Part shown: positions 1-64,000 of the stretch, piece by piece
Numbering within the stretch: position 1 is the stretch's first letter
How the letters are laid out: every line of letters begins with the position of its first letter
Assembly: GCF_021462415.1 (NCBI RefSeq)
Contig: NZ_JAKEDS010000001.1
Location: 1,460,273-1,524,272 of the forward strand
From: Rhodohalobacter sp. 614A
GTDB taxonomy: Bacteria > Bacteroidota > Rhodothermia > Balneolales > Balneolaceae
DNA length: 64,000 bases
Direction of reading: 5' to 3'
The notes under the pieces: generated by a model
Databases searched by the model: none
What the model was told of the DNA's origin: nothing
The model's input: only the letters and a program-made list of their open reading frames with translations
Position numbers and translations under genes: made by a program

Positions 1-389
1 CTTCCCATGAATCTAGAGCCATAGACAACATCTGCATTATCATAAAAAACGGGTTTAAGCATATCGTTGTACTCATTTGGGTCGTATTCCAGGTCGGCAT
101 CTTGAATTATTAAATAGTCACCGGATGCCTGTTTAATTCCCCTGTGCAGTGCAGTCCCTTTGCCCATGTTTTTATCCTGGTTCAATAATTTTATCTCCAG
201 TTGGGGATTCTCCCGAATGATTTTTTTTACGACATCTTCCGTTCTGTCTTCAGAGCAATCATTAATAATGATAATTTCTTTTTCAAGTTCATGGATGAGC
301 TGAACCTCAATAAGAGTATGTAGTAATTTCGCAATTGTATTTTCCTCATTGTAAGCAGGAATTACGATACTTAATTTTGATATATACAT
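1..389 (-). CDS. Family 2 glycosyltransferase, C-terminus beyond window edge
   Basis: The minus-strand frame opens with ATG at 389 and runs off the window start, so only about 129 N-terminal residues are present. They show the GT-A nucleotide-sugar fold of family GT2: [12 protein letters not shown] near the N-terminus, NDCSEDRT, and the DADLEYDP metal-binding segment. The pattern is that of dolichol/polyprenyl-phosphate hexose synthases, which load a sugar onto a lipid phosphate at the cytoplasmic face. It is the last visible gene of the operon that includes the GT39-like transferase, UbiA, terpene-cyclase-like and reductase genes, so a role in supplying a lipid-linked sugar is plausible. The exact sugar and acceptor cannot be read from the fragment. 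Confidence 0.85.
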
Positions 390-465
390 ATTTTAAAATT
401 AACGGAACACATTAAGCGAGTTGATGAACGGCCATTATTTGAAGTTGCCATGGATAGAAGAATTA

Positions 466-1629
466 TCATTGCAGGAATTCTTTTTGCTTTAGCCGCCGAT
501 ACCAAACTGTCATCTTAAAGAGAAGCGCAATTAAGCTCCACACCAGCGCTGATACAACAGGACCTTTTTTCCTGTAGAGCATGCGAGACATTGTTGTACG
601 GATCTTTAATTGCTTTAATACCGGATGCTTCAAAATTCTTTTTTTATAAGTGAAAAAGCTGAAATCATCCTTCTTAAATGCCTCGTTAATCTCAGCCGCC
701 GCAGCTTCACCATAAGCTATAGCAAAGGAGATACCTTCACCAAGAAGGGGGTCAACACCAGCTGCATCGCCGGCTAAAAGAATGCGCGGTCTGGAAAATG
801 ATGCATGGCGGTTAAAACATTGAATGGGATATCCCTTTAATTCGAAATCATCCAGATTTCGTCCGCGGCTGTTTAATACTTTTCTGAATGTCTTTTTAAG
901 AGATACAGGTTTCTGATTCTGCCATGTACGGCTGTCAAAAATTCCCCTGTTCATAAATGGTTTGTCTTTAATCATACTTGGGAAATCCCAATAATAGCCC
1001 TGTATGCCGGAGTCGATATGGCTGAAGTCGAACAGCGCTGTCCGATCACGAAATTCAGGCTGTTCGTCGGCATTTTCCGGTGTCAGAATTTCAAGTAATC
1101 GGGCCCTTTTTTTGTGAGTTTCCCATTGTAAGCTTTGTCGCACAAAACTGCGTGAGCCATCCGCTGCCACAACTGTTTTTGCATGAAAGGTTGTCTGTTC
1201 AGTCATAATCTCCACATAATCAGAGTGGGCATAGATTTTTTTCACAGCCTCATTCTGCCGGACAGTCACCCCCTTTTTCTCTGCCTGAAGGACCAGCCAG
1301 TGATCAAATTCATCGCGCCGCACAATTCTGAACGCGGGGTCATCACGGAGGGAAAAAGAGCGATTATGATAGATCATTCGTATTTCGCGTATCGAAACAT
1401 GAGGAGGATCAAAAGGTAGCCCTAAACTCGCAAGAAGATCGGCCCCCAAACTTGTGATGCCGCCACCACAAAGCTTTTCCCTGGGATGGGTTTCCTTTTC
1501 TAAAACCACAATTTTCTCAGCCCATTCTGGATTTATTTTAACCAGATGTAATGCAGTGGAAATACCTGCCGGACCGGAACCAACAATTAAGATGTCAACC
1601 TGTTTCGCTTGATCTTTTTTAAGGTCCAC
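466..1629 (-). CDS. Geranylgeranyl reductase family FAD-dependent oxidoreductase
   Basis: 387-residue flavoprotein. The N-terminal dinucleotide fold GSGPAG is at residues 17-22, the CGGG segment at 54-57, and the second FAD motif GDAAGVDPLLGEG at about 287-299. YYWDFP at 212-217 fits the YxWxFP substrate-cavity motif of geranylgeranyl reductases, which saturate double bonds of polyprenyl chains; this favours a reductase over an epoxidising monooxygenase. The start is GTG, with GGAG a few bases upstream; no better ATG is in frame. It follows the terpene-cyclase-like gene by 11 bases and lies downstream of UbiA, so its substrate is probably the prenylated product of that enzyme. Substrate and extent of reduction are unknown. 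Confidence 0.85.
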   Translation of the reverse strand: MDLKKDQAKQVDILIVGSGPAGISTALHLVKINPEWAEKIVVLEKETHPREKLCGGGITSLGADLLASLGLPFDPPHVSIREIRMIYHNRSFSLRDDPAFRIVRRDEFDHWLVLQAEKKGVTVRQNEAVKKIYAHSDYVEIMTEQTTFHAKTVVAADGSRSFVRQSLQWETHKKRARLLEILTPENADEQPEFRDRTALFDFSHIDSGIQGYYWDFPSMIKDKPFMNRGIFDSRTWQNQKPVSLKKTFRKVLNSRGRNLDDFELKGYPIQCFNRHASFSRPRILLAGDAAGVDPLLGEGISFAIAYGEAAAAEINEAFKKDDFSFFTYKKRILKHPVLKQLKIRTTMSRMLYRKKGPVVSALVWSLIALLFKMTVWYRRLKQKEFLQ

Positions 1630-1640
1630 TCTACTCCATA

Positions 1641-2306
1641 TTAATTCCCGGAGACAAGGGGCTCCGCCGATTGTATGTTGTCCGTGAAAATTGTTTTGCC
1701 TCTCCTTGCCTGGTACAGCAAAATGATATAAATGATATCAATTACGGCAATTAAACCGCCCAAAGCGCCCACCAAAAATATATTTCGGTTGAAGTAAAAT
1801 TGAATGGTAACCACCAGTGTGCCAATCCATTTGCAAACGGCGATAATCAAACTTTGTCCCTCTGCCCCCCGCCGTTGGTAAAACATGTTAATAAACAGGA
1901 TAGACATCATCAGGTTTTGGATGAATGCTGCATACAGAGGGCCCAGAACAATCCCGAATTGTACAATAAACGCCCATTGAATAGGGAAACTGATTCCAAA
2001 GATGAATACGGACCAGAGATAGAATATTTTTTTACTCAGATTGTGTGCGAAATATTTATAACCGTATTTAAAGAACGTATAAACAATAAAAGCGTCCAGA
2101 ATGGCACCGATAATATTATACTTGACCTGCATTGAGAATCCGAATGCGGCATGGCCCAAAACGGAGTCAACTACCTCCCAGGCAAAATTCAGTGCCAGTG
2201 CAAAGAGAGGCATTGCATAGGTTTTTTGAGTAAAACCAATACGAATTGCCTCCAGGTAGGTAATGATCCAAAAGATTGCAGAAAGCGTTAATAGAAAAGT
2301 TGCCAT
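1641..2306 (-). CDS. Membrane protein resembling Pyr4-type transmembrane terpene cyclases
   Basis: 221 residues with about seven hydrophobic segments and no soluble domain. Two features recall the fungal Pyr4/PaxB transmembrane terpene cyclases and their bacterial relatives: an acidic residue in the second helix within NFAWE (Glu44) and an Asp in the last helix within VIDIIYIILLY (Asp190). In Pyr4, acidic residues at comparable places are needed to protonate the epoxide or alkene and start cyclisation. Size (Pyr4 is about 240 residues) and its place between a UbiA prenyltransferase and a prenyl-modifying flavoprotein support the call. It lacks the signature of CrtYcd lycopene cyclases. Family assignment is by motif and context only, so moderate. 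Confidence 0.5.
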   Translation of the reverse strand: MATFLLTLSAIFWIITYLEAIRIGFTQKTYAMPLFALALNFAWEVVDSVLGHAAFGFSMQVKYNIIGAILDAFIVYTFFKYGYKYFAHNLSKKIFYLWSVFIFGISFPIQWAFIVQFGIVLGPLYAAFIQNLMMSILFINMFYQRRGAEGQSLIIAVCKWIGTLVVTIQFYFNRNIFLVGALGGLIAVIDIIYIILLYQARRGKTIFTDNIQSAEPLVSGN

Positions 2307-2314
2307 AATCGGTA

Positions 2315-3235
2315 TTAGTAAAGGGTTATTACACTGAGGCTTATAATCGCAACAATTACACCGTATAGAAGTCGGTACTGTGTGCGAAAGCGTTTAATTG
2401 TATGATAGTCTAACCCCTTCCGGGCCACCGCTATGGCCATGAAAAGATAGGCCGGATAAAAGAAGACCAGGTATTTGAGAAATGAAGGGATCAAATTTAT
2501 ATAACCCAACCAAAAAAGGTAAATAAATGACAGGGTAAAAATAATATTTGCTGTTATAAACATTTGATTAGGGCCAAATTGAACAGCGTGGGTACGAATA
2601 CCATTTTTTTGATCTCCTTTAAAATCTTGCACCTCTTGTACCAGGTGGCCCGCTACAAAAATAAAACTAAAGTAAAACGCTATTAGCAATCCTTTTTCAT
2701 CAATTTCAGAAAACAGTACATACCCAAGTAGAAAAGCGATTGAGCTGCCAATGAAATGCAATACGGAAGAGAGAATGGGTATCCGTTTTCCCTGTAAGGC
2801 TTGAACCGGGAATGAATAGACCAGGCTTAGCACTATTCCAATACTTGAGAGAACAAGTAATTGGTAAGAAAGCATTGCGAAGATGAGCACACTAACAATG
2901 CCCAGGATTATTGATATGCTTAGCATCTCTAAGTGGGCGATTCTTTTTGACAGAAAATTCGACTCCTTTTTACAAGGGTCCCGATAATCCACCATCTTAT
3001 CTACCCAGTCGTTAAATGCAAAGATGTGGGCCATTAAAAAGAAAGACGCGATTGTACAAGACAGAATTCTCGGAAACATTTCTACAGTCAAACTCTCAAC
3101 CGAAAATAGAATGCCGGTCAGGGCCGGGACCTGGGCTACGATAGCATCCTGATAACGGATACAGGATAACCAGGACTCTGTCTTATCCCTCACATCACTA
3201 AGTGTACTTGTATTAAAAATAGATTTATCGATCAT
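2315..3235 (-). CDS. UbiA-family prenyltransferase
   Basis: 306-residue polytopic membrane protein with both Asp-rich motifs of UbiA intramembrane prenyltransferases: NDWVDKMVD (residues 75-83) and QDFKGDQKNG (about 203-212), which bind the prenyl diphosphate through Mg2+. The family transfers prenyl chains to aromatic rings, haem, chlorophyllide or, in DGGGP synthases, a glycerol lipid. Its ATG is 15 bases after the GT39-like gene and it ends 8 bases before the terpene-cyclase-like gene. The acceptor is unknown: quinone, meroterpenoid core and archaeal-type ether lipid are all possible. No aromatic-acid biosynthesis gene lies nearby to decide. Confidence 0.85.
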   Translation of the reverse strand: MIDKSIFNTSTLSDVRDKTESWLSCIRYQDAIVAQVPALTGILFSVESLTVEMFPRILSCTIASFFLMAHIFAFNDWVDKMVDYRDPCKKESNFLSKRIAHLEMLSISIILGIVSVLIFAMLSYQLLVLSSIGIVLSLVYSFPVQALQGKRIPILSSVLHFIGSSIAFLLGYVLFSEIDEKGLLIAFYFSFIFVAGHLVQEVQDFKGDQKNGIRTHAVQFGPNQMFITANIIFTLSFIYLFWLGYINLIPSFLKYLVFFYPAYLFMAIAVARKGLDYHTIKRFRTQYRLLYGVIVAIISLSVITLY

Positions 3236-3250
3236 TTTTTGGCAAACTGT

Positions 3251-4927
3251 TTAATCAATTTTGTTTTCCTTTTTTTCGACTATGTTAACTACGGGGGATT
3301 CATCTTGAAGCCGTTTGTACTGGTTTAACTTCATTAATATATCACGGGTCGCGTTAATTCTTTGTTCAAATCGGCCGGGCAAAACCTTCAGGTATTCTGG
3401 CTCACGGTCTATTCCTTTCAAGCTGCCTGTGAAATACCCCGACAGGATTTCATTGAGATGATTCCGATCTGTTATTTTGGGTGAGGTTAAAATGACCAAT
3501 TCGTTGGTATAATAGGGATGGACAATGACTTCTGTCGAAAAATATTTGGACCAAATTTGTAGAGCTTCGGGATGATTAAAAGTGACAATAATCAACCGCC
3601 CCGACCGGGTGAAATTACCATAGGGTTTTGATTGCGTACTAACCAGGTTAGTGATTTTAATGTATTGAGATTTTAGGGGTCTGTTGAGGATAAATCTCAG
3701 ATGATCCGGGTCTTCCGATAATACATCATTCGGTTGAATAATCTCATTTAGCCGTTGAAGGGCAATTGATGAACCGTGCGGTTCTGTAATAATAGGTTCT
3801 AATGTGTTTGCAGGGGAATAAATCCAATTGCCAAAAATGAGTGCCGTGGTAAGGAAAACAGCTGTGAGTGTAGAGTATTGAGGAACAAGCTTGCGGCTGA
3901 TAAACAAAAGGGCGGAAGCAATCAGGATAAAATGTGCTGGAAGTACCAGGATTAGAAATCGTGCAATAGCAAGGTCAGGCTGATTCGTTCCGGTCAGGAA
4001 AAAAAATATAAAGGGAACAGTTGCCCATAAAATCAGAAATCGCCCGGTTTCTTTATAACGCTTAATGGCAATCAGGCAACCCATAAGGAGTAAACCGAGC
4101 ATTACAACGGCTGTATATGGATGCAATATTTTAAACACTCCAAAATAGACCCCAATATTCCATTGGTTCATATCGCTTGTTAGGGCTGCCAGCATAGGAG
4201 GGATTTGAACGAGTATCTGACTGTAGAAAAGTAAACCCAAGAGAAGGGAAAGGATAAAACTCCAGCAAAAGTTCAGAAAGAGTTTCCAGTCACGTTTAGA
4301 TGGAATGAGTAAGGTTTCGATTACTGCAGAACAGAATTGAACCAGGATTATATAGGAAGAAATACTTGAGAAAGTTAGAGCCAGACCATTCGCAATACCA
4401 AGCCAAATAAAATACCTGCTTTGTCTTTTTTTGAACGCCTGGTAATACAAATATATAACCAGTATAATTACAAGAAGCAGGATAGAATAAACTCTCGCGT
4501 AACGCGAAAATTCAATAAGAAAAGGGTTGAAGGCAGCAAATAATATAGCCAGTATGGCAACCCTCTGATTCAGCCACTTTTTTGTCAATTGGTAGAGAGC
4601 CGGAAGAATTAAAATTCCCGCTAACAGTGAAGGTGCTTTGACGATAAGGGGCGAATTACCTAAAAAAAATGTCCATACCTTCATAAAGAGCAGGTACATG
4701 TGCATACTCAGGCCTGTTTCCAGGTGAGTCATCAGGTAACTTACCGAAGAGTTTGAAAATCGAAGAGTCCACACTTCATCACTGTAGAAAGAGAGGTGCG
4801 GAAGGGTAAATAATCGCAATAGAATTCCGCAGAAGATCACTAAAAAAAAGCCCGTAGAAAAATTTGTCCTAATCCTTGCTAATGGATGTATGGTATTAAG
4901 GAGAGGACCCCTGAAATCATTTTCCAA
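3251..4927 (-). CDS. GT39/ArnT-like polytopic glycosyltransferase
   Basis: 558 residues with about ten hydrophobic helices followed by a soluble C-terminal part from about residue 385. The first periplasmic loop carries the acidic pair YSDEVW (Asp50-Glu51), the catalytic signature of GT39/GT83 (PMT, ArnT) enzymes that take a sugar from a polyprenyl-phosphate donor on the outer face of the membrane. The start is TTG; an in-frame TGA lies just upstream and no early ATG exists. It is the first gene of the operon 4927 to 1, and the GT2 gene at the far end could make its donor. The acceptor may be protein, lipid or the isoprenoid product; the sequence does not say. Confidence 0.75.
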   Translation of the reverse strand: MENDFRGPLLNTIHPLARIRTNFSTGFFLVIFCGILLRLFTLPHLSFYSDEVWTLRFSNSSVSYLMTHLETGLSMHMYLLFMKVWTFFLGNSPLIVKAPSLLAGILILPALYQLTKKWLNQRVAILAILFAAFNPFLIEFSRYARVYSILLLVIILVIYLYYQAFKKRQSRYFIWLGIANGLALTFSSISSYIILVQFCSAVIETLLIPSKRDWKLFLNFCWSFILSLLLGLLFYSQILVQIPPMLAALTSDMNQWNIGVYFGVFKILHPYTAVVMLGLLLMGCLIAIKRYKETGRFLILWATVPFIFFFLTGTNQPDLAIARFLILVLPAHFILIASALLFISRKLVPQYSTLTAVFLTTALIFGNWIYSPANTLEPIITEPHGSSIALQRLNEIIQPNDVLSEDPDHLRFILNRPLKSQYIKITNLVSTQSKPYGNFTRSGRLIIVTFNHPEALQIWSKYFSTEVIVHPYYTNELVILTSPKITDRNHLNEILSGYFTGSLKGIDREPEYLKVLPGRFEQRINATRDILMKLNQYKRLQDESPVVNIVEKKENKID

Positions 4928-5072
4928 TTTTCAACCTGAAAAAACTTTTAAGCAGTTATGCCACTTCTTTGGAATAGGATTATTAGTCGGACACCGGCCA
5001 CAGACATATTCCGCCTAATCCTTATACAAACCAATATAGTCTATTTATTCAAAAAACTTCATTAGGGTTTAT

Positions 5073-6377
5073 TCAATCATCAATGGCCTGGAATACCAAC
5101 TGCCGGAATTTCCAGCCGGTTTCATCGCCGGTGGGGCCCTGGGTTTGTTTGAAGATCAGCCCGATGACATTTTCATTCGGATCAGCGAAGTATTGCGTGT
5201 TGAAATATCCGCCCCAGTCAAATGTGCCGGCGTATCCTCGTCCGCCGGAACGTTCACCGTGATCAGTAAGAACGGCAAATGCCAAGCCATGCCCTCTGCC
5301 GGGCTCTCTGAAAAGATCATCAATTTGGTTTTGCATCATAAAGTTGACTGTCGTTCTGCTGAGAAGCCGGATTCCGTCGTATTCTCCATTATTCAGATAC
5401 ATTTGCAGGAATTTGGCATAATCTTCTACCGTGCTGGAAAGCCCCGCGCCGCCTGAGAAAAATGTCATTTCGCCGGTTCGTGGATAATTGGGATCATAAA
5501 ATGTAACCGGGTAAGGTTCCCAATTGCCATTCTGGTCTTTTCGCTGAACGGTTACCAGCCGGTCGTGTTTGGATCGCGGCAGGTAGAACCAGGTATCGTC
5601 CATTCCAAGCGGATCAAAAATGTGGGTTCGGAGAAATTCGTCGAACGGCATGCCGGACATCACTTCAATAAAATATCCCAATACATCCAGCCCTTCGCTG
5701 TACGTATATTTTGAACCCGGTTCGTGATGCAGCGGAAGTTTGGCGAGTTTCGTCACACTCTCTTCGATGGTAATATCTTCCGTTGTAAACAGGTCGGTGA
5801 CCCCGGCTTTTTTGTAGATCATTTGAAATCGATCATCGCCGTCAATGACGCCATAGCCAAGGCCGGAGGTGTGAGTCAGCAAGTGCCGGATCGTAATCTG
5901 GTTTTTGGCGGGAACGGTTGTGTAGGTTGTATCATCAGCATTGAACGTATCCAGGATTTGAGCTTCTCCAAAAAAGGGCAGGTATTTTGAGATCGGGTCG
6001 TCCAGTTGGAAAAGTCCCTCTTCCCAAAGCATCATGACAGCCGTGGAAGTGATGGCTTTGCTTTGGGATGCAATCCTGAAAATGGTATCGGTTTGTAACC
6101 TGCGGCCGGCCTCGTTATCGGCCATGCCAAATGCTTTTTTATAGATGATTTTGCCATCGCGGGCGATCAATGCAACGGCACCGGGAATCTGGTTTTCGCT
6201 GACGGCATTTTCGATCATTTCATCAATTCGTGAAAGCCGTTCGTCGGACATCCCAACGTCTTCTGCACTTCCTTCTTCCAGCGGGGGAGTATAGAGGATG
6301 GATTCTGTTTGAGCAAAAACTGTGAATGAAGAAAAAGTGAAAAGAATAGCAATCAGGTATTTCATGGCAACGATCAT
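5073..6377 (-). CDS. Secreted serine hydrolase, class C beta-lactamase/esterase family
   Basis: 434 residues. A signal peptide ends at about FAQ (residues 21-23). The serine nucleophile and lysine base of the beta-lactamase/DD-peptidase fold are in SQSK (104-107), followed by LLTHTSGLGYG and PGSKYTYSEGLD, typical of EstB-like esterases and D-aminopeptidases. The second ATG (M5, 6365) gives a cleaner signal peptide and may be the true start. The gene stands alone and is divergent from the M1 peptidase, with a 220-base shared promoter region. The fold is clear; whether it hydrolyses esters, peptides or lactams is not. Confidence 0.85.
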   Translation of the reverse strand: MIVAMKYLIAILFTFSSFTVFAQTESILYTPPLEEGSAEDVGMSDERLSRIDEMIENAVSENQIPGAVALIARDGKIIYKKAFGMADNEAGRRLQTDTIFRIASQSKAITSTAVMMLWEEGLFQLDDPISKYLPFFGEAQILDTFNADDTTYTTVPAKNQITIRHLLTHTSGLGYGVIDGDDRFQMIYKKAGVTDLFTTEDITIEESVTKLAKLPLHHEPGSKYTYSEGLDVLGYFIEVMSGMPFDEFLRTHIFDPLGMDDTWFYLPRSKHDRLVTVQRKDQNGNWEPYPVTFYDPNYPRTGEMTFFSGGAGLSSTVEDYAKFLQMYLNNGEYDGIRLLSRTTVNFMMQNQIDDLFREPGRGHGLAFAVLTDHGERSGGRGYAGTFDWGGYFNTQYFADPNENVIGLIFKQTQGPTGDETGWKFRQLVFQAIDD

Positions 6378-6597
6378 TGATTAATAAATAGCTACAACTT
6401 CTTTCTCAATATACATCAAAAATGAAAAGAGAAAAGCGGATGCTGTAACCAAGTGATCCCTCTATTTCTTGGAGATGAAGGGTATATTTAACGAAAATCA
6501 TGAAAATGTAAATAAATTTAAAGTTTATATTATCTACTTATTTAAATACCATTATGTCGTAGAATATTGGTATGTGAAAAAATGATAAAAAGAATGT

Positions 6598-8577
6598 ATG
6601 TCCTTTAATAACAGACTCTCCTTATTTCTGATCGTATTTGTAGCAGCCCTTCCGTTGCAAGCTCAAAAAAATCCCAATGTACAAGAAGCATTTTTGCCTT
6701 TCGATACGGGCATCAGTACGCCTACCCGAAGTGCCAGCGGCCAACCGGGGCCGGAGTATTGGCAGAATGGAGCCGATTATTCCATACAGGCTGAACTGCA
6801 TGCGGAAGAGCATTTGCTAACAAGTTCAGTCACAATCTCTTACGTAAATAATAGTCCGGATGAGCTGAACTTTGTATGGCTACAAATGGATCAGGATTTG
6901 TTTTCATCAGATTCCTGGGGTGCAAAATTGACTCCCTACAGAGGCGCAAGATTTGGAAATAGAGAATTTGATGGCGGTTATGAACTCACGCAAATCCGGA
7001 TTGAACAAAATGGAAAAACCTATACTCCTGTATCTCATAAGGTAGATACCAATCTGAAGCTGAATCTTGAAGAGGCTATGAAGCCGGAAGGGGATGAAAT
7101 TACCATCCATATTAAGTATGAATTCGAGATTCCTGAATATGGCTCGGACCGTATGGGACGGCTTGAAACCAAAAACGGATGGATTTATGAATTGGCACAG
7201 TGGTATCCCCGACTGGTTGTGTATGACGATATACAGGGCTGGAATGTACTTCCTTATTTAGGCGCCGGAGAATTCTACCTGGAATTTGGTTCTTTTGATT
7301 ACTCGATTACTCTTCCGTCTGATTTTATTGTAGTGGCTTCCGGCGAGCTTCAAAACCCGGAAGAGGTATTAACTGAAGCTCAAACGGATCGGCTGGAACA
7401 GGCGCGAAACAGTGATGAAACCGTTACGATTTTAGGGGTTGATGAGCTTGGCACCGAAGAATCCCGTCCCCGGGAAAGTGACAAACTGACCTGGCATTTT
7501 AGAATGGAAAATTCCCATGATATTGCCTGGGCAGCGTCCAAAGCATTTATCTGGGATGCCGCCCGAATCAATCTGCCAGACAATGACCAGGCATTGGCGA
7601 TGTCTGTTTATCCGGAGGAAAGTTCCGGGGAAGAAGGATGGGGGCGATCAACCGAGTATGTGAAAGGCTCTATCGAATTTTACTCAGAAAAATGGCTTAA
7701 ATATCCTTATCCGGTTGCTGTAAATGTTGCCGGAATTGTTGGAGGAATGGAGTATCCCGGCTTGGTCTTTTGCAGTTGGAGAGCAAGGGAAGGAAGCTTG
7801 TGGGGAGTGACCGATCATGAATTTGGCCACATCTGGTTCCCGATGATTGTGGGATCAAACGAACGCGAATATGCGTGGATGGACGAAGGTTTCAATACTT
7901 TTATCAACGGATATAGTACCGAAAATTTCAACAATGGCGAGTATCAAGCCAGAAGAACAAGTGCCCGGCAGATTACAGCATGGATGGCAGGGCCGGAAGC
8001 AGAGGCTATTTTTACGGCTCCCGATCAGATTCAGCCAGGCAACCTTGGCACTGTAGCCTACTATAAACCTGCTTTGGGATTACGAATGTTACGTGAAACC
8101 ATTATTGGCAAAGAGCTGTTTGATGAAGCATTTAAGGCGTATATCAATCGCTGGAAATACAAACATCCCACTCCGAATGATTTTTTCAACACGATTGAAG
8201 ATGTAAGCGGACATGACCTCGACTGGTTCTGGAGGGGATGGTTTGAAACCACCTGGACATTGGATCAGGCAGTGGATTCTGTAAGTTACGTGGAAAATGA
8301 TCCCGCAAATGGCGCCCTGATTTCCATCAGCAACCAACAAAAAATGGTGATGCCGGTGATTCTTGAAATAACGGAAGAAAATGGGAATACGAGCAGGGTG
8401 GATTTACCGGCGTATGTTTGGAGGGATACAAATGAATGGACATTCAGATTCGATTCCACCAGCCCGATAACCAGTATCGTTCTCGACCCTTACGAAGAGT
8501 TGCCGGATATTCAACCTGCCAATAATATCTGGGTGGCTCCTGTAGAAGAATCGGACGACACCCATACAGGAGGATAA
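6598..8577 (+). CDS. Secreted M1-family zinc metallopeptidase
   Basis: 659 residues starting with a signal peptide (cleavage after LQAQ, about residue 23). The zinc site HEFGH is at residues 407-411 with the third ligand Glu430 in MDEGFNTF, the exact HEXXH-X18-E spacing of M1 peptidases. GGMEYPG upstream corresponds to the exopeptidase GxMEN loop, with Tyr replacing Asn. It is shorter than PepN and lacks the large ERAP-like C-terminal domain, as is common for Bacteroidota-type exported M1 enzymes. Probably trims peptides in the periplasm or outside the cell. Single gene, divergent from the serine hydrolase and convergent with the MFS gene. Confidence 0.9.
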   Translation: MSFNNRLSLFLIVFVAALPLQAQKNPNVQEAFLPFDTGISTPTRSASGQPGPEYWQNGADYSIQAELHAEEHLLTSSVTISYVNNSPDELNFVWLQMDQDLFSSDSWGAKLTPYRGARFGNREFDGGYELTQIRIEQNGKTYTPVSHKVDTNLKLNLEEAMKPEGDEITIHIKYEFEIPEYGSDRMGRLETKNGWIYELAQWYPRLVVYDDIQGWNVLPYLGAGEFYLEFGSFDYSITLPSDFIVVASGELQNPEEVLTEAQTDRLEQARNSDETVTILGVDELGTEESRPRESDKLTWHFRMENSHDIAWAASKAFIWDAARINLPDNDQALAMSVYPEESSGEEGWGRSTEYVKGSIEFYSEKWLKYPYPVAVNVAGIVGGMEYPGLVFCSWRAREGSLWGVTDHEFGHIWFPMIVGSNEREYAWMDEGFNTFINGYSTENFNNGEYQARRTSARQITAWMAGPEAEAIFTAPDQIQPGNLGTVAYYKPALGLRMLRETIIGKELFDEAFKAYINRWKYKHPTPNDFFNTIEDVSGHDLDWFWRGWFETTWTLDQAVDSVSYVENDPANGALISISNQQKMVMPVILEITEENGNTSRVDLPAYVWRDTNEWTFRFDSTSPITSIVLDPYEELPDIQPANNIWVAPVEESDDTHTGG

Positions 8578-8605
8578 TTCAGGAAGGATTTTCGTGTTTT
8601 GTGAT

Positions 8606-9805
8606 TTACTGTTTTTTCTGATGAAGCCACGCCGTGTAAAAGACAAACCCGGCAAGCGGCAGCACAATCATCAGGTAGCGGAGTGACATATCAAAAGCCG
8701 TTTCGATCTGGCCTGAGGCGGAAATCACAAAGCTGGAAAACGAGGTGATAATGTAGAGGAGCCCGCCCATCAGTCCGCCGGCAATTCCCGCATTGTTGGG
8801 GAAATAGATCATGTTGTGCGTGAAATAGTTGGTGAACAGAAATCCACCAAGAATCAGGATAAAAAAGGCAAAAGAGATCAGCACCAGAAGATTGTCGGCA
8901 AGAGTTCCGGCGCCAATAAATACCACTACGAAAACCAACTGGGCTGTTGAAAACGACTGGTTCTTCTTGGCAAACGAGACCGATGTATAGTGCTTGCTGA
9001 GGAAACCGCCAATCATCCACGCCACGCCTAATGCCAGCGTACAATAGCCGATGACCACTTCGTTGTAGCCGAAATGTTCCTGTACCACAAACGGCCCGGC
9101 GATGTTGAATACCATGACCACGGAATAGGCCAGCCCGAGAACCATAACTCCCGTCATAAATGCTTTATTGCGAAGCATGACGCCGTACAAAATGGTCATT
9201 TTTTTGACGTTGAACGGTTTCTTCTGGCGAATGGTCTCCCCGCTGAAAAAGGCTTCCGCGATGAGCAAAAGGCCGGAATAAACCGCAAGAAAGTAGAAAT
9301 TGGCCTGCCAGTTAAAAAGGCTCTCCATATAGCCGCCAAGGAATGGCGCAATAATGGGTCCGCATGACCAGATGACCGTAAAATAGCTAAGGTAATATTT
9401 TCGTTTTTCGCCTTCGTACAAATCCACAAAATAGGCGCGCTTGGCTACGATGATAAACGACGTTGCCAGCCCCTGGACAATGCGCCAGAAGCAAATCATC
9501 CAGATGTCTGTGGTAAAGGCGATGGCCAGGCTGCTGATACAAAGAACGGCCAGTGAAACCAGCATGGCTTTGTACCGCCCGATGCTGTCTAACAAACTGC
9601 CTACAAAAAGCTGGGCAAACCCGTAACTGAGGAAAAAGCAGGTGAGTGTGAGCTGAATGCTTTGTTCAGAAACGGCGAGATTCTGAGCCATAGCCGGAAA
9701 CGACGGCAGATATATATCCGTCATAAAACCGGACAGGGGAATGCCGAAAAGAGTAATAATGGTTGCCGTTCGCCTTTCCTGGCTGGAGGCAGAGCGTAAA
9801 TGCAT
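8606..9805 (-). CDS. MFS drug-efflux transporter, Bcr/CflA type
   Basis: 399 residues with 12 predicted membrane helices. The opening segment GIPLSGFMTDIYLPSFPAMAQ is the helix-1 signature of the Bcr/CflA (DHA1) group, and LLDSIGRYKAM with FWRIVQG matches the conserved loop 2-3 and helix 4 regions. The family exports chloramphenicol, bicyclomycin and other small molecules using the proton gradient. It converges on the M1 peptidase, with 28 bases between the stops. No local regulator is adjacent. Natural substrate unknown. Confidence 0.85.
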   Translation of the reverse strand: MHLRSASSQERRTATIITLFGIPLSGFMTDIYLPSFPAMAQNLAVSEQSIQLTLTCFFLSYGFAQLFVGSLLDSIGRYKAMLVSLAVLCISSLAIAFTTDIWMICFWRIVQGLATSFIIVAKRAYFVDLYEGEKRKYYLSYFTVIWSCGPIIAPFLGGYMESLFNWQANFYFLAVYSGLLLIAEAFFSGETIRQKKPFNVKKMTILYGVMLRNKAFMTGVMVLGLAYSVVMVFNIAGPFVVQEHFGYNEVVIGYCTLALGVAWMIGGFLSKHYTSVSFAKKNQSFSTAQLVFVVVFIGAGTLADNLLVLISFAFFILILGGFLFTNYFTHNMIYFPNNAGIAGGLMGGLLYIITSFSSFVISASGQIETAFDMSLRYLMIVLPLAGFVFYTAWLHQKKQ

Positions 9806-9979
9806 GAAGGAAACTTCTGTCTAGAACCTTGAGAAGAAATATAAATTAGTTAGATAGAAGGTAAGAAGATAATTGGGTTAAATGCACTTGCTTTCAATTT
9901 GACGAAACTGCAGTTTAAAGTTCAATCGTGGTAATTCATTACTTCTGTGGGAAACGTTAAATATTATAACCCTCACTTT

Positions 9980-12190
9980 TTAGTTTAATTCTTCTTTTAT
10001 ATTCATCATCATATTGTAATGTCCCTCGTGTTTAGTTAAAACGAAAATTTCCTTAAATACTTTTTTATAAGCTTCGATTGTTCTATCCTGAAGTTCAACA
10101 TATAAATCATCATTAATGCTGTGTGAACCGTCATTAATCCAAGAAATAAGAGAGCGACAAATTTCTTGCTCTTCTTTGGTGTGGAATTGTAAGATTAAGT
10201 CATCATCTCCGTATTTTCCAAGTAGTTTAAAGTAATGTTCAATTATTCTACGCATTATGTTTTGAATTGTCAGACTGGATTTTACCTCATCGCTTTTCAA
10301 TTCTTGCCATAGAAGCTCATATGAAGATTGGATTGGATTATCCATTCCAAAACTCTGTAGGCTCGTTACCTTATTGTTTTTTCTTAAAATCCAGAAATTG
10401 GTTTTATTGCAGAATTTTGTTCTGCCATCAATGAAAGAAACTTCTTTGTGGAAATATACATTGTGAGTTAATAAAATCAGTTGCTTAATGTTTCCATTAT
10501 CTATTTTAATAGATCTTATTATCTCTTTTAAAAGTGTACTGACAACAAACAAAACATTACTGTCCAAACTTGAAATGGGGTCATCAACTACTAAAACTCT
10601 TTCATTGTTTACCTCATCTTCTGAGATTCCACCTTTAGCCAATTGCAAATAATAGAGAAAAGTGATAAAAGTAATTTCACCCTCGCTTAATGTAGATTCT
10701 GCAATTGTACCATCTTCACGTTGAATTTTGTAAAATCCTTCTTCTTGCGCTGGAACGATTTCAAAATTTAAAAATCCGTACGATTTTAATATTCTATTAA
10801 TTTCGTCAATTGTTGGCTGAATACTCGTAACATTTTTGCTTAAATTTTTGATCTCGGTATCTAATGTTCTGTATTCATCATGTTTTGCTTTATGTTGCAT
10901 TTCTAAATTTGTAATACCTTCTACTAAACCATCCTTTTTTTTAGTGAAAGTCATTATCTCCGTTTTATATTCCTCAATTACGTATCTCCAAATGGCTTTA
11001 ATAAGATTGTTTTTTTCATTTATATAATCGAATACAATATCATTGTGTTTTTTAATCTCAGCATTCGCTTGATTAATTAGCTCAATAATTAAATCATATT
11101 GCTCTTTAAGTGAGATTAATTCGACTCTTCTGCTAGGTTCAAGAATTTTATTATTTAGATACTCATTGTTTGTGGTAATTTGGCTTATCAGGGTTTTTAA
11201 AAAAGCAGAGAATTTGTCGATTTCAAGTTTTGTGTTGTCTGAATCTTTTTGATTTCTTTCAATTGTGTTTAATTGGTTAATGACATTTTCTGTCAAAGTG
11301 TTATATTCATTTTTTAGTTTTTTAAGTGAATTGATATCTTGTAAATAAGCTTCATCGAAGAAACTCTCTAATTGTTTTTTGAAATTATCTGTTATGGTTC
11401 TTTCCTGACAAAATGGACAAATGTCCTCTTGAATAAAGTCTCTGCCTTGATTTACCCAATCATGAATGTTTAGCTTTCGAATCAATTTGGCGATATTAAC
11501 ATCCGCTTTTCCGACAATAATCTTTTCCCAAATCTCATTTGTTTCAATTTCCAAAATTCTATCAAAAGAAATTTGAGTTATAGGTTCAATTCGTTCAGGT
11601 TGTTTGCCAAAAATAGTTTTGGCTTTTTGTTTTAAATTTTCAAGAGTTTCTAATGGGGCGGTATTACTTATTGATTCCTGTAAAAGTTTGTTTTTAAAAA
11701 GCTCTTTTTTTCGAGTATTCGTAAAGGCTTCTTTGAAGTCATGTTCATTTTTTTTGTAGGCTTTTGTCCAAGTAGTTTCTTTAAAGTCGGTTTCTAATTT
11801 CTCTTTTTCTCTTTTTTGAGATTCTAGGGCTTCTTTCTTCTTTATACCCTCCGTTTTAATAGTTTTTAGTTCTTCGTTTTTTTGTTCTATTGCTTTTATT
11901 TGTTCTGCTGTAGCTTCACCAAGGGTGAAAACTCCGTTTAGTTTGCCATTTCCAAAATTTCTTTCTCTAAATCCTTTATTATAAACTAAAACCTTTAGAG
12001 GTACATTATTTTCCCAAACTATTGAGCAGTTACTAAAATTTATATCTGACTTGTCATAAATAAAGTTAGAGATTGTAGTCTTTCCACTAGCATTTGCACC
12101 ATAAATAAAATTGATTTTTTTTAAGTCGTTTAATTGTATTCCTTGAGGATCATAAGTCGCGATGTTTTTTATCTCAACTGATTTTATCAT
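9980..12190 (-). CDS. RloC/PrrC-like AAA_13 ATPase with zinc hook (candidate anticodon nuclease)
   Basis: 736 residues. ABC-type ATPase: Walker A GANASGKT (31-38), signature LSEGE (501-505), Walker B VLVVDDP (532-538), His-loop LLTHN (573-577). A long coiled coil of about 95-460 is broken by CPFC (258-261), a Rad50-like zinc hook. Downstream of the ATPase core, RRIIE (Arg647, Glu651) and NDGSH (His690) resemble the Arg-Glu-His triad of PrrC/RloC anticodon nucleases. Size and layout match RloC, a tRNA-cleaving phage-defence protein activated by DNA damage. No type I restriction genes adjoin it. The gene is clearly more A+T-rich than its neighbours, suggesting transfer. Nuclease activity is inferred, not shown. 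Confidence 0.7.
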   Translation of the reverse strand: MIKSVEIKNIATYDPQGIQLNDLKKINFIYGANASGKTTISNFIYDKSDINFSNCSIVWENNVPLKVLVYNKGFRERNFGNGKLNGVFTLGEATAEQIKAIEQKNEELKTIKTEGIKKKEALESQKREKEKLETDFKETTWTKAYKKNEHDFKEAFTNTRKKELFKNKLLQESISNTAPLETLENLKQKAKTIFGKQPERIEPITQISFDRILEIETNEIWEKIIVGKADVNIAKLIRKLNIHDWVNQGRDFIQEDICPFCQERTITDNFKKQLESFFDEAYLQDINSLKKLKNEYNTLTENVINQLNTIERNQKDSDNTKLEIDKFSAFLKTLISQITTNNEYLNNKILEPSRRVELISLKEQYDLIIELINQANAEIKKHNDIVFDYINEKNNLIKAIWRYVIEEYKTEIMTFTKKKDGLVEGITNLEMQHKAKHDEYRTLDTEIKNLSKNVTSIQPTIDEINRILKSYGFLNFEIVPAQEEGFYKIQREDGTIAESTLSEGEITFITFLYYLQLAKGGISEDEVNNERVLVVDDPISSLDSNVLFVVSTLLKEIIRSIKIDNGNIKQLILLTHNVYFHKEVSFIDGRTKFCNKTNFWILRKNNKVTSLQSFGMDNPIQSSYELLWQELKSDEVKSSLTIQNIMRRIIEHYFKLLGKYGDDDLILQFHTKEEQEICRSLISWINDGSHSINDDLYVELQDRTIEAYKKVFKEIFVLTKHEGHYNMMMNIKEELN

Positions 12191-12564
12191 ATTTAATTTT
12201 ATTCAGCTTAATTGTTTATATAGGCTTATAGCTAATAATGGCACAACACCAACAGTATTGAGGTTATCCTTGCTCCACCGCAAGTTTTATTAATACTGTC
12301 ATTTAAAATGGTGGAATAAACAGAAGGAAAGACAGTTCATTACATCATGTTCTGTTAACCTAAAAAAGAGTCTCATCTACATCCATCCTTACTTGTCATA
12401 AGCCAGACAAACTCTCAACTCCCAAAACTCCCCGAATAGACTGGCCTTTATTTTAATTTGAATTATATCGGGTAAAAATCCAATATCAGATTGTTTTATG
12501 AGGGAATTTTAACAAATAAAGAAAGGCAACGGCGCCCAGAAGGAGAGAAGAAAGAAAATTAAGA
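12191..12564. other. Non-coding gap, nothing recognised
   Basis: 374 A+T-rich bases between the AraC-type regulator and the RloC-like gene. No credible reading frame, RNA gene or strong hairpin was seen. It presumably holds the promoter of the RloC-like gene, and its composition matches that gene more than the regulator. Confidence 0.5.
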
Positions 12565-13368
12565 TTAAACCGCCGAAGCGTTGTACCCGAATTTCTCTTT
12601 GAAGGAGGTGGAAAAGTGAGAGAAGTTTTTAAATCCCACATGCATGTACACGTCTGACGGTTTTTGGTTTTTCTCTTCTATCAGGAAGTGTGCTTTTTCT
12701 AACCGCATCTCTTTGAGCCATTTTTCAGGGGTTTGGGAGAAGGTTTTTTTAAAATCACGGTTAAAGGTGGAGAGGCTTCGTCCGGTCAGTTTTGCAAACT
12801 GTTCCAGCGAAACGTTATAGGTAAAATGGTTCATCATGTAGTTTCCCAGGTCAATCTTAAACGGTTCGCTGAAATCAAACAGTAAACTCCGAAGCCGCGG
12901 ATCATGCGCAAGAAGCAGTTCAATGGCTTCCCTGGTTTTCAGTTCTCCCAGGCGCTCCGTCAGTTTTTCCGGCTGATCGAAATAGGGGAGAAGCGAATCA
13001 AAAAAACCAGCCAGAAACCGGTCGGGCTGAAGGTGCAGCATCCCTTTCCCGGTATAAGGCGTGGCGGTTACAATATCATGCTCAAGGCTGTATTGTTTCA
13101 GTGATTCCTGGTCCAGCATAATGCCAATCGTTTTAAACGGTTTGCCGTCTTTTGAAGGCATTTTCAGCGATTTTGCCAGTTGGTTCCGTTTTAACAACCC
13201 GATGGAGCCGGGTGTGTAGATATGCGTTTCGTCATTGTTATACACCCGCCCTTCACCGGATATTAGCATGGACAGCGAATGTTCTCCTAAAAAATGCTCG
13301 TGACTGAATTGCCGCTTGCTGGTCCACGAAAGTAGAATATTATGCTGAACGAGGTCCATCGGTTTCAT
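12565..13368 (-). CDS. AraC-family transcriptional regulator
   Basis: 267 residues. The N-terminal half is a cupin-like sensing region (GEGRVYNNDETHIYTPGSIGLL). The C-terminal ~100 residues hold two helix-turn-helix motifs: SLEQFAKLTGRSLSTFNRDFKKTFSQTPEKWL and the AraC signature ending in VGFKNFSHFSTSFKEKFGYNAS. The gene follows the SDR oxidoreductase by 11 bases in the same direction, so the two are co-transcribed and the regulator may control the pair. Effector unknown. Confidence 0.9.
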   Translation of the reverse strand: MKPMDLVQHNILLSWTSKRQFSHEHFLGEHSLSMLISGEGRVYNNDETHIYTPGSIGLLKRNQLAKSLKMPSKDGKPFKTIGIMLDQESLKQYSLEHDIVTATPYTGKGMLHLQPDRFLAGFFDSLLPYFDQPEKLTERLGELKTREAIELLLAHDPRLRSLLFDFSEPFKIDLGNYMMNHFTYNVSLEQFAKLTGRSLSTFNRDFKKTFSQTPEKWLKEMRLEKAHFLIEEKNQKPSDVYMHVGFKNFSHFSTSFKEKFGYNASAV

Positions 13369-13379
13369 GAGTCTGCGTT

Positions 13380-14192
13380 TTAACTGAACTGGCTGGCCAG
13401 AATTTTATCCATCACTTTATCGGAGGTTATTTTATTTACAAAAAGTATGGGTGTGGACAAATGCCCTTTTACATATCGTGTTTTTGGATTTTTTGCTTCC
13501 ACCGACGTTTTGATCAGTTCTGCAATCACTACAGGATCGGTTCTGTTACCCGTGCTGTTTTGAATGACGTCCACCAATTTTTCAGCCATTTTTTTGTAAG
13601 GTCCGTCACCCGAAGCTTTCAATAGGTTTTCGTGAGCGATATCGCCCCACTCTGTTGCGATGGCTCCCGGCTGAATGACAATCACATCAATCCCAAATGG
13701 CTTAATTTCATTTCGTAAACTATCACTTAAGCCTTCTAATGCAAATTTACTTGCATGATACCATCCTGCTAAAGGTCCTGCAATTTTTCCGCCTACCGAA
13801 GATACATTTACAATCTTACCGAAGCGATTTTTTCGCATTCCGGGAAGAACAAGCTGTACCAGCCTCATCGCACCAATCACATTCACTTCCAGTTGATAGC
13901 GGGCGTCGTCCATAGAAACATCTTCGATGGCTCCGTGGGAACCGAATCCGGCGCTGTTTACCAAAATGTCGATGCGCCCGGCTTCCTCTAAAATCTGTTG
14001 TACACCGGTAACCATACTTTCGTCATCCGTCACGTCCATATACAATGGTTGTACGCTGACAGATTTTAACTCGTCCATCTTTTCAACCCTTCGCGCGGCG
14101 CCATACACTGTATATTCGTTTTGGGCTAATAATCTTGCGGTCTCTTTTCCGATGCCTGCCGAAGCTCCGGTGACCAATACTACTTTATTCAT
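13380..14192 (-). CDS. Short-chain dehydrogenase/reductase
   Basis: 270 residues, a classical SDR. NAD(P)-binding GASAGIG is at residues 9-15, NSAGFGSHG is the NNAG-type motif, and the catalytic Ser-Tyr-Lys is seen in VSSVGG and YHASK. An Arg pair after strand 2 (AARRVEK) suggests NADP(H) preference. It is the first gene of a two-gene unit with the AraC regulator. Substrate unknown; such AraC-SDR pairs are common and do not reveal a pathway. Confidence 0.9.
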   Translation of the reverse strand: MNKVVLVTGASAGIGKETARLLAQNEYTVYGAARRVEKMDELKSVSVQPLYMDVTDDESMVTGVQQILEEAGRIDILVNSAGFGSHGAIEDVSMDDARYQLEVNVIGAMRLVQLVLPGMRKNRFGKIVNVSSVGGKIAGPLAGWYHASKFALEGLSDSLRNEIKPFGIDVIVIQPGAIATEWGDIAHENLLKASGDGPYKKMAEKLVDVIQNSTGNRTDPVVIAELIKTSVEAKNPKTRYVKGHLSTPILFVNKITSDKVMDKILASQFS

Positions 14193-14443
14193 GGGATTTC
14201 TTTTTTAAGTTTGTTGATTTACCATCCCAAATTAAAGCAACGGATATTTCTATGTTTTGGTGAGAGCGTCAATGTTGTTTGGTGAGAATGTCAGGATTGT
14301 ACAGGCAGGATATTTGTGCAATCCGAAAAAGAAGGGACGGCTTGGCTTGTATAGAGACTTGAGAAGGGGGTTTAGGAAAGCAGGAGCGCTTGGGCCAAAA
14401 TTTAATAACATGCAGGGGTTGTTTTAGAATCTAAGTTCGTATA

Positions 14444-14467
14444 TTTTGACACCTATAGGTATCAAAA
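14444..14467. promoter_or_regulatory. 24-bp palindromic operator candidate
   Basis: Inverted repeat with arms TTTTGACACCTA and TAGGTATCAAAA, differing from perfect symmetry at one base pair only, 55 bases before the 160-residue membrane protein gene. TTGACA, a -35-like hexamer, is embedded in it, so a bound protein would block transcription. The obvious candidate ligand is the XRE regulator encoded two genes downstream, making this an autoregulatory site. Binding is inferred. Confidence 0.55.
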
Positions 14468-14522
14468 TGATAACTTATTTACTCATTATGATACGAATAT
14501 ACCACATAAAATTTCTAAAGAA

Positions 14523-15005
14523 ATGAATCATAAAACTAAAGCTTCCAGTGCAGATCATGCCGATACTCACAAACGGCTGCTGTTTATTTCAATGTTCTTG
14601 CTGTCTTTAATTTTTGCTGTGGAGACAGGATCTTACTTTGTAAGGGAACCCGTTGAAGATTTTTTCTCGGTTACCGCTAAGGTGTTAGTCGGGTTATTTA
14701 TTGTCTCCATTTTTTCCACAGTCTTTTGGAATATAAAATTTATTCCGCGGGATCAACGGTATCTCCTGAACTCAGAAGATAATTTTGTAACCCATGCTTT
14801 AAACAGGGCTTGTAAAATATCCTGGATTCTGACTTTTATACTTCTGACCATAATTACAGTTACTACCGGCAGGGAGAGTTCAGCGTTGCCGGCGCAATTT
14901 TATATCAACCTGGCACAATTTTCCATGACTGCCGTGTTCAGTATAAGCTTCTTCATTTTATTTCGTGACAGCGGAGAGGAAAACTCTATAAAGGCAGTCA
15001 CATGA
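14523..15005 (+). CDS. Four-helix membrane protein of unknown family
   Basis: 160 residues with four hydrophobic segments (about residues 20-35, 50-68, 98-116 and 128-146) and short charged termini. I do not recognise a specific family. Its stop overlaps the start of the XRE regulator (ATGA), indicating translational coupling. Pairs of a small multi-helix membrane protein with a short XRE repressor are frequent in bacteria, often annotated DUF2975 or DUF2178, and may sense or modulate the membrane state. Function not assigned. Confidence 0.8.
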   Translation: MNHKTKASSADHADTHKRLLFISMFLLSLIFAVETGSYFVREPVEDFFSVTAKVLVGLFIVSIFSTVFWNIKFIPRDQRYLLNSEDNFVTHALNRACKISWILTFILLTIITVTTGRESSALPAQFYINLAQFSMTAVFSISFFILFRDSGEENSIKAVT

Positions 15006-15220
15006 ATGTTTCATTAGAAAACAGAATTCATGTATTTCGCGCTGAACACCGGATGACCCAAAGCGACCTGGCGAATGAAATCGGGGTCTCCCGAAAGACC
15101 ATCAGCACTATTGAGGTGGGCCGGTTTGTGCCATCCACAGTCATTGCGCTCAAGATCGCTCAATATTTCGAGGTACCCGTTGAAGAAATTTTTTCGTTGA
15201 AGGAATTATCCGAAGATTAA
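15002..15220 (+). CDS. Small XRE-family HTH regulator
   Basis: 72 residues, essentially one Cro/CI helix-turn-helix domain: MTQSDLANEIGVSRKTISTIE is the HTH and PVEEIFSL is the end typical of the YozG-like group. The ATG overlaps the upstream membrane-protein stop by four bases. The near-perfect 24-bp palindrome upstream of the pair is the likely operator. No effector domain is present. Confidence 0.9.
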   Translation: MNVSLENRIHVFRAEHRMTQSDLANEIGVSRKTISTIEVGRFVPSTVIALKIAQYFEVPVEEIFSLKELSED

Positions 15221-15318
15221 ATGGGATGGAGTACCCTCCGCTTGTTCACCATCCGTATTTATTCAGAGAAGGATTAAATTCCATTCTTCAGGATCAGGTT
15301 AAAACGCAGGCAGTCGAT

Positions 15319-16461
15319 TTATCCCTTCCTTTTGCGTTTGTTATACCACACAAAAAAGCCGGTGACAGGAAGGCTGGCACAAACGAGACTCACAATGAAA
15401 GCCAGAATTTTTCCAGGAAGTCCCCAAACTATTCCTGTGTGGATATCATAATAGAGGTGATCCATCTGGTCGGCAAGTCCGGCCTCGGAAAACCGTTCCA
15501 CATCCAGCAATTCAAGCGTATGCTGGTCGTAATAATACTCATCGTGATGGTAGAATTTGCCTTTGTATTTATACATCACAATTTCGATGGCGTCATCTGC
15601 TTCTTGCAAAGTGGGACTCATGTAAATCCGCTTGGGGTCCGGGTACAGTTCCAGAGTTTTGTAGAATGCCTGGTCAATGGCGGGAATGCTGTCGGTTTCT
15701 GCCAGGCCGGCATTGTCGGGATTGGAATGCGGATGAACATGCTCCTGTTTGGAATCTCCCCCCGACGCCAGGTAATACAGTCCGTTATTGAACCATTCGA
15801 AACTCCAGACCAGCCCGGTAACTGCAAGAATCAAAGATAAAATCAGTGCATAAAAACCGGGCACATTATGGAGGTCGTAATTAAATCGTTTCCACTTTGC
15901 CGACCATCGGATCTTGAAGCTTTTCTGACGGCCCGAAGCATTCCATTTCTTCGGCCACCACAGGACGAGACCTGTGATTAAAAGCACGATAAAAATAAGC
16001 GTTCCGATTCCCACCACCATTTTTCCAATGGATTGCGGCAGCCAGAGATATCGATGGCCTTCAATAATGAATTCGAAAAAATCGAAATCACCGTCCAGGA
16101 TGGATTCATTTTTATGAAGGAATTCGCCGGTATATGGATTCATAAACACAACCGCGAAATCGAGCTGATCTTCCCGTGTATAGTAAAAACCTACAGCAGC
16201 AGCCCCGGTTTCATCTTCGTATGTGAGGCCGGACGGAGTTTTCCCGGGCATGTGAACGGAGGCTGTATCCACCAGAACACTTGGAGGCACATATTGCTGA
16301 TTTTGTGCTTCTACAAACCGCCAGGGCTCCAGGCTGTTCATAATTTCGGCCTGGAATACATAAATACATCCCGTAATGCTGACAATAAAAACAACAATTC
16401 CCGATGCCAGACCTAACCACAAATGCAGCCAGTTGACAACCGCCTTAAACGTTTTATTCAT
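15319..16461 (-). CDS. PepSY-associated TM protein (iron-uptake linked)
   Basis: 380 residues with four membrane helices: one at residues 12-35, one near 160-190, one near 205-225 and the last near 355-375 followed by a KRKRKG tail. The first helix segment WLHLWLGLASGIVVFIVSITG is the hallmark of PepSY_TM proteins; HRYLWLP and DLHNVPGFYALI provide conserved membrane histidines that may bind haem. In Bacteroidota relatives this family lies next to TonB-dependent siderophore receptors and probably reduces ferric chelates at the inner membrane. Here it follows DUF4374 and the receptor in the same direction, separated by 169 bases containing an inverted repeat. Confidence 0.85.
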   Translation of the reverse strand: MNKTFKAVVNWLHLWLGLASGIVVFIVSITGCIYVFQAEIMNSLEPWRFVEAQNQQYVPPSVLVDTASVHMPGKTPSGLTYEDETGAAAVGFYYTREDQLDFAVVFMNPYTGEFLHKNESILDGDFDFFEFIIEGHRYLWLPQSIGKMVVGIGTLIFIVLLITGLVLWWPKKWNASGRQKSFKIRWSAKWKRFNYDLHNVPGFYALILSLILAVTGLVWSFEWFNNGLYYLASGGDSKQEHVHPHSNPDNAGLAETDSIPAIDQAFYKTLELYPDPKRIYMSPTLQEADDAIEIVMYKYKGKFYHHDEYYYDQHTLELLDVERFSEAGLADQMDHLYYDIHTGIVWGLPGKILAFIVSLVCASLPVTGFFVWYNKRKRKG

Positions 16462-16500
16462 GTTTTGTTATTAACAGAGGACTTTAAAACACCAGAAATA

Positions 16501-16571
16501 TTTCGACTTCGCTCCGCTCAATAGGATGTCTCTTTGAGCGGAGCAAGGTAGTACGACGAATGAAGTCGAAA
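16501..16571. repeat. Nested inverted repeat
   Basis: Outer arms TTTCGACTTC and GAAGTCGAAA enclose inner arms GCTCCGCTCA and TGAGCGGAGC. The unit differs from the GTCATTGCGAG family elsewhere in the window but has the same palindromic, intergenic character. It may act as a processing or termination hairpin between the DUF4374 and PepSY genes. Confidence 0.7.
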
Positions 16572-16630
16572 ACTAAATGATGCTTCTGCAAAGCCCTCTT
16601 ATAAATATTCAGATCCGTGAGAACGTTTTA

Positions 16631-17869
16631 TCAGAGCTTGAAGAACCCGGCCACAAAATTCGCCTGAACTTCAGCGCCTTGAGTTGCGGTGTAATTTTCC
16701 GGGTCAATTTGATACACGTATGAAGTTTCATTTTCGGGAACAACCAGGTAAATATATTCACCGTCCCAGAGACTGGTAGCAGCAAGTTTTCGGCCGGAGC
16801 CGGCATGATCCGGAACCCCATCGATGTAGTTGATGGTTTGTGAAGTAAGATCGATGATAGCTGGCTGTAGCGGGCCGTCAGACCAAATCACCTGCTCTGA
16901 ACGGTCCTGCGTATTCATTTCAACAAATACTTTATTGTCTCCGAGGTAAACCATGTGGGCGGTGGTTTTTCCTTCGGTTATTTCATTGAAATCAAACAGG
17001 TAGTCTTCGTTAAATTCACTTTCTCCACTGTCGATTCTCAGAATGGCCGGATCTTTCGTGAACTGGCTGTATCCGTTGGCGGGGTTGGAGTGGGAAAGTG
17101 CGTAGACATTTCCGTTTTCATCTTTGATCAGTCCGGAAAGAGTTCCGAATCCTCCGATGGGGCCGGTTCGGTCGTCTTTAATGACTTTCTGGAATTCCAA
17201 TCCTGGGTAGCTGAAAACGGCAACACGGGCGGTATCGGTTAAGGTTGTTGCAAACGATGTGGGATTGCTGGCGTAGTAGCTCACGAAAAGATAATCGCCG
17301 GTTTGAACCATGCCGGAGTACGCGCTGGTGGAATCAGAAAGGTTGGATGCTGCCGTAAATGTACTGTTTTCCAGGGTAACGGTTGCAGGGTCGATTTGGT
17401 GGAGAGCGATCACATCAGAATCAGAGGACATTTCAATGCCGATCAGTTTTCCGTCTTCGGCTTTTACAACATCCTGCAGGCTGTTATCAAACGAAGAGAT
17501 TCCGCCGGTTTCAATCAGTTCGCCTTCATCAGTTTTGGTAATAGCAATAATGTCTGTGAGTTCAAATCCGCCTGTTGCGTAAATGGCATCGTCAACTTGA
17601 TTGTAGGTGTAGTAGCCCAGATGATCGAGTCCCTGGCCAACGGCGGAGAGGCTTCCGGTCATGACATCATCAAAAGGAACGGTGTAGTAGGTAAACGTAC
17701 CTTCCGTTCCCTGGTAGGCGAGCGAGAGTACAAACGACTCTTCAGTTTCGCCGGGTTCTGGTTCGGGTTCAGGATCACTTACGCTATCTTCACACGATGA
17801 GAGAAATGAAGAAGAAACGGCAAAGAGAAATCCTATGAGAAGAATTCTGAGTGTTGAGTATTTTTTCAT
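16631..17869 (-). CDS. DUF4374-family lipoprotein
   Basis: 412 residues. The signal sequence ends in a lipobox (FLSSC, Cys at about residue 26) followed by an acidic linker rich in Pro and Glu. The rest is beta-strand rich with repeated blade-like segments, consistent with a propeller exposed on the outer membrane. DUF4374 proteins are regularly encoded between a TonB-dependent receptor and a PepSY protein, exactly as here, and are thought to help capture an iron chelate. It starts 24 bases after the receptor stop and is surely co-transcribed with it. Confidence 0.85.
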   Translation of the reverse strand: MKKYSTLRILLIGFLFAVSSSFLSSCEDSVSDPEPEPEPGETEESFVLSLAYQGTEGTFTYYTVPFDDVMTGSLSAVGQGLDHLGYYTYNQVDDAIYATGGFELTDIIAITKTDEGELIETGGISSFDNSLQDVVKAEDGKLIGIEMSSDSDVIALHQIDPATVTLENSTFTAASNLSDSTSAYSGMVQTGDYLFVSYYASNPTSFATTLTDTARVAVFSYPGLEFQKVIKDDRTGPIGGFGTLSGLIKDENGNVYALSHSNPANGYSQFTKDPAILRIDSGESEFNEDYLFDFNEITEGKTTAHMVYLGDNKVFVEMNTQDRSEQVIWSDGPLQPAIIDLTSQTINYIDGVPDHAGSGRKLAATSLWDGEYIYLVVPENETSYVYQIDPENYTATQGAEVQANFVAGFFKL

Positions 17870-17893
17870 TTTGGTAATGGATTATAAGAGAGG

Positions 17894-20314
17894 TTATTTA
17901 ATATTAAATCTGAATTTTATGCTAAAAGCCCGTCCCGGCTTCTGCAGATAGTATTTGTCATAAAGTTTTGAGTCGAACAGGTTGCGGCATTCTGCTGTGA
18001 TATTGTAGGTGCCGCCGCCGAATGTATACCCAAGTTCCACATCGTGAGATAACTGTTGCGGGATGATATATTTGTCACTTCCGGATCCAAGCTCGGTCCA
18101 GGTCAGGGAATATTTCTCCACGAAATTCACAAAATAGTTCAGGTTCAGGGCGGAATTCTGTGAGAGTACATCGTTGAAGGTGAACCCGGCATTCATGTTT
18201 GCAAACAGGTAAGGTTTGTTTGGAATGCGGAACCCATAGTGATAATTGGTTTGCCAGCCTGTTCCGGTGTAGGAACTGTTATAAACTCTTCGGGCGCGGT
18301 CGGTAATGTCCTGGTAGGTAAAGTTTCCGCCCAGCCTGAAAATTTCTTTCCACTGGTATTGAAGACTTCCTTCCACACCCATGACACGCGTTTTGCTGAG
18401 ATTGTCGTACCTGGTTTTGGGGCTGGATATGGTGACGATAGTATAGATCAAATCATCCGTTTCGCGGTAAATACCACTTAATCCCAATGCTACAATGTGA
18501 TCATTATGGATATTTAACCGGTATTCGGTTCCCAGGTTGAGATTGTGGCTTTTCTCCGGGCCAAGGTCGGGATTGGGATCAATGAATAATCCATCTCCGA
18601 AAATCTCTTCCGGAATGGGCATGCGTGCCGTTCGTTCGTAGGAGAGTTTCACCTGCCAGCCGGGAGTAACGAAATAGGTAGAAGCCAGTCCATAGCCAAT
18701 ATCATGCTGCGAATTTTCGACGGCTTCTGTGCGGCGGGTATCAAGCCCGAAATCAAACTCTTTCGATGTTTTTGCCAGAATGTGAAACCACTTTCCAAAA
18801 ACCGTCGTGCTCCATTTATTTGAAATATCGAATTTGTAGGCCAGTCCCAAAACCTGCTTGGTTTGTGCTTTTGGAAATCGATTGTCGATGTTGTCGGGGT
18901 GTTCAGTATCGTGGGCTTTCCGGTGGAAATAGTTTAGAGAATAATTCAAGGCCAGCGAACTTTTTGTATTGATGGCATACCCGGCATTTAACTGTGTGTT
19001 GAAATCCTCTTCATTGTGAGTGGTATTGGTTCGGTAGAGTTCTCCATCATTAGAAGGAGTGCCGTCCGCCGTTCGAACAATGGTTTTTTTACCCAGCCAG
19101 TTGTACCGGACGCCCCGAAGCGTGTCGGCTACCTGGGATTCATTGAGGCTCAAAGCGCTGTAGATGCTTACATCAAGTCCATCGGCAAACAGGTTTTTCT
19201 TGCTATACCGAAGCGAAGGTGTGATTGATTGGTTCTCTCTTGTGATTCCGCCATACACCGTATTCATCGTGGCGCCGTGCTGAACCTGTTTGTCGTTGGC
19301 AGAAACTGCGATGCCCACTAACAGATTATCAGCAAAAGGTTTGTTCACGTAGCCGGCTTCTGTTTTGATTGTACCGGAACGATAACGGTCGTGAAATCGC
19401 GGAACCCAGGTTGTATCGACAACCGTATTGTTTTCCACAATCCGTGCCAATACATTGTAATCGTTATCAGAATAGTTGGCAAACAGGTTGCCTCTGACTG
19501 TAAACCCGGTTTCCGGATTTGTGGAGGCTCCGTTGACTGATGCCCGATGAGTGTTAAATGAACCAAGGGAGTAAGAAATATCGGCGTAATTATGGAGGCG
19601 ATTGGTATGAATATTCACCGCCCCGCCCAAAGCATCGGTTCCCAGCCAAACCGGTACAACACCTTTGTAAACGTCGATACGGTCGACCATGTTAACTGGA
19701 ATGTCTCCCAAATCCATCGAGCTGGAAGAAGCCATTGGAATGCCGTCGATAAAGAATTTTACCTGGTCTCCTGAAAAACCATTCAGCGAAAAATTATAAT
19801 CAGAACCCAATCCGCCTTCCTGTTGAATACGAACTCCGGGCACGCGGTCTAATACGGATTTTGCATCGCTGGTGCTGTTTGCCAGACGTTGTGCGGAAAC
19901 AGAACTCACCTGGTACGCTTGTTCAATGACCCGCCGGGTTGCAGATTTGGCCTGTACAACCAGATCCTGTCCCTGGTAGCGTTCGTATTCTAAAACGATA
20001 TCAACTTGAACGGATTCGCTGCCTGATATTTTGATCTCCTGAATCTGAGTCCGGAATCCAACAGAACTGATTTGCAACTGGTAGGAACCGGGCTTAATGG
20101 TGGGAATCTTATAGTTTCCTTCAATATCAGTGCTTGCACCTCTGGTGGTTCCAATAATGAGGATGTTAACGCCGGGCAGCGTTTCTCCTGAAGGAGATGT
20201 TACCTGTCCGTAAATAGTGGGGGAACCATTTTCTTGAGCAGAAAGAATGTCAGGGAATAATAAAACCGATAGTGGCAAGAAAACAGCCAGTATGAGACGC
20301 AGGAAGAACTTCAA
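17894..20314 (-). CDS. TonB-dependent outer-membrane receptor
   Basis: 806 residues. Signal peptide to about residue 26 (LSAQ), then a carboxypeptidase-regulatory-like domain (YGQVTSPSGETLPGVNILI, ~34-115), a plug domain (ANSTSDAKSVLDRVPGVRIQQ... GGLGSDYNFSLNGFSGDQ, ~140-235) and a 22-strand barrel ending in Phe-Arg-Phe-Asn-Ile-Lys. The start is TTG: an in-frame stop lies four codons upstream and there is no ATG in the signal peptide. Together with DUF4374 and PepSY it forms a probable ferric-siderophore import unit. A perfect 19-bp palindrome lies 28 bases before the start, suggesting metal-responsive repression. Confidence 0.9.
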   Translation of the reverse strand: MKFFLRLILAVFLPLSVLLFPDILSAQENGSPTIYGQVTSPSGETLPGVNILIIGTTRGASTDIEGNYKIPTIKPGSYQLQISSVGFRTQIQEIKISGSESVQVDIVLEYERYQGQDLVVQAKSATRRVIEQAYQVSSVSAQRLANSTSDAKSVLDRVPGVRIQQEGGLGSDYNFSLNGFSGDQVKFFIDGIPMASSSSMDLGDIPVNMVDRIDVYKGVVPVWLGTDALGGAVNIHTNRLHNYADISYSLGSFNTHRASVNGASTNPETGFTVRGNLFANYSDNDYNVLARIVENNTVVDTTWVPRFHDRYRSGTIKTEAGYVNKPFADNLLVGIAVSANDKQVQHGATMNTVYGGITRENQSITPSLRYSKKNLFADGLDVSIYSALSLNESQVADTLRGVRYNWLGKKTIVRTADGTPSNDGELYRTNTTHNEEDFNTQLNAGYAINTKSSLALNYSLNYFHRKAHDTEHPDNIDNRFPKAQTKQVLGLAYKFDISNKWSTTVFGKWFHILAKTSKEFDFGLDTRRTEAVENSQHDIGYGLASTYFVTPGWQVKLSYERTARMPIPEEIFGDGLFIDPNPDLGPEKSHNLNLGTEYRLNIHNDHIVALGLSGIYRETDDLIYTIVTISSPKTRYDNLSKTRVMGVEGSLQYQWKEIFRLGGNFTYQDITDRARRVYNSSYTGTGWQTNYHYGFRIPNKPYLFANMNAGFTFNDVLSQNSALNLNYFVNFVEKYSLTWTELGSGSDKYIIPQQLSHDVELGYTFGGGTYNITAECRNLFDSKLYDKYYLQKPGRAFSIKFRFNIK

Positions 20315-20342
20315 AATTCTGGTTTACAGAGAATCATTATCA

Positions 20343-20361
20343 ATTTAGATTAAATCTAAAT
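20343..20361. promoter_or_regulatory. 19-bp metal-regulator box candidate
   Basis: ATTTAGATTAAATCTAAAT is a perfect 9+1+9 palindrome in the 95-base gap before the TonB receptor start. Its layout resembles operators of DtxR/IdeR- and Fur-type iron repressors, though the exact consensus in this phylum is not known to me. Placement at the promoter of an uptake operon supports metal control. Confidence 0.6.
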
Positions 20362-20409
20362 AAAGATACAATGAATCCAAGCCCAGAACAACCTTAAAAT
20401 AAACCAGTG

Positions 20410-22017
20410 CTACGAATCTGCGGATTCAAAAAGCAGCTTCACATTTGGATCTAAAGTGAGGCTCACTGGTTTTTCTTTTACCGGAAGAGTGATGGCTTCC
20501 TTCTCTTTGGTGATGGAAAGTGTTTTGATTTCGGAAGAGTTGTCACCGTAGGTAATCTGAACATCGAGAGGGAAGTTGAAGATGGTTTTGGAAGCTTGTG
20601 TTTGAGTGATTTCCAACTCAAGGTTTCCGTTAGAATACGTCCAGTCAGTTTCTAGTTTTGGCTGACCACTTTCAAAAAGCCATTGATGGAAAAAAGTGTC
20701 CAGGTTTTGTCCGCTTACTTCTTCGGCAACGGTTTCAAAATCAGCACTGGATGCATTGCTTAATTTATACCTGTCATAATAGGACTGAATCGTTTTATGA
20801 AAATCTTCATCCCCGATTTCTTGTCGAAGCATGTGCAGGATCCATCCTCCTTTTTGATAAGAGTTTGCATTCAACAGGTCCATATAATGGGTGGTGATCG
20901 TATCTACCACAGGTGTCAGGCTTTCTGTGGAGAATCTGATGACCCGTTCACGCTGCTTCTTTAACTGAGATTTCAGAGAATCTGCACCCTGGCTGTGCTC
21001 GATATAGATGTTGGTCATGTAGGTTGCAAATCCTTCGCTGAGCCAGAGGTGCGGCCAGTCGATTTCTGAAGCCGAATTCCCAAACCATTGGTGAGCAATT
21101 TCATGCGCCAGTAAATTTTCCACACCTCCTTTTCCGGATACAGATTCCTCGTAGTAGAAAATATTCCCGGCATTTTCCATCCCGCCGAATCGGGTTTTGG
21201 ATTGCACATTCGCCAGTTTTTGATAGGGATAGGGACCAATATAATCAATGAAGAAATTCAGAATTTCTGCCGCCGGTTGATAATCGTGAAAACCTTCGTC
21301 CGTATTTTGCGGATATACCCAGGTGGAGACTTCCGCGCCATTTACTTCCTGTACATTTTGAACCGCAAACCGCGCTGCTGCTATTACCGCTACTTTCGTA
21401 GGCAGAGGAACGGACGTTTCCCATTTGTATCGAGTTATTTCATCCGTAAGGTTGATCTCTTCTTTAAGCAATCCGTTGGCGATAACCTGGTAATGGGTTG
21501 GTGCCTCCACAATAAACGTAAAGTATGCTTTGTCTGAAGGGTGATCGACACCCGGAAACCAGTTGTGAGCACGGTTCGGCCAGTTATCCCCAAAAAAAGT
21601 TCGGTCGCCAAATTTATTGGTACTGATGACTAAACCATCTTTGGGAATGCCGGAATAGTCAATGGTGAACGTTTTGGTTTCATGTTGTTTTGAAGGAGAT
21701 TGAATGAGTAGCCGGTCGCCATCCTGATTGAAAGGGACTTCTTTGTTCTCTTCAGAGATTTTTGAGACTGTCATTCCTTCGCCAGATTTATCTTCAGAAG
21801 TCAGGTCTAAGTAAAATTCATCTACAGTCTGAAGAAATGTAATCGTGGCTTTTGCGTGTCCTTCAATCCGGTCGGTGGAGTCATTCAGAACAATGGAAAG
21901 TTCATATTTTTGAACATCGATCTGTTTCTTTCGGGCGAGATATTCCTGTGCGGAGGCAGGCGTAGCAAACGCCAACATGGCAATAACAATGAAAAACATA
22001 CGCGAGTCTGAAAACAT
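20410..22017 (-). CDS. Secreted M1-family aminopeptidase
   Basis: 535 residues from the ATG at 22017, chosen because it is followed by a good signal peptide (hydrophobic stretch ending ATPASAQ); the frame stays open to an ATG at 22071. Active-site elements are all present: exopeptidase loop GGMEN (278-282), zinc site HEIAH (305-309) and third ligand Glu328 in LSEGFATYM. The protein lacks the long C-terminal helical domain of PepN. It probably degrades peptides outside the cytoplasm. It stands alone, 95 bases from the TonB receptor. It is a distant paralogue of the M1 protein at 6598-8577. Confidence 0.9.
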   Translation of the reverse strand: MFSDSRMFFIVIAMLAFATPASAQEYLARKKQIDVQKYELSIVLNDSTDRIEGHAKATITFLQTVDEFYLDLTSEDKSGEGMTVSKISEENKEVPFNQDGDRLLIQSPSKQHETKTFTIDYSGIPKDGLVISTNKFGDRTFFGDNWPNRAHNWFPGVDHPSDKAYFTFIVEAPTHYQVIANGLLKEEINLTDEITRYKWETSVPLPTKVAVIAAARFAVQNVQEVNGAEVSTWVYPQNTDEGFHDYQPAAEILNFFIDYIGPYPYQKLANVQSKTRFGGMENAGNIFYYEESVSGKGGVENLLAHEIAHQWFGNSASEIDWPHLWLSEGFATYMTNIYIEHSQGADSLKSQLKKQRERVIRFSTESLTPVVDTITTHYMDLLNANSYQKGGWILHMLRQEIGDEDFHKTIQSYYDRYKLSNASSADFETVAEEVSGQNLDTFFHQWLFESGQPKLETDWTYSNGNLELEITQTQASKTIFNFPLDVQITYGDNSSEIKTLSITKEKEAITLPVKEKPVSLTLDPNVKLLFESADS

Positions 22018-22156
22018 AAATCCGGTCTCAAAGTTTATAATAAGCCTGAAAGTGCTAAGATCAGGGCACATTTCAAAGCGAGATCAACGTGCCGGGCGAT
22101 GAGAAGTACGGGATTAAAATCTGAAACTTCGATTGAGCGTTTTAACCCGCGTTCGT

Positions 22157-22630
22157 TCATTTAAGTTCGGAAAGGATTAATTTCTTCTGCTTAAATGTAT
22201 TCGTCATAGCTTTTTCTCTGACAGCCGCATCATCGCTGTGTATCAGTTCAAAGTATTCAACGGGAACAACCTGCCACGACAAACCATATTTGTCTTTGCA
22301 CCAGCCACATGCTCCTTCTTCTCCTCCATTTGAAGTAAGAGCTTCCCAATAGTAATCAACTTCGTCCTGGTCTTTGCAATTTATGACGAGTGATATGGCT
22401 TCATTGAATTTAAAAAAGGGTCCTGCTGCAAGAATGGAAAACTCTACTCCCTCAAGTTCCATTACAGCCGTTTCAAAGCTGCTGGGTTCACTGCTAAATT
22501 CATTTGGGGGATTTTCAAGTTTGCGGTAGTCTTTCAGTTTGCCATCTTTAAATATGGATAGATAATATTCAGCCACCGCTTTGGCATCTTCGTCAACCCA
22601 AAGGCATGGAGTGATTTTTTGATTATTCAT
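22157..22630 (-). CDS. VOC-superfamily protein, PhnB-like
   Basis: 157 residues with the duplicated beta-alpha-beta-beta-beta fold of the glyoxalase superfamily in its PhnB/3-demethylubiquinone-methyltransferase-like form: TPCLWVDEDAKAVAEYYLSIF at the N-terminus, and CGWCKDKYGLSWQVVP in the second half. Despite the family name used in databases, no methyltransferase motif is present. Members are small cytoplasmic proteins of mostly unknown function. Monocistronic. Confidence 0.85.
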   Translation of the reverse strand: MNNQKITPCLWVDEDAKAVAEYYLSIFKDGKLKDYRKLENPPNEFSSEPSSFETAVMELEGVEFSILAAGPFFKFNEAISLVINCKDQDEVDYYWEALTSNGGEEGACGWCKDKYGLSWQVVPVEYFELIHSDDAAVREKAMTNTFKQKKLILSELK

Positions 22631-22827
22631 TGTGTATAGGTTTTGTCGTGTGAATTATTTTTCAACAGAGAACCGATTATAGAAGCCAAAATTGTTGCAG
22701 CATGTTTTAAATTAGACACAACATTGGCTTAATAACAATACTGTTCATATGAAGTTTCTTTTTTGAAGAGAGTCCCAAAGAGATTGACGCTGAAGGCCTT
22801 CCATAACTTCCGCCAATAATAATGACA

Positions 22828-24507
22828 TCAAATCGTCTCTTTCTGTTCAATTTCAGTTAATTTCTTTTGCGCATGGGAAAGAGCCGGTTCAATGTTTTCA
22901 AACACATCTTCTTCAGGAATCAACAAAAATAACCCATTTGTAATGAATTCCTGACGCAGTGTTTTGTTTACACCCGATAAAACTACATCGATTTTTTCTT
23001 CCTGAAAAGTGGTTACTACATCTTTTAATCTTTGATAACCAGTACTGTCTATAAAAGGAACATAACGCATTCTGAGGATTACGATCTTGGGTTGTGTGTT
23101 GGTATTTACCAGAGCGTCATGAAATTGTTGAGCAGCGCCAAAAAATAAGGGGCCGTCAATTTCATAGAGAATAATTTCCTTTGAAGATGAAAACCCAAGT
23201 TCCTGCTGAAACAGAAGCTCTTTGTCATCATTTTCGGGAGTGATGGCTTCCACCTGAACCGATTCACTCATTCGCTTCATAAACAAGAAACTGGCGAGCA
23301 CCATCCCGATTTCGATGGCAATAATGAGATCAAAAATGACTGTGAGAAGAAAGGTGCTCATGAGTACCATAATATCCATTTTGTCACCTTTTAAAACCGA
23401 GCGAAATTGTCGCCATTCACTCATATGATACGCAACCACAACCAGCACACCAGCCAGACAGGCTAATGGGATCAATTTGGCGTATGGCATCAGAAATAAC
23501 AGAATGAGCAACAGCACCACGGCATGAATAATCCCCGCTATGGGAGTTCGTCCACCGTTTTTGATATTAGTAGCCGTTCGGGCAATGGCTCCAGTGGCGG
23601 GAATGCCTGCAAACAAAGCAGAAAAAACATTGGCCCCGCCTTGTGCAATCAACTCCATATTGGGCCGATGTTTACCTCCTGTCATACCATCAGCTACTAC
23701 CGCTGACAATAATGACTCGATTCCGCCTAAAATAGCGATGGCAAATGCGGGCTGAATCAGAGATTGTATGGTATCAAAATCAAAAGAGGGGAGACTTGGT
23801 TTTTGCAAATTGCCAGTGAGATCACCAAAGGTACTTTGGATGGTGGATACCGGAAAATTAAACCACTGTACAACAACTGTTGAAAGTAGAATAGCTATCA
23901 CAGAACCGGGAATAACGGTAGTAATTCGTTTAAAATTGACGATAATAACTATGGTGGCAATGGAAATGCCAGTGGCATACCAGTTCAGCCCGGGGAGGGC
24001 CATGATGTACGTTTGCCATTGGCTAAAAAAACCGGAAGGGATCTCTTCAATAGTCAGCCCAAAAAAATCCTTAATCTGAGTGGAAAAAATAATGAGGGCA
24101 ATTCCACTGGTAAATCCGATGATAAGCGGGTAGGGGATAAATCGCAGATAATTTCCTAGCTGGGCGGCGCCCATACCTATAATGATAAAACCCGCCATAA
24201 ATGTGGCCAGGGTCAATCCTTCTATGCCATGAGATTGCACAATATCATAAATAATAATAACGAAGGCACCGGTTGGTCCACCAATTTGAACCCGGCTTCC
24301 TCCGAAGGTCGAAATGATAAACCCGGCTATAAATGCAGTTATTAGGCCTTTTTCGGGCGATACACCCGATGCAATGGCAAAAGCAATAGCTAAAGGAAGG
24401 GCTACAATACCGACAATGATGCCAGCTAAAATATCTTTTAAGAGTTGTTCTTTGGTAATGCCTTCACGGATCAGCGTGAAGAGTTTGGGGGTAAATTCGT
24501 TACGCAT
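22828..24507 (-). CDS. SulP-family anion transporter with STAS domain
   Basis: 559 residues from ATG 24507; the frame can be extended six codons to a GTG at 24525, but the ATG start (MRNEFTPKLF) fits the family better. The membrane part (~residues 20-400) shows the SLC26 repeat with VALPLAIAFAIASGVSPEKGL and GGPTGAFV. The C-terminal STAS domain (~430-550) has the conserved loop PFIDSTGY, similar to the phosphorylatable serine region of anti-sigma antagonists. Relatives carry sulfate, bicarbonate or dicarboxylates; no carbonic anhydrase or sulfur gene adjoins to decide. Single gene. Confidence 0.9.
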   Translation of the reverse strand: MRNEFTPKLFTLIREGITKEQLLKDILAGIIVGIVALPLAIAFAIASGVSPEKGLITAFIAGFIISTFGGSRVQIGGPTGAFVIIIYDIVQSHGIEGLTLATFMAGFIIIGMGAAQLGNYLRFIPYPLIIGFTSGIALIIFSTQIKDFFGLTIEEIPSGFFSQWQTYIMALPGLNWYATGISIATIVIIVNFKRITTVIPGSVIAILLSTVVVQWFNFPVSTIQSTFGDLTGNLQKPSLPSFDFDTIQSLIQPAFAIAILGGIESLLSAVVADGMTGGKHRPNMELIAQGGANVFSALFAGIPATGAIARTATNIKNGGRTPIAGIIHAVVLLLILLFLMPYAKLIPLACLAGVLVVVAYHMSEWRQFRSVLKGDKMDIMVLMSTFLLTVIFDLIIAIEIGMVLASFLFMKRMSESVQVEAITPENDDKELLFQQELGFSSSKEIILYEIDGPLFFGAAQQFHDALVNTNTQPKIVILRMRYVPFIDSTGYQRLKDVVTTFQEEKIDVVLSGVNKTLRQEFITNGLFLLIPEEDVFENIEPALSHAQKKLTEIEQKETI

Positions 24508-24911
24508 GGGCAACTTGCACCCCACGAAAGTAACACGGCATCAAAACAGAAATATGTAATAATAGTGGTTAACAGGAAGCCCTAAGAGTACTAAAATTTA
24601 TGGACTTTAAGTATACCGTAGGATTTTTTTTGTTCCCTTTTATTTTTATTTAATGACCTCAGCCACATAGTTATATAGAAATACGCTTTTTCTTTTGGAG
24701 AAATATGAGGCTTAATTATTTAGTTTCGTTTTACGATTGATTTGAAGAGTGGTGAGGTTACCCGGCTTGAGTAAACCGAATAATCTCTCAATCGGTAATA
24801 TACACACTCTAGCCATGTCTTGATTCCCGCGTAAAAATGTCGCTTTTTCCTGCTGCTAAAGTTTTGAAGGAACTGTATTATTGATGATTAATCTTTAAAA
24901 AAGGAAGAGAA
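24508..24911. other. Non-coding gap between divergent genes
   Basis: About 400 A+T-rich bases separating the divergent SulP and VOC genes. It must contain both promoters. No reading frame, RNA or repeat was recognised. A Shine-Dalgarno-like AAGGAAG lies just before the VOC start. Confidence 0.5.
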
Positions 24912-25238
24912 ATGAAATCAGTAGAAATAATCATGGTTCCTGTGAAGGACCGCCAAAAGGCGAAAGAGTTTTATCTGAGCCTTGGTTTTGAAGTAGTTAC
25001 AGAAGCATCGGATGCGCATGGCGATGCATGGATTCAGATGGGATTGCCGGGAAGTTCAACTACGATATCGCTTTCTGGTTTCCCGGGAATTATTTGTGAG
25101 ACGAACGATATTGAGGGCAAAATCGAAGAATATACAAGCAAAGGAATTGAGGTAGGAAAAGTGGATGAGACGCCATGGGGAAAGTTTGCGTGGCTGAAAG
25201 ATCCGGATGGAAATAGCTTATGTCTTCATCAAAAATAG
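24912..25238 (+). CDS. VOC-superfamily protein (glyoxalase/bleomycin-resistance fold)
   Basis: 108 residues, one VOC module pair: MVPVKDRQKAKEFYLSLGFEVV opens it and WLKDPDGNSLCLHQ closes it, the metal-ligand-bearing strand in this superfamily. A Shine-Dalgarno-like AAGGAAG precedes the ATG. Function cannot be set by sequence alone; such stand-alone modules include lyases, dioxygenases and binding proteins. It is the last intact gene before the decayed bacteriocin region. Confidence 0.85.
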   Translation: MKSVEIIMVPVKDRQKAKEFYLSLGFEVVTEASDAHGDAWIQMGLPGSSTTISLSGFPGIICETNDIEGKIEEYTSKGIEVGKVDETPWGKFAWLKDPDGNSLCLHQK

Positions 25239-25308
25239 CCACAATCTTGAACGGATAGCCTTACACCCGCTTTGGAGCGAACGGCCCACTGAATGTAGAT
25301 TCGGTCAA

Positions 25309-25490
25309 TTAACTTCCCAGCGCCTGTTCCACATCTCTGATAATATCTTCAGTATTTTCCAGGCCTACAGCAATTCGAATCAAACCGGGTGTAATTCCTA
25401 CGGCCTGACGCTCTTCTTCGGTCAGTTTGGAGTGGGTGGTGGAGGGCGGGAGGAGTGATAATGCTTCGAGTATCTCCATGATTGGCTAGA
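25309..25490 (-). pseudogene. Diverged fragment of the metZ 3' end
   Basis: Reading the minus strand gives the last ~55 residues of a MetZ-like protein: DTRSIITPPA, then a one-base frameshift, then STTHSKLTEEERQAVGITPG and DVEQALG before TAA. The matching part of the intact metZ at 27458 reads DTRTIVTHPASTTHSKLSDEER. The two copies lie in the same orientation about 2 kb apart and differ at many codons, so this is not a recent duplication. Homology fades upstream of about 25490, where unrelated A+T-rich sequence begins. It bounds the bacteriocin remnant on its left. Confidence 0.8.
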
Positions 25491-25649
25491 AGGAAAGACC
25501 GAATATTTTCTGTGTTCTTTTAGTCTTAATTATACCTGATACAGCTTTACAAATCTTATAACTGAACTAATTAGGGCTTCTTCAGAAGATGTTAATCTAT
25601 TGCAAATCAAGTGTTTATAAAGAATTTTATTTTTATAAATGGCTACTGT

Positions 25650-26257
25650 TTTCATTTGGTTTGATATTTACCTATTACTGGAAACTGAACCTGACCCATA
25701 TTGATACTCAAAGCTTGCGAAACAGGATATCCGTTGTGCAGCAAAAAATTGATCTGTTTTCCGGGAATGTGCTGGATAATATTGTGGTAGGCGTGTTTGA
25801 TCCAAATATGGAGAAGATCATTAACATCTGCGATGGGATTCTTGGTTTTATTGAAAATTTGCCCAACGGTTTGATACACATCTCGTTGAAAACGGCGCAG
25901 CATTTTCCGGCGGACAAAAGCAACGAATAGCCATTGCGCGGGCACTCTATAGAGAGCCGGAAATCTTGATTTTGGATGAGGCAACTTCTTCCCTTGATTC
26001 GGCATCTGAACAGTATGTAAAGGACGCAGTGAAATATTTACGTGAGAAGGGAAAAAGCGTTATCCTGATTGCTCATCGGCTCAGTACGGTATTTATGGCT
26101 GATCAAAATCTGTGTGCTTGAGAAGGGTAAACTGGTGGAACAGGGTACGCACAGGGAACTCGTAGGTCAGGAAGGCCACTACCTGAAGCTGTGGCAGAAT
26201 CAATTTCTATTTTTGAATGGGGACTTACAACAAAAAGTTCAACCTTCAAACAACTAA
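25650..26257 (+). pseudogene. ABC exporter ATPase domain, truncated and frameshifted
   Basis: Three frames together spell the C-terminal two-thirds of an exporter nucleotide-binding domain. Frame one carries LRNRISVVQQKIDLFSGNVLDN (the Q-loop region) to about 25870. A shift leads to [20 protein letters not shown] and [13 protein letters not shown] (signature and Walker B), then [13 protein letters not shown] (His-loop). A second shift near 26100 leads to [16 protein letters not shown] and a normal end. The Walker A region and all membrane helices are missing. With GG-leader peptides close downstream, the parent was probably a peptidase-containing bacteriocin exporter. It cannot make a working transporter. 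Confidence 0.85.
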
Positions 26258-26268
26258 AGAGAGGAATA

Positions 26269-26469
26269 ATGGCACTATATAACTACCTGAACAGAATAGA
26301 GCGATTGGATGTACTAATCAGACAAAAAAGAACAGGCCCGCTCAAAGAGCTGGCAGAGAAGTTGGGTATTTCAGAACGCTGGCTGTGCTTAAAACATAAC
26401 TGGATTGCCCGATTCGTTATAGCCGATGCCGGAGAAAATTTCCAAACTTTTTTCTCACTGTATGTATAG
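26269..26469 (+). pseudogene. Truncated HTH regulator
   Basis: 66-codon frame with a GAGG-type ribosome site. Residues 1-37 (MALYNYLNRIERLDVLIRQK, then TGPLKELAEKLGISER) form the start of a helix-turn-helix domain resembling HTH proteins seen beside class II bacteriocin genes in Bacteroidota. From residue 38 the sequence (WLCLKHNWIARF...) no longer fits the fold and ends early, as expected after a deletion or frameshift. Lies 11 bases after the broken exporter. Judged non-functional, though a short DNA-binding peptide could still be made. Confidence 0.6.
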
Positions 26470-26552
26470 GTGCAGTAGTGTGAATTATACTACGAATGCA
26501 GCCAAAAAGATTGGTTGTTGTTTAATAAACTAAAATAAAAAAGTCTAAAATC

Positions 26553-26746
26553 ATGAAATATAAAAAAAGATATATTTACTTGAACTAAATTACAATCAGT
26601 CAAAAGAAATTTATGGTGGAGGAACTATCCTTGAAGCGATAGCATGGTACTATGGAGCGGCTAGGGGATTTAACAAAAGGTTAGCTGCAACATTAGATTA
26701 TGATGAAGTTGACTGGGAAAAAACACGAGCCCTTGTAGGGGGTTAA
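26553..26746 (+). pseudogene. GG-leader bacteriocin-like peptide with broken leader
   Basis: From 26579 the frame reads LLELNYNQSKEIYGG, a double-glycine leader, followed by GTILEAIAWYYGAARGFNKR and ending LVGG before TAA. The natural ATG at 26553 is in another frame: MKYKK, then a run of seven A (26562-26568) and an early stop. Eight A would restore a continuous ~64-residue prepeptide. It is either a one-base loss, a phase-variable run, or a sequencing error. The predicted mature part is small, with a Gly-Ala-rich amphipathic stretch, as in class IIb/IIc bacteriocins. Confidence 0.65.
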
Positions 26747-26779
26747 TTAAATTAATTAATTTAAAAAAATTTAAATATT

Positions 26780-26959
26780 ATGGATGACAAATTAAAGCAG
26801 TTAACTACAGAAGAAAATAAAAATATAAATGGTGGTAGATGGGGAGGTCCAATTACAATAATTATTTATGAGATAGTTGATGTTATCACATCAGGAGGCG
26901 ATAATTTAAGAGAAGCCTTTGAAAACGGTGAAGACTTCATGTGTGGTGATGTCTGCTAA
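26780..26959 (+). CDS. Double-glycine leader peptide, bacteriocin-like
   Basis: 59 residues, intact. Leader MDDKLKQLTTEENKNINGG ends in Gly-Gly at residues 18-19 and has the spaced hydrophobic and acidic residues read by C39 peptidase-ABC exporters. The mature 40 residues begin RWGGPITIIIYEIVDVITSGG and finish with two cysteines (CGDVC), which could form a disulfide. It sits 33 bases after the first peptide, suggesting a two-peptide system. The local exporter is broken, so export would need a transporter elsewhere. Activity is inferred from architecture only. Confidence 0.7.
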   Translation: MDDKLKQLTTEENKNINGGRWGGPITIIIYEIVDVITSGGDNLREAFENGEDFMCGDVC

Positions 26960-26990
26960 CAAAAACCTCATTAAAACCATTAAACAAAGT

Positions 26991-27029
26991 CAATAGAAAA
27001 CTATTTCATCTCGAAATAGTTTTCTATTG
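26991..27029. terminator. Perfect 17-bp hairpin
   Basis: Arms CAATAGAAAACTATTTC and GAAATAGTTTTCTATTG are exactly complementary around a five-base loop, 31 bases after the second peptide gene and 10 bases before the 58-residue membrane protein. There is no long T-run after it, so it may be a partial terminator or RNA-stabilising stem that sets the peptide-to-immunity ratio. Confidence 0.65.
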
Positions 27030-27039
27030 TGAAAGTTTT

Positions 27040-27216
27040 ATGAAGAAAAATCTATCAAACTACATAGCGATTTTAGTCGTATTCTTTTTTTATTCACTGT
27101 ACTATTATTTTACCAGAGAAAATTTTGTAGAAAAATTAATTGAAATCATAATAATAACTCTAATTATTGTCGCTATTTTTGCATTCATAGACTTTAGAAA
27201 GAAGACTAAGCATTAA
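27040..27216 (+). CDS. Small two-helix membrane protein, candidate immunity protein
   Basis: 58 residues: MKKNLSNYIAILVVFFFYSL begins helix one, LIEIIIITLIIVAIFAFI forms helix two, and the tail is basic (RKKTKH). Small basic two-helix proteins beside GG-leader peptides commonly protect the producer. It is on the same strand as the peptides, just after the perfect hairpin. No family was recognised, so immunity is an inference from size, topology and place. Confidence 0.5.
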   Translation: MKKNLSNYIAILVVFFFYSLYYYFTRENFVEKLIEIIIITLIIVAIFAFIDFRKKTKH

Positions 27217-27217
27217 T

Positions 27218-27358
27218 TTGTGTTCTAAAGATATTCTAAGTTTAATTCTTGAATTAAATGATTTTCTTCAACCTAAGAAATTAATTTCTGAAACAATACC
27301 TGAGAACCAAATTAATTTAATTAGGGCAGCTGCGCTTACCGTTATTATCAATAGATAA
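27218..27358 (+). pseudogene. Possible 46-codon remnant
   Basis: An open stretch beginning with TTG overlaps the end of the preceding gene and reads LCSKDILSLILELNDFLQPK, then a helical C-terminus ending in Arg. There is no ATG and no ribosome site. It may be the tail of a lost gene of the bacteriocin locus. Low confidence that it is expressed. Confidence 0.25.
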
Positions 27359-27457
27359 AAAAATCCGTAGAGTGAGACACGAAAGGACGTTCGCATCAAT
27401 TTTGACTGAGCTTTGCCAGTCTTTAAGTCACACCCCAGTTCTTACAGCAGAATATTC

Positions 27458-28627
27458 TCACCCCAAAGCTTGTTCCACATCTCCGATAATATCTTCTGCA
27501 TTTTCCAGTCCTACCGCAATTCGGATCAAGCCGGACGTAATCCCTACAGCTTCTCGTTCCTCATCACTTAATTTGGAATGGGTTGTGGATGCGGGGTGAG
27601 TTACAATCGTTCGGGTATCGCCGAGGTTGGCCGACCGGGAAAGCATGTTCACTTTATTGATGAAGGATTTGGCTTTATCGTATCCGCCGGCAATTTCAAA
27701 ACAAACGACACCGCCACCGCGCTTCATCTGTTTCTTGGCAAGTTCTACCTGTGGATGATCTTTATGATGCGGATACTTCACAAAATTTACATCCTTGTGA
27801 TCACCCAGAAAATCTGCAAGTGTTTCGGCATTGTCGCAATGTCGTTCCATACGAACCGGCAGCGTTTCCAGGCTTTTGCTGAAAAGCCACGCATTAAAAG
27901 GGGAGAGAGCCGGGCCGGTTTGCCGCGTAAAGAACCGGATATCTTCCATATACTTTTCACTTCCCACAATTACACCACCGATGGCGCGTCCCTGACCGTC
28001 TATAAATTTGGTAGCAGAATGCTGTACAATATCAGCACCAAATTCAATTGGCCGCTGCAGGTACGGTGTGGCAAAACAGTTGTCCACAACAAAAATCAGA
28101 TTATGTGCTTTTGCCAGCTTGCCGGCCCATTCAAGATCAATCAAATCCAGTCCCGGATTGGAAGGTGTTTCGAGAAACAGCATCCTGGTATTCTCCTGTA
28201 TCAGGGATTCCCAGTTTTCGGTTTTATTCACATCCCCATACGTAAACGTAATTCCCCATTTTGGTAAAATCTGACTCAAAATCTGGTGCGAGGATCCGAA
28301 TAGTGACCGTGATGCAAGAACGTGATCTCCCTGTTTCAGCAAACCGGCCAGGCAGCCAAAAATAGCAGCCATCCCGGAACCGGTTGCCACTCCGGCTTCA
28401 GCTCCTTCCAGTTTGCACATTTTAGCCACAAACTCATCCGTATTGGGATTGGAATAGCGGCTGTATACGTTCCCCTCAATCTCGTTGGCAAATAATGCGC
28501 GGGCATGCTCGGCCGATTCAAAAGTAAAGCTGGAGGTCATATACAGCGGAGTGGAATGCTCGCGCTCGGCTGTAGTTGGGGTTTGTGTGCGAATCGCTTC
28601 GGTTTCGAAGTTTTTCTTATCAGGCAT
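27458..28627 (-). CDS. metZ: O-succinylhomoserine sulfhydrylase (trans-sulfuration PLP enzyme)
   Basis: 389 residues of the Cys/Met-metabolism PLP family. YSRYSNPN (55-62) binds phosphate, SGMAA lies in the cofactor loop, and HSATKFIDGQGR holds the Schiff-base Lys207. The segments TGPALSPFNAWLFSKSLETL and the whole length follow MetZ, which makes homocysteine from an activated homoserine and sulfide. MetB or methionine gamma-lyase activity cannot be excluded without tests. A diverged copy of its last ~55 codons lies at 25309-25490. The gene is otherwise isolated, with an OsmC gene 67 bases upstream in the same direction. Confidence 0.85.
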   Translation of the reverse strand: MPDKKNFETEAIRTQTPTTAEREHSTPLYMTSSFTFESAEHARALFANEIEGNVYSRYSNPNTDEFVAKMCKLEGAEAGVATGSGMAAIFGCLAGLLKQGDHVLASRSLFGSSHQILSQILPKWGITFTYGDVNKTENWESLIQENTRMLFLETPSNPGLDLIDLEWAGKLAKAHNLIFVVDNCFATPYLQRPIEFGADIVQHSATKFIDGQGRAIGGVIVGSEKYMEDIRFFTRQTGPALSPFNAWLFSKSLETLPVRMERHCDNAETLADFLGDHKDVNFVKYPHHKDHPQVELAKKQMKRGGGVVCFEIAGGYDKAKSFINKVNMLSRSANLGDTRTIVTHPASTTHSKLSDEEREAVGITSGLIRIAVGLENAEDIIGDVEQALG

Positions 28628-28694
28628 GTTTCAGGATGCAGGGTTCGGGTTTCAGGATTGATGATGAATACAAAAACAGAAATTGAGGGATTCG

Positions 28695-29117
28695 CTATTT
28701 GCTACTTATAACCTCAAAACTGCTGGTTACTTTCGCTGTTTTTTCGAGCATTTTTGTAACGGAGCAATATTTCGTGAGGGAAAGTTCAATGGCTTTTTCT
28801 GCTTTTTTTTCATCCACATCACCCGTAAAAGTGTAGTGCAGATGGATGCTTTTAAATTCTGACCAGGTCTCTACTTTTTGTTTATCTCCTTCAACATCAA
28901 TGGTCACGGTATCCAATTTTTGCCGCTGTTTTTTTAAGATTCCAATGATGTCGATCGTTGAACAACCGGCTGCGGCAGCGAGCAACATTTCAGTGGGGCG
29001 AAGTCCCCCGTTAATTCCGCCAATATCAGGCGAACCGTCCATTTGAAGCGTGGAGCCGTCAGAATTTACAGCTTCCATATGGACGGCATCGTTGAGTCTT
29101 TTTACTTTAACTTTCAT
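28695..29117 (-). CDS. OsmC-family protein
   Basis: 140 residues with the OsmC/YhfA pattern: GGLRPTEMLLAAAAGCSTIDI carries the first conserved cysteine in the active-site helix (Cys72), and KYCSVTKML the second (about Cys118). OsmC proteins are small cytoplasmic thiol peroxidases acting on organic hydroperoxides. Same strand as metZ; the short spacing would allow co-transcription. Confidence 0.9.
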   Translation of the reverse strand: MKVKVKRLNDAVHMEAVNSDGSTLQMDGSPDIGGINGGLRPTEMLLAAAAGCSTIDIIGILKKQRQKLDTVTIDVEGDKQKVETWSEFKSIHLHYTFTGDVDEKKAEKAIELSLTKYCSVTKMLEKTAKVTSSFEVISSK

Positions 29118-29327
29118 GGGATAATCTTCTTTAAATACTGCTATTTACTAAAGAGACAAGATAGGGATTCTTGCGTTGATGATGAAGTAGGAAGGAATTG
29201 TTTTACATGGAGTTTTGATGGGGTGAAACGGGGCTCCTATCATGGGTGTTCTCATGAAGACTTTGGGAAGGCAAAATGGTTTATCGGTCAATGTCCGTTT
29301 TACAGGAAGCAGAGCTTCCGGCGGAGT

Positions 29328-29351
29328 GTTCCGAAGAAAGATCTTCGGAAC
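29328..29351. terminator. Hairpin downstream of arsS
   Basis: GTTCCGAAGA and TCTTCGGAAC form a perfect 10-bp stem with a four-base loop, 64 bases past the arsS stop. A second short stem (GGAAGC/GCTTCC) lies beside it. It probably ends the arsenosugar transcript. Confidence 0.5.
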
Positions 29352-29414
29352 AAGTATTAGATCTCTGTCAATTTTTGCTCTATATGACGTATTCAAGTAT
29401 AATCATGCAAACAA

Positions 29415-30461
29415 TTAAGTCGTAGCTCCGCCGCAACTGCTGCCGGCGCCGGCCGTACATCCGTAGCAGTGTTGATCGGTAACAATCTCACGATTATTCA
29501 GAGATTCCAGATTCCAGTTTTTGATATGCTGTGGAGAATTTTTATCGGTTTTCATTTTCAGCATTTGATTGAAATCGCAATCGTACAGAGTACCGTCCCA
29601 ACCGATGGAAATGGTATTGCGGCACATCACTCCCATAGCCGCTGCAGGATTGAAGTTGGCAACCAGTTTTTCCATGTAATCGTCAAGATTTCCGCTGGTC
29701 ATAAGAAAGTTTAGATAACGGCTGATCGGTAAATTGGTAATCGTAAACAGATCGTTGAATACAATTCCATGATCTTTGGACAATCTCTCTTGGTATTGCT
29801 GTTTCATGGACTCCTGATCGCCCGGTAAAAATGCTCCGACCGGATTATAAACGAGGTTGAGTTTTAAACCGGTCTCCTCTTTCCCGTAACCAATTTCATT
29901 CAGGATTTTCAGCACTTTTATGGATTTATCATATGTTCCCTCACCACGCTGCGCATCTGTTCTTCGCTTGTTATAGAAAGGCAGAGAACAGGTAATCTCC
30001 ACATTTCGATCGGCCATAAAAAAGGGCAAATCCTCAAACTTCCGGGTATTTAAAATGGTGAGGTTTGATCGGACAATGACATGTTTCCCCAGCTTTGAAA
30101 CCTCATCCACAAACCATCTGAAATGCGGGTTCATTTCCGGCGCGCCACCGGTCAGATCCACAGTTTCGATATCGGTATTTCGCAGTGCATCGAGGCAGTA
30201 TTCCAAGGTTTCTTTGGTCATAATCTCAGTCCGGTCCGGTCCCGCATCCACATGGCAATGCTTGCAGGTCATATTGCACATATACCCGACGTTGATTTGG
30301 AATATTTCAATCCCGGTCGGCCTGAGTGGGAAAAGCCCGATGCCATTCAGTTTGGACTCAAACTTCTCAAGGCTTTTTACCTTTTCGGTTTGATTATTGA
30401 TGATATCTAGTTGAACAACGGGATCAGCCAGTGAATGACTTTGCGCGATGAGAGATTTCAT
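29415..30461 (-). CDS. arsS: Arsenosugar biosynthesis radical SAM protein
   Basis: 348 residues. The 4Fe-4S radical-SAM motif is at Cys62, Cys66 and Cys69 (MCNMTCKHCH), followed by VDLTGGAPEMNP, the GGE-like SAM-binding element. The C-terminal part is cysteine-rich and ends CYGCTAGAGSSCGG (from Cys332), the typical end of ArsS. ArsS adds a 5'-deoxyadenosyl group to dimethylarsenite in arsenosugar synthesis. The AhpD-like partner lies just upstream, a standard pairing. No arsM methyltransferase gene is in this window, so the precursor must be made elsewhere. Confidence 0.9.
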   Translation of the reverse strand: MKSLIAQSHSLADPVVQLDIINNQTEKVKSLEKFESKLNGIGLFPLRPTGIEIFQINVGYMCNMTCKHCHVDAGPDRTEIMTKETLEYCLDALRNTDIETVDLTGGAPEMNPHFRWFVDEVSKLGKHVIVRSNLTILNTRKFEDLPFFMADRNVEITCSLPFYNKRRTDAQRGEGTYDKSIKVLKILNEIGYGKEETGLKLNLVYNPVGAFLPGDQESMKQQYQERLSKDHGIVFNDLFTITNLPISRYLNFLMTSGNLDDYMEKLVANFNPAAAMGVMCRNTISIGWDGTLYDCDFNQMLKMKTDKNSPQHIKNWNLESLNNREIVTDQHCYGCTAGAGSSCGGATT

Positions 30462-30651
30462 AAATGTTTGATAGAAGATTTAATGTGTTAAACCCATCTC
30501 CTCAATCCCCTTCCCTATTCTGCAAAATAACAGAACAAGGAAGGGGAGGATTAAATTTTTCAAAAGCCCCTCATTGTTCCGATTGTTTGTGATCGGGATA
30601 TGAAGGGGGTGGGTTCCAAAATGTTTATGTATACATAAACAAAACAATAAC

Positions 30652-30987
30652 TTACATCGAAAGTTTTTTAACCTGATTCATCATTTGTACTCCGTGCACG
30701 AGAGAAGCTCCGCCGCGAATAGCTGTTGCAACGTGAACGGCTTCCATCATTTGTTCTTCTGAGCAGCCTTTTTGCAGAGTGTCTTGTGTATATGCATCAA
30801 TGCAATAGGGGCATTGAATAGTGTGCGCCACAGCAAGTGCAATCAGCGATTTTTCTCTTGCTGTAAGGGCACCTTCTTCAAAAACAGAACCATAGTAATC
30901 AAAAAATTTGTCGCCCAGCTCTTTTTGAAATTCTGTTACATTGCCAAATTTCTTTAAATCTTCGGGATTATAGTACGTTTTTTCCAT
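30652..30987 (-). CDS. AhpD-like/carboxymuconolactone decarboxylase-family protein, arsenosugar-associated
   Basis: 111 residues, all-helical CMD fold. The redox motif CPYC (59-62) is followed by the conserved IDAYTQ helix, as in AhpD-type peroxidases. This variety is regularly found next to arsS and is described as arsenosugar-biosynthesis-associated. It is upstream of arsS on the same strand; the 190-base gap holds a purine-rich inverted repeat (AATCCCCTTCC/GGAAGGGGAGG). The exact reaction is unknown. Confidence 0.85.
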   Translation of the reverse strand: MEKTYYNPEDLKKFGNVTEFQKELGDKFFDYYGSVFEEGALTAREKSLIALAVAHTIQCPYCIDAYTQDTLQKGCSEEQMMEAVHVATAIRGGASLVHGVQMMNQVKKLSM

Positions 30988-31327
30988 GATGTTATTATTT
31001 GATTGAGGGTTCTGATAAAAAGGTATGTAAAGTGGCGTGAGCCGAATGGTTCAGATAAGCCCAAACCATTTTGGTTCAAACAGATACTAAACCCGGACGG
31101 TAAGAAAAAGAGAAATTATATGATTTTCATTCATTATTGAACATTTATCATATAGAAGGAGAGCACGAACTTTATCACAAAAGGATAAAAAGAGAATGGA
31201 ACACGGGGAATGTACGTCAGTTTGAACGCCGTCGAAAATTTAACTTTCGACATTCTTTCGGGGAAATAATCCGCGAAATTGCGTTCAATATGACGTGGAC
31301 ATTCATTTCACCAGGAAGCAAAAGAAT
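30988..31327. other. Non-coding gap
   Basis: 340 bases between the arsenosugar pair and leuB. Two similar short motifs, AATGGTTCAGA and TTTTGGTTCAAACAG, occur near 31050-31080 and may belong to the arsenosugar promoter. The one open frame (31137-31331) has no codon or family support. Confidence 0.4.
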
Positions 31328-32425
31328 TTAGGATGCATCCGCCATCTCATTCAGAGATGTGAGAAGCTGATTAGAAATTTCACCTGTATTGGCAAGTTTC
31401 GTTCCCGGTTCTTCAGTATAGATATCGGCAGGTCTGTAACCTTCTTCAAGAAGTTGCAAAATTGCGGATTCTATTTTCTTGGCAGCAGGCTCGAGATCAA
31501 GCGAATATCTGCATAAAAGTGCTGCTGAAGCCACAGCGGCCAACGGATTGGCAATTCCTTTTCCGGCGATGTCCGGCGCTGAACCATGAACGGGCTCATA
31601 CAAGCCGTTTTCTCCGCCTAAACTTGCAGAGGGCAACATCCCAATGGAGCCGGTAAGCATGGAGGCTTCATCACTTAAAATATCACCGAAAAGATTTCCG
31701 GTAACAATTACATCAAATTGTTTGGGATTTCGGATGAGCTGCATAGCGGCATTGTCGACCAGCATGTGGCTCAATTCTACATCCGGGTATTCCTCAGCCA
31801 CTTCAAGAACGGATTTTCTCCACATCCGGGAGCTTTCCAGAACATTCATTTTATCAACAGAACAGACGCGTTTGTCGCGAAGCCGGGCTGTTTCAAATGC
31901 GATTCTTGTCACTCTCTGAACTTCAGATCGGCTGTATTTCATGGTATCAACAGAAAACGGGTCTCCATTTTCTTCAGAAGTAAACCGCGGTTTCCCAAAG
32001 TAAACGCCACCGGTCAGTTCCCGAACAATAAGGATATCGGTGCCTTCGATAACTTCTTCCTTGAGGGTAGACGCACCGGCAAGTGCCGAGTGCACAAAAA
32101 TGGGCCGAAGATTGGCAAATACACCCAACTCACTTCGAAGCTTAAGTAAAGCAGCTTCCGGGCGCTTATTGGCGCTGAGGTCATCCCATTGAGGGCCGCC
32201 AACAGCGCCCAGAAGTACAACTTTAGTCTCCTTGCAGGTTTGCAGTATTTCGTCAGTTACCGGTTCACCAAATTCTTCGTAACAAGTGCCTCCGAAAGGA
32301 AGTTTGGTTACATTTAGTTTCAGGTCATGCTGCTCTAATACAGTTTCCAATACATCAAGGGCTACTTGTGTAACTTCCGGGCCGATACCGTCTCCGGGCA
32401 GTGCTACAATCTTTACTTCACTCAT
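31328..32425 (-). CDS. leuB: 3-isopropylmalate dehydrogenase
   Basis: 365 residues. The N-terminus VALPGDGIGPEVT and the substrate/NAD region (RELTGGVYFGKPR, DNAAMQLIRNP, NLFGDILSDEAS, EPVHGSAPDIAGKGIANP) are the standard LeuB motifs. It oxidatively decarboxylates 3-isopropylmalate in leucine synthesis. With cimA present it probably also works on methylmalate in the citramalate route to isoleucine. Its ATG overlaps the leuD stop by four bases, and it ends the ilv-leu operon. Confidence 0.95.
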   Translation of the reverse strand: MSEVKIVALPGDGIGPEVTQVALDVLETVLEQHDLKLNVTKLPFGGTCYEEFGEPVTDEILQTCKETKVVLLGAVGGPQWDDLSANKRPEAALLKLRSELGVFANLRPIFVHSALAGASTLKEEVIEGTDILIVRELTGGVYFGKPRFTSEENGDPFSVDTMKYSRSEVQRVTRIAFETARLRDKRVCSVDKMNVLESSRMWRKSVLEVAEEYPDVELSHMLVDNAAMQLIRNPKQFDVIVTGNLFGDILSDEASMLTGSIGMLPSASLGGENGLYEPVHGSAPDIAGKGIANPLAAVASAALLCRYSLDLEPAAKKIESAILQLLEEGYRPADIYTEEPGTKLANTGEISNQLLTSLNEMADAS

Positions 32426-33000
32426 GCTTCCTTAATCATTCCGTTTTGTCGTGCATATTCAAAAATGCCGCCGGCGTGAACGATGTCTGCCACACTTCCC
32501 AGCGGTTTGATTTTGTAGGTTTTGTCTTGGGTATGATTGATCAGTTGATGGTTTTCCTGATCGATTTCAAGTTCATCACCTGTATGGATGTCCTTGCTCA
32601 AGTCGTCTCTGCTTTCAAACGGGATGAGAAATCCGCCATCCACGGAATTACGGTAGAAAATTCGTGCATAGGAGGGAGAGATGATTGCTTCAATACCAGC
32701 AATTTCGAGGGATGCCGGAGCGTGTTCGCGGGAAGATCCGCAGCCGAAATTGTCGCTGGCTACAATAATCTTGAATTCGCTTTTGGTTTCATCATCTTTG
32801 GTGAGTGGTATATTCCCCTGCGGCAACCCCGATTCTTCAATGGGAACGCCGGAAAGGGCATACTTTCCATAAAGCTTTCGTTCTTCCGGATCATCAAGGC
32901 TGTACACAAGATGTGCCGCCGGGATAATCTGGTCGGTGTCAATATTTTTTCCCAATACAAAGGCTTTTCCTTTGATGGGTTCTTGTGGTTCGTTGCTCAT
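32422..33000 (-). CDS. leuD: 3-isopropylmalate dehydratase small subunit
   Basis: 192 residues. The swivel-domain motif GCGSSREHAP (about residues 81-90) binds substrate, and NIDTDQIIPA is the usual N-terminal motif. It pairs with LeuC to isomerise 2- to 3-isopropylmalate, and probably citramalate to methylmalate. It follows leuC by 140 bases containing a hairpin (ATGCAGG...CCTGCAT, ~33080-33114) that could tune leuD-leuB expression. Overlaps leuB by four bases. Confidence 0.95.
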   Translation of the reverse strand: MSNEPQEPIKGKAFVLGKNIDTDQIIPAAHLVYSLDDPEERKLYGKYALSGVPIEESGLPQGNIPLTKDDETKSEFKIIVASDNFGCGSSREHAPASLEIAGIEAIISPSYARIFYRNSVDGGFLIPFESRDDLSKDIHTGDELEIDQENHQLINHTQDKTYKIKPLGSVADIVHAGGIFEYARQNGMIKEA

Positions 33001-33140
33001 TTTATTGAGTAAAAATTTTCTGTTTTTGATTTCAAAAATCCCCTTCTAAAAGGAGAAAGAGGGATGGCCAAATTTCGGATGCAGGTACTCTCCTTACGTG
33101 GAGTTCCTGCATCCTGAAACTTGTATATCCTGCACTCCGA

Positions 33141-34454
33141 CTAAATCACTGTTTCCTGGATAAACACTCTGGGATCGGTAATAACACCGGTCACAGCAGA
33201 AGCCGCCACGGTATATGGCGATGCGAGATAGACGGCTGATTGTTTGGATCCCATTCGTCCCGGGTAATTCCGGTTGGTGGATGAGATACAAACCTCCGTG
33301 TCTTGTAACCGCCCAAACGTGTCTGATGGTCCACCCAAACAAGCTGCACAAGATGCGTTTCCAATTCTGCAGCCCGCTTCTCTGAAGATTTCAATCAACG
33401 GGGTTCCGAGCAGGGTTTCTGTTTCAAGGCCTTTTGCAATTTCAGTGGTTGCAGGAACAATGTAAGTATCGATTTTTGTCTTGTTGCCGCGAAGAATTTC
33501 GGCAGCAGCCTTAAAGTCAGACAGTTTTCCGCCTGTACAGGAGCCGATATACGCACGATCAAGTGGCGTTCCTTCCACTTCCTCGGCAGTTGCCTTGTTG
33601 TCCGGACTGTGTGGTTTGGCCACCATCGGTACCAATTCTTCCAGGTTATAAAAGTGTTCGCTGAAATATTCGGCATCGGGATCACTGTACACGCATTCGT
33701 AGGGGTGATCCGTCCGGGATTTTACATATTTCTCGGTAATCTCATCCGGTTCAACCACACCGTTTTTCCCTCCGGCTTCAATAGCCATGTTGGTCAGTGT
33801 CATGCGATCTTCCATAGAGAGCGCCTTAATACCGGGGCCTGCAAATTCCATGGTTCGGTAGGTTGCACCGTCAGTTCCGATATCACCAATAATTTTCAGG
33901 ATGATATCCTTCGCCATCAAATAAGGTGGCAGTGAGGTCCCTTCAAATACAAACCGCATGGTTTCGGGTACTTTTACCCAAAGTTTTCCGGTTCCCATGA
34001 TAAAGGCGGCATCCGTATTTCCAATACCGGTGGCAAACTGTCCGAACGCTCCGGCAGTACAGGTGTGAGAGTCTGTTCCGAAAAGAACTTCTCCGGGCCG
34101 TGTAAAACCTTCTTCGGGAAGAGCTACGTGGCAAACGCCTTTGTAACGGTCCGACCCCACATCATAGAAATAGGGCAGATCCTGTTCAGCGGAAAACGCA
34201 CGAAGTACATCTACGTTTCGGTTGGCATATTTATCACTGGTAAAAATATAGTGGTCGGGGATGATAACCAGTTTTTCTTTATCCCAGACTTTTGCATTCT
34301 CACCAAATTGTTTGTTGAAGATTCCGATTGCAGGCGGTCCGCAAACATCGTGGGTCATCAGGATATCAACATCCACCCACACACTTTCGCCTGGCGTTAC
34401 GTGATCTCTGCCACTGTGTTTGGCAAGGATTTTTTCAGTTAACGTCATTCCCAT
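33141..34454 (-). CDS. leuC: 3-isopropylmalate dehydratase large subunit
   Basis: 437 residues of the aconitase family. Fe-S ligands are seen in GSCTGG and in ASCAACLGG (CxxC); DSHTCTAGAFG is the conserved substrate loop. The length and the SVWVDVDILMTHDV start match the shorter LeuC/HacA-type rather than the ~465-residue E. coli form. The start is the ATG at 34454; a second ATG two codons on (34448) is equally possible. It needs the separate LeuD encoded next. Confidence 0.93.
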   Translation of the reverse strand: MGMTLTEKILAKHSGRDHVTPGESVWVDVDILMTHDVCGPPAIGIFNKQFGENAKVWDKEKLVIIPDHYIFTSDKYANRNVDVLRAFSAEQDLPYFYDVGSDRYKGVCHVALPEEGFTRPGEVLFGTDSHTCTAGAFGQFATGIGNTDAAFIMGTGKLWVKVPETMRFVFEGTSLPPYLMAKDIILKIIGDIGTDGATYRTMEFAGPGIKALSMEDRMTLTNMAIEAGGKNGVVEPDEITEKYVKSRTDHPYECVYSDPDAEYFSEHFYNLEELVPMVAKPHSPDNKATAEEVEGTPLDRAYIGSCTGGKLSDFKAAAEILRGNKTKIDTYIVPATTEIAKGLETETLLGTPLIEIFREAGCRIGNASCAACLGGPSDTFGRLQDTEVCISSTNRNYPGRMGSKQSAVYLASPYTVAASAVTGVITDPRVFIQETVI

Positions 34455-34527
34455 AATTCAGGAGCTATTCTTTAGTGTTTGTAATTAAAAGTTTTCAAAT
34501 GAAGTTTCTCCTCAAGGGAGAGTTCCA

Positions 34528-35721
34528 TTATCCGCCAGCCGCAATCGACTGATCGGGATTTTGTTTTGAATATTCAGTATTTGCCATCAGGTTGATCAGG
34601 TCTTCATCCTTCACAATCTTCTGTTCATCAGCAAGTTTTGTGACCATGGTGTAGACCCGGTTCAAGTCTTCCTTGTTGAGGAAATACCCAAGTTCTTCCA
34701 ATTTTTTACCGAGTGCAAACCGGCCGGAGTGTTTACCGATTACAATTTTGTTTGAGGTCAAACCAACAGAATCGGGCGTCATAATCTCGTATGTTAACGG
34801 ATTTTTCAGCACGCCGTGTTGATGGATTCCCGCTTCGTGCGCAAATGCATTTTCTCCCACAATCGCCTTGTTTGGCTGAACTCCCTTGCCGGTGATCTGT
34901 GCAAGCATCTGGCTGGAAGGATAAATTTCGTGGGTGTCAATTCCCGTGGAGTAATCCATGTTGTTTTTGCGTGTCTCGATTGCCATTACAACTTCTTCGA
35001 GTGAGGCGTTTCCGGCACGTTCGCCAATTCCATTGACGGTGCATTCGATCTGACGCGCACCACTTCTGACAGCCATCAGCGAATTTGCAACGGCCAGGCC
35101 TAAATCATTATGGCAGTGCACGCTGATGGTCGCCTGGTCGATATTCGGAATTCGGGTGTGCAGCGTTTGGATCAGGTCGGCATACTCCCATGGAAGGGCG
35201 TATCCAACGGTATCCGGCACATTGATGGTGGTTGCACCTGCTGCGATGACGGCCGTAAAAATTTCGATCAAAAATTCGGGATCGCTTCGGGAAGCGTCTT
35301 CCGCTGAAAATTCCACATCATCGTAATGAGAGGTGGCGAATTCTACAGCATTTACTGCCGACTCAAGAACCTCCTCACGGGTCATCTGCAATTTGTGCTG
35401 AAGGTGTATATCACTTGTCGCAATAAAAGTATGAATACGTGGTTTTGCGGCATGTTCAAGTGAAGATACGGCCCGTTCCAGGTCTACCTGCCGAGTTCTG
35501 CAAAGAGCAGCTACCGTACTTTTTTTGATGATTTTTCCAATTTCTTTAACGGTTTCATAATCACCGTCGGATGCGATTGGGAACCCGGCCTCAATCACAT
35601 CAACACCCAGTTTTTCGAGCTGTAGAGCAAGACGAAGCTTTTCCTGCTTGTTCATGCTGTATCCCGGCGATTGTTCGCCGTCTCGAAGGGTTGTATCAAA
35701 GATGGTAATGTGATTGTCCAT
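34528..35721 (-). CDS. leuA: 2-isopropylmalate synthase
   Basis: 397 residues from ATG 35721. The frame extends to a TTG at 35787, but the ATG start puts [17 protein letters not shown] at the N-terminus as in known LeuA. The DRE-TIM motif DTTLRDGEQ and HCHNDLGLA give the metal site. The leucine-feedback regulatory domain (LeuA_dimer, ~110-120 residues) of full-length LeuA is missing: the protein ends shortly after the TIM-barrel subdomains, so it may be insensitive to leucine or controlled differently. Condenses acetyl-CoA with 2-ketoisovalerate. Confidence 0.9.
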
Positions 35722-35796
35722 TGGTTTGATTGTTGTTTTTATGGTTGTTGGAAAGTTCCATCCTTTTGAAGGACGGAAATTCTTCAAAATTTCAGC

Positions 35797-37416
35797 TTAT
35801 GCCGTACTTCCCTCAAGGGAAGTTTTTATACTTGTCTTTTGTTGCGGTTTGCTGTTCTTGTTCATCAAAAAGTAAATAATCCCTTCTGAAAGTGCTTTCC
35901 AGCTTGCATCAATAATATTCTCAGAAACGCCGACCGTGCCCCAGCTTGAACCATCCTGGACAGAGTCGATCAAGACGCGGACCTTGGCCCCGGTTCCGTC
36001 TTTTTCATTTAATACCCGTACTTTGTAATCCTGTAACTGTACGGTGGAAATTTCCGGGTAAAACTCACAAAGAGCACGCCTGAGAGCGGCGTCCAATGCG
36101 TTTACGGGGCCGTTTCCTTCAGCGGCACAAAGCTCAATCTGGTCATTCACACGAACCTTGATGGTTGCTTCAGACCGGGAAACGCCATCGGCATTTCGTT
36201 CCATAATCACACGAAATCCTTCCAGATGGAAAAACTCCGGAGCTTTGTTGGTTTTTTGTTTTACCAGCAATTCAAAAGATGCTTCAGCCGCTTCAAACTG
36301 GTAGCCGTCATTCTCGAGCCGTTTCAGCTCGTTGACAATCTCGGAACCTTCTTTTGAAGTCTTGTCAAAATCAAAGCCGAGTTCTTCAGATTTGTACGAG
36401 ATATTACTTTTACCAGATAGGTCAGATAACAAAACCCGACGGCTGTTTCCAACCAGATCGGGTTTTATATGTTCATAGGTCTGTTCGTTTTTCATCACAG
36501 CGCTGACGTGGACCCCGCCTTTATGCGCAAAAGCACTCTTCCCGACATACGGTTGTTTATTGTCCGGTGTCAGGTTGGCCAACTCACTCACATATTTCGA
36601 GATGGTTGCCAAGTGCTTCGTTTGATCTTCAGGAATGCACGAATATCCCAATTTCAATTGAAGGTTTGGAATCACAGAGCAGAGGTTCGCATTTCCGCAA
36701 CGCTCACCGTATCCGTTGATGGTTCCCTGAACATGCACGGCCCCGGCTTCCACAGCGGCAACTGCATTTGCAACGCCCAGCTCACAATCATTATGAGAGT
36801 GAATGCCAATAGGAGCGTCAATTTTGCAGCGAACTTCCTGGACAATTGCTGTAACCTCGTGCGGCATGGTTCCGCCATTCGTATCACACAGAACAACGAC
36901 ATCGGCTCCGGCACTTTCAGCAGCTTGCAACGTTTTTAAAGCGTATTCGGCACTGTCTTTATAACCGTCAAAAAAGTGTTCGGCATCATAAATCACTTCT
37001 TTTCCGTGAGATTTTAAATAACTGATTGAACCTGAAATCAATTCAAGGTTTTCCTCAGGAGTGATATTTAAAGCCTCTTTTACATGAAGCAGCCAGGTTT
37101 TTCCGAAAAGAGATACGGCCGGGGTGTCGGCATCAATCAACGCCTTGAGGTTTGGATCCTCTTCGGGTTTGTTGCCGGCACGGCAGGTACTTCCAAAAGC
37201 AACTATTTTTGCATGTGCAAATGTATGTTCTTTTGCTTTGTCGAAGAATGCCATGTCTTTGGGATTTGAGCCCGGCCAACCGCCTTCAATATAGTCAATA
37301 CCAAATTCGTCGAGCCGTTTGGCAATACGAAATTTGTCTTCGGCCGAAAATGAGACTTTCTCTCCCTGGGTGCCGTCCCGGAGAGTGGTGTCGAATATTT
37401 GGATTGACTTTGACAT
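35797..37416 (-). CDS. cimA: Citramalate synthase
   Basis: 539 residues. The N-terminal barrel starts [18 protein letters not shown] and has HSHNDCELGVANA as metal site. EGGWPGSNPKD is the CimA-type variant that distinguishes it from LeuA. A C-terminal regulatory domain (~400-520, LEGFRVIMERNADG) is present. It condenses acetyl-CoA and pyruvate to citramalate, giving 2-ketobutyrate without threonine deaminase; no ilvA is seen here. It sits between ilvC and leuA, consistent with a pyruvate route to isoleucine. Confidence 0.93.
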   Translation of the reverse strand: MSKSIQIFDTTLRDGTQGEKVSFSAEDKFRIAKRLDEFGIDYIEGGWPGSNPKDMAFFDKAKEHTFAHAKIVAFGSTCRAGNKPEEDPNLKALIDADTPAVSLFGKTWLLHVKEALNITPEENLELISGSISYLKSHGKEVIYDAEHFFDGYKDSAEYALKTLQAAESAGADVVVLCDTNGGTMPHEVTAIVQEVRCKIDAPIGIHSHNDCELGVANAVAAVEAGAVHVQGTINGYGERCGNANLCSVIPNLQLKLGYSCIPEDQTKHLATISKYVSELANLTPDNKQPYVGKSAFAHKGGVHVSAVMKNEQTYEHIKPDLVGNSRRVLLSDLSGKSNISYKSEELGFDFDKTSKEGSEIVNELKRLENDGYQFEAAEASFELLVKQKTNKAPEFFHLEGFRVIMERNADGVSRSEATIKVRVNDQIELCAAEGNGPVNALDAALRRALCEFYPEISTVQLQDYKVRVLNEKDGTGAKVRVLIDSVQDGSSWGTVGVSENIIDASWKALSEGIIYFLMNKNSKPQQKTSIKTSLEGSTA

Positions 37417-37455
37417 GGTTAAAACTTCGTTAAAATTAACTGCGTTGAGTGAGGA

Positions 37456-38451
37456 TTACTTCTCGATCCAGTCCATCATGGAGCGGAGTTCTTTCCCTAC
37501 TTTTTCAATTTGATGTTCACTGAGGTCTTTTCTCATCTTGTTGAGATTGGGAAGACCTTCTTTATTTTCGTTGATCCATTCTCTGGCAAAATCACCTTTC
37601 TGAATTTCTTCAAGAATATTTTTCATTCGTTTCTTGGTGTCTTTATCAATCACTCGTGTTCCGCGTGAAAATCCACCGTATTCAGCCGTATCACTTACTG
37701 AATAATACATGCCTGCGATTCCGCCTTCATACATCAGGTCAACAATCAGTTTTAATTCGTGCAAGCATTCAAAGTAGGCGATCTCAGGCTGGTATCCGGC
37801 TTCCACCAATACTTCAAAACCGGTTGCTACCAGTTCGGAGGCGCCTCCGCAAAGAACGGCTTGTTCACCGAAAAGGTCGGTTTCGGTCTCTTCTTTAAAA
37901 GTGGTTTCAAGAACACCGGCGCGGGTTCCGCCAACTCCTTTTGCATATGCAAGAGCTGTTTCTTTGGCTGTGCCGCTGGCATCCTGGTAGATGGCAAACA
38001 GGCAGGGAACTCCGGATCCTTCTGTAAATACTCTTCGTACCAAATGGCCGGGACCTTTGGGCGCTACCATAAATACATCAACATTGTCGGGTGGTACGAT
38101 TTGATCGAAGTGAATATTAAAACCATGAGCAAATAGCAGGGCATTGCCTTCTTCAAGATTGGGTTCAATGCTTTCTTCATAAACTGTTTTTTGAAACTGG
38201 TCGGGGATCAGGATCATAACAAGATCGCCTTTAGCGGCAGCTTCCGATGTTTCATATACTTTTAACCCTGCTTCCTCTGCATCACTCCAGGAGGAACTGT
38301 CTTCACGGAGACCTACAATTACATTTACGCCACTCTCGTGCAGGTTCAGTGCATGTGCATGCCCCTGGCTTCCATAGCCAATAACTGCTACGGTTTTATC
38401 TTTAAGGACATCGAGGTCGGCATCTCCGTTATAATATGTTTTCACTTTCAT
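37456..38451 (-). CDS. ilvC: Ketol-acid reductoisomerase, class I
   Basis: 331 residues, class I short form. [19 protein letters not shown] (about 24-42) is the NADPH-binding Rossmann element. [20 protein letters not shown] and the acidic helices with [12 protein letters not shown] are the catalytic Mg2+ region. It converts acetolactate or acetohydroxybutyrate for valine and isoleucine synthesis. Lies between ilvN and cimA in the operon. Confidence 0.96.
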
Positions 38452-38532
38452 TTAATCGCTTCTTGTTTGGTTATGTTGATTTAAAATTTATTTGATAGAA
38501 GTCCCCTTGAGAGGGATGTAAGAATGTGTTCA

Positions 38533-39057
38533 CTAATTAAAACTCACAGTTCCCTGAAATTCACGTTTTAGTGCCACGCTACCGGTGCGAGACATTTCGG
38601 TGATTCCGTACGGTTTCAGCACCTGAATCATTGCGTCTACTTTGTCGGTATTTCCGGTGACTTCAAGCGCAAGTTTATCATTGGTAATATCGATTACTTT
38701 GGCTTTAAATGCCTGTGCAATCAGCATAATTTCTGAACGTCCGGCTTTTGCTGTTGAAACTTTTACAATCGCCAGCTCGCGTTCAATGCATTTTTTATGG
38801 GTGAGATCGGTCACCTTCTGTACATCAATCACATTATGAAGGTGTTTGTTGATCTGTTCAACCGTTTTTTCGTCACCGTAGGTTGTAATTGTGATGCGTG
38901 CCATTCCGGGCTCCGCTTCCGATGCAAAAGTGACGCTATCGAGCTCAAAACCCTTTCCGCTAAAAATCCCGATGATGCGGGAAAACGTATTCAGGTTGTG
39001 CTTTACCAAAACGGAAAGTGTGTGCCGGGAATCTTTTTTCAATACTGTAGTTGCCAT
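38533..39057 (-). CDS. ilvN: Acetolactate synthase small (regulatory) subunit
   Basis: 174 residues with an N-terminal ACT domain (HTLSVLVKHNLNTFSRIIGIFSGKGFELDSV) and the second conserved ALS-SS half. It binds valine and controls the IlvB catalytic subunit. Its ATG shares one base with the ilvB stop (TAATG), so the subunits are translationally coupled. The symbol ilvH would be equally valid. Confidence 0.94.
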   Translation of the reverse strand: MATTVLKKDSRHTLSVLVKHNLNTFSRIIGIFSGKGFELDSVTFASEAEPGMARITITTYGDEKTVEQINKHLHNVIDVQKVTDLTHKKCIERELAIVKVSTAKAGRSEIMLIAQAFKAKVIDITNDKLALEVTGNTDKVDAMIQVLKPYGITEMSRTGSVALKREFQGTVSFN

Positions 39058-40850
39058 TATTTATTTACGTCGTTATCTGATTCAACCATTTCATACAAAG
39101 CGGCACCGGAGGGTACCATGGGGTAGCAGTTTTCAGTTTTCACTACACGAAAATCCATCAAAACCGGCCCGTCTTTTATTTTCATTGCTTTGTCGAGAAC
39201 CTCTTTCATTTCTGCCGGATTGGTAGCCCGCATTCCAACGGCTCCGTATGCTTCAGCCAGTTTTACAAAATCGGGATTATTGCTGCCGAATACGGAGTAG
39301 CTGGTTCGGTTATTGTAAAAGAGTTGCTGCCACTGGCGAACCATGCCGAGACATTCATTATTCATCAGGGCGATTTTAACGGGAATTTTATATTCAACAG
39401 CCGTTGCCAATTCGCAAGACAACATTTGGAATCCGCCATCGCCCGTAACACAAACCACATCCCGATCAGGAGATGCCATTGCGGCTCCCATTGCTGCGGG
39501 GAAACCAAATCCCATGGTTCCAAGTCCGCCGGAAGAGATCCATGATCTGGGGTGATTAAACGTATAGTGCTGTGCAGCCCACATCTGGTGTTGTCCTACA
39601 TCGGTTACAACAATGGCATTGCCATTCGTTGCTTCAGAAATCGCTTTGACCATATGCTGCGGATAAATGGTATCGTCAGACTTCGGCACCCTCAGTGGAT
39701 GTTCTTTCTTCCAATCCTGGATCGTATCCCACCATTTATCAATTTTGGGAGCCTTGGCAAGCTTGCCAATTGCCGGAAGTACATTTTTTACATCGCCTAC
39801 AATCGGGACTTCCACATTTACATTTTTGCCAATGCAGGAGGGATCGATATCAATTTGAATTTTCCTGGAATATTGGGCGAAACCATCCAGCCGTCCTGTT
39901 ACGCGATCATCAAAACGGGCTCCTACGGCAAGCAGAACATCACATTCGGTGATGGCCATGTTGGCATACCAGGTTCCGTGCATTCCAAGCATTCCCAATG
40001 ACTGTGGTTTGCTTTCGGGAAAAGCCCCCAAACCCATTAATGTAGTGGTAATAGGGATGTTCAGTTTTTCAGCAAATTCTATAACCTCTTCCCATGCTTC
40101 ACCCAAAATGGCTCCGCCGCCCACATACATCAAGGGTTTTTTCGCCTTGCTGATCATTTCGGCCGCTTTGGCAATTTGAGGCTGATGGCCGTGAAGGGTA
40201 GGTTTGAAACTTGGGATATCCACTTTCTTCATTCCGGAATAGCGGGCGGCTGTATTCAACATATCTTTTGGAAGATCAACCAAAACCGGGCCGGGCCGTC
40301 CGTTGGTGGCAATATGAAATGCCTCACGAATCACGCTTTCCAGTTCATTTACATTCCGAACCAGGTAATTCTGTTTGGTGATGGGTCTTGTAATTCCCAC
40401 AATATCTGCTTCCTGGAAGGCATCGTTTCCAATTACGCTGGTAGCAACCTGTCCGGTTAAAACTACAAGCGGTATGGAATCCATCATGGCTGTGGCAATA
40501 CCTGTAACCGTATTGGTGCCGCCCGGGCCGGATGTTACCAGCACAACACCGGGTTTCCCGGTGGCCCGGGAGTAACCGTCAGCTGCATGGGTTCCCGCTT
40601 GCTCGTGGCGAACCAGGATGTGCTTCATGTCGTGCTCGTCAAAAAGCACATCATAAATAGGTAAGTTTGCTCCTCCGGGATAACCAAAGATGGTATCTAC
40701 GTCAAGATCGGCGAGAGTCTTAATTAAGATCTCTGCGCCATTAAACGAGGGGCCCGGATTTTCATCCTCGCTCCGTTTAACAGGCTGGAGCGGCTGAGCC
40801 TTTTGAAATTTGTTTGTCGGTGATGAGGGTGTGGATTCAGATGGTTTCAT
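39057..40850 (-). CDS. ilvB: Acetolactate synthase large subunit
   Basis: 597 residues. ThDP enzyme: FGYPGGANLPIYD with the catalytic Glu in VRHEQAGTHAADGYSRATG, and the ThDP-Mg motif GDGGFQML...NNECLG near residues 470-500. A ~40-residue polar N-terminal extension precedes the core. It joins two pyruvates, or pyruvate and 2-ketobutyrate. First gene of the ilv-leu operon; a Leu/Ile-rich mini-frame and hairpin lie immediately upstream. Confidence 0.95.
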   Translation of the reverse strand: MKPSESTPSSPTNKFQKAQPLQPVKRSEDENPGPSFNGAEILIKTLADLDVDTIFGYPGGANLPIYDVLFDEHDMKHILVRHEQAGTHAADGYSRATGKPGVVLVTSGPGGTNTVTGIATAMMDSIPLVVLTGQVATSVIGNDAFQEADIVGITRPITKQNYLVRNVNELESVIREAFHIATNGRPGPVLVDLPKDMLNTAARYSGMKKVDIPSFKPTLHGHQPQIAKAAEMISKAKKPLMYVGGGAILGEAWEEVIEFAEKLNIPITTTLMGLGAFPESKPQSLGMLGMHGTWYANMAITECDVLLAVGARFDDRVTGRLDGFAQYSRKIQIDIDPSCIGKNVNVEVPIVGDVKNVLPAIGKLAKAPKIDKWWDTIQDWKKEHPLRVPKSDDTIYPQHMVKAISEATNGNAIVVTDVGQHQMWAAQHYTFNHPRSWISSGGLGTMGFGFPAAMGAAMASPDRDVVCVTGDGGFQMLSCELATAVEYKIPVKIALMNNECLGMVRQWQQLFYNNRTSYSVFGSNNPDFVKLAEAYGAVGMRATNPAEMKEVLDKAMKIKDGPVLMDFRVVKTENCYPMVPSGAALYEMVESDNDVNK

Positions 40851-40872
40851 ATTGTCTCGCGGATATATATTG

Positions 40873-40992
40873 CCCGCCAGAGGTCAAAGTTAAATAAAAT
40901 CATGTTCGCTTCTAACCTCTGGAGGGTGTGGATTAACTAATAATTAGAATTAGGTTTAGAATGCCAGAAATTAGAATCGAGATAGTTAGCAA
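40873..40992 (-). promoter_or_regulatory. Candidate leucine/isoleucine leader-peptide attenuator
   Basis: The minus strand from 40992 to 40933 reads TTG, then 18 codons of which 12 are Leu or Ile: five Leu, all CTA, and seven Ile, then TAA. Seven bases after the stop, arms CCCTCCAGAGGT and ACCTCTGGCGGG pair over 12 positions (one G-U) around a 30-base loop (40873-40926). The ilvB ATG is 22 bases beyond. Starved-codon stalling ahead of a hairpin is the attenuation layout, and the his operon in this window has a clear leader of the same kind. The start is uncertain: the frame stays open back to an ATG at 41124, which would give 63 residues. Confidence 0.55.
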
Positions 40993-41365
40993 ATTAAGAA
41001 AGAAGCTTCTTGTACTATCTGAAGAGAGAGAAAAATCAGAGCTCACAGAATGTAAGGAACTCAAAACGGTCGCGATAAATACAGCAATCACGAACTGCAA
41101 ATTTACAGTGCCCTTGCCGTCCATTGGCCGGGTCAAAAAATCGTTTAAAAAAGTATGTGTGATTGCGGTAGACAATTTGTAATCTGTTACTTCAACATCG
41201 CATTCAAAAACATAGATAAAGACATTAATGGAAGCAAGAAGTTTTTATAGATTCTTCGAATAGATTTCTTGACCTAAGAATGATTTTTTCAAAAGCGCTT
41301 CCATTAAAATTATCATTGACGTCTAACATATTGAAATTCAATAACTAAGCACCTTTATAAGTACC

Positions 41366-43042
41366 ATGACGAAACTGAATAAATACAGCTCCAGATTAAC
41401 AGAAGAACAATCCCAGGTAGGCTCAAAGGCAATGCTTTATGCAACCGGATTGAGCGAGGAAGACATGAAAAAGGCCCAGGTGGGAATCGCAAGTACCGGC
41501 TGGGACGGCAATCCGTGCAACATGCATCTTAACGGTTTGGCCTCTGTGATCAAGGAAAATGTTTGGGATAATGACATGGTTGGATACGTGTTTCATTCCA
41601 TTGGAGTGAGCGACGGAATTTCGATGGGAACCCAGGGAATGAAATTTTCGCTTCCGTCCAGAGACATCATTGCCGACTCCATCGAAACCGTGATGAACGC
41701 CCAGTGGTACGATGCCAACATTTCGGTTGTGGGTTGTGATAAAAATATGCCCGGCTCCATCATGGCAATGGCGCGCGTAAACCGTCCATCTATTATGGTA
41801 TACGGCGGAACAATCCGTCCCGGAAACCTAAATGGACGCAAGCTTGATCTCGTTTCCGCTTTTGAGTCGTACGGGGAATTGTTATCCGATAAGATTGATG
41901 AAGACCAGCTTCACCAAGTTTTGAAACACGCCTGCCCGGGAGCTGGCGCCTGCGGGGGAATGTACACGGCCAACACCATGGCATCGGCTATCGAGACGAT
42001 GGGAATGAGCCTTCCGTTCAGTTCGTCCATCCCCGCAACACACCAGGAGAAAATCAACGAGTGTAAGCGGGCGGGCAAGGCGATCCGTAATCTTCTCGAA
42101 AAAGATTTGAAGCCGCTGGACATCATCAACAAAAAATCAATTGAAAATGCGGTGGCGATGATTATTCTGTTGGGAGGTTCCACCAACGCTGTGATGCACA
42201 TGCTGGCAATTGCCCGTGCCGCCAAGGTGGATTTTACTATTGATGATTTCCAGGAGGTCAGCAACAGGACCCCGTTCCTGGCCGACCTGAAGCCAAGCGG
42301 AAAATACGTGATGGAAGACCTTTATAATGCAGGCGGTGTTCCTGCGGTTCAGAAGCTGATGTTTGAAGAAGGACTTTTGCATGAAGGATGCATTACCGTA
42401 ACAGGCAAAACACTCGAAGAGAATGTGGAAGATTTGCCCGGCCTTCTTGAAGAACAAAAAGTGATTCAGCCGATTTCAAATCCAGTAAAGAAAACGGGTC
42501 ATCTGCAAATTCTTTATGGAAACCTCTCGCCGGAAGGCAGTGTGGCAAAAATTACCGGGAAAGAAGGTACCACGTTCACAGGGACAGCCAAAGTGTTTGA
42601 GTCTGAAGAGGATTGCCTGCGCGGAATTCGTGGCGGCCATGTAGAAAAAGGCGATGTAGTTGTGATTCGGTACGAAGGCCCCAAAGGCGGCCCCGGCATG
42701 CGCGAAATGCTTTCCATCACCGCAGCTATTATGGGTGCCGGTCTTGGTAAAAATGTGGCTTTGATTACTGACGGACGCTTCTCCGGCGGAACCCACGGTT
42801 TTGTGATCGGACACATTACGCCCGAAGCTCAGCTTGGCGGAAACATTGCACTGCTTCGCGATGGCGATATCATCGAAATTGACGCTGACGAGCGAACGCT
42901 GAATGTCAAACTCTCGGACGAAGAACTCGATGAACGCCGAAAAACCTGGACGGCGCCCGAACTGAAAGTTCAAAGCGGTTCGCTTTATAAATATGCGAAA
43001 CTCGTTTCCACCGCATCCGAAGGCTGCGTAACGGACTTATGA
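41366..43042 (+). CDS. ilvD: Dihydroxy-acid dehydratase
   Basis: 558 residues. Fe-S cluster ligands lie in [10 protein letters not shown] and [17 protein letters not shown], and [24 protein letters not shown] with [17 protein letters not shown] are family signatures. It dehydrates dihydroxyisovalerate and dihydroxymethylvalerate, the last shared step before transamination. It diverges from ilvB across 515 bases that contain the attenuator candidate and both promoters. Confident. Confidence 0.96.
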
Positions 43043-43156
43043 TGAATATCGAATATTGAACAAGGATTTTAGAATGTCGAAGGGTCATTGCGGACAACAC
43101 GAAGCTATCTCCACTTCATAATTCGTTATTCCTCGTTCGATATTCATTATTCTAGC

Positions 43157-43291
43157 GTCATTGCGAGCGAAACGAACGGAGTGAGTGCAGCGCGGCAATC
43201 TCCGAATGTTGTTGGGGGTGTATTCCTTGAGGGGGGGTGAGAAGTAGCAAAGGCCAAAGTCAGGAGATTGCGTCACTCCGTTCGCAATGAC
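43157..43291. repeat. GTCATTGCGAG-family palindromic repeat, copy 1
   Basis: Starts GTCATTGCGAGCGAAACGAA and ends with the inverse CCGTTCGCAATGAC. The two halves have the same consensus in opposite orientation, with small internal deletions in one. Part of a 609-base gene-free stretch after ilvD that is almost entirely repeats. Confidence 0.85.
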
Positions 43292-43317
43292 CATATTAAT
43301 TGTTCTAAACCTGTCGC

Positions 43318-43460
43318 GTCATTGGCGAGAGAGTTCCGACGCTTCGGGACGACCGCGGCCCCAAAGAGATGCCTTTGGCACAATCCCCGAATGCAATTAC
43401 AACTGGGGTTTTCCAATGCAAGGAGATCGCCACGCCCCAAAAATGAGGGCTCGCGATGAC
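43318..43460. repeat. GTCATTGCGAG-family repeat, copy 2 (long subtype)
   Basis: Begins GTCATTGGCGAG, contains the internal block ACCGCGGCCCC...GATGCCTTTGGCACAATC shared with copies at 49299 and 50901, and ends GGGCTCGCGATGAC. The shared internal block marks a subtype. Confidence 0.85.
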
Positions 43461-43477
43461 GATAATCACATCTTAAA

Positions 43478-43530
43478 GTCATTGCGAGTGAAACGAACAA
43501 CGAGAGTGCAGCGCGGCAATCTTCACTTCA
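43478..43530. repeat. GTCATTGCGAG-family repeat, half copy
   Basis: Left half only (GTCATTGCGAGTGAAACGAA to GCGGCAATCTTCAC) without the inverted partner. Confidence 0.75.
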
Positions 43531-43651
43531 TAATTCGTAATTCGTTGTTCGCTATTCATCATTCCTCTCCATAAATAAGGAATCCCCTCATATTTATTGA
43601 TATCGGACCAGGCTACATTACTTGGATAACATCTAATAAAACCATTCAAGT

Positions 43652-44377
43652 ATGAGTACTAATCAAGTGATATCTGCGAGTTTGAGAGTTTTTTCTGTTC
43701 TTTTGGTTCTGTCTGTGGCTGCCGTTTTTATATCGTCATCTCCGGCCGGGACCTCCAGTGAGGGTGAAGATGGATTCGCCCGGCTTTTTAATGATGATAA
43801 TTTTGATAACTGGTACACCTTTTTCCCGGAGTATGGAAAGAATAACGATCCCGACAACGTCTTCTCCATCAATGAGGGAGTGATTCACGTTACCGGCCAG
43901 CATTTCGGATACCTGGCTACCGAGGAGATCTATGACAATTACCATCTAAAACTTGAGTTCAAGTGGGGTGAACAAAAATGGGAGCCAAGACTGGACCTGA
44001 AACGGGATAGCGGTATCTGTTTTCATATTGCAGAGGATGTGCCCGACAGCGTGTGGCCCAAAAGCATTGAGTGCCAGATACAGGAAGGCGATGTTGGTGA
44101 TTTTTGGCTGATCGGCGGAACGACCATTTCGGTGGACGGAGAACGCAATGAACCGGGTGATTTTATGCGTTTCCAAAAGAAAAGAGATCTCGAACGCCCC
44201 AACGGGGACTGGAATACGGTAGAGGTGATAACCTATGACGGCGCGGTTACCTATCTCGTAAATGGCGTGGTCGTCAATCACGGAGAAAAAGCCAGCGTAA
44301 AACAAGGACGAATTTTGCTGCAATCCGAAGGCGCGGAGATTTACTTTCGGAATGTGGAGATCAAAGAATTTGAATAG
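43652..44377 (+). CDS. DUF1080 (3-keto-disaccharide hydrolase-like) secreted protein
   Basis: 241 residues. A signal or anchor sequence (~15-33) is followed by a single jelly-roll domain: GFARLFNDDNFDNWYTFFPE opens it and IYFRNVEIKEFE closes it, the usual DUF1080/concanavalin-like boundaries. Members hydrolyse 3-keto-glucosides or bind glycans, and are common in polysaccharide-using FCB bacteria. It is flanked on both sides by palindromic repeats, with no operon partner. Confidence 0.85.
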   Translation: MSTNQVISASLRVFSVLLVLSVAAVFISSSPAGTSSEGEDGFARLFNDDNFDNWYTFFPEYGKNNDPDNVFSINEGVIHVTGQHFGYLATEEIYDNYHLKLEFKWGEQKWEPRLDLKRDSGICFHIAEDVPDSVWPKSIECQIQEGDVGDFWLIGGTTISVDGERNEPGDFMRFQKKRDLERPNGDWNTVEVITYDGAVTYLVNGVVVNHGEKASVKQGRILLQSEGAEIYFRNVEIKEFE

Positions 44378-44418
44378 CGAATATCTAACAAGGATTTCTG
44401 AATGATGAACGGTTATTG

Positions 44419-44526
44419 CGAGGAGATCGCCACGCCCAAAAAAGCAGGGCTCGCGATGACAAATATTGCATTTTTAATGTCATTGCGAGCGGATCGAACG
44501 GAGTGAGTGTAGCGTGGCAATCCCCA
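44419..44526. repeat. GTCATTGCGAG-family repeats, two adjoining halves
   Basis: A right half (GGAGATCGCCACGCCC to GCTCGCGATGAC) is followed by a left half (GTCATTGCGAGCGGATCGAA to GGCAATCCCC), an inside-out arrangement. A third degenerate piece lies near 44690. Together they fill most of the 527-base gap before the ParB-like gene. Confidence 0.75.
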
Positions 44527-44904
44527 AACGTTTTTTTCCGCTAACGAGACATTCATTTTTCCCTCGAAACTCCACTGGTTCATCCTTCCATTTCACCAAA
44601 GGTGCACCAAGGATGATACAAGCCTGCTCCGAGCGAGAGGGAGGAGAAGAATAGCGAATATCGAGTGAAGAACTCAGAATGTAGAAGGGTCATTACGAGC
44701 GGAGTAATCTGCACATATTTTTATCTTTGCCTGTCGGTCAGTTGATCTATTATGGCAGGTAGTTACAGTTTTATGGATCCGTTATTAGGATTTAACTTTG
44801 TCTGATTTGCAATAAGAAGAAAGATGTTAATTATTTTCATTGCAAATAAATAAGATTTTTTTTCTCTTTTAGTAGTTGGCTTAAATCCAAATTCATCAAT
44901 TTAT

Positions 44905-46254
44905 ATGGGACATGAATACAGAAGCATTGCGATTGAGAAGTTAGGTCTAGATTTTTTAAACCCTCGTTATGAAGAGGCAGAAAACCAAAGAGACGCCCTT
45001 CAAAAAATGCTATCAAATCAAAAAAAGAAACTTGTTAATTTAGCTGAAAGCATTATTGAAAATGGGCTTAACCCATCTGATATACCTATAATTATAAATG
45101 GAAAAGGTGATGGTTATACAGTTCTTGAAGGAAATAGGAGGATAACGGCATTAATTCTCTTATCACAGCCACAAATAGTTGATTTGATTAGTGATAGTAG
45201 CTTAAAAAAGTCTTTTAAAAAGCTGCACAACTTGTTTCTTGATAATCCAATTAAAGAAGTGCAGTGTGTTTTCTTCGAGAAACGAGATGAGGCAAACATC
45301 TGGATAGATCAGAAGCATTCGGGAGAACAAGATGGCGTTGGTATTGTTAAATGGGGTGCAAAAGAAAAAGCCAGATTTCAAGAAAGAAGTGGAAAAATTG
45401 ATGCAAGATTATACGCAATTGAGTTAGTAAAACATTTTGGAAATCTAAATGATGAAGAGAAAAGTAAAATTAATAATATAGCTATTACTACTCTCTCCAG
45501 AATTTTATCTGATAGTTCTATAAAAGAAAATATTGGAGTGGGTATTATTGGTGATAAACTAGTGGCTCGAACTGGAATTGAAAATTTTATTCTACCATTA
45601 AAAAAAATTGTACTCGACTTAGCGGAAAGAAAAATTAATGTAACAGATGTCTATTATTCAGGGGATCGAGAAGGCTATTTACACACTTTTAATAAAGAAA
45701 TTCTTCCTGATAGAATTGATTTGAAAAGTAATTTCGAAGAAGTTTCAATTGAAATTGCCAAAGAAGACGTGGAAGAGGATTCTGATATATTTGACGAAGA
45801 ACAAGAGACAGAAGATCCTCAAAAAAGGTGGAACTTAATTCCTAAAGCTTTGGAATGGCACATAAGTAATAAAAGAGCACAACAGATATTTATTGAGCTT
45901 AAAAAATTGAATTTGAAGGCTTATAAAAATTCTATATCAGTAACTTTAAGAGTGTTTCTTGAGATAAGCATGGACCACTTTATAGATGAAAATAAAATGC
46001 TAACTGTTTATAAGAATGAGAAGTTTAAAAATAAAGTCCATAAAATTGCTGATTATATGGAGGAAGAAAAAATGTTAAATAAAGATCAGCTTAAGGCGGC
46101 GCGAAATGCAGCTAGTAGTCAGCATCATTTATTTTCTGTTGACACTTTTCATAACTATGTTCATAATCGTTATCTAATTCCTTCTCCTGATGAACTTGTT
46201 ATAACGTGGGACAATATGGAGTTATTTGTTAAGAAGTTGTGGGGCATCAAATGA
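44905..46254 (+). CDS. ParB/Srx-like protein with HEPN-like C-terminus, paired with a methylase
   Basis: 449 residues. The N-terminal ~150 carry a ParB-type nuclease/NTPase fold with TVLEGNRRITAL (EGNRR, 75-79). A middle acidic linker (~285-305) separates a helical C-terminus whose RNAASSQHHLFSVDTFHNYVHN (400-421) resembles HEPN/AbiJ-like domains found in defence proteins. It is not a partition gene: no parA or parS adjoins. The last four bases overlap the ATG of the D12 methylase, so the two act together. The pair is markedly A+T-rich against its flanks. Role in DNA modification or defence is inferred. Confidence 0.65.
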   Translation: MGHEYRSIAIEKLGLDFLNPRYEEAENQRDALQKMLSNQKKKLVNLAESIIENGLNPSDIPIIINGKGDGYTVLEGNRRITALILLSQPQIVDLISDSSLKKSFKKLHNLFLDNPIKEVQCVFFEKRDEANIWIDQKHSGEQDGVGIVKWGAKEKARFQERSGKIDARLYAIELVKHFGNLNDEEKSKINNIAITTLSRILSDSSIKENIGVGIIGDKLVARTGIENFILPLKKIVLDLAERKINVTDVYYSGDREGYLHTFNKEILPDRIDLKSNFEEVSIEIAKEDVEEDSDIFDEEQETEDPQKRWNLIPKALEWHISNKRAQQIFIELKKLNLKAYKNSISVTLRVFLEISMDHFIDENKMLTVYKNEKFKNKVHKIADYMEEEKMLNKDQLKAARNAASSQHHLFSVDTFHNYVHNRYLIPSPDELVITWDNMELFVKKLWGIK

Positions 46255-47141
46255 GGTTTTTGTCACCATTAAGATATCCGGGGGGGAAAGGTAAGTTGGC
46301 CCCCTTTTTTCATGAACTAATACAGACTAACAAACTACATGATTACGAATATGCTGAAGTCTATGCTGGTGGAGCTGGCATAGCACTTGATCTTTTAACT
46401 AATAAATTTGTTTCGGCTATACATCTCAATGATTTGAGCTATCCAATATTTAGTTTTTGGTACTCTATTTTAAACCATACAGATGGATTTTGTAACAGAA
46501 TAGAAAACATTCCTCTCACAGTCGAAGAGTGGTTCAATCAAAAAAATATACTGCATAATACTGAATCAAATGAAATATTTGATGTAGGATTTGCTGCATT
46601 TTATTTAAATCGCACTAATAGATCTGGGATTTTAAATGGTGGCTTGATTGGGGGAAAATCACAAAGTGGTAAATGGAAGATGGATGCAAGATTTAATAGG
46701 GAGAATCTAGTAAAAAGAATAAAGCTTATTCAACTTTTTAAATCGAGGATTAATTTATACAACCTTGATGCTAAACAATTTCTGAGTGAATCGATAAATG
46801 AATTATCAGATGAGATGTTGATTTATTTGGATCCCCCCTACTACGAAAAAGGCAACGAGTTATATGAAAATCATTATCATCATGATGATCATAATGACAT
46901 TGCAAATATAATTGGCACCATTGATAACAAAAATTGGATTGTGTCCTATGATAACACAAAACCAATTCGAAAAATTTATCAAAATTATGATAGACTAATG
47001 TATAATCTAAATTATAGTGCTCAAAAAAAGTACCTGGGCTCAGAGATAATAATTCTTGACCCAGATTTAGAGTATCCATCAGTAGGAGAAATTGACATTA
47101 TAAAAAATCCGCAAGTTGTAAATGCAAAGTTAATATTCTGA
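46251..47141 (+). CDS. D12-class (Dam-like) DNA adenine methyltransferase
   Basis: 296 residues from ATG 46251; a GTG 12 bases earlier is in frame, but the ATG gives the standard ATGA overlap with the ParB-like gene. MRFLSPLRYPGGKGKLAPFF contains the SAM-binding PGGK (10-13), and IYLDPPY (DPPY at 194-197) is the N6-adenine catalytic motif in the order of the alpha/Dam class. GVDV-type recognition region unknown, so the target site cannot be read. No restriction endonuclease is adjacent. Confidence 0.88.
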   Translation: MRFLSPLRYPGGKGKLAPFFHELIQTNKLHDYEYAEVYAGGAGIALDLLTNKFVSAIHLNDLSYPIFSFWYSILNHTDGFCNRIENIPLTVEEWFNQKNILHNTESNEIFDVGFAAFYLNRTNRSGILNGGLIGGKSQSGKWKMDARFNRENLVKRIKLIQLFKSRINLYNLDAKQFLSESINELSDEMLIYLDPPYYEKGNELYENHYHHDDHNDIANIIGTIDNKNWIVSYDNTKPIRKIYQNYDRLMYNLNYSAQKKYLGSEIIILDPDLEYPSVGEIDIIKNPQVVNAKLIF

Positions 47142-47291
47142 ATTTTTTTCGTAGAAACCCCATCTCCAGCTAACAAATAATTCCCTGAAATAGTCCTTTT
47201 TTCCTGCGATATTAAAGGACGTGCTGAGGTTCAAGCTATTCTGAGTACGTTTAAATTACCTATCACAGCTAATTAATCTAACTATTGCACT

Positions 47292-49121
47292 ATGCGCTAT
47301 CATAAACTTTGTCTGTTACTAACGGCCTGTATGTTTGCGTTAACATCATCAACACTGTTTGCCCAGAACTGGGAGCCTGCAGGAGATAAAATTAAAACCG
47401 AATGGGGCGAGAATCTCGATCCCGAAAATGTGTGGGATGCCTATCCGCGACCTGTCATGGAGCGGGAAGAGTGGATGAATCTCAACGGATTGTGGGATTA
47501 TGCAATTCGTCCGGCGAATCAGTCCGCCCCCGATAATTTTGACGGCGAAATACTGGTGCCGTTTGCGGTGGAATCGAGTTTGTCCGGAGTGATGGAGCGT
47601 CTCGGCAAAGAGAACGAACTTTGGTACGAGCGGGAGATTGAAATTCCGTCGGACTGGGACGATAAGAATATCATCCTGCATTTCGGTGCGGTAGACTGGA
47701 AAGCGGATGTTTGGCTGAACGACGTCAAAATCGGTTCGCACACCGGTGGGTATGCACCGTTTTCGTTTGACATCACTCCATACTTGGAAGATGGATCGCA
47801 GAAACTGGTTGTAAAAGTTTGGGATCCTACCAGCGAGGGAGGTCAGCCGCGTGGGAAGCAAGTGGTCAATCCCGAAGGCATTTGGTACACCCCGGTTTCC
47901 GGAATTTGGCAGACCGTTTGGCTGGAACCGGTTAGCGATGTTTACATCAAGGATTTCAAGCAAACGCCTGATATCGACAAAGGAATCGTCACCTTCAGCG
48001 TAGATGCCAAGAATGCGGAGGACGGCGATGTGTACGAAGTGATCGTTCGCGATGAAGGAGAGGTTGTAGCCCGGCAAAAAGCGGGTATGGGCCAGTCGCT
48101 CGATATCCCGATTCCCGATGCGAAGTTGTGGTCGCCCGAATCGCCTTTTCTCTATCGAACGGAGGTAATCTTGCATCATTCCGGAGAAGAAACCGACCGG
48201 TTTGATAGCTATTTTGCCATGCGGAAAATTTCCATGAAACGGGATGAAAACGGGATGGTTCGGTTGCAGCTTAACAACGAGAATTATTTCCAGTACGGCA
48301 CGCTGGACCAGGGTTGGTGGCCGGACGGGCTTTACACCGCGCCGAGTGATGAAGCGTTGCGATATGACATCGAAAAGACAAAAGAGTTTGGGTTTAACAT
48401 GATCCGAAAACACGTAAAAGTAGAACCGGCACGGTGGTACATGCATGCCGATGAGCTGGGGATGCTGGTGTGGCAGGATATGCCGAACGGTGGTGGACAG
48501 CCGGACTGGCAAATGAGACAGTTTTATAAGGGTGATGATCTGACGCGCTCACCAGAAGAGGAAGCGATCTTCAAAAAAGAGTGGAAGGAGATTATCGACT
48601 ATTTATATAACCAGCCTAGTATTGTGGTTTGGGTGCCGTTTAACGAGGGATGGGGGCAATTTCGCACGAAAGAGATCAGCGATTGGACGAAAAAACTGGA
48701 TCCGTCACGTCTGGTGAATTCGGCATCGGGCGGAAACCATTTTCCCGGCGTGGGTGATATTCTGGATCTGCACAACTATCCGCCACCGGCGATGTATTTA
48801 TATGATGGAATGAAAGCCAACGTGATGGGTGAGTATGGCGGTATCGGCTTGGTGATGCAAGACCATCTTTGGGATACCGAAAAACGGAATTGGGGATATG
48901 TTCAGTATCAGTCTGTTGAAGAAGTGACGGATGAATATGTGAATTTTGCCGAAATGCTCGTGGATTTTGTGAAAGCTGGATTTTCCGGGGCGATTTATAC
49001 GCAAACAACCGACGTTGAAGGCGAAGTGAACGGCTTGATGACGTACGATCGAAAACGCGTGAAAGTGGATGCCGAACGGGTACGGGAAATCAACCAAAAG
49101 GTGATTGATGCGCTGGATTAG
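47292..49121 (+). CDS. Glycoside hydrolase family 2 enzyme
   Basis: 609 residues, signal peptide ending about LFAQ (residue 25). Sugar-binding jelly roll (~55-190), immunoglobulin-like middle (~195-300) and TIM barrel. The acid/base Glu452 is in WVPFNEGWGQF, and the nucleophile lies in VMGEYGGIG (Glu ~519). Shorter than LacZ, it resembles the exported beta-galactosidase/glucuronidase-like GH2 group of FCB bacteria. Substrate undetermined. It starts 150 bases after the methylase and stands alone. Confidence 0.9.
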   Translation: MRYHKLCLLLTACMFALTSSTLFAQNWEPAGDKIKTEWGENLDPENVWDAYPRPVMEREEWMNLNGLWDYAIRPANQSAPDNFDGEILVPFAVESSLSGVMERLGKENELWYEREIEIPSDWDDKNIILHFGAVDWKADVWLNDVKIGSHTGGYAPFSFDITPYLEDGSQKLVVKVWDPTSEGGQPRGKQVVNPEGIWYTPVSGIWQTVWLEPVSDVYIKDFKQTPDIDKGIVTFSVDAKNAEDGDVYEVIVRDEGEVVARQKAGMGQSLDIPIPDAKLWSPESPFLYRTEVILHHSGEETDRFDSYFAMRKISMKRDENGMVRLQLNNENYFQYGTLDQGWWPDGLYTAPSDEALRYDIEKTKEFGFNMIRKHVKVEPARWYMHADELGMLVWQDMPNGGGQPDWQMRQFYKGDDLTRSPEEEAIFKKEWKEIIDYLYNQPSIVVWVPFNEGWGQFRTKEISDWTKKLDPSRLVNSASGGNHFPGVGDILDLHNYPPPAMYLYDGMKANVMGEYGGIGLVMQDHLWDTEKRNWGYVQYQSVEEVTDEYVNFAEMLVDFVKAGFSGAIYTQTTDVEGEVNGLMTYDRKRVKVDAERVREINQKVIDALD

Positions 49122-49162
49122 GAGAAAGGCTGATTTTTGACTGCTGAGGACAAGAGACAAAA

Positions 49163-49272
49163 GTCATTGCGAGCGAAACGAACAAAGTGAGTGCAGTGTA
49201 GCAATCTCCGGGTTTTATTCAATTTGGTTTCCAATCAACACCGTGAGATTGCTTCGCGTTGCTCGCAATGAC
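49163..49272. repeat. GTCATTGCGAG-family repeat, full copy
   Basis: GTCATTGCGAGCGAAACGAA at the left and GCTTCGCGTTGCTCGCAATG at the right, a complete inverted pair 42 bases after the GH2 stop. Confidence 0.85.
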
Positions 49273-49298
49273 ATAGTATTTAAGCTTTGAACCTATTG

Positions 49299-49420
49299 CG
49301 TCATTGCGAGGGAGCCTGCGACCGCGGCCCCGAAGGGATGCCTTTGGCACAATCGCCGAACGTAATGAAGTACCTCCTAAAAGTGACATTAGGAGATCGC
49401 TTCACTTCGTTCGCGATGAC
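49299..49420. repeat. GTCATTGCGAG-family repeat, long subtype
   Basis: Contains the ACCGCGGCCCCGAAGGGATG block and ends CACTTCGTTCGCGATGAC. Confidence 0.85.
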
Positions 49421-49442
49421 CGTTCTGTGTCGTCATTTTCCT

Positions 49443-49562
49443 GTCATTACGAACGGATTGAACGGAGTGAAAGTAGTGCGGTAATCCCCAAATGTGATTA
49501 CGACTGGATTAATCCGTATGGCAGGAGATCGCCACGCCCCAAAAAGCGGGGCTCGCGATGAC
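49443..49562. repeat. GTCATTGCGAG-family repeat, variant
   Basis: GTCATTACGAACGGATTGAA at the left and GGAGATCGCCACGCCCC to GCTCGCGATGAC at the right. With the two preceding copies it fills the 549-base gap before the GIY-YIG gene. Confidence 0.85.
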
Positions 49563-49670
49563 GGTTAGTGCGAGTGAAGAGAGCAACGCGAACATAATGC
49601 GGCAATCACCAAATTTCTCTAAGGATTTGGATTTTCTGTAAGGATTTCAGCTTTTTCCGTTCATACAGAT

Positions 49671-49970
49671 ATGAACAAATCCTACTACATCTATATCCTT
49701 ACGAATAAATATAACCGTGTTTTATATACAGGAGTTACCAACGATTTGGTTCGGAGAGTTCACGAGCATCGGTATTCAAAGAAAGGATTTACTGGGAAGT
49801 ACAATGTCAGTAAACTGGTCTACTTTGAAGAGTTTACTTCTCCTGAACAGGCGATTCAAGGGGAAAAACAGATCAAGGCAGGATCTCGTGAGAAGAAAAT
49901 TGAGTTGATTGAGGAGATGAATCCTGAGTGGGAGGATTTGTATGAAGATGTGGTTGGGTGGCATGAATAA
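49671..49970 (+). CDS. Single-domain GIY-YIG nuclease
   Basis: 99 residues, only the GIY-YIG domain: YYIYILTNKYNRVLYTGVTND is the two-strand core, here YIY-TGV, with catalytic Arg in LVRRVHEHR and the downstream Glu in EAF/QAIQGEKQIK. This corresponds to the UPF0213/YhbQ-like group. It lies in the middle of a dense array of GTCATTGCGAG palindromes with at least three on the left and two on the right. A link between the nuclease and repeat spread is possible but unproven. No fusion to DNA-binding domains. Confidence 0.9.
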   Translation: MNKSYYIYILTNKYNRVLYTGVTNDLVRRVHEHRYSKKGFTGKYNVSKLVYFEEFTSPEQAIQGEKQIKAGSREKKIELIEEMNPEWEDLYEDVVGWHE

Positions 49971-50001
49971 GTTGTTGAAGCTTACTTGATAATTGTTGTC
50001 A

Positions 50002-50030
50002 TGAGATTGCTTCGCGTTGCTCACAATGAC
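50002..50030. repeat. GTCATTGCGAG-family repeat, right half
   Basis: TGAGATTGCTTCGCGTTGCT followed by CACAATGAC, 31 bases after the GIY-YIG stop; a degenerate left half follows near 50057. Confidence 0.75.
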
Positions 50031-50110
50031 AGTGTTTACGGTTTAATCCAATTACATCATTGCGAGCAGGAGTCGATAGCAATGACACAGTAATTTCCGA
50101 GCGTGATAAA

Positions 50111-50221
50111 GTCATTGCGAGTGAAACGAACAAAGTGAGTATAGCGCGGCAATCTCCGGGCATATTTTTAAATTGAGACTTTACCAACGAGAAGAGATCG
50201 CTTCACTTCGTTCGCGATGAC
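50111..50221. repeat. GTCATTGCGAG-family repeat, full copy
   Basis: Left half GTCATTGCGAGTGAAACGAA, right half CACTTCGTTCGCGATGAC. It ends 55 bases from the stop of the convergent 165-residue gene. Confidence 0.85.
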
Positions 50222-50275
50222 GATAACAATGACGCATCAACCTTCTTCAAACATTCTGTTCTGGGGCCTTTTAAA

Positions 50276-50773
50276 TCACTTCTCGCTATCCCGGAGCATA
50301 TTCTTCAATCCGCCTTCAGAAGTCTCTTCAGGCCTTTTTGGACGGGGAGTCACTCGCTTTTTTCGCAAACGGTATTCTGGCTCTTCATCCTCATCATCCA
50401 GGTGCTCCAACTGGAGTTCCAGAATTTCATACATCAGCTTAGACCGGAATGCTTGAGCTTTATCCAGGTGCTTTTTCTTTACAGATAATTTCAGCCGGTT
50501 CTCTTCCAGCTGAAAGGGATTATCAAGATTGGGAATGCGATTGAAAACCAGCTCAACCCGTACGGAAAACCATTTCTCTTTAAGTTCAACCGAATCCAGA
50601 ATGCGCAGCGGAATGTGGCACGATTTTACGCTGGAATCCAATAAGCCGAGAGTAGTGTCCTTTACTTTGTACTCTATTTCAAGGACATCCTTTGCCACCC
50701 GTAGAAGACCGCTGATTTCAGCGAGTCCCAAATAGATTTCTTTTTGTTTGAAGGGGAGGACGATGTTGGACAT
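50276..50773 (-). CDS. Hypothetical protein, 165 residues
   Basis: I do not recognise the family. The first ~115 residues look beta-rich (alternating hydrophobic strands, no signal peptide, no membrane helix), followed by a helix (DKAQAFRSKLMYEILELQLEHL) and a charged tail with DDEDEE and then a basic RLRKKRVTPRPKRPEE stretch. The layout could be a PH-like or other small beta domain with a flexible tail. It is flanked on both sides by palindromic repeats. Codon use looks normal for the window, so it is probably real. Confidence 0.7.
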   Translation of the reverse strand: MSNIVLPFKQKEIYLGLAEISGLLRVAKDVLEIEYKVKDTTLGLLDSSVKSCHIPLRILDSVELKEKWFSVRVELVFNRIPNLDNPFQLEENRLKLSVKKKHLDKAQAFRSKLMYEILELQLEHLDDEDEEPEYRLRKKRVTPRPKRPEETSEGGLKNMLRDSEK

Positions 50774-50851
50774 GAAGTGTATACATGATTAAAGCGTTAT
50801 AAAAGGTAAGAGAAATGCAGGGTATTGCAAAGGGGGATGTAAGACCATGCA

Positions 50852-50880
50852 GGAGATCGCTTCACTTCGTTCGCGATGAC
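50852..50880. repeat. GTCATTGCGAG-family repeat, right half
   Basis: GGAGATCGCTTCACTTCGTT to CGCGATGAC without a left partner. Confidence 0.75.
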
Positions 50881-50900
50881 AGGATTGACGTTGACTCGGT

Positions 50901-51019
50901 GTCATTGAGGGAGCTTGCGACCGCGGCCCCGAAGGGATGCCTTTGGCACAATCTCCAAATATGATTACGACTACATCAATACTTACGGAAGGAGATCGCG
51001 TCGCTCCGCTCGCGATGAC
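50901..51019. repeat. GTCATTGCGAG-family repeat, long subtype
   Basis: Shares the ACCGCGGCCCCGAAGGGATG block with the copy at 49299 almost base for base and ends GCTCGCGATGAC. Confidence 0.85.
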
Positions 51020-51148
51020 GGTCTTACGTTTTTTCATATCCCAATCGTGATTATGTTTGCCACCTGAATGGAACAATTTCACTTTAGATCTCTTTAAATG
51101 AATACCGAATTCTTAGAATGATAATTACTAATCAAAGGAGACAGAATC

Positions 51149-51307
51149 ACGGCAGATTCAACGAAACAGAGCGAAGAGGAGAAAAAAAAGAACAAGGGAA
51201 AGCAAGGCAAGGGAGCAAATATGAAAAACCCTGAGACTGACGAACATCAAGGGAAGAAAGGAGCCCATCATCGTAAATCTAAATATGCGAAAGGCTCCAA
51301 AAATTAA
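51149..51307 (+). CDS. Small Lys-rich protein with apparent ACG start
   Basis: A strong ribosome site (AAAGGAG) is followed eight bases later by ACG rather than ATG, then 51 codons to TAA. The product (ADSTKQSEEEKKKNKGKQGK, ending KYAKGSKN) is extremely Lys/Gly-rich with two His, soluble and probably disordered or nucleic-acid binding. An internal ATG at 51221 would give 28 residues. A rho-independent terminator follows at 51327-51362, so the unit looks like a complete tiny gene. The ACG could be a recent mutation of ATG or a true rare start. Confidence 0.5.
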   Translation, partial: TADSTKQSEEEKKKNKGKQGKGANMKNPETDEHQGKKGAHHRKSKYAKGSKN

Positions 51308-51326
51308 AACACAACCACTTTAAAGC

Positions 51327-51362
51327 AAAAAGCCGTGCTCTTTTTTGAGTGCGGCTTTTTTT
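51327..51362. terminator. Bidirectional rho-independent terminator
   Basis: AAAAAGCCGTGCTC and GAGTGCGGCTTTTTTT pair around a T-rich loop; A-run on one side and T-run on the other let it serve both the small Lys-rich gene and hisE, which converge here. Confidence 0.8.
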
Positions 51363-51393
51363 ATACTCAGTTTCTTCAAGCTTTATTCCAGTC

Positions 51394-51693
51394 CTACTTC
51401 TTACTGCGAAGCATCATTTCCTGGATCACTCTGTCGAGTGGGATTTCTTTTTCTACAAGAAGTACCAACATGTGGTAAATCAGGTCGGCGGTTTCACCAA
51501 TTAATTCAGCATCTTTTTTATTTTTCGAAGCGATAATGGTTTCAACCGCCTCCTCACCCAGTTTTTGAGCAATTTTGTCGATGCCTTTTTTGAAGAGTTT
51601 TGTGGAATAAGATCCCTTTGGCTTATTGATTCGCCTGCTGATTAATAATCGTTCAAGATCGTATAGAAATTCGATTTCTTCTTTGGTAGCCAT
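51394..51693 (-). CDS. hisE: Phosphoribosyl-ATP diphosphatase
   Basis: 99 residues, all-alpha NTP-pyrophosphatase fold: FLYDLERLLISRR, KLFKKGIDKIAQKLGEEAVE and ETADLIYHMLVLL with the metal-binding EExxE/ExxD pattern. Catalyses step two of histidine synthesis. It is a stand-alone HisE without fused HisI domain; no hisI was found in the window, so the cyclohydrolase must be elsewhere. 11 bases after hisF. Confidence 0.92.
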   Translation of the reverse strand: MATKEEIEFLYDLERLLISRRINKPKGSYSTKLFKKGIDKIAQKLGEEAVETIIASKNKKDAELIGETADLIYHMLVLLVEKEIPLDRVIQEMMLRSKK

Positions 51694-51704
51694 TATTAAT
51701 GATT

Positions 51705-52478
51705 TTAATCGTTTAGTATTCGTACGCTGATTCCCTGCTGAGCCATATTTTGTTTTAGCAGTGCAATTTCAATTTCCCTGAAATGGAAAATACTGGCCGC
51801 AAGTACGGCATCTGCATTTCCAATCAAAACAGCATCGCAGCAGTGCTGGATGGTTCCTGCACCGCCACTGGCAATAACGGGAATCGATAAAATTTCATTG
51901 GTCTTTTGCAAAAGTTCAAGGTCGAAACCGGATTTGGTTCCGTCGCGGTCCATACTGGTCAACAAGATTTCTCCGGCGCCAAGCTCTTCGGTTTTTTTCA
52001 TCCATTGCAGGGCATCCAGACCGGTGGGTTCAGAACCGCCTTTTACAAAAACTTCCCAGGTATTGCTTCCATCCGTTCGTTTCTTGGCATCCACAGCCGC
52101 AACAATGGCCTGGAATCCAAACTCATCAGAAGCCCTGGTTATCAAACCGGGATCTCGCACAATGGAACTGTTTAAGGATACTTTATCTGCACCGGCTTTT
52201 AAAATTTCCTCAATTTCTTCCACCGATTTAATACCGCCTCCAACTGTAAACGGAATGTTGATGTGAGAGGCAATATCTTTGACAAGTTTTACGAGGGTTT
52301 TTCGCTTTTCCTTTGTTGCAGTGATGTCAAGAAAAACCAGTTCATCGGCTCCTTCGGTGGTATATCTCTGGGCAAGTTCAACGGGATCGCCGGCATCCCG
52401 GAGCCCGACAAAATTTACCCCTTTAACGGTTCTTCCGTTTTTGATATCTAGGCACGGTATGATTCGTTTTGTCAACAT
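51705..52478 (-). CDS. hisF: Imidazole glycerol phosphate synthase, cyclase subunit
   Basis: 257 residues, (beta-alpha)8 barrel. [16 protein letters not shown] holds catalytic Asp11 in its first strand, and [14 protein letters not shown] the second catalytic Asp (about 130). Phosphate sites GGGI and SGGAG are intact. It works with HisH. Unlike the rest of the operon, hisF-hisE are cut off from hisA by a serpin gene and a microprotein on the other strand and must have their own promoter in 52479-52704. Confidence 0.95.
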
Positions 52479-52704
52479 TTTTAGAAGGAGTGAAGATAAC
52501 GGATTATTTCATCGAAATGAATGAATTTTATGTTATGATTCGGTTTTGTGCCAAATGATTACAATGAGATTCAGGGAGAGCGGGTAAAAATTTCGGAACG
52601 TGTGATAACTTGTCTGGGTATACTGCAGTTCTTTGGTGTATTAAATATGAAATCCCTCAATAAAGAAAACAAGACAAGAACAATCAGCAACAGGAAAAAT
52701 CCCC

Positions 52705-53985
52705 ATGAATAGTGCTCCATTGTTTAAAATAATGCTGTTACCTCTTCTTTTGGTTCTCACTTTAACCACCTGTAAAAGTGATGTGGTGGGTCCCGGAAAT
52801 GACGGCCCGAAAGGTGAATTGCCAAGAGATCTGACCGTCGTGGAAAAAGAGCTTATTGAAGCAGATCATTCCTTCAGTTACAAAATTTTCAGCAGGACGG
52901 TCGCCTATGATCAGAAAGAAGAAAATATTTTTATCTCGCCGTTAAGTATTTCTATGGCGCTGGCAATGACGCTAAACGGCGCGGAAGGACAGACTTTTGA
53001 GGACATGAGATCAACTCTCGAACTGAAAGGGATGGACCTGGAAGAAATCAACAGTTCATTCAAATCATTAATGGAATTACTGGTTTCGCTTGATCCAAGT
53101 GTTCAATTGAAAATTGCCAATTCTATTTGGTATCGCGAAGGATTTCCGGTTAACTCCGAATTTCAACAGAACATGGATGAATATTTCAGTGCCCAAATTC
53201 AGGGGCTCGATTTTAGCGATCCGGCTTCGGTGGATGTCATCAACAACTGGGTCAGTGAGAATACCGAAGAGTTGATCGAAAAGATTATTGATGAAATTCC
53301 GGGAGATGTGGTGATGTACCTCATAAATGCGCTCTATTTCAAAGGAGAATGGCTGCGCCAATTTGATCCGGATGAAACAACTCCGGCTGACTTCTATCTT
53401 GAAAACGGTGAAACCGTTGAGGTTGAAATGATGAACCAGCAAGGACGGTTTGCCACGTATCAAAATGAGGAAGTACAAATGATTGAGCTTCCATATGGCG
53501 ACAGTCTCTTTACGATGACTATCCTGATGCCCGGCAATGATGAAACGCCGATTGACCAGTTTATTGAAGAACAGGTAACTGCGGAGAATCTTGATCAGTG
53601 GAGATCGAATCTTCATGTATCCGAATATCATCAAATTACGGTTGGGTTGCCCAGGTTTGAGATGGAGTACGAGATTACTTACAACGATGTCCTTAAGGCA
53701 ATGGGAATGGAAATCGCATTTACCCCTGGAATGGCGGATTTTTCAGGTTTGATTGAGTCTGAATCAGCCGACTTGTGGATTGATGAAGTCAAGCACAAAA
53801 CATTTATCAGGGTAGATGAAGAAGGAACCGAAGCTGCGGCCGTTACATCTGTTGCCATTGTTGAAACATCACTGCCACCATCCATGATTGTGAACCGGCC
53901 GTTTGTTTTCATTATTTATGAAAGAGAAAGCGGGGCAAATCTCTTTATGGGAAAAATAAAAAATCCGCCGTCACTGATGGATTAA
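52705..53985 (+). CDS. Serpin-family protease inhibitor, lipoprotein
   Basis: 426 residues. A lipobox (TLTTC, Cys23) predicts an outer-membrane or periplasmic lipoprotein. The serpin fold is full length: NIFISPLSISMALAMTLNGA near the start, ALYFKGEW in the middle, and NRPFVFIIYERESGANLFMG at the end. The reactive loop EEGTEAAAVTSVAIVETS (372-389) keeps the small-residue hinge of inhibitory serpins; by P15 = Gly374 numbering, P1 is Thr388 and P1' Ser389. It probably traps an exogenous serine protease. It interrupts the his operon on the opposite strand. Confidence 0.93.
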   Translation: MNSAPLFKIMLLPLLLVLTLTTCKSDVVGPGNDGPKGELPRDLTVVEKELIEADHSFSYKIFSRTVAYDQKEENIFISPLSISMALAMTLNGAEGQTFEDMRSTLELKGMDLEEINSSFKSLMELLVSLDPSVQLKIANSIWYREGFPVNSEFQQNMDEYFSAQIQGLDFSDPASVDVINNWVSENTEELIEKIIDEIPGDVVMYLINALYFKGEWLRQFDPDETTPADFYLENGETVEVEMMNQQGRFATYQNEEVQMIELPYGDSLFTMTILMPGNDETPIDQFIEEQVTAENLDQWRSNLHVSEYHQITVGLPRFEMEYEITYNDVLKAMGMEIAFTPGMADFSGLIESESADLWIDEVKHKTFIRVDEEGTEAAAVTSVAIVETSLPPSMIVNRPFVFIIYERESGANLFMGKIKNPPSLMD

Positions 53986-54117
53986 AGTGCTTTTATGTAT
54001 TTAAAGATGGGCTTATCCTTTATTTAAACCAAGTATAAACTGGTGTTTACCGTATCATCTTTCACGAAAAATTGCGTTTATAAGAGGGTAATGTTAAACA
54101 AAAAGGAGGGTTAAATT

Positions 54118-54213
54118 ATGGACAAGCCAACATCATGCCCCAAATGTGGTGCATCAGCAGTTGACATCTGTCAAATTACTAATGAGAAAGATGACGACTG
54201 CGTACGCAGTTAA
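54118..54213 (+). CDS. 31-residue zinc-ribbon microprotein
   Basis: MDKPTSCPKCGASAVDICQI is followed by TNEKDDDCVRS. Four cysteines (7, 10, 18, 28) with the CPKC knuckle could bind one zinc. A near-consensus ribosome site (AAAGGAGGG) lies seven bases before the ATG and a rho-independent terminator 17 bases after the stop, so the frame is surely a gene despite its size. Function unknown. Placed between the serpin and hisA. Confidence 0.75.
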   Translation: MDKPTSCPKCGASAVDICQITNEKDDDCVRS

Positions 54214-54230
54214 ATCTCAATTATTTTATT

Positions 54231-54265
54231 AAAAAAGCCGTTCTGAATGAAGGACGGCTTTTTTT
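54231..54265. terminator. Bidirectional rho-independent terminator
   Basis: AAAAAAGCCGT and ACGGCTTTTTTT form the stem around TCTGAATGAAGG. It separates the convergent microprotein gene and hisA and would end the first part of the his operon. Confidence 0.85.
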
Positions 54266-54280
54266 GTTTCGGAGAAAGTT

Positions 54281-55000
54281 CTAATCAATATGTAGTTCGG
54301 CTAATTGATCCAGGCTTATTTTTTTTTCATAATATGCCTTTCCTACCACAACTCCGTACACATCAATGTTTTGGAGATTTTTTAAATCATCGGTATTTGA
54401 AACTCCGCCAGAGGCAATCCAGTTCAAATTCGGAAAATCGGATTGAAGCTCTTCATACATGTTGATATTGGGCCCGCTCAGCATGCCGTCCCGTGAAATG
54501 TCTGTACTGAGCACTGTTTGAAGTCCGGCATCTATCATGGGTTGCAAGAAATCAGAAATAGATTGATCGGACGTTTCCAGCCAGCCGCCGTAGGCCATTT
54601 TCCCATCTTTCAGGTCGAGTCCCAGAATCATTTTTTCGGGATGATCGCTGACTGCACCGATCCACTCATCCGGCTTTTTAACGGCCATAGAAGAGCAAAT
54701 CACACCACTTAATCCGGCATTCAATAATTGATCGATATCGCTTCTGGATCGGACACCGCCTCCCGTTTGGACAGACAATCCCAGTTCATTAATTATTTTT
54801 TTGATGATCGACAGGTTTTCAAACGTACCACTTTTCGCACCGTTCAGATCCACTACATGAATATGAGAAAATCCGGCATTTTTGAACTTGGCAGCCTCTT
54901 CAACCGGATTTTCGTTGTAGACGGATTTTTGAGCATAATCACCTTTTTGGAGGCGAACGACCTGTCCGTCGAGCAGATCAATGGCAGGGATAATTTTCAT
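54281..55000 (-). CDS. hisA: ProFAR isomerase
   Basis: 239 residues from ATG 55000, so that the protein begins MKIIPAIDLLDGQVVRLQKG as in all HisA. The frame is open further upstream through a repeat element, but that extension has no homology. Catalytic Asp8 is in IPAIDLLDG and the second Asp in STDISRDGMLSG (~127). Phosphate sites TGGGVRS and ASGGV are present. Isomerises ProFAR in step four. A palindromic repeat (55058-55156) separates it from hisH. Confidence 0.94.
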   Translation of the reverse strand: MKIIPAIDLLDGQVVRLQKGDYAQKSVYNENPVEEAAKFKNAGFSHIHVVDLNGAKSGTFENLSIIKKIINELGLSVQTGGGVRSRSDIDQLLNAGLSGVICSSMAVKKPDEWIGAVSDHPEKMILGLDLKDGKMAYGGWLETSDQSISDFLQPMIDAGLQTVLSTDISRDGMLSGPNINMYEELQSDFPNLNWIASGGVSNTDDLKNLQNIDVYGVVVGKAYYEKKISLDQLAELHID

Positions 55001-55057
55001 AGATGATAATTTTTTCTTTTGAAAATAAGAGTCATACGGATGAAAAGCAGGTGCAAA

Positions 55058-55156
55058 GTCATTGCCAGGAGCGCTAGTAATGACGTGGCAATCTTCGAAT
55101 GAGATTACATGTAAGTTAATCAACGTTGGAGATCGCTTCACTTTGTTCGCGATGAT
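55058..55156. repeat. GTCATTGCGAG-family repeat inside the his operon (hisA-hisH gap)
   Basis: Left GTCATTGCCAGGAGCG, right GGAGATCGCTTCACTTTGTT to CGCGATGAT. More degenerate than those near 49000. Transcribed within the operon, so it will form a stem in the mRNA. Confidence 0.75.
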
Positions 55157-55165
55157 TCTCCTGGA

Positions 55166-55762
55166 TTAACCGTCTTTAACCATATCCAAAAAGTTCTGAA
55201 GCAGCAACGAGCCAACCTGTCCCGACTTTTCGGGGTGAAACTGAACGCCAAGAAAATTGCCTTTTTTCACCACGGCGGTAAAATCATGAATGTAATTGCA
55301 CGTAGCAATGGTGTGTTCAGTAACCGGCGCATAATATCCATGGACATAGTAAACAAAATGCTTCTCATTGATTCCGGATAAAAGGGAGTGATTTTTTACG
55401 GATTCAAATTGATTCCATCCCATGTGCGGTACTTTTGCTTTGGATGCATCGAATTTTTTAAGCCGGCCGGGAATAATACCCAATGTTGTGGTGTTGCCCT
55501 CTTCAGATGATTCAAAAAAAAGCTGCATTCCCAAACAGATACCGAGCACCGGTTTTTTGGTATTTTTGAGCCATACATCCAAATCTTTAGAGCGAAGATC
55601 ATCCATCGCAGCTGCAGCATGGCCTACGCCTGGAAATATGATGGCACTTGCATTCTCCAGTTCAGCCGTATTATCGGTGATGATGTAATCGGCATTTAAA
55701 CGGTCCAGTGCATTCGAAACCGATGCTAAATTTCCTGCCTGGTATTTTATTATTCCAATCAT
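55166..55762 (-). CDS. hisH: Imidazole glycerol phosphate synthase, glutaminase subunit
   Basis: 198 residues from ATG 55762 (MIGIIKYQAGNLASV, the usual start); the longer open frame reads through a repeat. Class I amidotransferase: oxyanion loop FPGVGHA, nucleophile Cys in GICLGMQLFFESSEEG, and the His-x-Glu pair in VQFHPEKSGQVG. Supplies ammonia to HisF. It is distant from hisF in this layout. Confidence 0.94.
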   Translation of the reverse strand: MIGIIKYQAGNLASVSNALDRLNADYIITDNTAELENASAIIFPGVGHAAAAMDDLRSKDLDVWLKNTKKPVLGICLGMQLFFESSEEGNTTTLGIIPGRLKKFDASKAKVPHMGWNQFESVKNHSLLSGINEKHFVYYVHGYYAPVTEHTIATCNYIHDFTAVVKKGNFLGVQFHPEKSGQVGSLLLQNFLDMVKDG

Positions 55763-55792
55763 TTTGTTGTGTGAGGAGACGAGCATGTGTCT

Positions 55793-55862
55793 GTCATTGC
55801 GAAGGAGCGGAAGCGACTGCGGCAATCTTCAAGTTGGATTGCATCGCTTTTCTGGCAATGAC
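55793..55862. repeat. GTCATTGCGAG-family repeat inside the his operon (hisH-hisB gap)
   Basis: Short copy: GTCATTGCGAAGGAGCGGAA on the left, GATTGCATCGCTTTTCTGGC with AATGAC on the right. Confidence 0.8.
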
Positions 55863-55892
55863 TGTAAACGTTAATTTTTGTCGTCTCACAGA

Positions 55893-56780
55893 TTAAATCG
55901 TTCCTTTAGTTGTGGGTAAAATGCCGCGAATTCGTTCATTACGGCTTACAGCAAACCTCAGTGCTTTGGCAAATCCTTTGAAGATTGCTTCCACAATGTG
56001 ATGCTCATTTTTTCCGTCAGCTTTAACATGGAGGGTAGCCCTGGCGTTCATGGCCAGCGAATAAAAAAAGTGTTCCAGCATTTCGGTTGGGAAGTCGCCG
56101 ACGTACTCTCGCTTCAGTTCAACATTCCATTCAAGATATGGCCTGTCAGAAAGGTCAATACCAACGGTTGATTGCGCTTCATCCATCGGTAAAACAAAGC
56201 CATACCGCTGTATACCGGCTTTATCATCCGAAATAGCTTTCCTGATGGCCTGGCCAAGTGCGATGGCCGTATCTTCAATGGAGTGGTGTTCATCTATTTC
56301 GAGATCACCATCACATTTGATTTCCAGATCGATCAACCCGTGCCGGGCAATTTGGTTCAGCATGTGATCAAAGAAATTAAGTCCGGTCTTGATATTACTT
56401 TTCCCGGTGCCATCAAGATTCAGGGAAACCGAAATTTTCGTCTCTTTGGTGTCTCGCTGAATTACTGCTCGTCGGCTTGGAAAGAGAATTTTGCGGCTGA
56501 GTTCAGTCCAATCAGACGCTTCTTCAATCAATGTGTTCTCCGAAATAAATTGCAGAGATTCTTTTTGCTGAATAAAACCATCTGCATCCTTTTTCAAAAA
56601 ATCACCCTGAGTGATTCCTTCATTCCGGATGAGTTCGCGTTGTTGTTCGGTGAGGGCATCTTCAGAAAAAGAGAAATCCATTTCATACTGTTGCAGATAT
56701 TTTACTCCAAACAGAAGGCCAGGCAAAAGCAAATGTTCAGAATGGCTTTTCAAGGCAGATGATTCAATCCAGATTTTCAT
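55893..56780 (-). CDS. hisB: Imidazoleglycerol-phosphate dehydratase with atypical N-terminal extension
   Basis: 295 residues from ATG 56780, which overlaps the hisC stop by four bases (ATGA); the frame runs 27 codons further but coupling favours this start. The last ~195 residues are complete IGPD, with both manganese motifs: FFDHML...EIDEHHSIEDTAI and ARATLHV...NEHHIVEAIFKG. The first ~100 residues look like a shrunken HAD-type histidinol-phosphatase (LTEQQRELIRNEGI resembles its helix) but lack the DxDGT nucleophile, so phosphatase activity is unlikely. No other histidinol phosphatase is in the window. Confidence 0.9.
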   Translation of the reverse strand: MKIWIESSALKSHSEHLLLPGLLFGVKYLQQYEMDFSFSEDALTEQQRELIRNEGITQGDFLKKDADGFIQQKESLQFISENTLIEEASDWTELSRKILFPSRRAVIQRDTKETKISVSLNLDGTGKSNIKTGLNFFDHMLNQIARHGLIDLEIKCDGDLEIDEHHSIEDTAIALGQAIRKAISDDKAGIQRYGFVLPMDEAQSTVGIDLSDRPYLEWNVELKREYVGDFPTEMLEHFFYSLAMNARATLHVKADGKNEHHIVEAIFKGFAKALRFAVSRNERIRGILPTTKGTI

Positions 56781-57835
56781 ACAAGAACCTCCTTCAGTGT
56801 TTTCAGAAAGCGGATATTTTCGTCCGGCATACCGATGGTTACACGCAAACAATCTTCGCACAACGGCTCATTTCCGCGATAACGAACAATCACGCCGCGA
56901 TCGGCCAGTTTCTGGTAGATCTCCTTCGCATTTTTGATTTTGAAAAGGAGAAAGTTCGCATCAGATGGATAGACTTTTTCAACCTCATCAGCATGACGTA
57001 ACTGCTCGGCCACATATTCTTTTTCTTCAAGGATTTTTTCGATGTTGAATTTCATCAAATCCATATTATCAAATGCATCGAGTGCGGTTTGCGCGGTAAG
57101 TTTGTTCACATTATAAGGAGCCTTCACCTTCATCATATAACGGATGATTTCCGGATTTGAGATCGCAATTCCGAGCCGAATTCCGGCGAGTCCAAACGAC
57201 TTCGAGAACGTTTGAAGTACCACAAGATTTGGATACTGCTGAACCAGTCCCGCCATCGATTCCTGTTTGCTGAAGTCGATATAAGCCTCATCCACAACCA
57301 CAATTCCGGGAAATTGGGAAACGAGTTTGAGAAGATCCGTTCGTTTCATCTCATTCGCGGTGGGATTATTTGGCGAACACAAAAACAGAACTTTTGTCTG
57401 ATCATCCACTTGCTCCAGAATCTTGCCAGTTTGGAGCTGGAGGGATTCAGTCAGAAGAACTTCCTTTACACCAAGATTATTGATGTTTGCAGATACTTTG
57501 TACATGCCGTATGTAGGCGGAGTGGTGATAATGGAATCCTGGCCAGGCTCACAAAAAATCCGCATGATCAGGTCAATTGCTTCATCACTTCCTACTCCGA
57601 GAAAAATGTTTTCAAAATCAACCTGTCTCCAGTCAGCAATTTTTTTACGAAGCTTATTGTGTGTTGGAGTTGGATACCGATGCAATTCAAGTTGATTTCG
57701 GACCGGCGCCCCCAGACTGTTTTCATTGGCATCCAAAAGAAGCCCCTTTTCAAAGTCGTCGCGGGCACTTCGGTACGGGTTTAAATTTCTGATGTTCGGA
57801 CGAACGAGATTATCTATGTCGATGGTTTTAAGCAT
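56777..57835 (-). CDS. hisC: Histidinol-phosphate aminotransferase
   Basis: 352 residues, fold-type I PLP enzyme. GVGSDEAIDL (cofactor phosphate), CSPNNPTANEM, VVDEAYIDF and the Schiff-base lysine in TFSKSFGLAGIRLG (about Lys211) follow HisC2. Converts imidazole-acetol phosphate to histidinol phosphate. Stop overlaps the hisB start; begins 9 bases after hisD. Confidence 0.94.
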   Translation of the reverse strand: MLKTIDIDNLVRPNIRNLNPYRSARDDFEKGLLLDANENSLGAPVRNQLELHRYPTPTHNKLRKKIADWRQVDFENIFLGVGSDEAIDLIMRIFCEPGQDSIITTPPTYGMYKVSANINNLGVKEVLLTESLQLQTGKILEQVDDQTKVLFLCSPNNPTANEMKRTDLLKLVSQFPGIVVVDEAYIDFSKQESMAGLVQQYPNLVVLQTFSKSFGLAGIRLGIAISNPEIIRYMMKVKAPYNVNKLTAQTALDAFDNMDLMKFNIEKILEEKEYVAEQLRHADEVEKVYPSDANFLLFKIKNAKEIYQKLADRGVIVRYRGNEPLCEDCLRVTIGMPDENIRFLKTLKEVLV

Positions 57836-57844
57836 GTTTTGATT

Positions 57845-59134
57845 TTAATCCTTCAATTTTTTTAATCGCAAACTCACAGCTTTTTTATGGGCATCCAGGC
57901 CTTCCAATTCAGCCAATATTTCGACCGTGGGGCCAAGATCTTTCAAACCGGTTTTTGAGATTTTCTGCATGGTAATAAATTTCTGAAAACTGCTGAGTGA
58001 TACTCCGCTGTACATTCGTGCATAGCCGTAAGTGGGTAATGTGTGATTCGTTCCGGAGGCGTAATCGCCCATACTTTCCGGTGTCCACGGGCCGATAAAC
58101 ACCGAACCGGCATTTGTTACTTTTTTAGCAAGTTTGTCTGCATCCCCGGTGTTGATGATTAAATGTTCCGGTGCGTACCGGTTTGAAAATTGAATCGCTT
58201 CGGCCGAATCATTAACCAGTAACATAAAACTGTTTTCGATGGCTTTGGATGCAAATTCCTTTCGTGGAAGTTGGTTGAGGAGCTTATTCAATTCATCTGA
58301 TATGGCGGAAGTATCCGTTTCTTTTGTGGCTACCAAAATCGCCTGGCTGTCTGATCCGTGTTCGGCCTGGGATAGCAAATCAATAGCAACAAATTCAGGA
58401 TCAGCCGTTTCATCGGCAATCACCAAAACTTCAGACGGACCGGCCGGCATATCGATGGAAACCATCGCTTCGCTGTTTTGGAGAATCATTTTGGCGGCAG
58501 TAACATACTGGTTGCCGGGCCCGAAAATTTTATCCACTTTCGGGATGGATTCTGTTCCAAATGCCATTCCTGCAATGGCTTGGGCACCACCGGCCTTTAC
58601 AATTTTTGAGACGCCGGTTTTTTGAGCAACATACACAACCGATTCAGGAATTTTGCCATTTTTATCAGGAGGTGTGGCCAGGACAATGGTTTTGCATCCG
58701 GCTAGCATGGCCGGAACACAAAGCATCATAGCGGTTGACGGAAGTGGAGCAGTTCCGCCCGGGATATAAACCCCAACCCGTTCAATCGGTTTGGCTACGC
58801 GTTGACACACCACTCCGTTTTGAATTTCCACTTCGATATCATCCGAAATCTGTCGCTGATGAAACTTCGAAATATTATGCATTGCGCGATCCAGGGCCGC
58901 AGTAATTTCATCAGGCAAATGGATGGAAATGTCATTGGGATCTACAGCTAACGGATCGGGATCAACACCGTCAAATTTTTTCGAAAACTCCCGAATCGCC
59001 CGATCCCCCTTTCTTTCAACGTCATCCAGAATAGGCTGTACCTGACCAAAAACAGCACTAAAATCCATTTTTGGCCGCCGGCAAAGAATCCCGGTTTCAG
59101 ATTCGGAAAGTTGGTTGTAAGTGTACGTTTTCAT
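57845..59134 (-). CDS. hisD: Histidinol dehydrogenase
   Basis: 429 residues, full length. [18 protein letters not shown] binds [17 protein letters not shown] and [14 protein letters not shown] are family signatures, and zinc/catalytic residues lie in [12 protein letters not shown] and APEHL. Performs the last two oxidations. Follows hisG by 81 bases and precedes hisC by 9. Confidence 0.96.
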
Positions 59135-59215
59135 AAAGGTTCAGTATTAAGTATCGGGTAGAAAGTAATGAGTACATTGAATCCTGATACTCAATACTTC
59201 ATGCTTACTAACTCA

Positions 59216-60094
59216 TTAAGCGATCATACTTTCTATGGGTAACATCACAATTCCGGTGGCACCGGCTTCTTTCAGGCGTTCCATCACATCCCAGAATGTT
59301 GATAATGGAACAACCGTGTGGATTGCAACCATTCCGTTATCTGCAAGGGGCATAACAGTCGGGCTTTTGAGTGAAGGAATGATTTCCTTGATTTGCTCAA
59401 CAGCTTCCTGTGGGGCATTCATCATAATATACCTGCTTTTGCCCGCTTTTTGATACCCTTCAATTCGTTGGATTATTTTTTCAATGAGCTGACTTTTTCC
59501 TTCTGAGAGAGGTTTTTTGGTTCTGATCAGTTGGGTTTCTGAATCAAAAATATTGATCAGTTCAATCAAGCCATTTGCTTTGAGCGTGTTACCGGTAGAA
59601 ACCAAATCACAAATGGCATCGGCAATTTCCAGGCGGGGAGCAATTTCCACAGATCCTGAAAGAGTAATCACTTTTACGTCAATGTTTTTCTCTTCAAAAT
59701 AACGTTTTGTGATACCGGGATAACTCGTGGCAATTTTTTTACCGGCAAAATCTTCCGGTTTTTTGATGTCTCCGTTTTTGGGAACAGCCAGAGAAAGCCG
59801 GCATACGCCATAATTCAATCCGTGTAAAATATCTACGTCTACCTGGTCTTCTTCCACAACATTGGCTCCCACAAAGCCAAGATCGCAAACGCCATCCTGA
59901 ACATATTCCGGGATATCATCATCGCGAATTAGCAGGAGTTCTACGTCAAAATTGAGGCATTTGACAAGCAGACTTCGTTTGTAGTCGTCAAACTTTAGTC
60001 CAATTCCTTCCAACAAGTTTAACGTTTTATCGGTCAGTCGTCCGCTTTTTTGGACGGCAATTCGTAGTGAGGTAGTAGAATCGAGAGTTCTCAT
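59216..60094 (-). CDS. hisG: ATP phosphoribosyltransferase, long form
   Basis: 292 residues, hexameric HisG_L type: catalytic periplasmic-binding-like domains plus a C-terminal ~75-residue regulatory ACT-like domain (YIMMNAPQEAVEQIKEIIPS onward) that binds histidine. GVCDLGFVGANVVEE and the PRPP loop LVSTGNTLKANG are intact. No hisZ is needed with this form. First structural gene, 78 bases after the His leader stop. Confidence 0.95.
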   Translation of the reverse strand: MRTLDSTTSLRIAVQKSGRLTDKTLNLLEGIGLKFDDYKRSLLVKCLNFDVELLLIRDDDIPEYVQDGVCDLGFVGANVVEEDQVDVDILHGLNYGVCRLSLAVPKNGDIKKPEDFAGKKIATSYPGITKRYFEEKNIDVKVITLSGSVEIAPRLEIADAICDLVSTGNTLKANGLIELINIFDSETQLIRTKKPLSEGKSQLIEKIIQRIEGYQKAGKSRYIMMNAPQEAVEQIKEIIPSLKSPTVMPLADNGMVAIHTVVPLSTFWDVMERLKEAGATGIVMLPIESMIA

Positions 60095-60141
60095 AGGTCA
60101 AAAAAAATCTATAAATACAGAATATTAAAATTTAAAAGGTG

Positions 60142-60185
60142 AAAAAATGCGGTGCGGAAGTGTGGAAAGAGTTTAATGCACAACA
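60142..60185 (-). terminator. his attenuator terminator candidate
   Basis: On the minus strand TGTTGTGC, overlapping the last leader codons, can pair with GCACCGCA (one mismatch, one G-U), directly followed by six T. An upstream stem GGCCACC/GGTAGCC within the His codons could compete as pause or antiterminator. The geometry fits ribosome-controlled termination before hisG. Confidence 0.5.
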
Positions 60186-60247
60186 TGTTCATGGCTACCA
60201 TGATGATGGTGGCCCAAATGATGAGAGATATGGAGTTTGAATGTCAT
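60173..60247 (-). CDS. hisL: his operon leader peptide
   Basis: 24 codons from ATG (60247) to TAA, starting MTFKLHISHHLG; ten of the 24 residues are His, including HHHH at 13-16 and further His at 19, 21 and 24. It lies just before hisG and is followed by a stem with a T-run, the classical arrangement in which slow translation of His codons during starvation lets transcription proceed. Too short for normal gene finding. A weak or absent ribosome site precedes the ATG. Confidence 0.85.
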   Translation of the reverse strand: MTFKLHISHHLGHHHHGSHEHVVH

Positions 60248-60310
60248 CACGAAAAGAAATTAGGCATTTCGTGAATAGAATTCCAACATAAAGTTGGTTT
60301 GATGAAGAAT

Positions 60311-60370
60311 GAAAAAAACAGGCTGTTCAAAGCTTCTTGTTTTTAATCAATCAAAAAGTCGAACAGCCTG
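60311..60370 (-). terminator. Rho-independent terminator of the DUF4382 gene
   Basis: On the minus strand CAGGCTGTTC pairs perfectly with GAACAGCCTG across a 32-base loop and is followed by eight T. It lies 27 bases after the stop of the DUF4382 gene and insulates the his leader promoter. Confidence 0.8.
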
Positions 60371-60396
60371 CATGAAGTATAAGTTATTATGGAGTA

Positions 60397-61206
60397 TTAT
60401 TCTCCTCCCAAAAATACGATTCCAACATTCGTTGTGTCGGACGGCATAACTTCCACATCAAAAAGCTCTTTTTTCTGGAAGCCGCCTTCTGACGGATCAA
60501 TAGCTACCGTATACGATCCCGGCAACAGGCCAATCAGGCGAAAATCTCCATTCGTGTTGGCTTTGGTTCCCGCAAGGGTATCTTGTCCCGCAATTGCGTA
60601 GACCCAGGAAAGTGACTCCTCCGGCTCAATAGTACCTTCGATGGCTCCGGTTGTGGCGAGAGCAACTGTTCGTATCACAGGTTTCAGAATAAATTTACCG
60701 GAGTTTCCGGCTTCCACAATCGAGCGCGAGGCATCAAAATCGAGAAGAAGTGTGTAAACTTCTCCACCTTCAATTTCAGCATGAATATTGAGTTTTAAAC
60801 CGGATTGTTGCGCACTTGGCGTATCCAGAGTATGCGATACGCCATCTTTAACGATTTCATTATCGCTGCCGAGAATCAATCTTATCTGGCTGTAAGTGCC
60901 ATCTTCAAGTTCGGTTTCGCCCAGTACTTTCAGCTCGCCGTTTGTCAGATCGAGCAAGTTGACGCGCATGGGGTCTTGGTTGATGGTTATCCAGCCATCA
61001 TCATCTTCGTCAATATCGTCGTTATCGTTCAGATGAATTCTTACCGCCTGGATGTCAATCCAAACGGCATCATAATCAGCCGGGGCGTCGGTTAAGAAGA
61101 CGCGTAAAGTACCGTTGCCATCGTTTGAGTCTGTGTCGTTGGCAATATCACAGGATGTGAGCAAAAGTAATATTGTAAATAGAGTAATAACTAATCGTGA
61201 ATACAT
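60397..61206 (-). CDS. DUF4382 lipoprotein with carboxypeptidase-regulatory-like domain
   Basis: 269 residues. The lipobox is LLTSC (Cys19). Residues ~33-175 form DUF4382 (GTLRVFLTDAPADYDAVWID, later TYSQIRLILG). Residues ~190-269 form a CarboxypepD_reg/SdrD-like beta sandwich (ATTGAIEGTIEP, FRLIGLLPGSYTVAI), a common cell-surface spacer. An acidic Asp-rich loop (NDNDDIDEDDDG) might bind calcium. Function unknown. Own terminator. Confidence 0.85.
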   Translation of the reverse strand: MYSRLVITLFTILLLLTSCDIANDTDSNDGNGTLRVFLTDAPADYDAVWIDIQAVRIHLNDNDDIDEDDDGWITINQDPMRVNLLDLTNGELKVLGETELEDGTYSQIRLILGSDNEIVKDGVSHTLDTPSAQQSGLKLNIHAEIEGGEVYTLLLDFDASRSIVEAGNSGKFILKPVIRTVALATTGAIEGTIEPEESLSWVYAIAGQDTLAGTKANTNGDFRLIGLLPGSYTVAIDPSEGGFQKKELFDVEVMPSDTTNVGIVFLGGE

Positions 61207-61295
61207 GGGGTGTTCTCCTCTTTGTTTGTGTGATCTTGACTGCTTTTATTACAGCAAAGAGGGGATGTTCCCACTAATTGAAATGCAAAAAGTTT

Positions 61296-62516
61296 CTAGT
61301 CAGAACGGTTGATATGAAAATGCCGGTCCGCAAAATTCAGGAATTGTATCCAGTCATACAGCTTTAAGTCGTGCTCTCCGTTGCGAATATGATAGGCCGC
61401 ATAAGGATTGTCGGTCGGATTATTTATGGGAGGCATCCGATCATAAAGTGGAACGGACAGGCCATATATTTTTTTCCAGACTTCAGATGCGTGAAGCAGC
61501 GAAAGGTACATTCCTCGCGGATCAGCCCAAAGATCTTCTTCGGCTGCCGTAATATAAACTCCCCGTGGCGCTATGGTGGAAATCAGCATGTGCTGGTCGA
61601 AAGGCAATGCGTCTTCTTTGTCATTAAATTTCTCAAAATTTGGGGTGAACCAATATGGAAAACCATTATTGATGATTTTGACAGTTTCCCCGAATCTCCG
61701 TTTGGAAAGAGCCGCTCCAACTGCTCCTGATTCATTTGCTACGACAATCGCCCAACGTTCATCATTTGCTCCGGCCCACAGCGCAGCTTTTCCGCCTCGC
61801 GAATGCCCCACAAGTATTGATTTATTCTGATCAATATCATCGTCCGTTTCTAAATAATCCATCACCCGCATGGCGCCCCACGCCCACGCCGAAAGTGCCT
61901 GCGTTCCATTTGGCCGGTCAATTTGTTCGGGGTAGAGTGTGCTGAGAATATCTTCGGTATAAGTCTCGGGATCGTCATCGGCCACATCTTCCACATCAAA
62001 AACAGCGGCTGCATATCCTCTTTCGATGAGGGTTTCCGCCGGCCAGAAATCCTGTTTTATTTGCCTCGTAATATCCATATTGTCAGGTCCGCGATGGTTC
62101 AAAAGAAGAGTTACAGGTACCGGTTTTTGTATTTTATTGGAGATGAGAAGATTGAGCCGGATCGGTAATGAGTTGCCATTTCGGGTCACAATAATATCAA
62201 TCTCTTTTGCAGTACCATTTCCATCAATCGCATTTGAGTTTTCACGGATAGTTCTGAATTCAATCGAATCAAAAGACCGGGGAAGCTCACCATAAACATG
62301 CTCCGCAAACATGTCTATGATTTCAGGACGCCGTATATATTTCCATTCATTTATCGATTCAACGGGAAGTCCATCTGCTGTTTTCAGGATTGCGGGAAGC
62401 GAGTAATTGGGAATGTTGGCTTCATCATAGTTGACATCCTCCTGGGCAATTGCAATTTGATTGGACAAGAGAAAAAGAATGAAAAGAACGAAGTAGCGTT
62501 TTAATCTTTCAAGCAT
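61296..62516 (-). CDS. CE15-type glucuronoyl esterase-like hydrolase
   Basis: 406 residues from the ATG at 62516, which starts directly at a signal peptide ending IAIAQ; the frame reaches an ATG at 62552. The alpha/beta-hydrolase nucleophile is in GHSRGGKAALW (Ser239 from this start), followed by NESGAVGAALSKRRFGETV and a late His (GEHDL), all as in CE15 enzymes that cleave lignin-glucuronoxylan esters. Probably secreted and used on plant or algal polymers. Monocistronic, beside the DUF4382 gene. Confidence 0.85.
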   Translation of the reverse strand: MLERLKRYFVLFILFLLSNQIAIAQEDVNYDEANIPNYSLPAILKTADGLPVESINEWKYIRRPEIIDMFAEHVYGELPRSFDSIEFRTIRENSNAIDGNGTAKEIDIIVTRNGNSLPIRLNLLISNKIQKPVPVTLLLNHRGPDNMDITRQIKQDFWPAETLIERGYAAAVFDVEDVADDDPETYTEDILSTLYPEQIDRPNGTQALSAWAWGAMRVMDYLETDDDIDQNKSILVGHSRGGKAALWAGANDERWAIVVANESGAVGAALSKRRFGETVKIINNGFPYWFTPNFEKFNDKEDALPFDQHMLISTIAPRGVYITAAEEDLWADPRGMYLSLLHASEVWKKIYGLSVPLYDRMPPINNPTDNPYAAYHIRNGEHDLKLYDWIQFLNFADRHFHINRSD

Positions 62517-62727
62517 CGGGTGGGAAAGCTGGTTATGGTCAATGGATAACATTTATTCCAGTTCAATTTAACATTCGCCGCAAGAAGTGCAAGCCTGGGA
62601 AATTCAGAAAAAAGATGGCGGGAAAATTTATGTTTTGTTTTCGGAACGTACTATTTTAGGCTGGAAAAAAGAGAATAATCTCTGAAAATTTTTGGCTAAT
62701 AATGATTCAAAAGAACGAAAAGAAGGT

Positions 62728-63009
62728 ATGACAACAATTGCCCAAATAACCTACATCCCACTCTATACCGACCACCCAAAAGAGAAAGTTCAAGATCTTA
62801 TAGAATTTGTTGCTCAACATGATGTGGAGGTTGATATCAATTACCTGTCTACAAGCGTAAAGGGAGAGCCTGATGTGATTTTTGAACTCATCCGGGATAT
62901 TTATGAAACCATGACACTTGAAAAAGAAGTATTCAGGCTTCATGTGGAGCTATTGAGCCCAACGGAACTGGATCCTGCGGAAGAGTTGGAATCTGATGAT
63001 GAGGAGTGA
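62728..63009 (+). CDS. MTH1187/YkoF-like thiamine-binding-fold protein
   Basis: 93 residues from ATG 62728, preceded by AAGAAGG; a TTG 12 codons upstream is open but less likely. The ferredoxin-like pattern (IAQITYIPLYTDHPKEKVQD, later LSTSVKGEPDVIFELIRDIYE, end FRLHVELLSP) matches YqgV/MTH1187 proteins, of which some bind thiamine. The tail is acidic. No thiamine gene is near, so the ligand is unsure. Confidence 0.65.
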   Translation: MTTIAQITYIPLYTDHPKEKVQDLIEFVAQHDVEVDINYLSTSVKGEPDVIFELIRDIYETMTLEKEVFRLHVELLSPTELDPAEELESDDEE

Positions 63010-63211
63010 GTTGGAGAACCTGTCTTCGCGAATGGAGTGAAACGATCTCTTCCATCGATAGGATAGGTTCAACTCATAATTTGGTGATTGCCATGTCGTT
63101 GCTCTGCATCTCCATATAAAGAGAATTCAAAAAATAACATTTCGCTGTACGAACCGTTTCGAATTTGTATATTAAAGGCTTGCTTAAATTTTGGATTTGG
63201 CTGCTATTTGA

Positions 63212-64000
63212 ATGAAAAATATTCGGAACTTTTGCATCATCGCTCACATTGACCACGGAAAGTCTACACTGGCCGACAGGCTGCTGGAACGCACCGGTAC
63301 GATTAGTGAACGAGAGATGCAGGAACAAATTCTGGACGACATGGACCTGGAGCGTGAGCGTGGAATCACGATTAAAAGCCATGCCATCCGGATGGATTAC
63401 AACCGCCCCAATGGTGAGGTTGTCACCTTTAACCTGATCGACACTCCCGGTCACGTAGACTTTGCTTATGAGGTATCCCGTGCGTTAAAAGCGTGTGAAG
63501 GAGCACTGCTCGTAGTGGACGCCGCTCAGGGGATTGAAGCACAAACCATTTCCAATTTATACCAGGCCATTGACCAGGAACTGGAGATCATTCCGGTTCT
63601 CAATAAAATTGATTTGCCCGGCGCTGACCCCGATAACGTAGGCCAGCAAATTGTGGATCTGATTGGCGGCACCAAAGAAGAGATTTTAAAAGTATCGGGA
63701 AAAACCGGCGATGGAGTGGAGGAACTTCTGGAAGCAATCGTGGAACGAATTCCCGGCCCCAAGCAAGAAGTTGACAAACCTCTCAAAGCCCTTATTTTTG
63801 ACTCCATTTTTAATACCTATCGGGGATCGGTTTGCTATGTTAGGGTGATGGAAGGTGTTCTCCATAAAGGCGACGGAATAACCTTTATGGCTACGAAGAA
63901 AGAGTACGACGCCGAAGAGGTCGGGTATCTGAAGCTAAAGAAAGAGAAAACCGACAAACTGGAAGCCGGCGAAGTGGGCTATGTGATTGGAAGCGTAAAA
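63212..64000 (+). CDS. lepA: Elongation factor 4 (LepA), C-terminus beyond window edge
   Basis: 263 codons to the window end, no stop. GTPase motifs: AHIDHGKST (11-19), switch [11 protein letters not shown] (50-60), DTPG (77-80) and NKID (131-134). The short start [18 protein letters not shown], without the longer EF-G N-terminus, and [13 protein letters not shown] from domain II identify LepA, the ribosome back-translocating or assembly GTPase. Confidence 0.95.

Follow-up and report, generated by a model that had tools for sequence, protein, structure and literature searches.

What might a membrane prenyltransferase, a terpene-cyclase-like protein, a prenyl reductase and two glycosyltransferases make together? 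This question is raised by a locus at the start of the 64,000-nucleotide stretch of the Rhodohalobacter sp. 614A genome analysed here (the window). We propose that the five-gene operon was gained as one unit and produces a prenyl conjugate that is cyclised, partly saturated and glycosylated, a tentative reading in which our doubt slightly outweighs our belief. The genes all lie on the minus strand, in the order GT-C glycosyltransferase, UbiA, Pyr4-like cyclase, prenyl reductase and DPM1-like GT2; sequence analysis confirmed the presence of all five, and their functions are predicted. Successive gaps of 15, 8 and 11 bases, with the GT2 gene following after 76 bases, bear out the tight run described in the original prediction. 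As to the single transcript claimed there, the grounds for it are this close spacing and the shared strand, and both a consensus promoter scan (18 versus 16.2) and a terminator scan (8 versus 6.3) stayed near shuffled background. A scan of 7,501 bases with Rfam gave no match at gathering scores, and PHROGs gave none for the three proteins compared. The GC content of the operon genes (0.355–0.441) is lower than the mean of 0.442 (s.d. 0.044) for 44 window ORFs, a difference that is not decisive.

The operon is bordered by a 48-bp direct repeat, with one copy at 5075..5122 and the other outside the window, just after the GT2 gene (C1:1459863-1459910). The copies are identical at 47 of 48 positions, lie 5,484 bp apart and bracket exactly the five genes. 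The repeated sequence is a copy of the 3′ terminus of the adjacent serine hydrolase gene (434 aa, 5073..6377, minus strand; Beta-lactamase family, PF00144, 252.1 bits), which is the insertion site and not a pathway member, and even with three mismatches allowed the 32-bp core of the repeat has no second site in the window (expected 0.00). Orthologues of the hydrolase in two species of the genus (G026, 85%; G027, 83%) have DUF4260 directly after them and no operon, leaving the insertion place empty. The repeats of a target-gene end at both edges and the empty sites in relatives fit an integrating element that targets the 3′ end of a gene; between the repeats, the non-overlapping call of ORFs of at least 90 aa kept only the five genes, with no integrase or recombinase among them. 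The repeat and the empty sites, overlooked in the original prediction, are new in this analysis. Tight same-strand spacing, a repeat around exactly five genes and two empty sites argue for one unit, and the operon looks like a single insertion; its gene content, motifs, spacing and insertion signature are observed. The corresponding place in G026 and G027 lacks a PD40 gene (331 aa), which in the source genome sits between DUF4260 and copy 2 of the repeat; because of this extra gene, the site may simply collect DNA.

The UbiA-family membrane prenyltransferase (306 aa, 2315..3235, minus strand) matched PF01040 at 98.1 bits (cut-off 34.2) and carries the Asp-rich motifs NDxxDxxxD (residue 75) and DxxxD (residue 204). 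It falls in no named subfamily: of 24 NCBIfam families at E ≤ 1 none reached its cut-off, the best being PRK12884 (61.4 bits, cut-off 269), and a search of the PDB by sequence gave no match at E ≤ 0.01. Both UbiA and the reductase score best with or near archaeal lipid models (PRK12884 61 bits and PRK12882 52 bits; 3oz2), as would suit a route to archaeal-like ether lipids with UbiA as digeranylgeranylglyceryl phosphate synthase and the GGR protein as its reductase. This route, which we hold to be highly improbable, was rejected because GGGP synthase (PcrB, PF01884) is absent from the source genome (0/1), in a search that matched 7 of 14 genomes, five over the cut-off, as a control; the UbiA subfamily scores also lie far under their cut-offs.

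The flavoprotein (387 aa, 466..1629, minus strand) is placed in the geranylgeranyl-reductase (GGR) family by TIGR02032 (GG-red-SF), at 160.4 bits only just above the 158.8 cut-off, and by the motifs GxGxxG (residue 17), CGGG (54), RxxFD (105), YxWxFP (212) and LxGD (285), with the meanings given in PMC10821996; the leading Pro of PxxYxWxFP is missing. Its best solved relative is the digeranylgeranylglycerophospholipid reductase 3oz2 (E = 1.9e-10, residues 11–328), with eighteen PDB matches by sequence at 0.01 and none at 1e-10. The proposal is weakened by the presence of halogenases (1.7e-7) and a monooxygenase (PnpA, 2e-5) among the PDB matches, by the best Pfam match, the monooxygenase-type FAD_binding_3 (51.1 bits, cut-off 22), and by GGR_cat (PF22578), which two relatives from other loci match and which is not among the 13 families found for the flavoprotein at E ≤ 1. 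An epoxidase function was nevertheless rejected on the TIGR02032 subfamily score and the GGR motifs. The earlier placing of a reductase in the oxidase slot is supported by the presence of CGGG, RxxFD, YxWxFP and LxGD, and neither an epoxidase nor a P450 was recognised among the five genes.

The GGR family includes menaquinone reductases, of which AF_0648 is one (PMC10821996), and the flavoprotein matched MenJ at 47.5 bits, far under the cut-off of 700. UbiA, cyclase and reductase might then tailor a quinone or core membrane lipid, giving it an omega-cyclised, partly saturated tail, with the glycosyltransferases serving a separate glycan. The GT2 homologue of G019 (65% identical) agrees with such a division: the next gene there encodes an unrelated membrane-type protein of 472 residues, and the 11-kb stretch is without UbiA, cyclase or reductase, though the contig ends about 400 bases upstream of the GT2. 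We nonetheless consider this alternative quite unlikely, as the genome has a separate MenA, the repeats enclose the five genes together and the set opens with the GT-C gene.

The 221-residue protein (1641..2306, minus strand) matched Pyr4-TMTC (PF25129) at 64.9 bits (cut-off 27). This was its only Pfam family at E ≤ 1, and no unrelated family contests the Pyr4-like assignment made in the original prediction. In a 25-row alignment (A1), Y17 is kept in 25, N40 in 24 and E44 in 21 rows, and, among rows with a letter, D190 in 23/23 and Y193 in 21/23. Equated by local spacing and not by alignment to DmtA1 itself, these residues (spacings of 23 and 4, and of 3) correspond to Y33/N56/E60 and D214/Y217 of DmtA1. 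That enzyme is reported to protonate a C=C bond and not an epoxide; activity is lost in its E60A/Q and Y33A/F mutants, nearly lost in D214A, poor in N56A and Y217A and partly kept in D214N, and D94 is thought to be an extra acid needed for C=C protonation (PMC6173783). Two observations on these residues count against the proposal. D94 is unmatched by spacing: D71, conserved in 24/25 rows, lies 27 residues past the Glu versus 34 in DmtA1, as a comparison of spacing only. In addition, the catalytic Glu is missing in four of the 25 rows, all of family f25, and the cyclase family thus includes probable non-cyclases.

The predicted cyclase model (pLDDT 93.9) has six long helices, one of which (92–144) could cross the membrane twice by its length, and almost the entire chain is covered by a match to a seven-helix fold. 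Its length and modelled helices are in keeping with a seven-helix cyclase of about 220–250 aa; a crude hydropathy scan alone gave only 4 segments. VIA-align placed the model in the PQ-loop/SWEET/KDEL-receptor/cystinosin group (Z 10.0–14.9 for the top 16 rows, the next row at 6.4), with 6i6b as best match (Z 14.9, 187 residues, r.m.s.d. 3.9). The best Foldseek E value was 3.1e-3, and no match reached 0.001; the model's matches included two viral proteins named as PQ-loop (E 0.011 and 0.25), and the PDB gave no match by sequence at E ≤ 1. KDELR and SWEET are grouped with a translocase of lipid-linked sugars in one superfamily by an account whose text names neither terpene nor cyclase (PMC7176098). 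Our literature search found no paper linking a Pyr4 terpene cyclase with SWEET and, among the matches listed, none joining a cyclase with PQ-loop or KDEL terms; residues E63 and D218 are not mentioned in PMC10882540 or PMC11109268. The operon is also a case in which to test whether a fold of transporter/receptor type carries out terpene cyclisation.

The first operon gene encodes the GT-C glycosyltransferase (PMT_2 or GT39-83-like, 558 aa, 3251..4927, minus strand), which exceeded the Pfam cut-offs for PMT_2 (40.8 bits, cut-off 26.1) and PMT (25.1 bits) and scored under that of TIGR03663 (42.7 bits, cut-off 126.25). It contains YSDE (YxDE) at residue 48 and about nine hydrophobic segments in a simple scan, and has no PDB match by sequence at E ≤ 1. 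The last gene, a DPM1/AglJ-like GT2 on the minus strand, is cut by the window start (3..389, 129 of 241 aa inside) and runs without a stop in the genome (C1:1459939-1460661). It matched Glycos_transf_2 (PF00535) at 113.5 bits (cut-off 23.3), has dolichol-phosphate mannose synthase 5mlz as best solved relative (E = 1.9e-18) and did not reach the cut-off of 325 for AglJ (TIGR04182, 102.4 bits). The two look like a maker and a user of a lipid-phosphate sugar. Both families of the earlier "two sugar transferases" are confirmed; because one is DPM1/AglJ-like and the other a GT-C, they may be a pair that makes and uses a sugar carrier rather than two successive transferases. In the profile searches suggested with the original prediction, PMT_2, UbiA, Pyr4-TMTC, FAD_binding_3 and Glycos_transf_2 were thus over their Pfam cut-offs and TIGR02032 just over its own.

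Alternatively, the operon might be a bacterial version of the dolichol-phosphate-sugar route. The GT2 would make a polyprenyl-phosphate sugar for the GT-C to use, the reductase would saturate the carrier, as happens to archaeal dolichol, and the seven-helix protein would help to present or flip the lipid-sugar like MPDU1 instead of acting as a cyclase. MPDU1, a PQ-loop protein whose mechanism is not known, is needed for monosaccharide-P-dolichol-dependent transferases (PMC3281891), and the fold group of the cyclase model and the AglJ/DPM1-like GT2 are consistent with this route. We think it unlikely: the protein matches Pyr4-TMTC at 64.9 bits, whereas Pfam shows no family of the PQ-loop kind at E ≤ 1, the PQ doublet is absent from the protein (it occurs somewhere in 7/25 aligned family rows), the cyclase residues are kept and UbiA would have no role, and a shared fold does not show function.

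In the pathway to a glycosylated, cyclised conjugate that we favour, UbiA would join a prenyl diphosphate to an acceptor within the membrane. The cyclase would protonate the terminal double bond directly, without an epoxide (as reported for DmtA1), folding the chain into one or more rings, and the GG-reductase would saturate the double bonds that remain. The DPM1-like GT2 would load a sugar onto polyprenyl phosphate at the cytoplasmic face, and the GT-C would move that sugar to a lipid or other acceptor at the outer face. Co-transcription, the order of these steps, the substrates and the product are what we infer. The family scores and motifs of the five proteins and the cyclase residues in DmtA1 spacing argue for the proposal, as does the run at G199/L051, a second place at which a glycosyltransferase, a UbiA and a cyclase go together. 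Against it, the five genes include neither a prenyl diphosphate synthase nor an aromatic-acceptor gene. The earlier pathway reading is thus partly supported: it holds for UbiA, Pyr4-like cyclase, prenyl reductase and two glycosyltransferases, by profile or motif, and conservation of the gene set elsewhere is not supported. That the operon is a mobile, self-contained 5.5-kb cassette for a new class of surface glyco-terpenoids, with a ring formed by direct protonation, saturation by the GG-reductase, an outer-face sugar from GT2 and GT-C, and a cyclase of PQ-loop/SWEET/KDEL-receptor fold, is possible but rather doubtful.

We have softened the earlier term "unrecognised" for the isoprenoid because bacterial Pyr4-like cyclases, some beside UbiA, are already published, in the clusters for zigralone (ZigF), xiamycin (XiaE/XiaH), tolypodiol (TylF), gromomycin (GroF) and drimentine (DmtA1) (PMC13307353, PMC6173783). 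These share with the operon a Pyr4-like cyclase and a prenyltransferase, which is UbiA in zig and resembles phytoene synthase in dmt, and direct C=C protonation is proposed for ZigF (PMC13307353) and reported for DmtA1 (PMC6173783). In contrast to them, the five genes encode no P450, flavin epoxidase or aromatic- or peptide-forming enzyme, and instead include the GG-reductase together with the DPM1-like GT2 and the GT-C. Fungal meroterpenoid pathways with UbiA, flavin epoxidase and Pyr4 share the UbiA, the Pyr4-like cyclase and a FAD_binding_3 flavoprotein, but the operon flavoprotein has reductase motifs, a polyketide synthase is absent from the five genes and glycosyltransferases are added. 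The archaeal GG-reductase/DGGGP reductase system (TIGR02032, 3oz2) shares the GGR motifs and the PDB match over residues 11–328 of 387, whereas the source genome lacks GGGP synthase and the flavoprotein that leading Pro. Systems of DPM1/AglJ GT2 and PMT-type GT-C share a GT2 nearest to DolP-mannose synthase/AglJ and a GT-C partner, but the operon GT2 scores under the AglJ cut-off. A published survey kept 264 of 1,107 Pyr4-like candidates, those near terpenoid genes, 69% of them actinobacterial, and Pyr4-like-cyclase meroterpenoids of bacteria are described as largely unexplored (PMC13307353). We found no paper joining UbiA, geranylgeranyl reductase, terpene cyclase and glycosyltransferase, and none on a cluster of UbiA and geranylgeranyl reductase in Bacteroidetes. 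The operon, which brings together such a cyclase, a reductase and genes for lipid-linked glycosylation within 5.5 kb between short repeats, is small enough for whole expression in a laboratory host.

Counting the source genome itself throughout, the cyclase family is present in 1/244 genomes of the class, 23/394 of the phylum and 2/398 of the phylum of G544, where only the centre itself was over the cut-off. Within the genus, the cyclase, the GT-C and the reductase (the last two at E ≤ 1e-10) each occur in 1/28 genomes, their own. UbiA is likewise limited to its own genome among 394 of the phylum (E ≤ 1e-10) and was found in 0/7 genomes of named loci, in a search without a positive control. 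GT2 matches occur in 28/28 genus genomes, the general family level being E 1e-20 or weaker; above it stand, besides the operon gene, only the G019 gene (65%) and a G026 copy with internal stops (41%). Among plasmids, the cyclase matched 6 records and the GT-C one, over 26% of the query, with no match for UbiA at E ≤ 1e-3 or the reductase at 1e-10; no UbiA was found in viral contigs. This combination of known enzyme kinds is absent from every other genome searched. That result goes against the proposal and against the gene-order conservation for which relatives were to be checked, and the refutation named in the original prediction, neighbours conserved together nowhere, applies in part, to the genomes searched. 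The five genes might be a chance mosaic that arrived on one DNA piece with no common pathway, as the lack of conserved order and a PD40 gene at a possibly DNA-collecting place would allow. We judge this very unlikely, given that four of the genes are only 8–15 bases apart, that key motifs were found in each of the five proteins, that three enzymes of isoprenoid type are adjacent and that L051 offers a partial parallel.

UbiA was detected near a cyclase gene in 2 of 35 places, the source operon and G199/L051, and not in the other 33, which further counts against the proposed conjugate; both detections match by construction because both proteins are among the seven UbiA proteins from which the neighbour HMM was built, its sensitivity may be lower on others, and several contigs are short. 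The 35 places comprise 23 phylum, 8 named and four of six plasmid matches (H1–H4; H5 and H6, further S. clavuligerus records, were left out). Like the operon, G199/L051 groups a glycosyltransferase, a UbiA and a cyclase, there as a run of overlapping genes (GT2–UbiA–cyclase). It differs in a UbiA with no significant BLAST similarity to that of the operon, a point against the proposal, in having no GG-reductase match in its 12-kb contig and in its adjoining Wzz gene. GG-reductase-like neighbours (BLAST 25–29%) occur in the retrieved flanks of seven other phylum loci (L041, L043, L044, L046, L047, L049 and L059), six of family f25 and none with a UbiA match. The gene in L044, in a run with a tRNA synthetase, is presumably bchP, although no tool names it. 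These loci were therefore not taken as support. A further point against the proposal is that the closest relatives of the cyclase are not accompanied by UbiA. In the loci checked (L034, L040 and L064), TetR-type genes are beside or near these relatives, although in L064 an annotated hydroxyneurosporene dehydrogenase lies about 4 kb away.

The minus strand carries a tandem of five genes, encoding a GT-C glycosyltransferase (4927-3251), a UbiA-family protein (3235-2315), a Pyr4-like protein of 221 residues (2306-1641), a flavoprotein of the GG-reductase family (1629-466) and a GT2 glycosyltransferase (389 to beyond the window start), with intergenic gaps of 15, 8, 11 and 76 bases in gene order. 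All five proteins match Pfam above the cut-off, and the original prediction of a Pyr4-like cyclase withstood comparison with unrelated families, Pyr4-TMTC (PF25129) being the sole Pfam match of the 221-residue protein at E<=1. We tentatively propose, giving it a little less than an even chance, that the product of the operon is a prenyl conjugate that is cyclised, partly saturated and glycosylated. Its individual parts are of known kinds, and the pairing of a bacterial UbiA with a Pyr4-like cyclase is already described in the available part of a published account (PMC13307353). Compared with the published bacterial UbiA/Pyr4-like clusters, however, the operon has a reductase in place of the oxidase, adds a lipid-linked sugar pair and forms a compact unit bracketed by repeats. 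No paper combining its enzyme kinds was found in the open-access literature searched.

In an alignment of 25 cyclase rows, Y17 (25/25), N40 (24/25) and E44 (21/25) are conserved, as are D190 (all 23 rows with a letter at that position) and Y193 (21/23). The spacings Y-23-N-4-E and D-3-Y in the window cyclase are those of Y33/N56/E60 and D214/Y217 in DmtA1, the bacterial Pyr4-like cyclase of drimentine. According to the available text on DmtA1, variants of E60 and Y33 are inactive, N56A and Y217A are poor and D214N is partly active, and cyclisation reportedly begins with protonation of a C=C bond, for which D94 is thought to be required too (PMC6173783); no residue of the window cyclase could be paired with D94 by spacing. 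In four loci of one family of genomes, f25 (L048, L052, L055 and L057), Ala replaces the catalytic Glu in the same alignment, and these proteins are probably non-cyclase members.

The AlphaFold2 model of the cyclase (pLDDT 93.9, pTM 0.87) resembles the KDEL receptor, SWEET and cystinosin, the top 16 rows having Z of 10.0-14.9 and the next row 6.4; for helical bundles a Z under about 13 may reflect merely a common arrangement, and ten rows exceed 13. The best Foldseek match had E 3.1e-3, and a sequence search of solved structures returned no relative. The model has a fold of the PQ-loop/SWEET/KDEL-receptor type, a link to Pyr4 or terpene cyclases made by no paper among the matches listed in our literature search. 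Because of this likeness, the seven-helix protein might instead be an MPDU1-like helper of polyprenyl-P-sugar use, the role ascribed to MPDU1 in the available part of PMC3281891. We consider this less likely than a cyclase, since the protein matches Pyr4-TMTC, keeps the cyclase residues and carries no PQ signatures.

The UbiA protein of the cyclase operon contains both Asp-rich motifs, and none of the 24 NCBIfam models that match it at E<=1 attains its own cut-off. Five further UbiA proteins are encoded in the genome, three of which NCBIfam assigns as heme O synthase, MenA and EboC; the other two have no NCBIfam match at 1e-8. The flavoprotein scores narrowly above the cut-off of the GG-red-SF model TIGR02032 (160.4 against 158.8), and its best solved relative is a digeranylgeranylglycerophospholipid reductase (E 1.9e-10); halogenases and one monooxygenase rank lower among the structure matches. 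It carries GxGxxG, CGGG, RxxFD, YxWxFP and LxGD, motifs reported for archaeal GGRs in the available text of PMC10821996, and lacks the leading Pro of PxxYxWxFP. Counting against a reductase identity, it has no match to Pfam GGR_cat. The nearest solved relative of the GT2 is dolichol-phosphate mannose synthase, and its best model, AglJ, scores under its cut-off. A motif such as YxDE marks GT-C enzymes, and the PMT_2-type GT-C of the operon has YxDE. Separately, at locus L082 (8404-10614) a GT2 65% identical to that of the operon is followed by a 472-residue protein with no Pfam match at 1e-4, which has LIDE close to its N terminus and resembles a GT-C enzyme; about 400 bases upstream of this GT2 the contig stops.

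The operon, apparently a 5.5-kb insertion, is flanked by a 48-bp direct repeat (47/48) whose copies lie 5,484 bp apart, copy 1 (5075-5122) at the 3' end of a serine hydrolase gene and copy 2 (contig coordinates 1459863-1459910, outside the window) directly after the GT2 gene. An ORF call between the copies retained the five genes and no others, and the insert shows no visible recombinase. In each of G026 and G027, two species of the genus, DUF4260 comes within about 100 bases after the hydrolase orthologue (85 and 83%) and there is no operon; two further genomes (G014 and G015) have the orthologue (71 and 70%) with other neighbours and again no operon. When the stop codons are lined up, copy 2 shares TAA with G026 and G027 and is identical to G026 at 45/48 positions, and copy 1 shares TGA with G014 and G015, with 44/48 positions identical to G026; in this register the two copies agree at 46/48, hardly above their likeness to G026. 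From these few bases, copy 2 may be the original end of the gene, since displaced, and copy 1 an import, in which case the donor would have had the operon next to a related hydrolase gene. The corresponding place in G026 and G027 also lacks a PD40 beta-propeller gene (L007:12653-13648) that sits here between copy 2 and DUF4260, so this site may have been a target on more than one occasion.

The five-gene set is not conserved in the genomes searched. The closest cyclase relatives found are actinobacterial, at four Microbacteriaceae-type loci (44-45%), with a Streptomyces plasmid relative at 50% identity, and a tree, read for topology alone, groups the window cyclase with actinobacterial sequences. 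Among actinobacterial relatives inspected for TetR-type neighbours (L034, L040 and L064, leaving out L033 and L035), such genes adjoin the cyclase gene in L034 and, as annotated, L064, and one lies near it in L040; in L064 a hydroxyneurosporene dehydrogenase is annotated as well, about 4 kb from the cyclase gene. Within the phylum draw, the 14 genomes of f25, which we infer to be green sulfur bacteria, have cyclase copies 35-48% identical by BLAST, one of which (L044) adjoins housekeeping-type genes. Other cyclase-family genes of the phylum adjoin MpaB/Lcp-type oxygenase genes (L053, L058, L060 and L062) or genes for histidine kinases (L056), SpoIIE (L058) and a nucleotide cyclase (L059), the latter suggesting an unexplained link to signalling loci. 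On a Nostoc plasmid, the gene after one cyclase copy is annotated as isopentenyl phosphate kinase. In one phylum genome (G199, locus L051), GT2, UbiA and cyclase genes overlap in a single run adjoined by a Wzz gene; this UbiA shows 31% likeness to the UbiA of a different GT2-UbiA pair, one in the window's own genome, and no significant similarity to the window UbiA. Elsewhere in the Rhodohalobacter genome, L108:3099-10460 (about 149-156 kb of the contig) holds a weak squalene-hopene-cyclase-C match, a GT4, a GT2, a UbiA, a sulfotransferase-like gene (under cut-off) and an acyltransferase-P450 fusion, possibly a second glyco-terpenoid cluster, with a further UbiA gene about 12 kb from it (L006).
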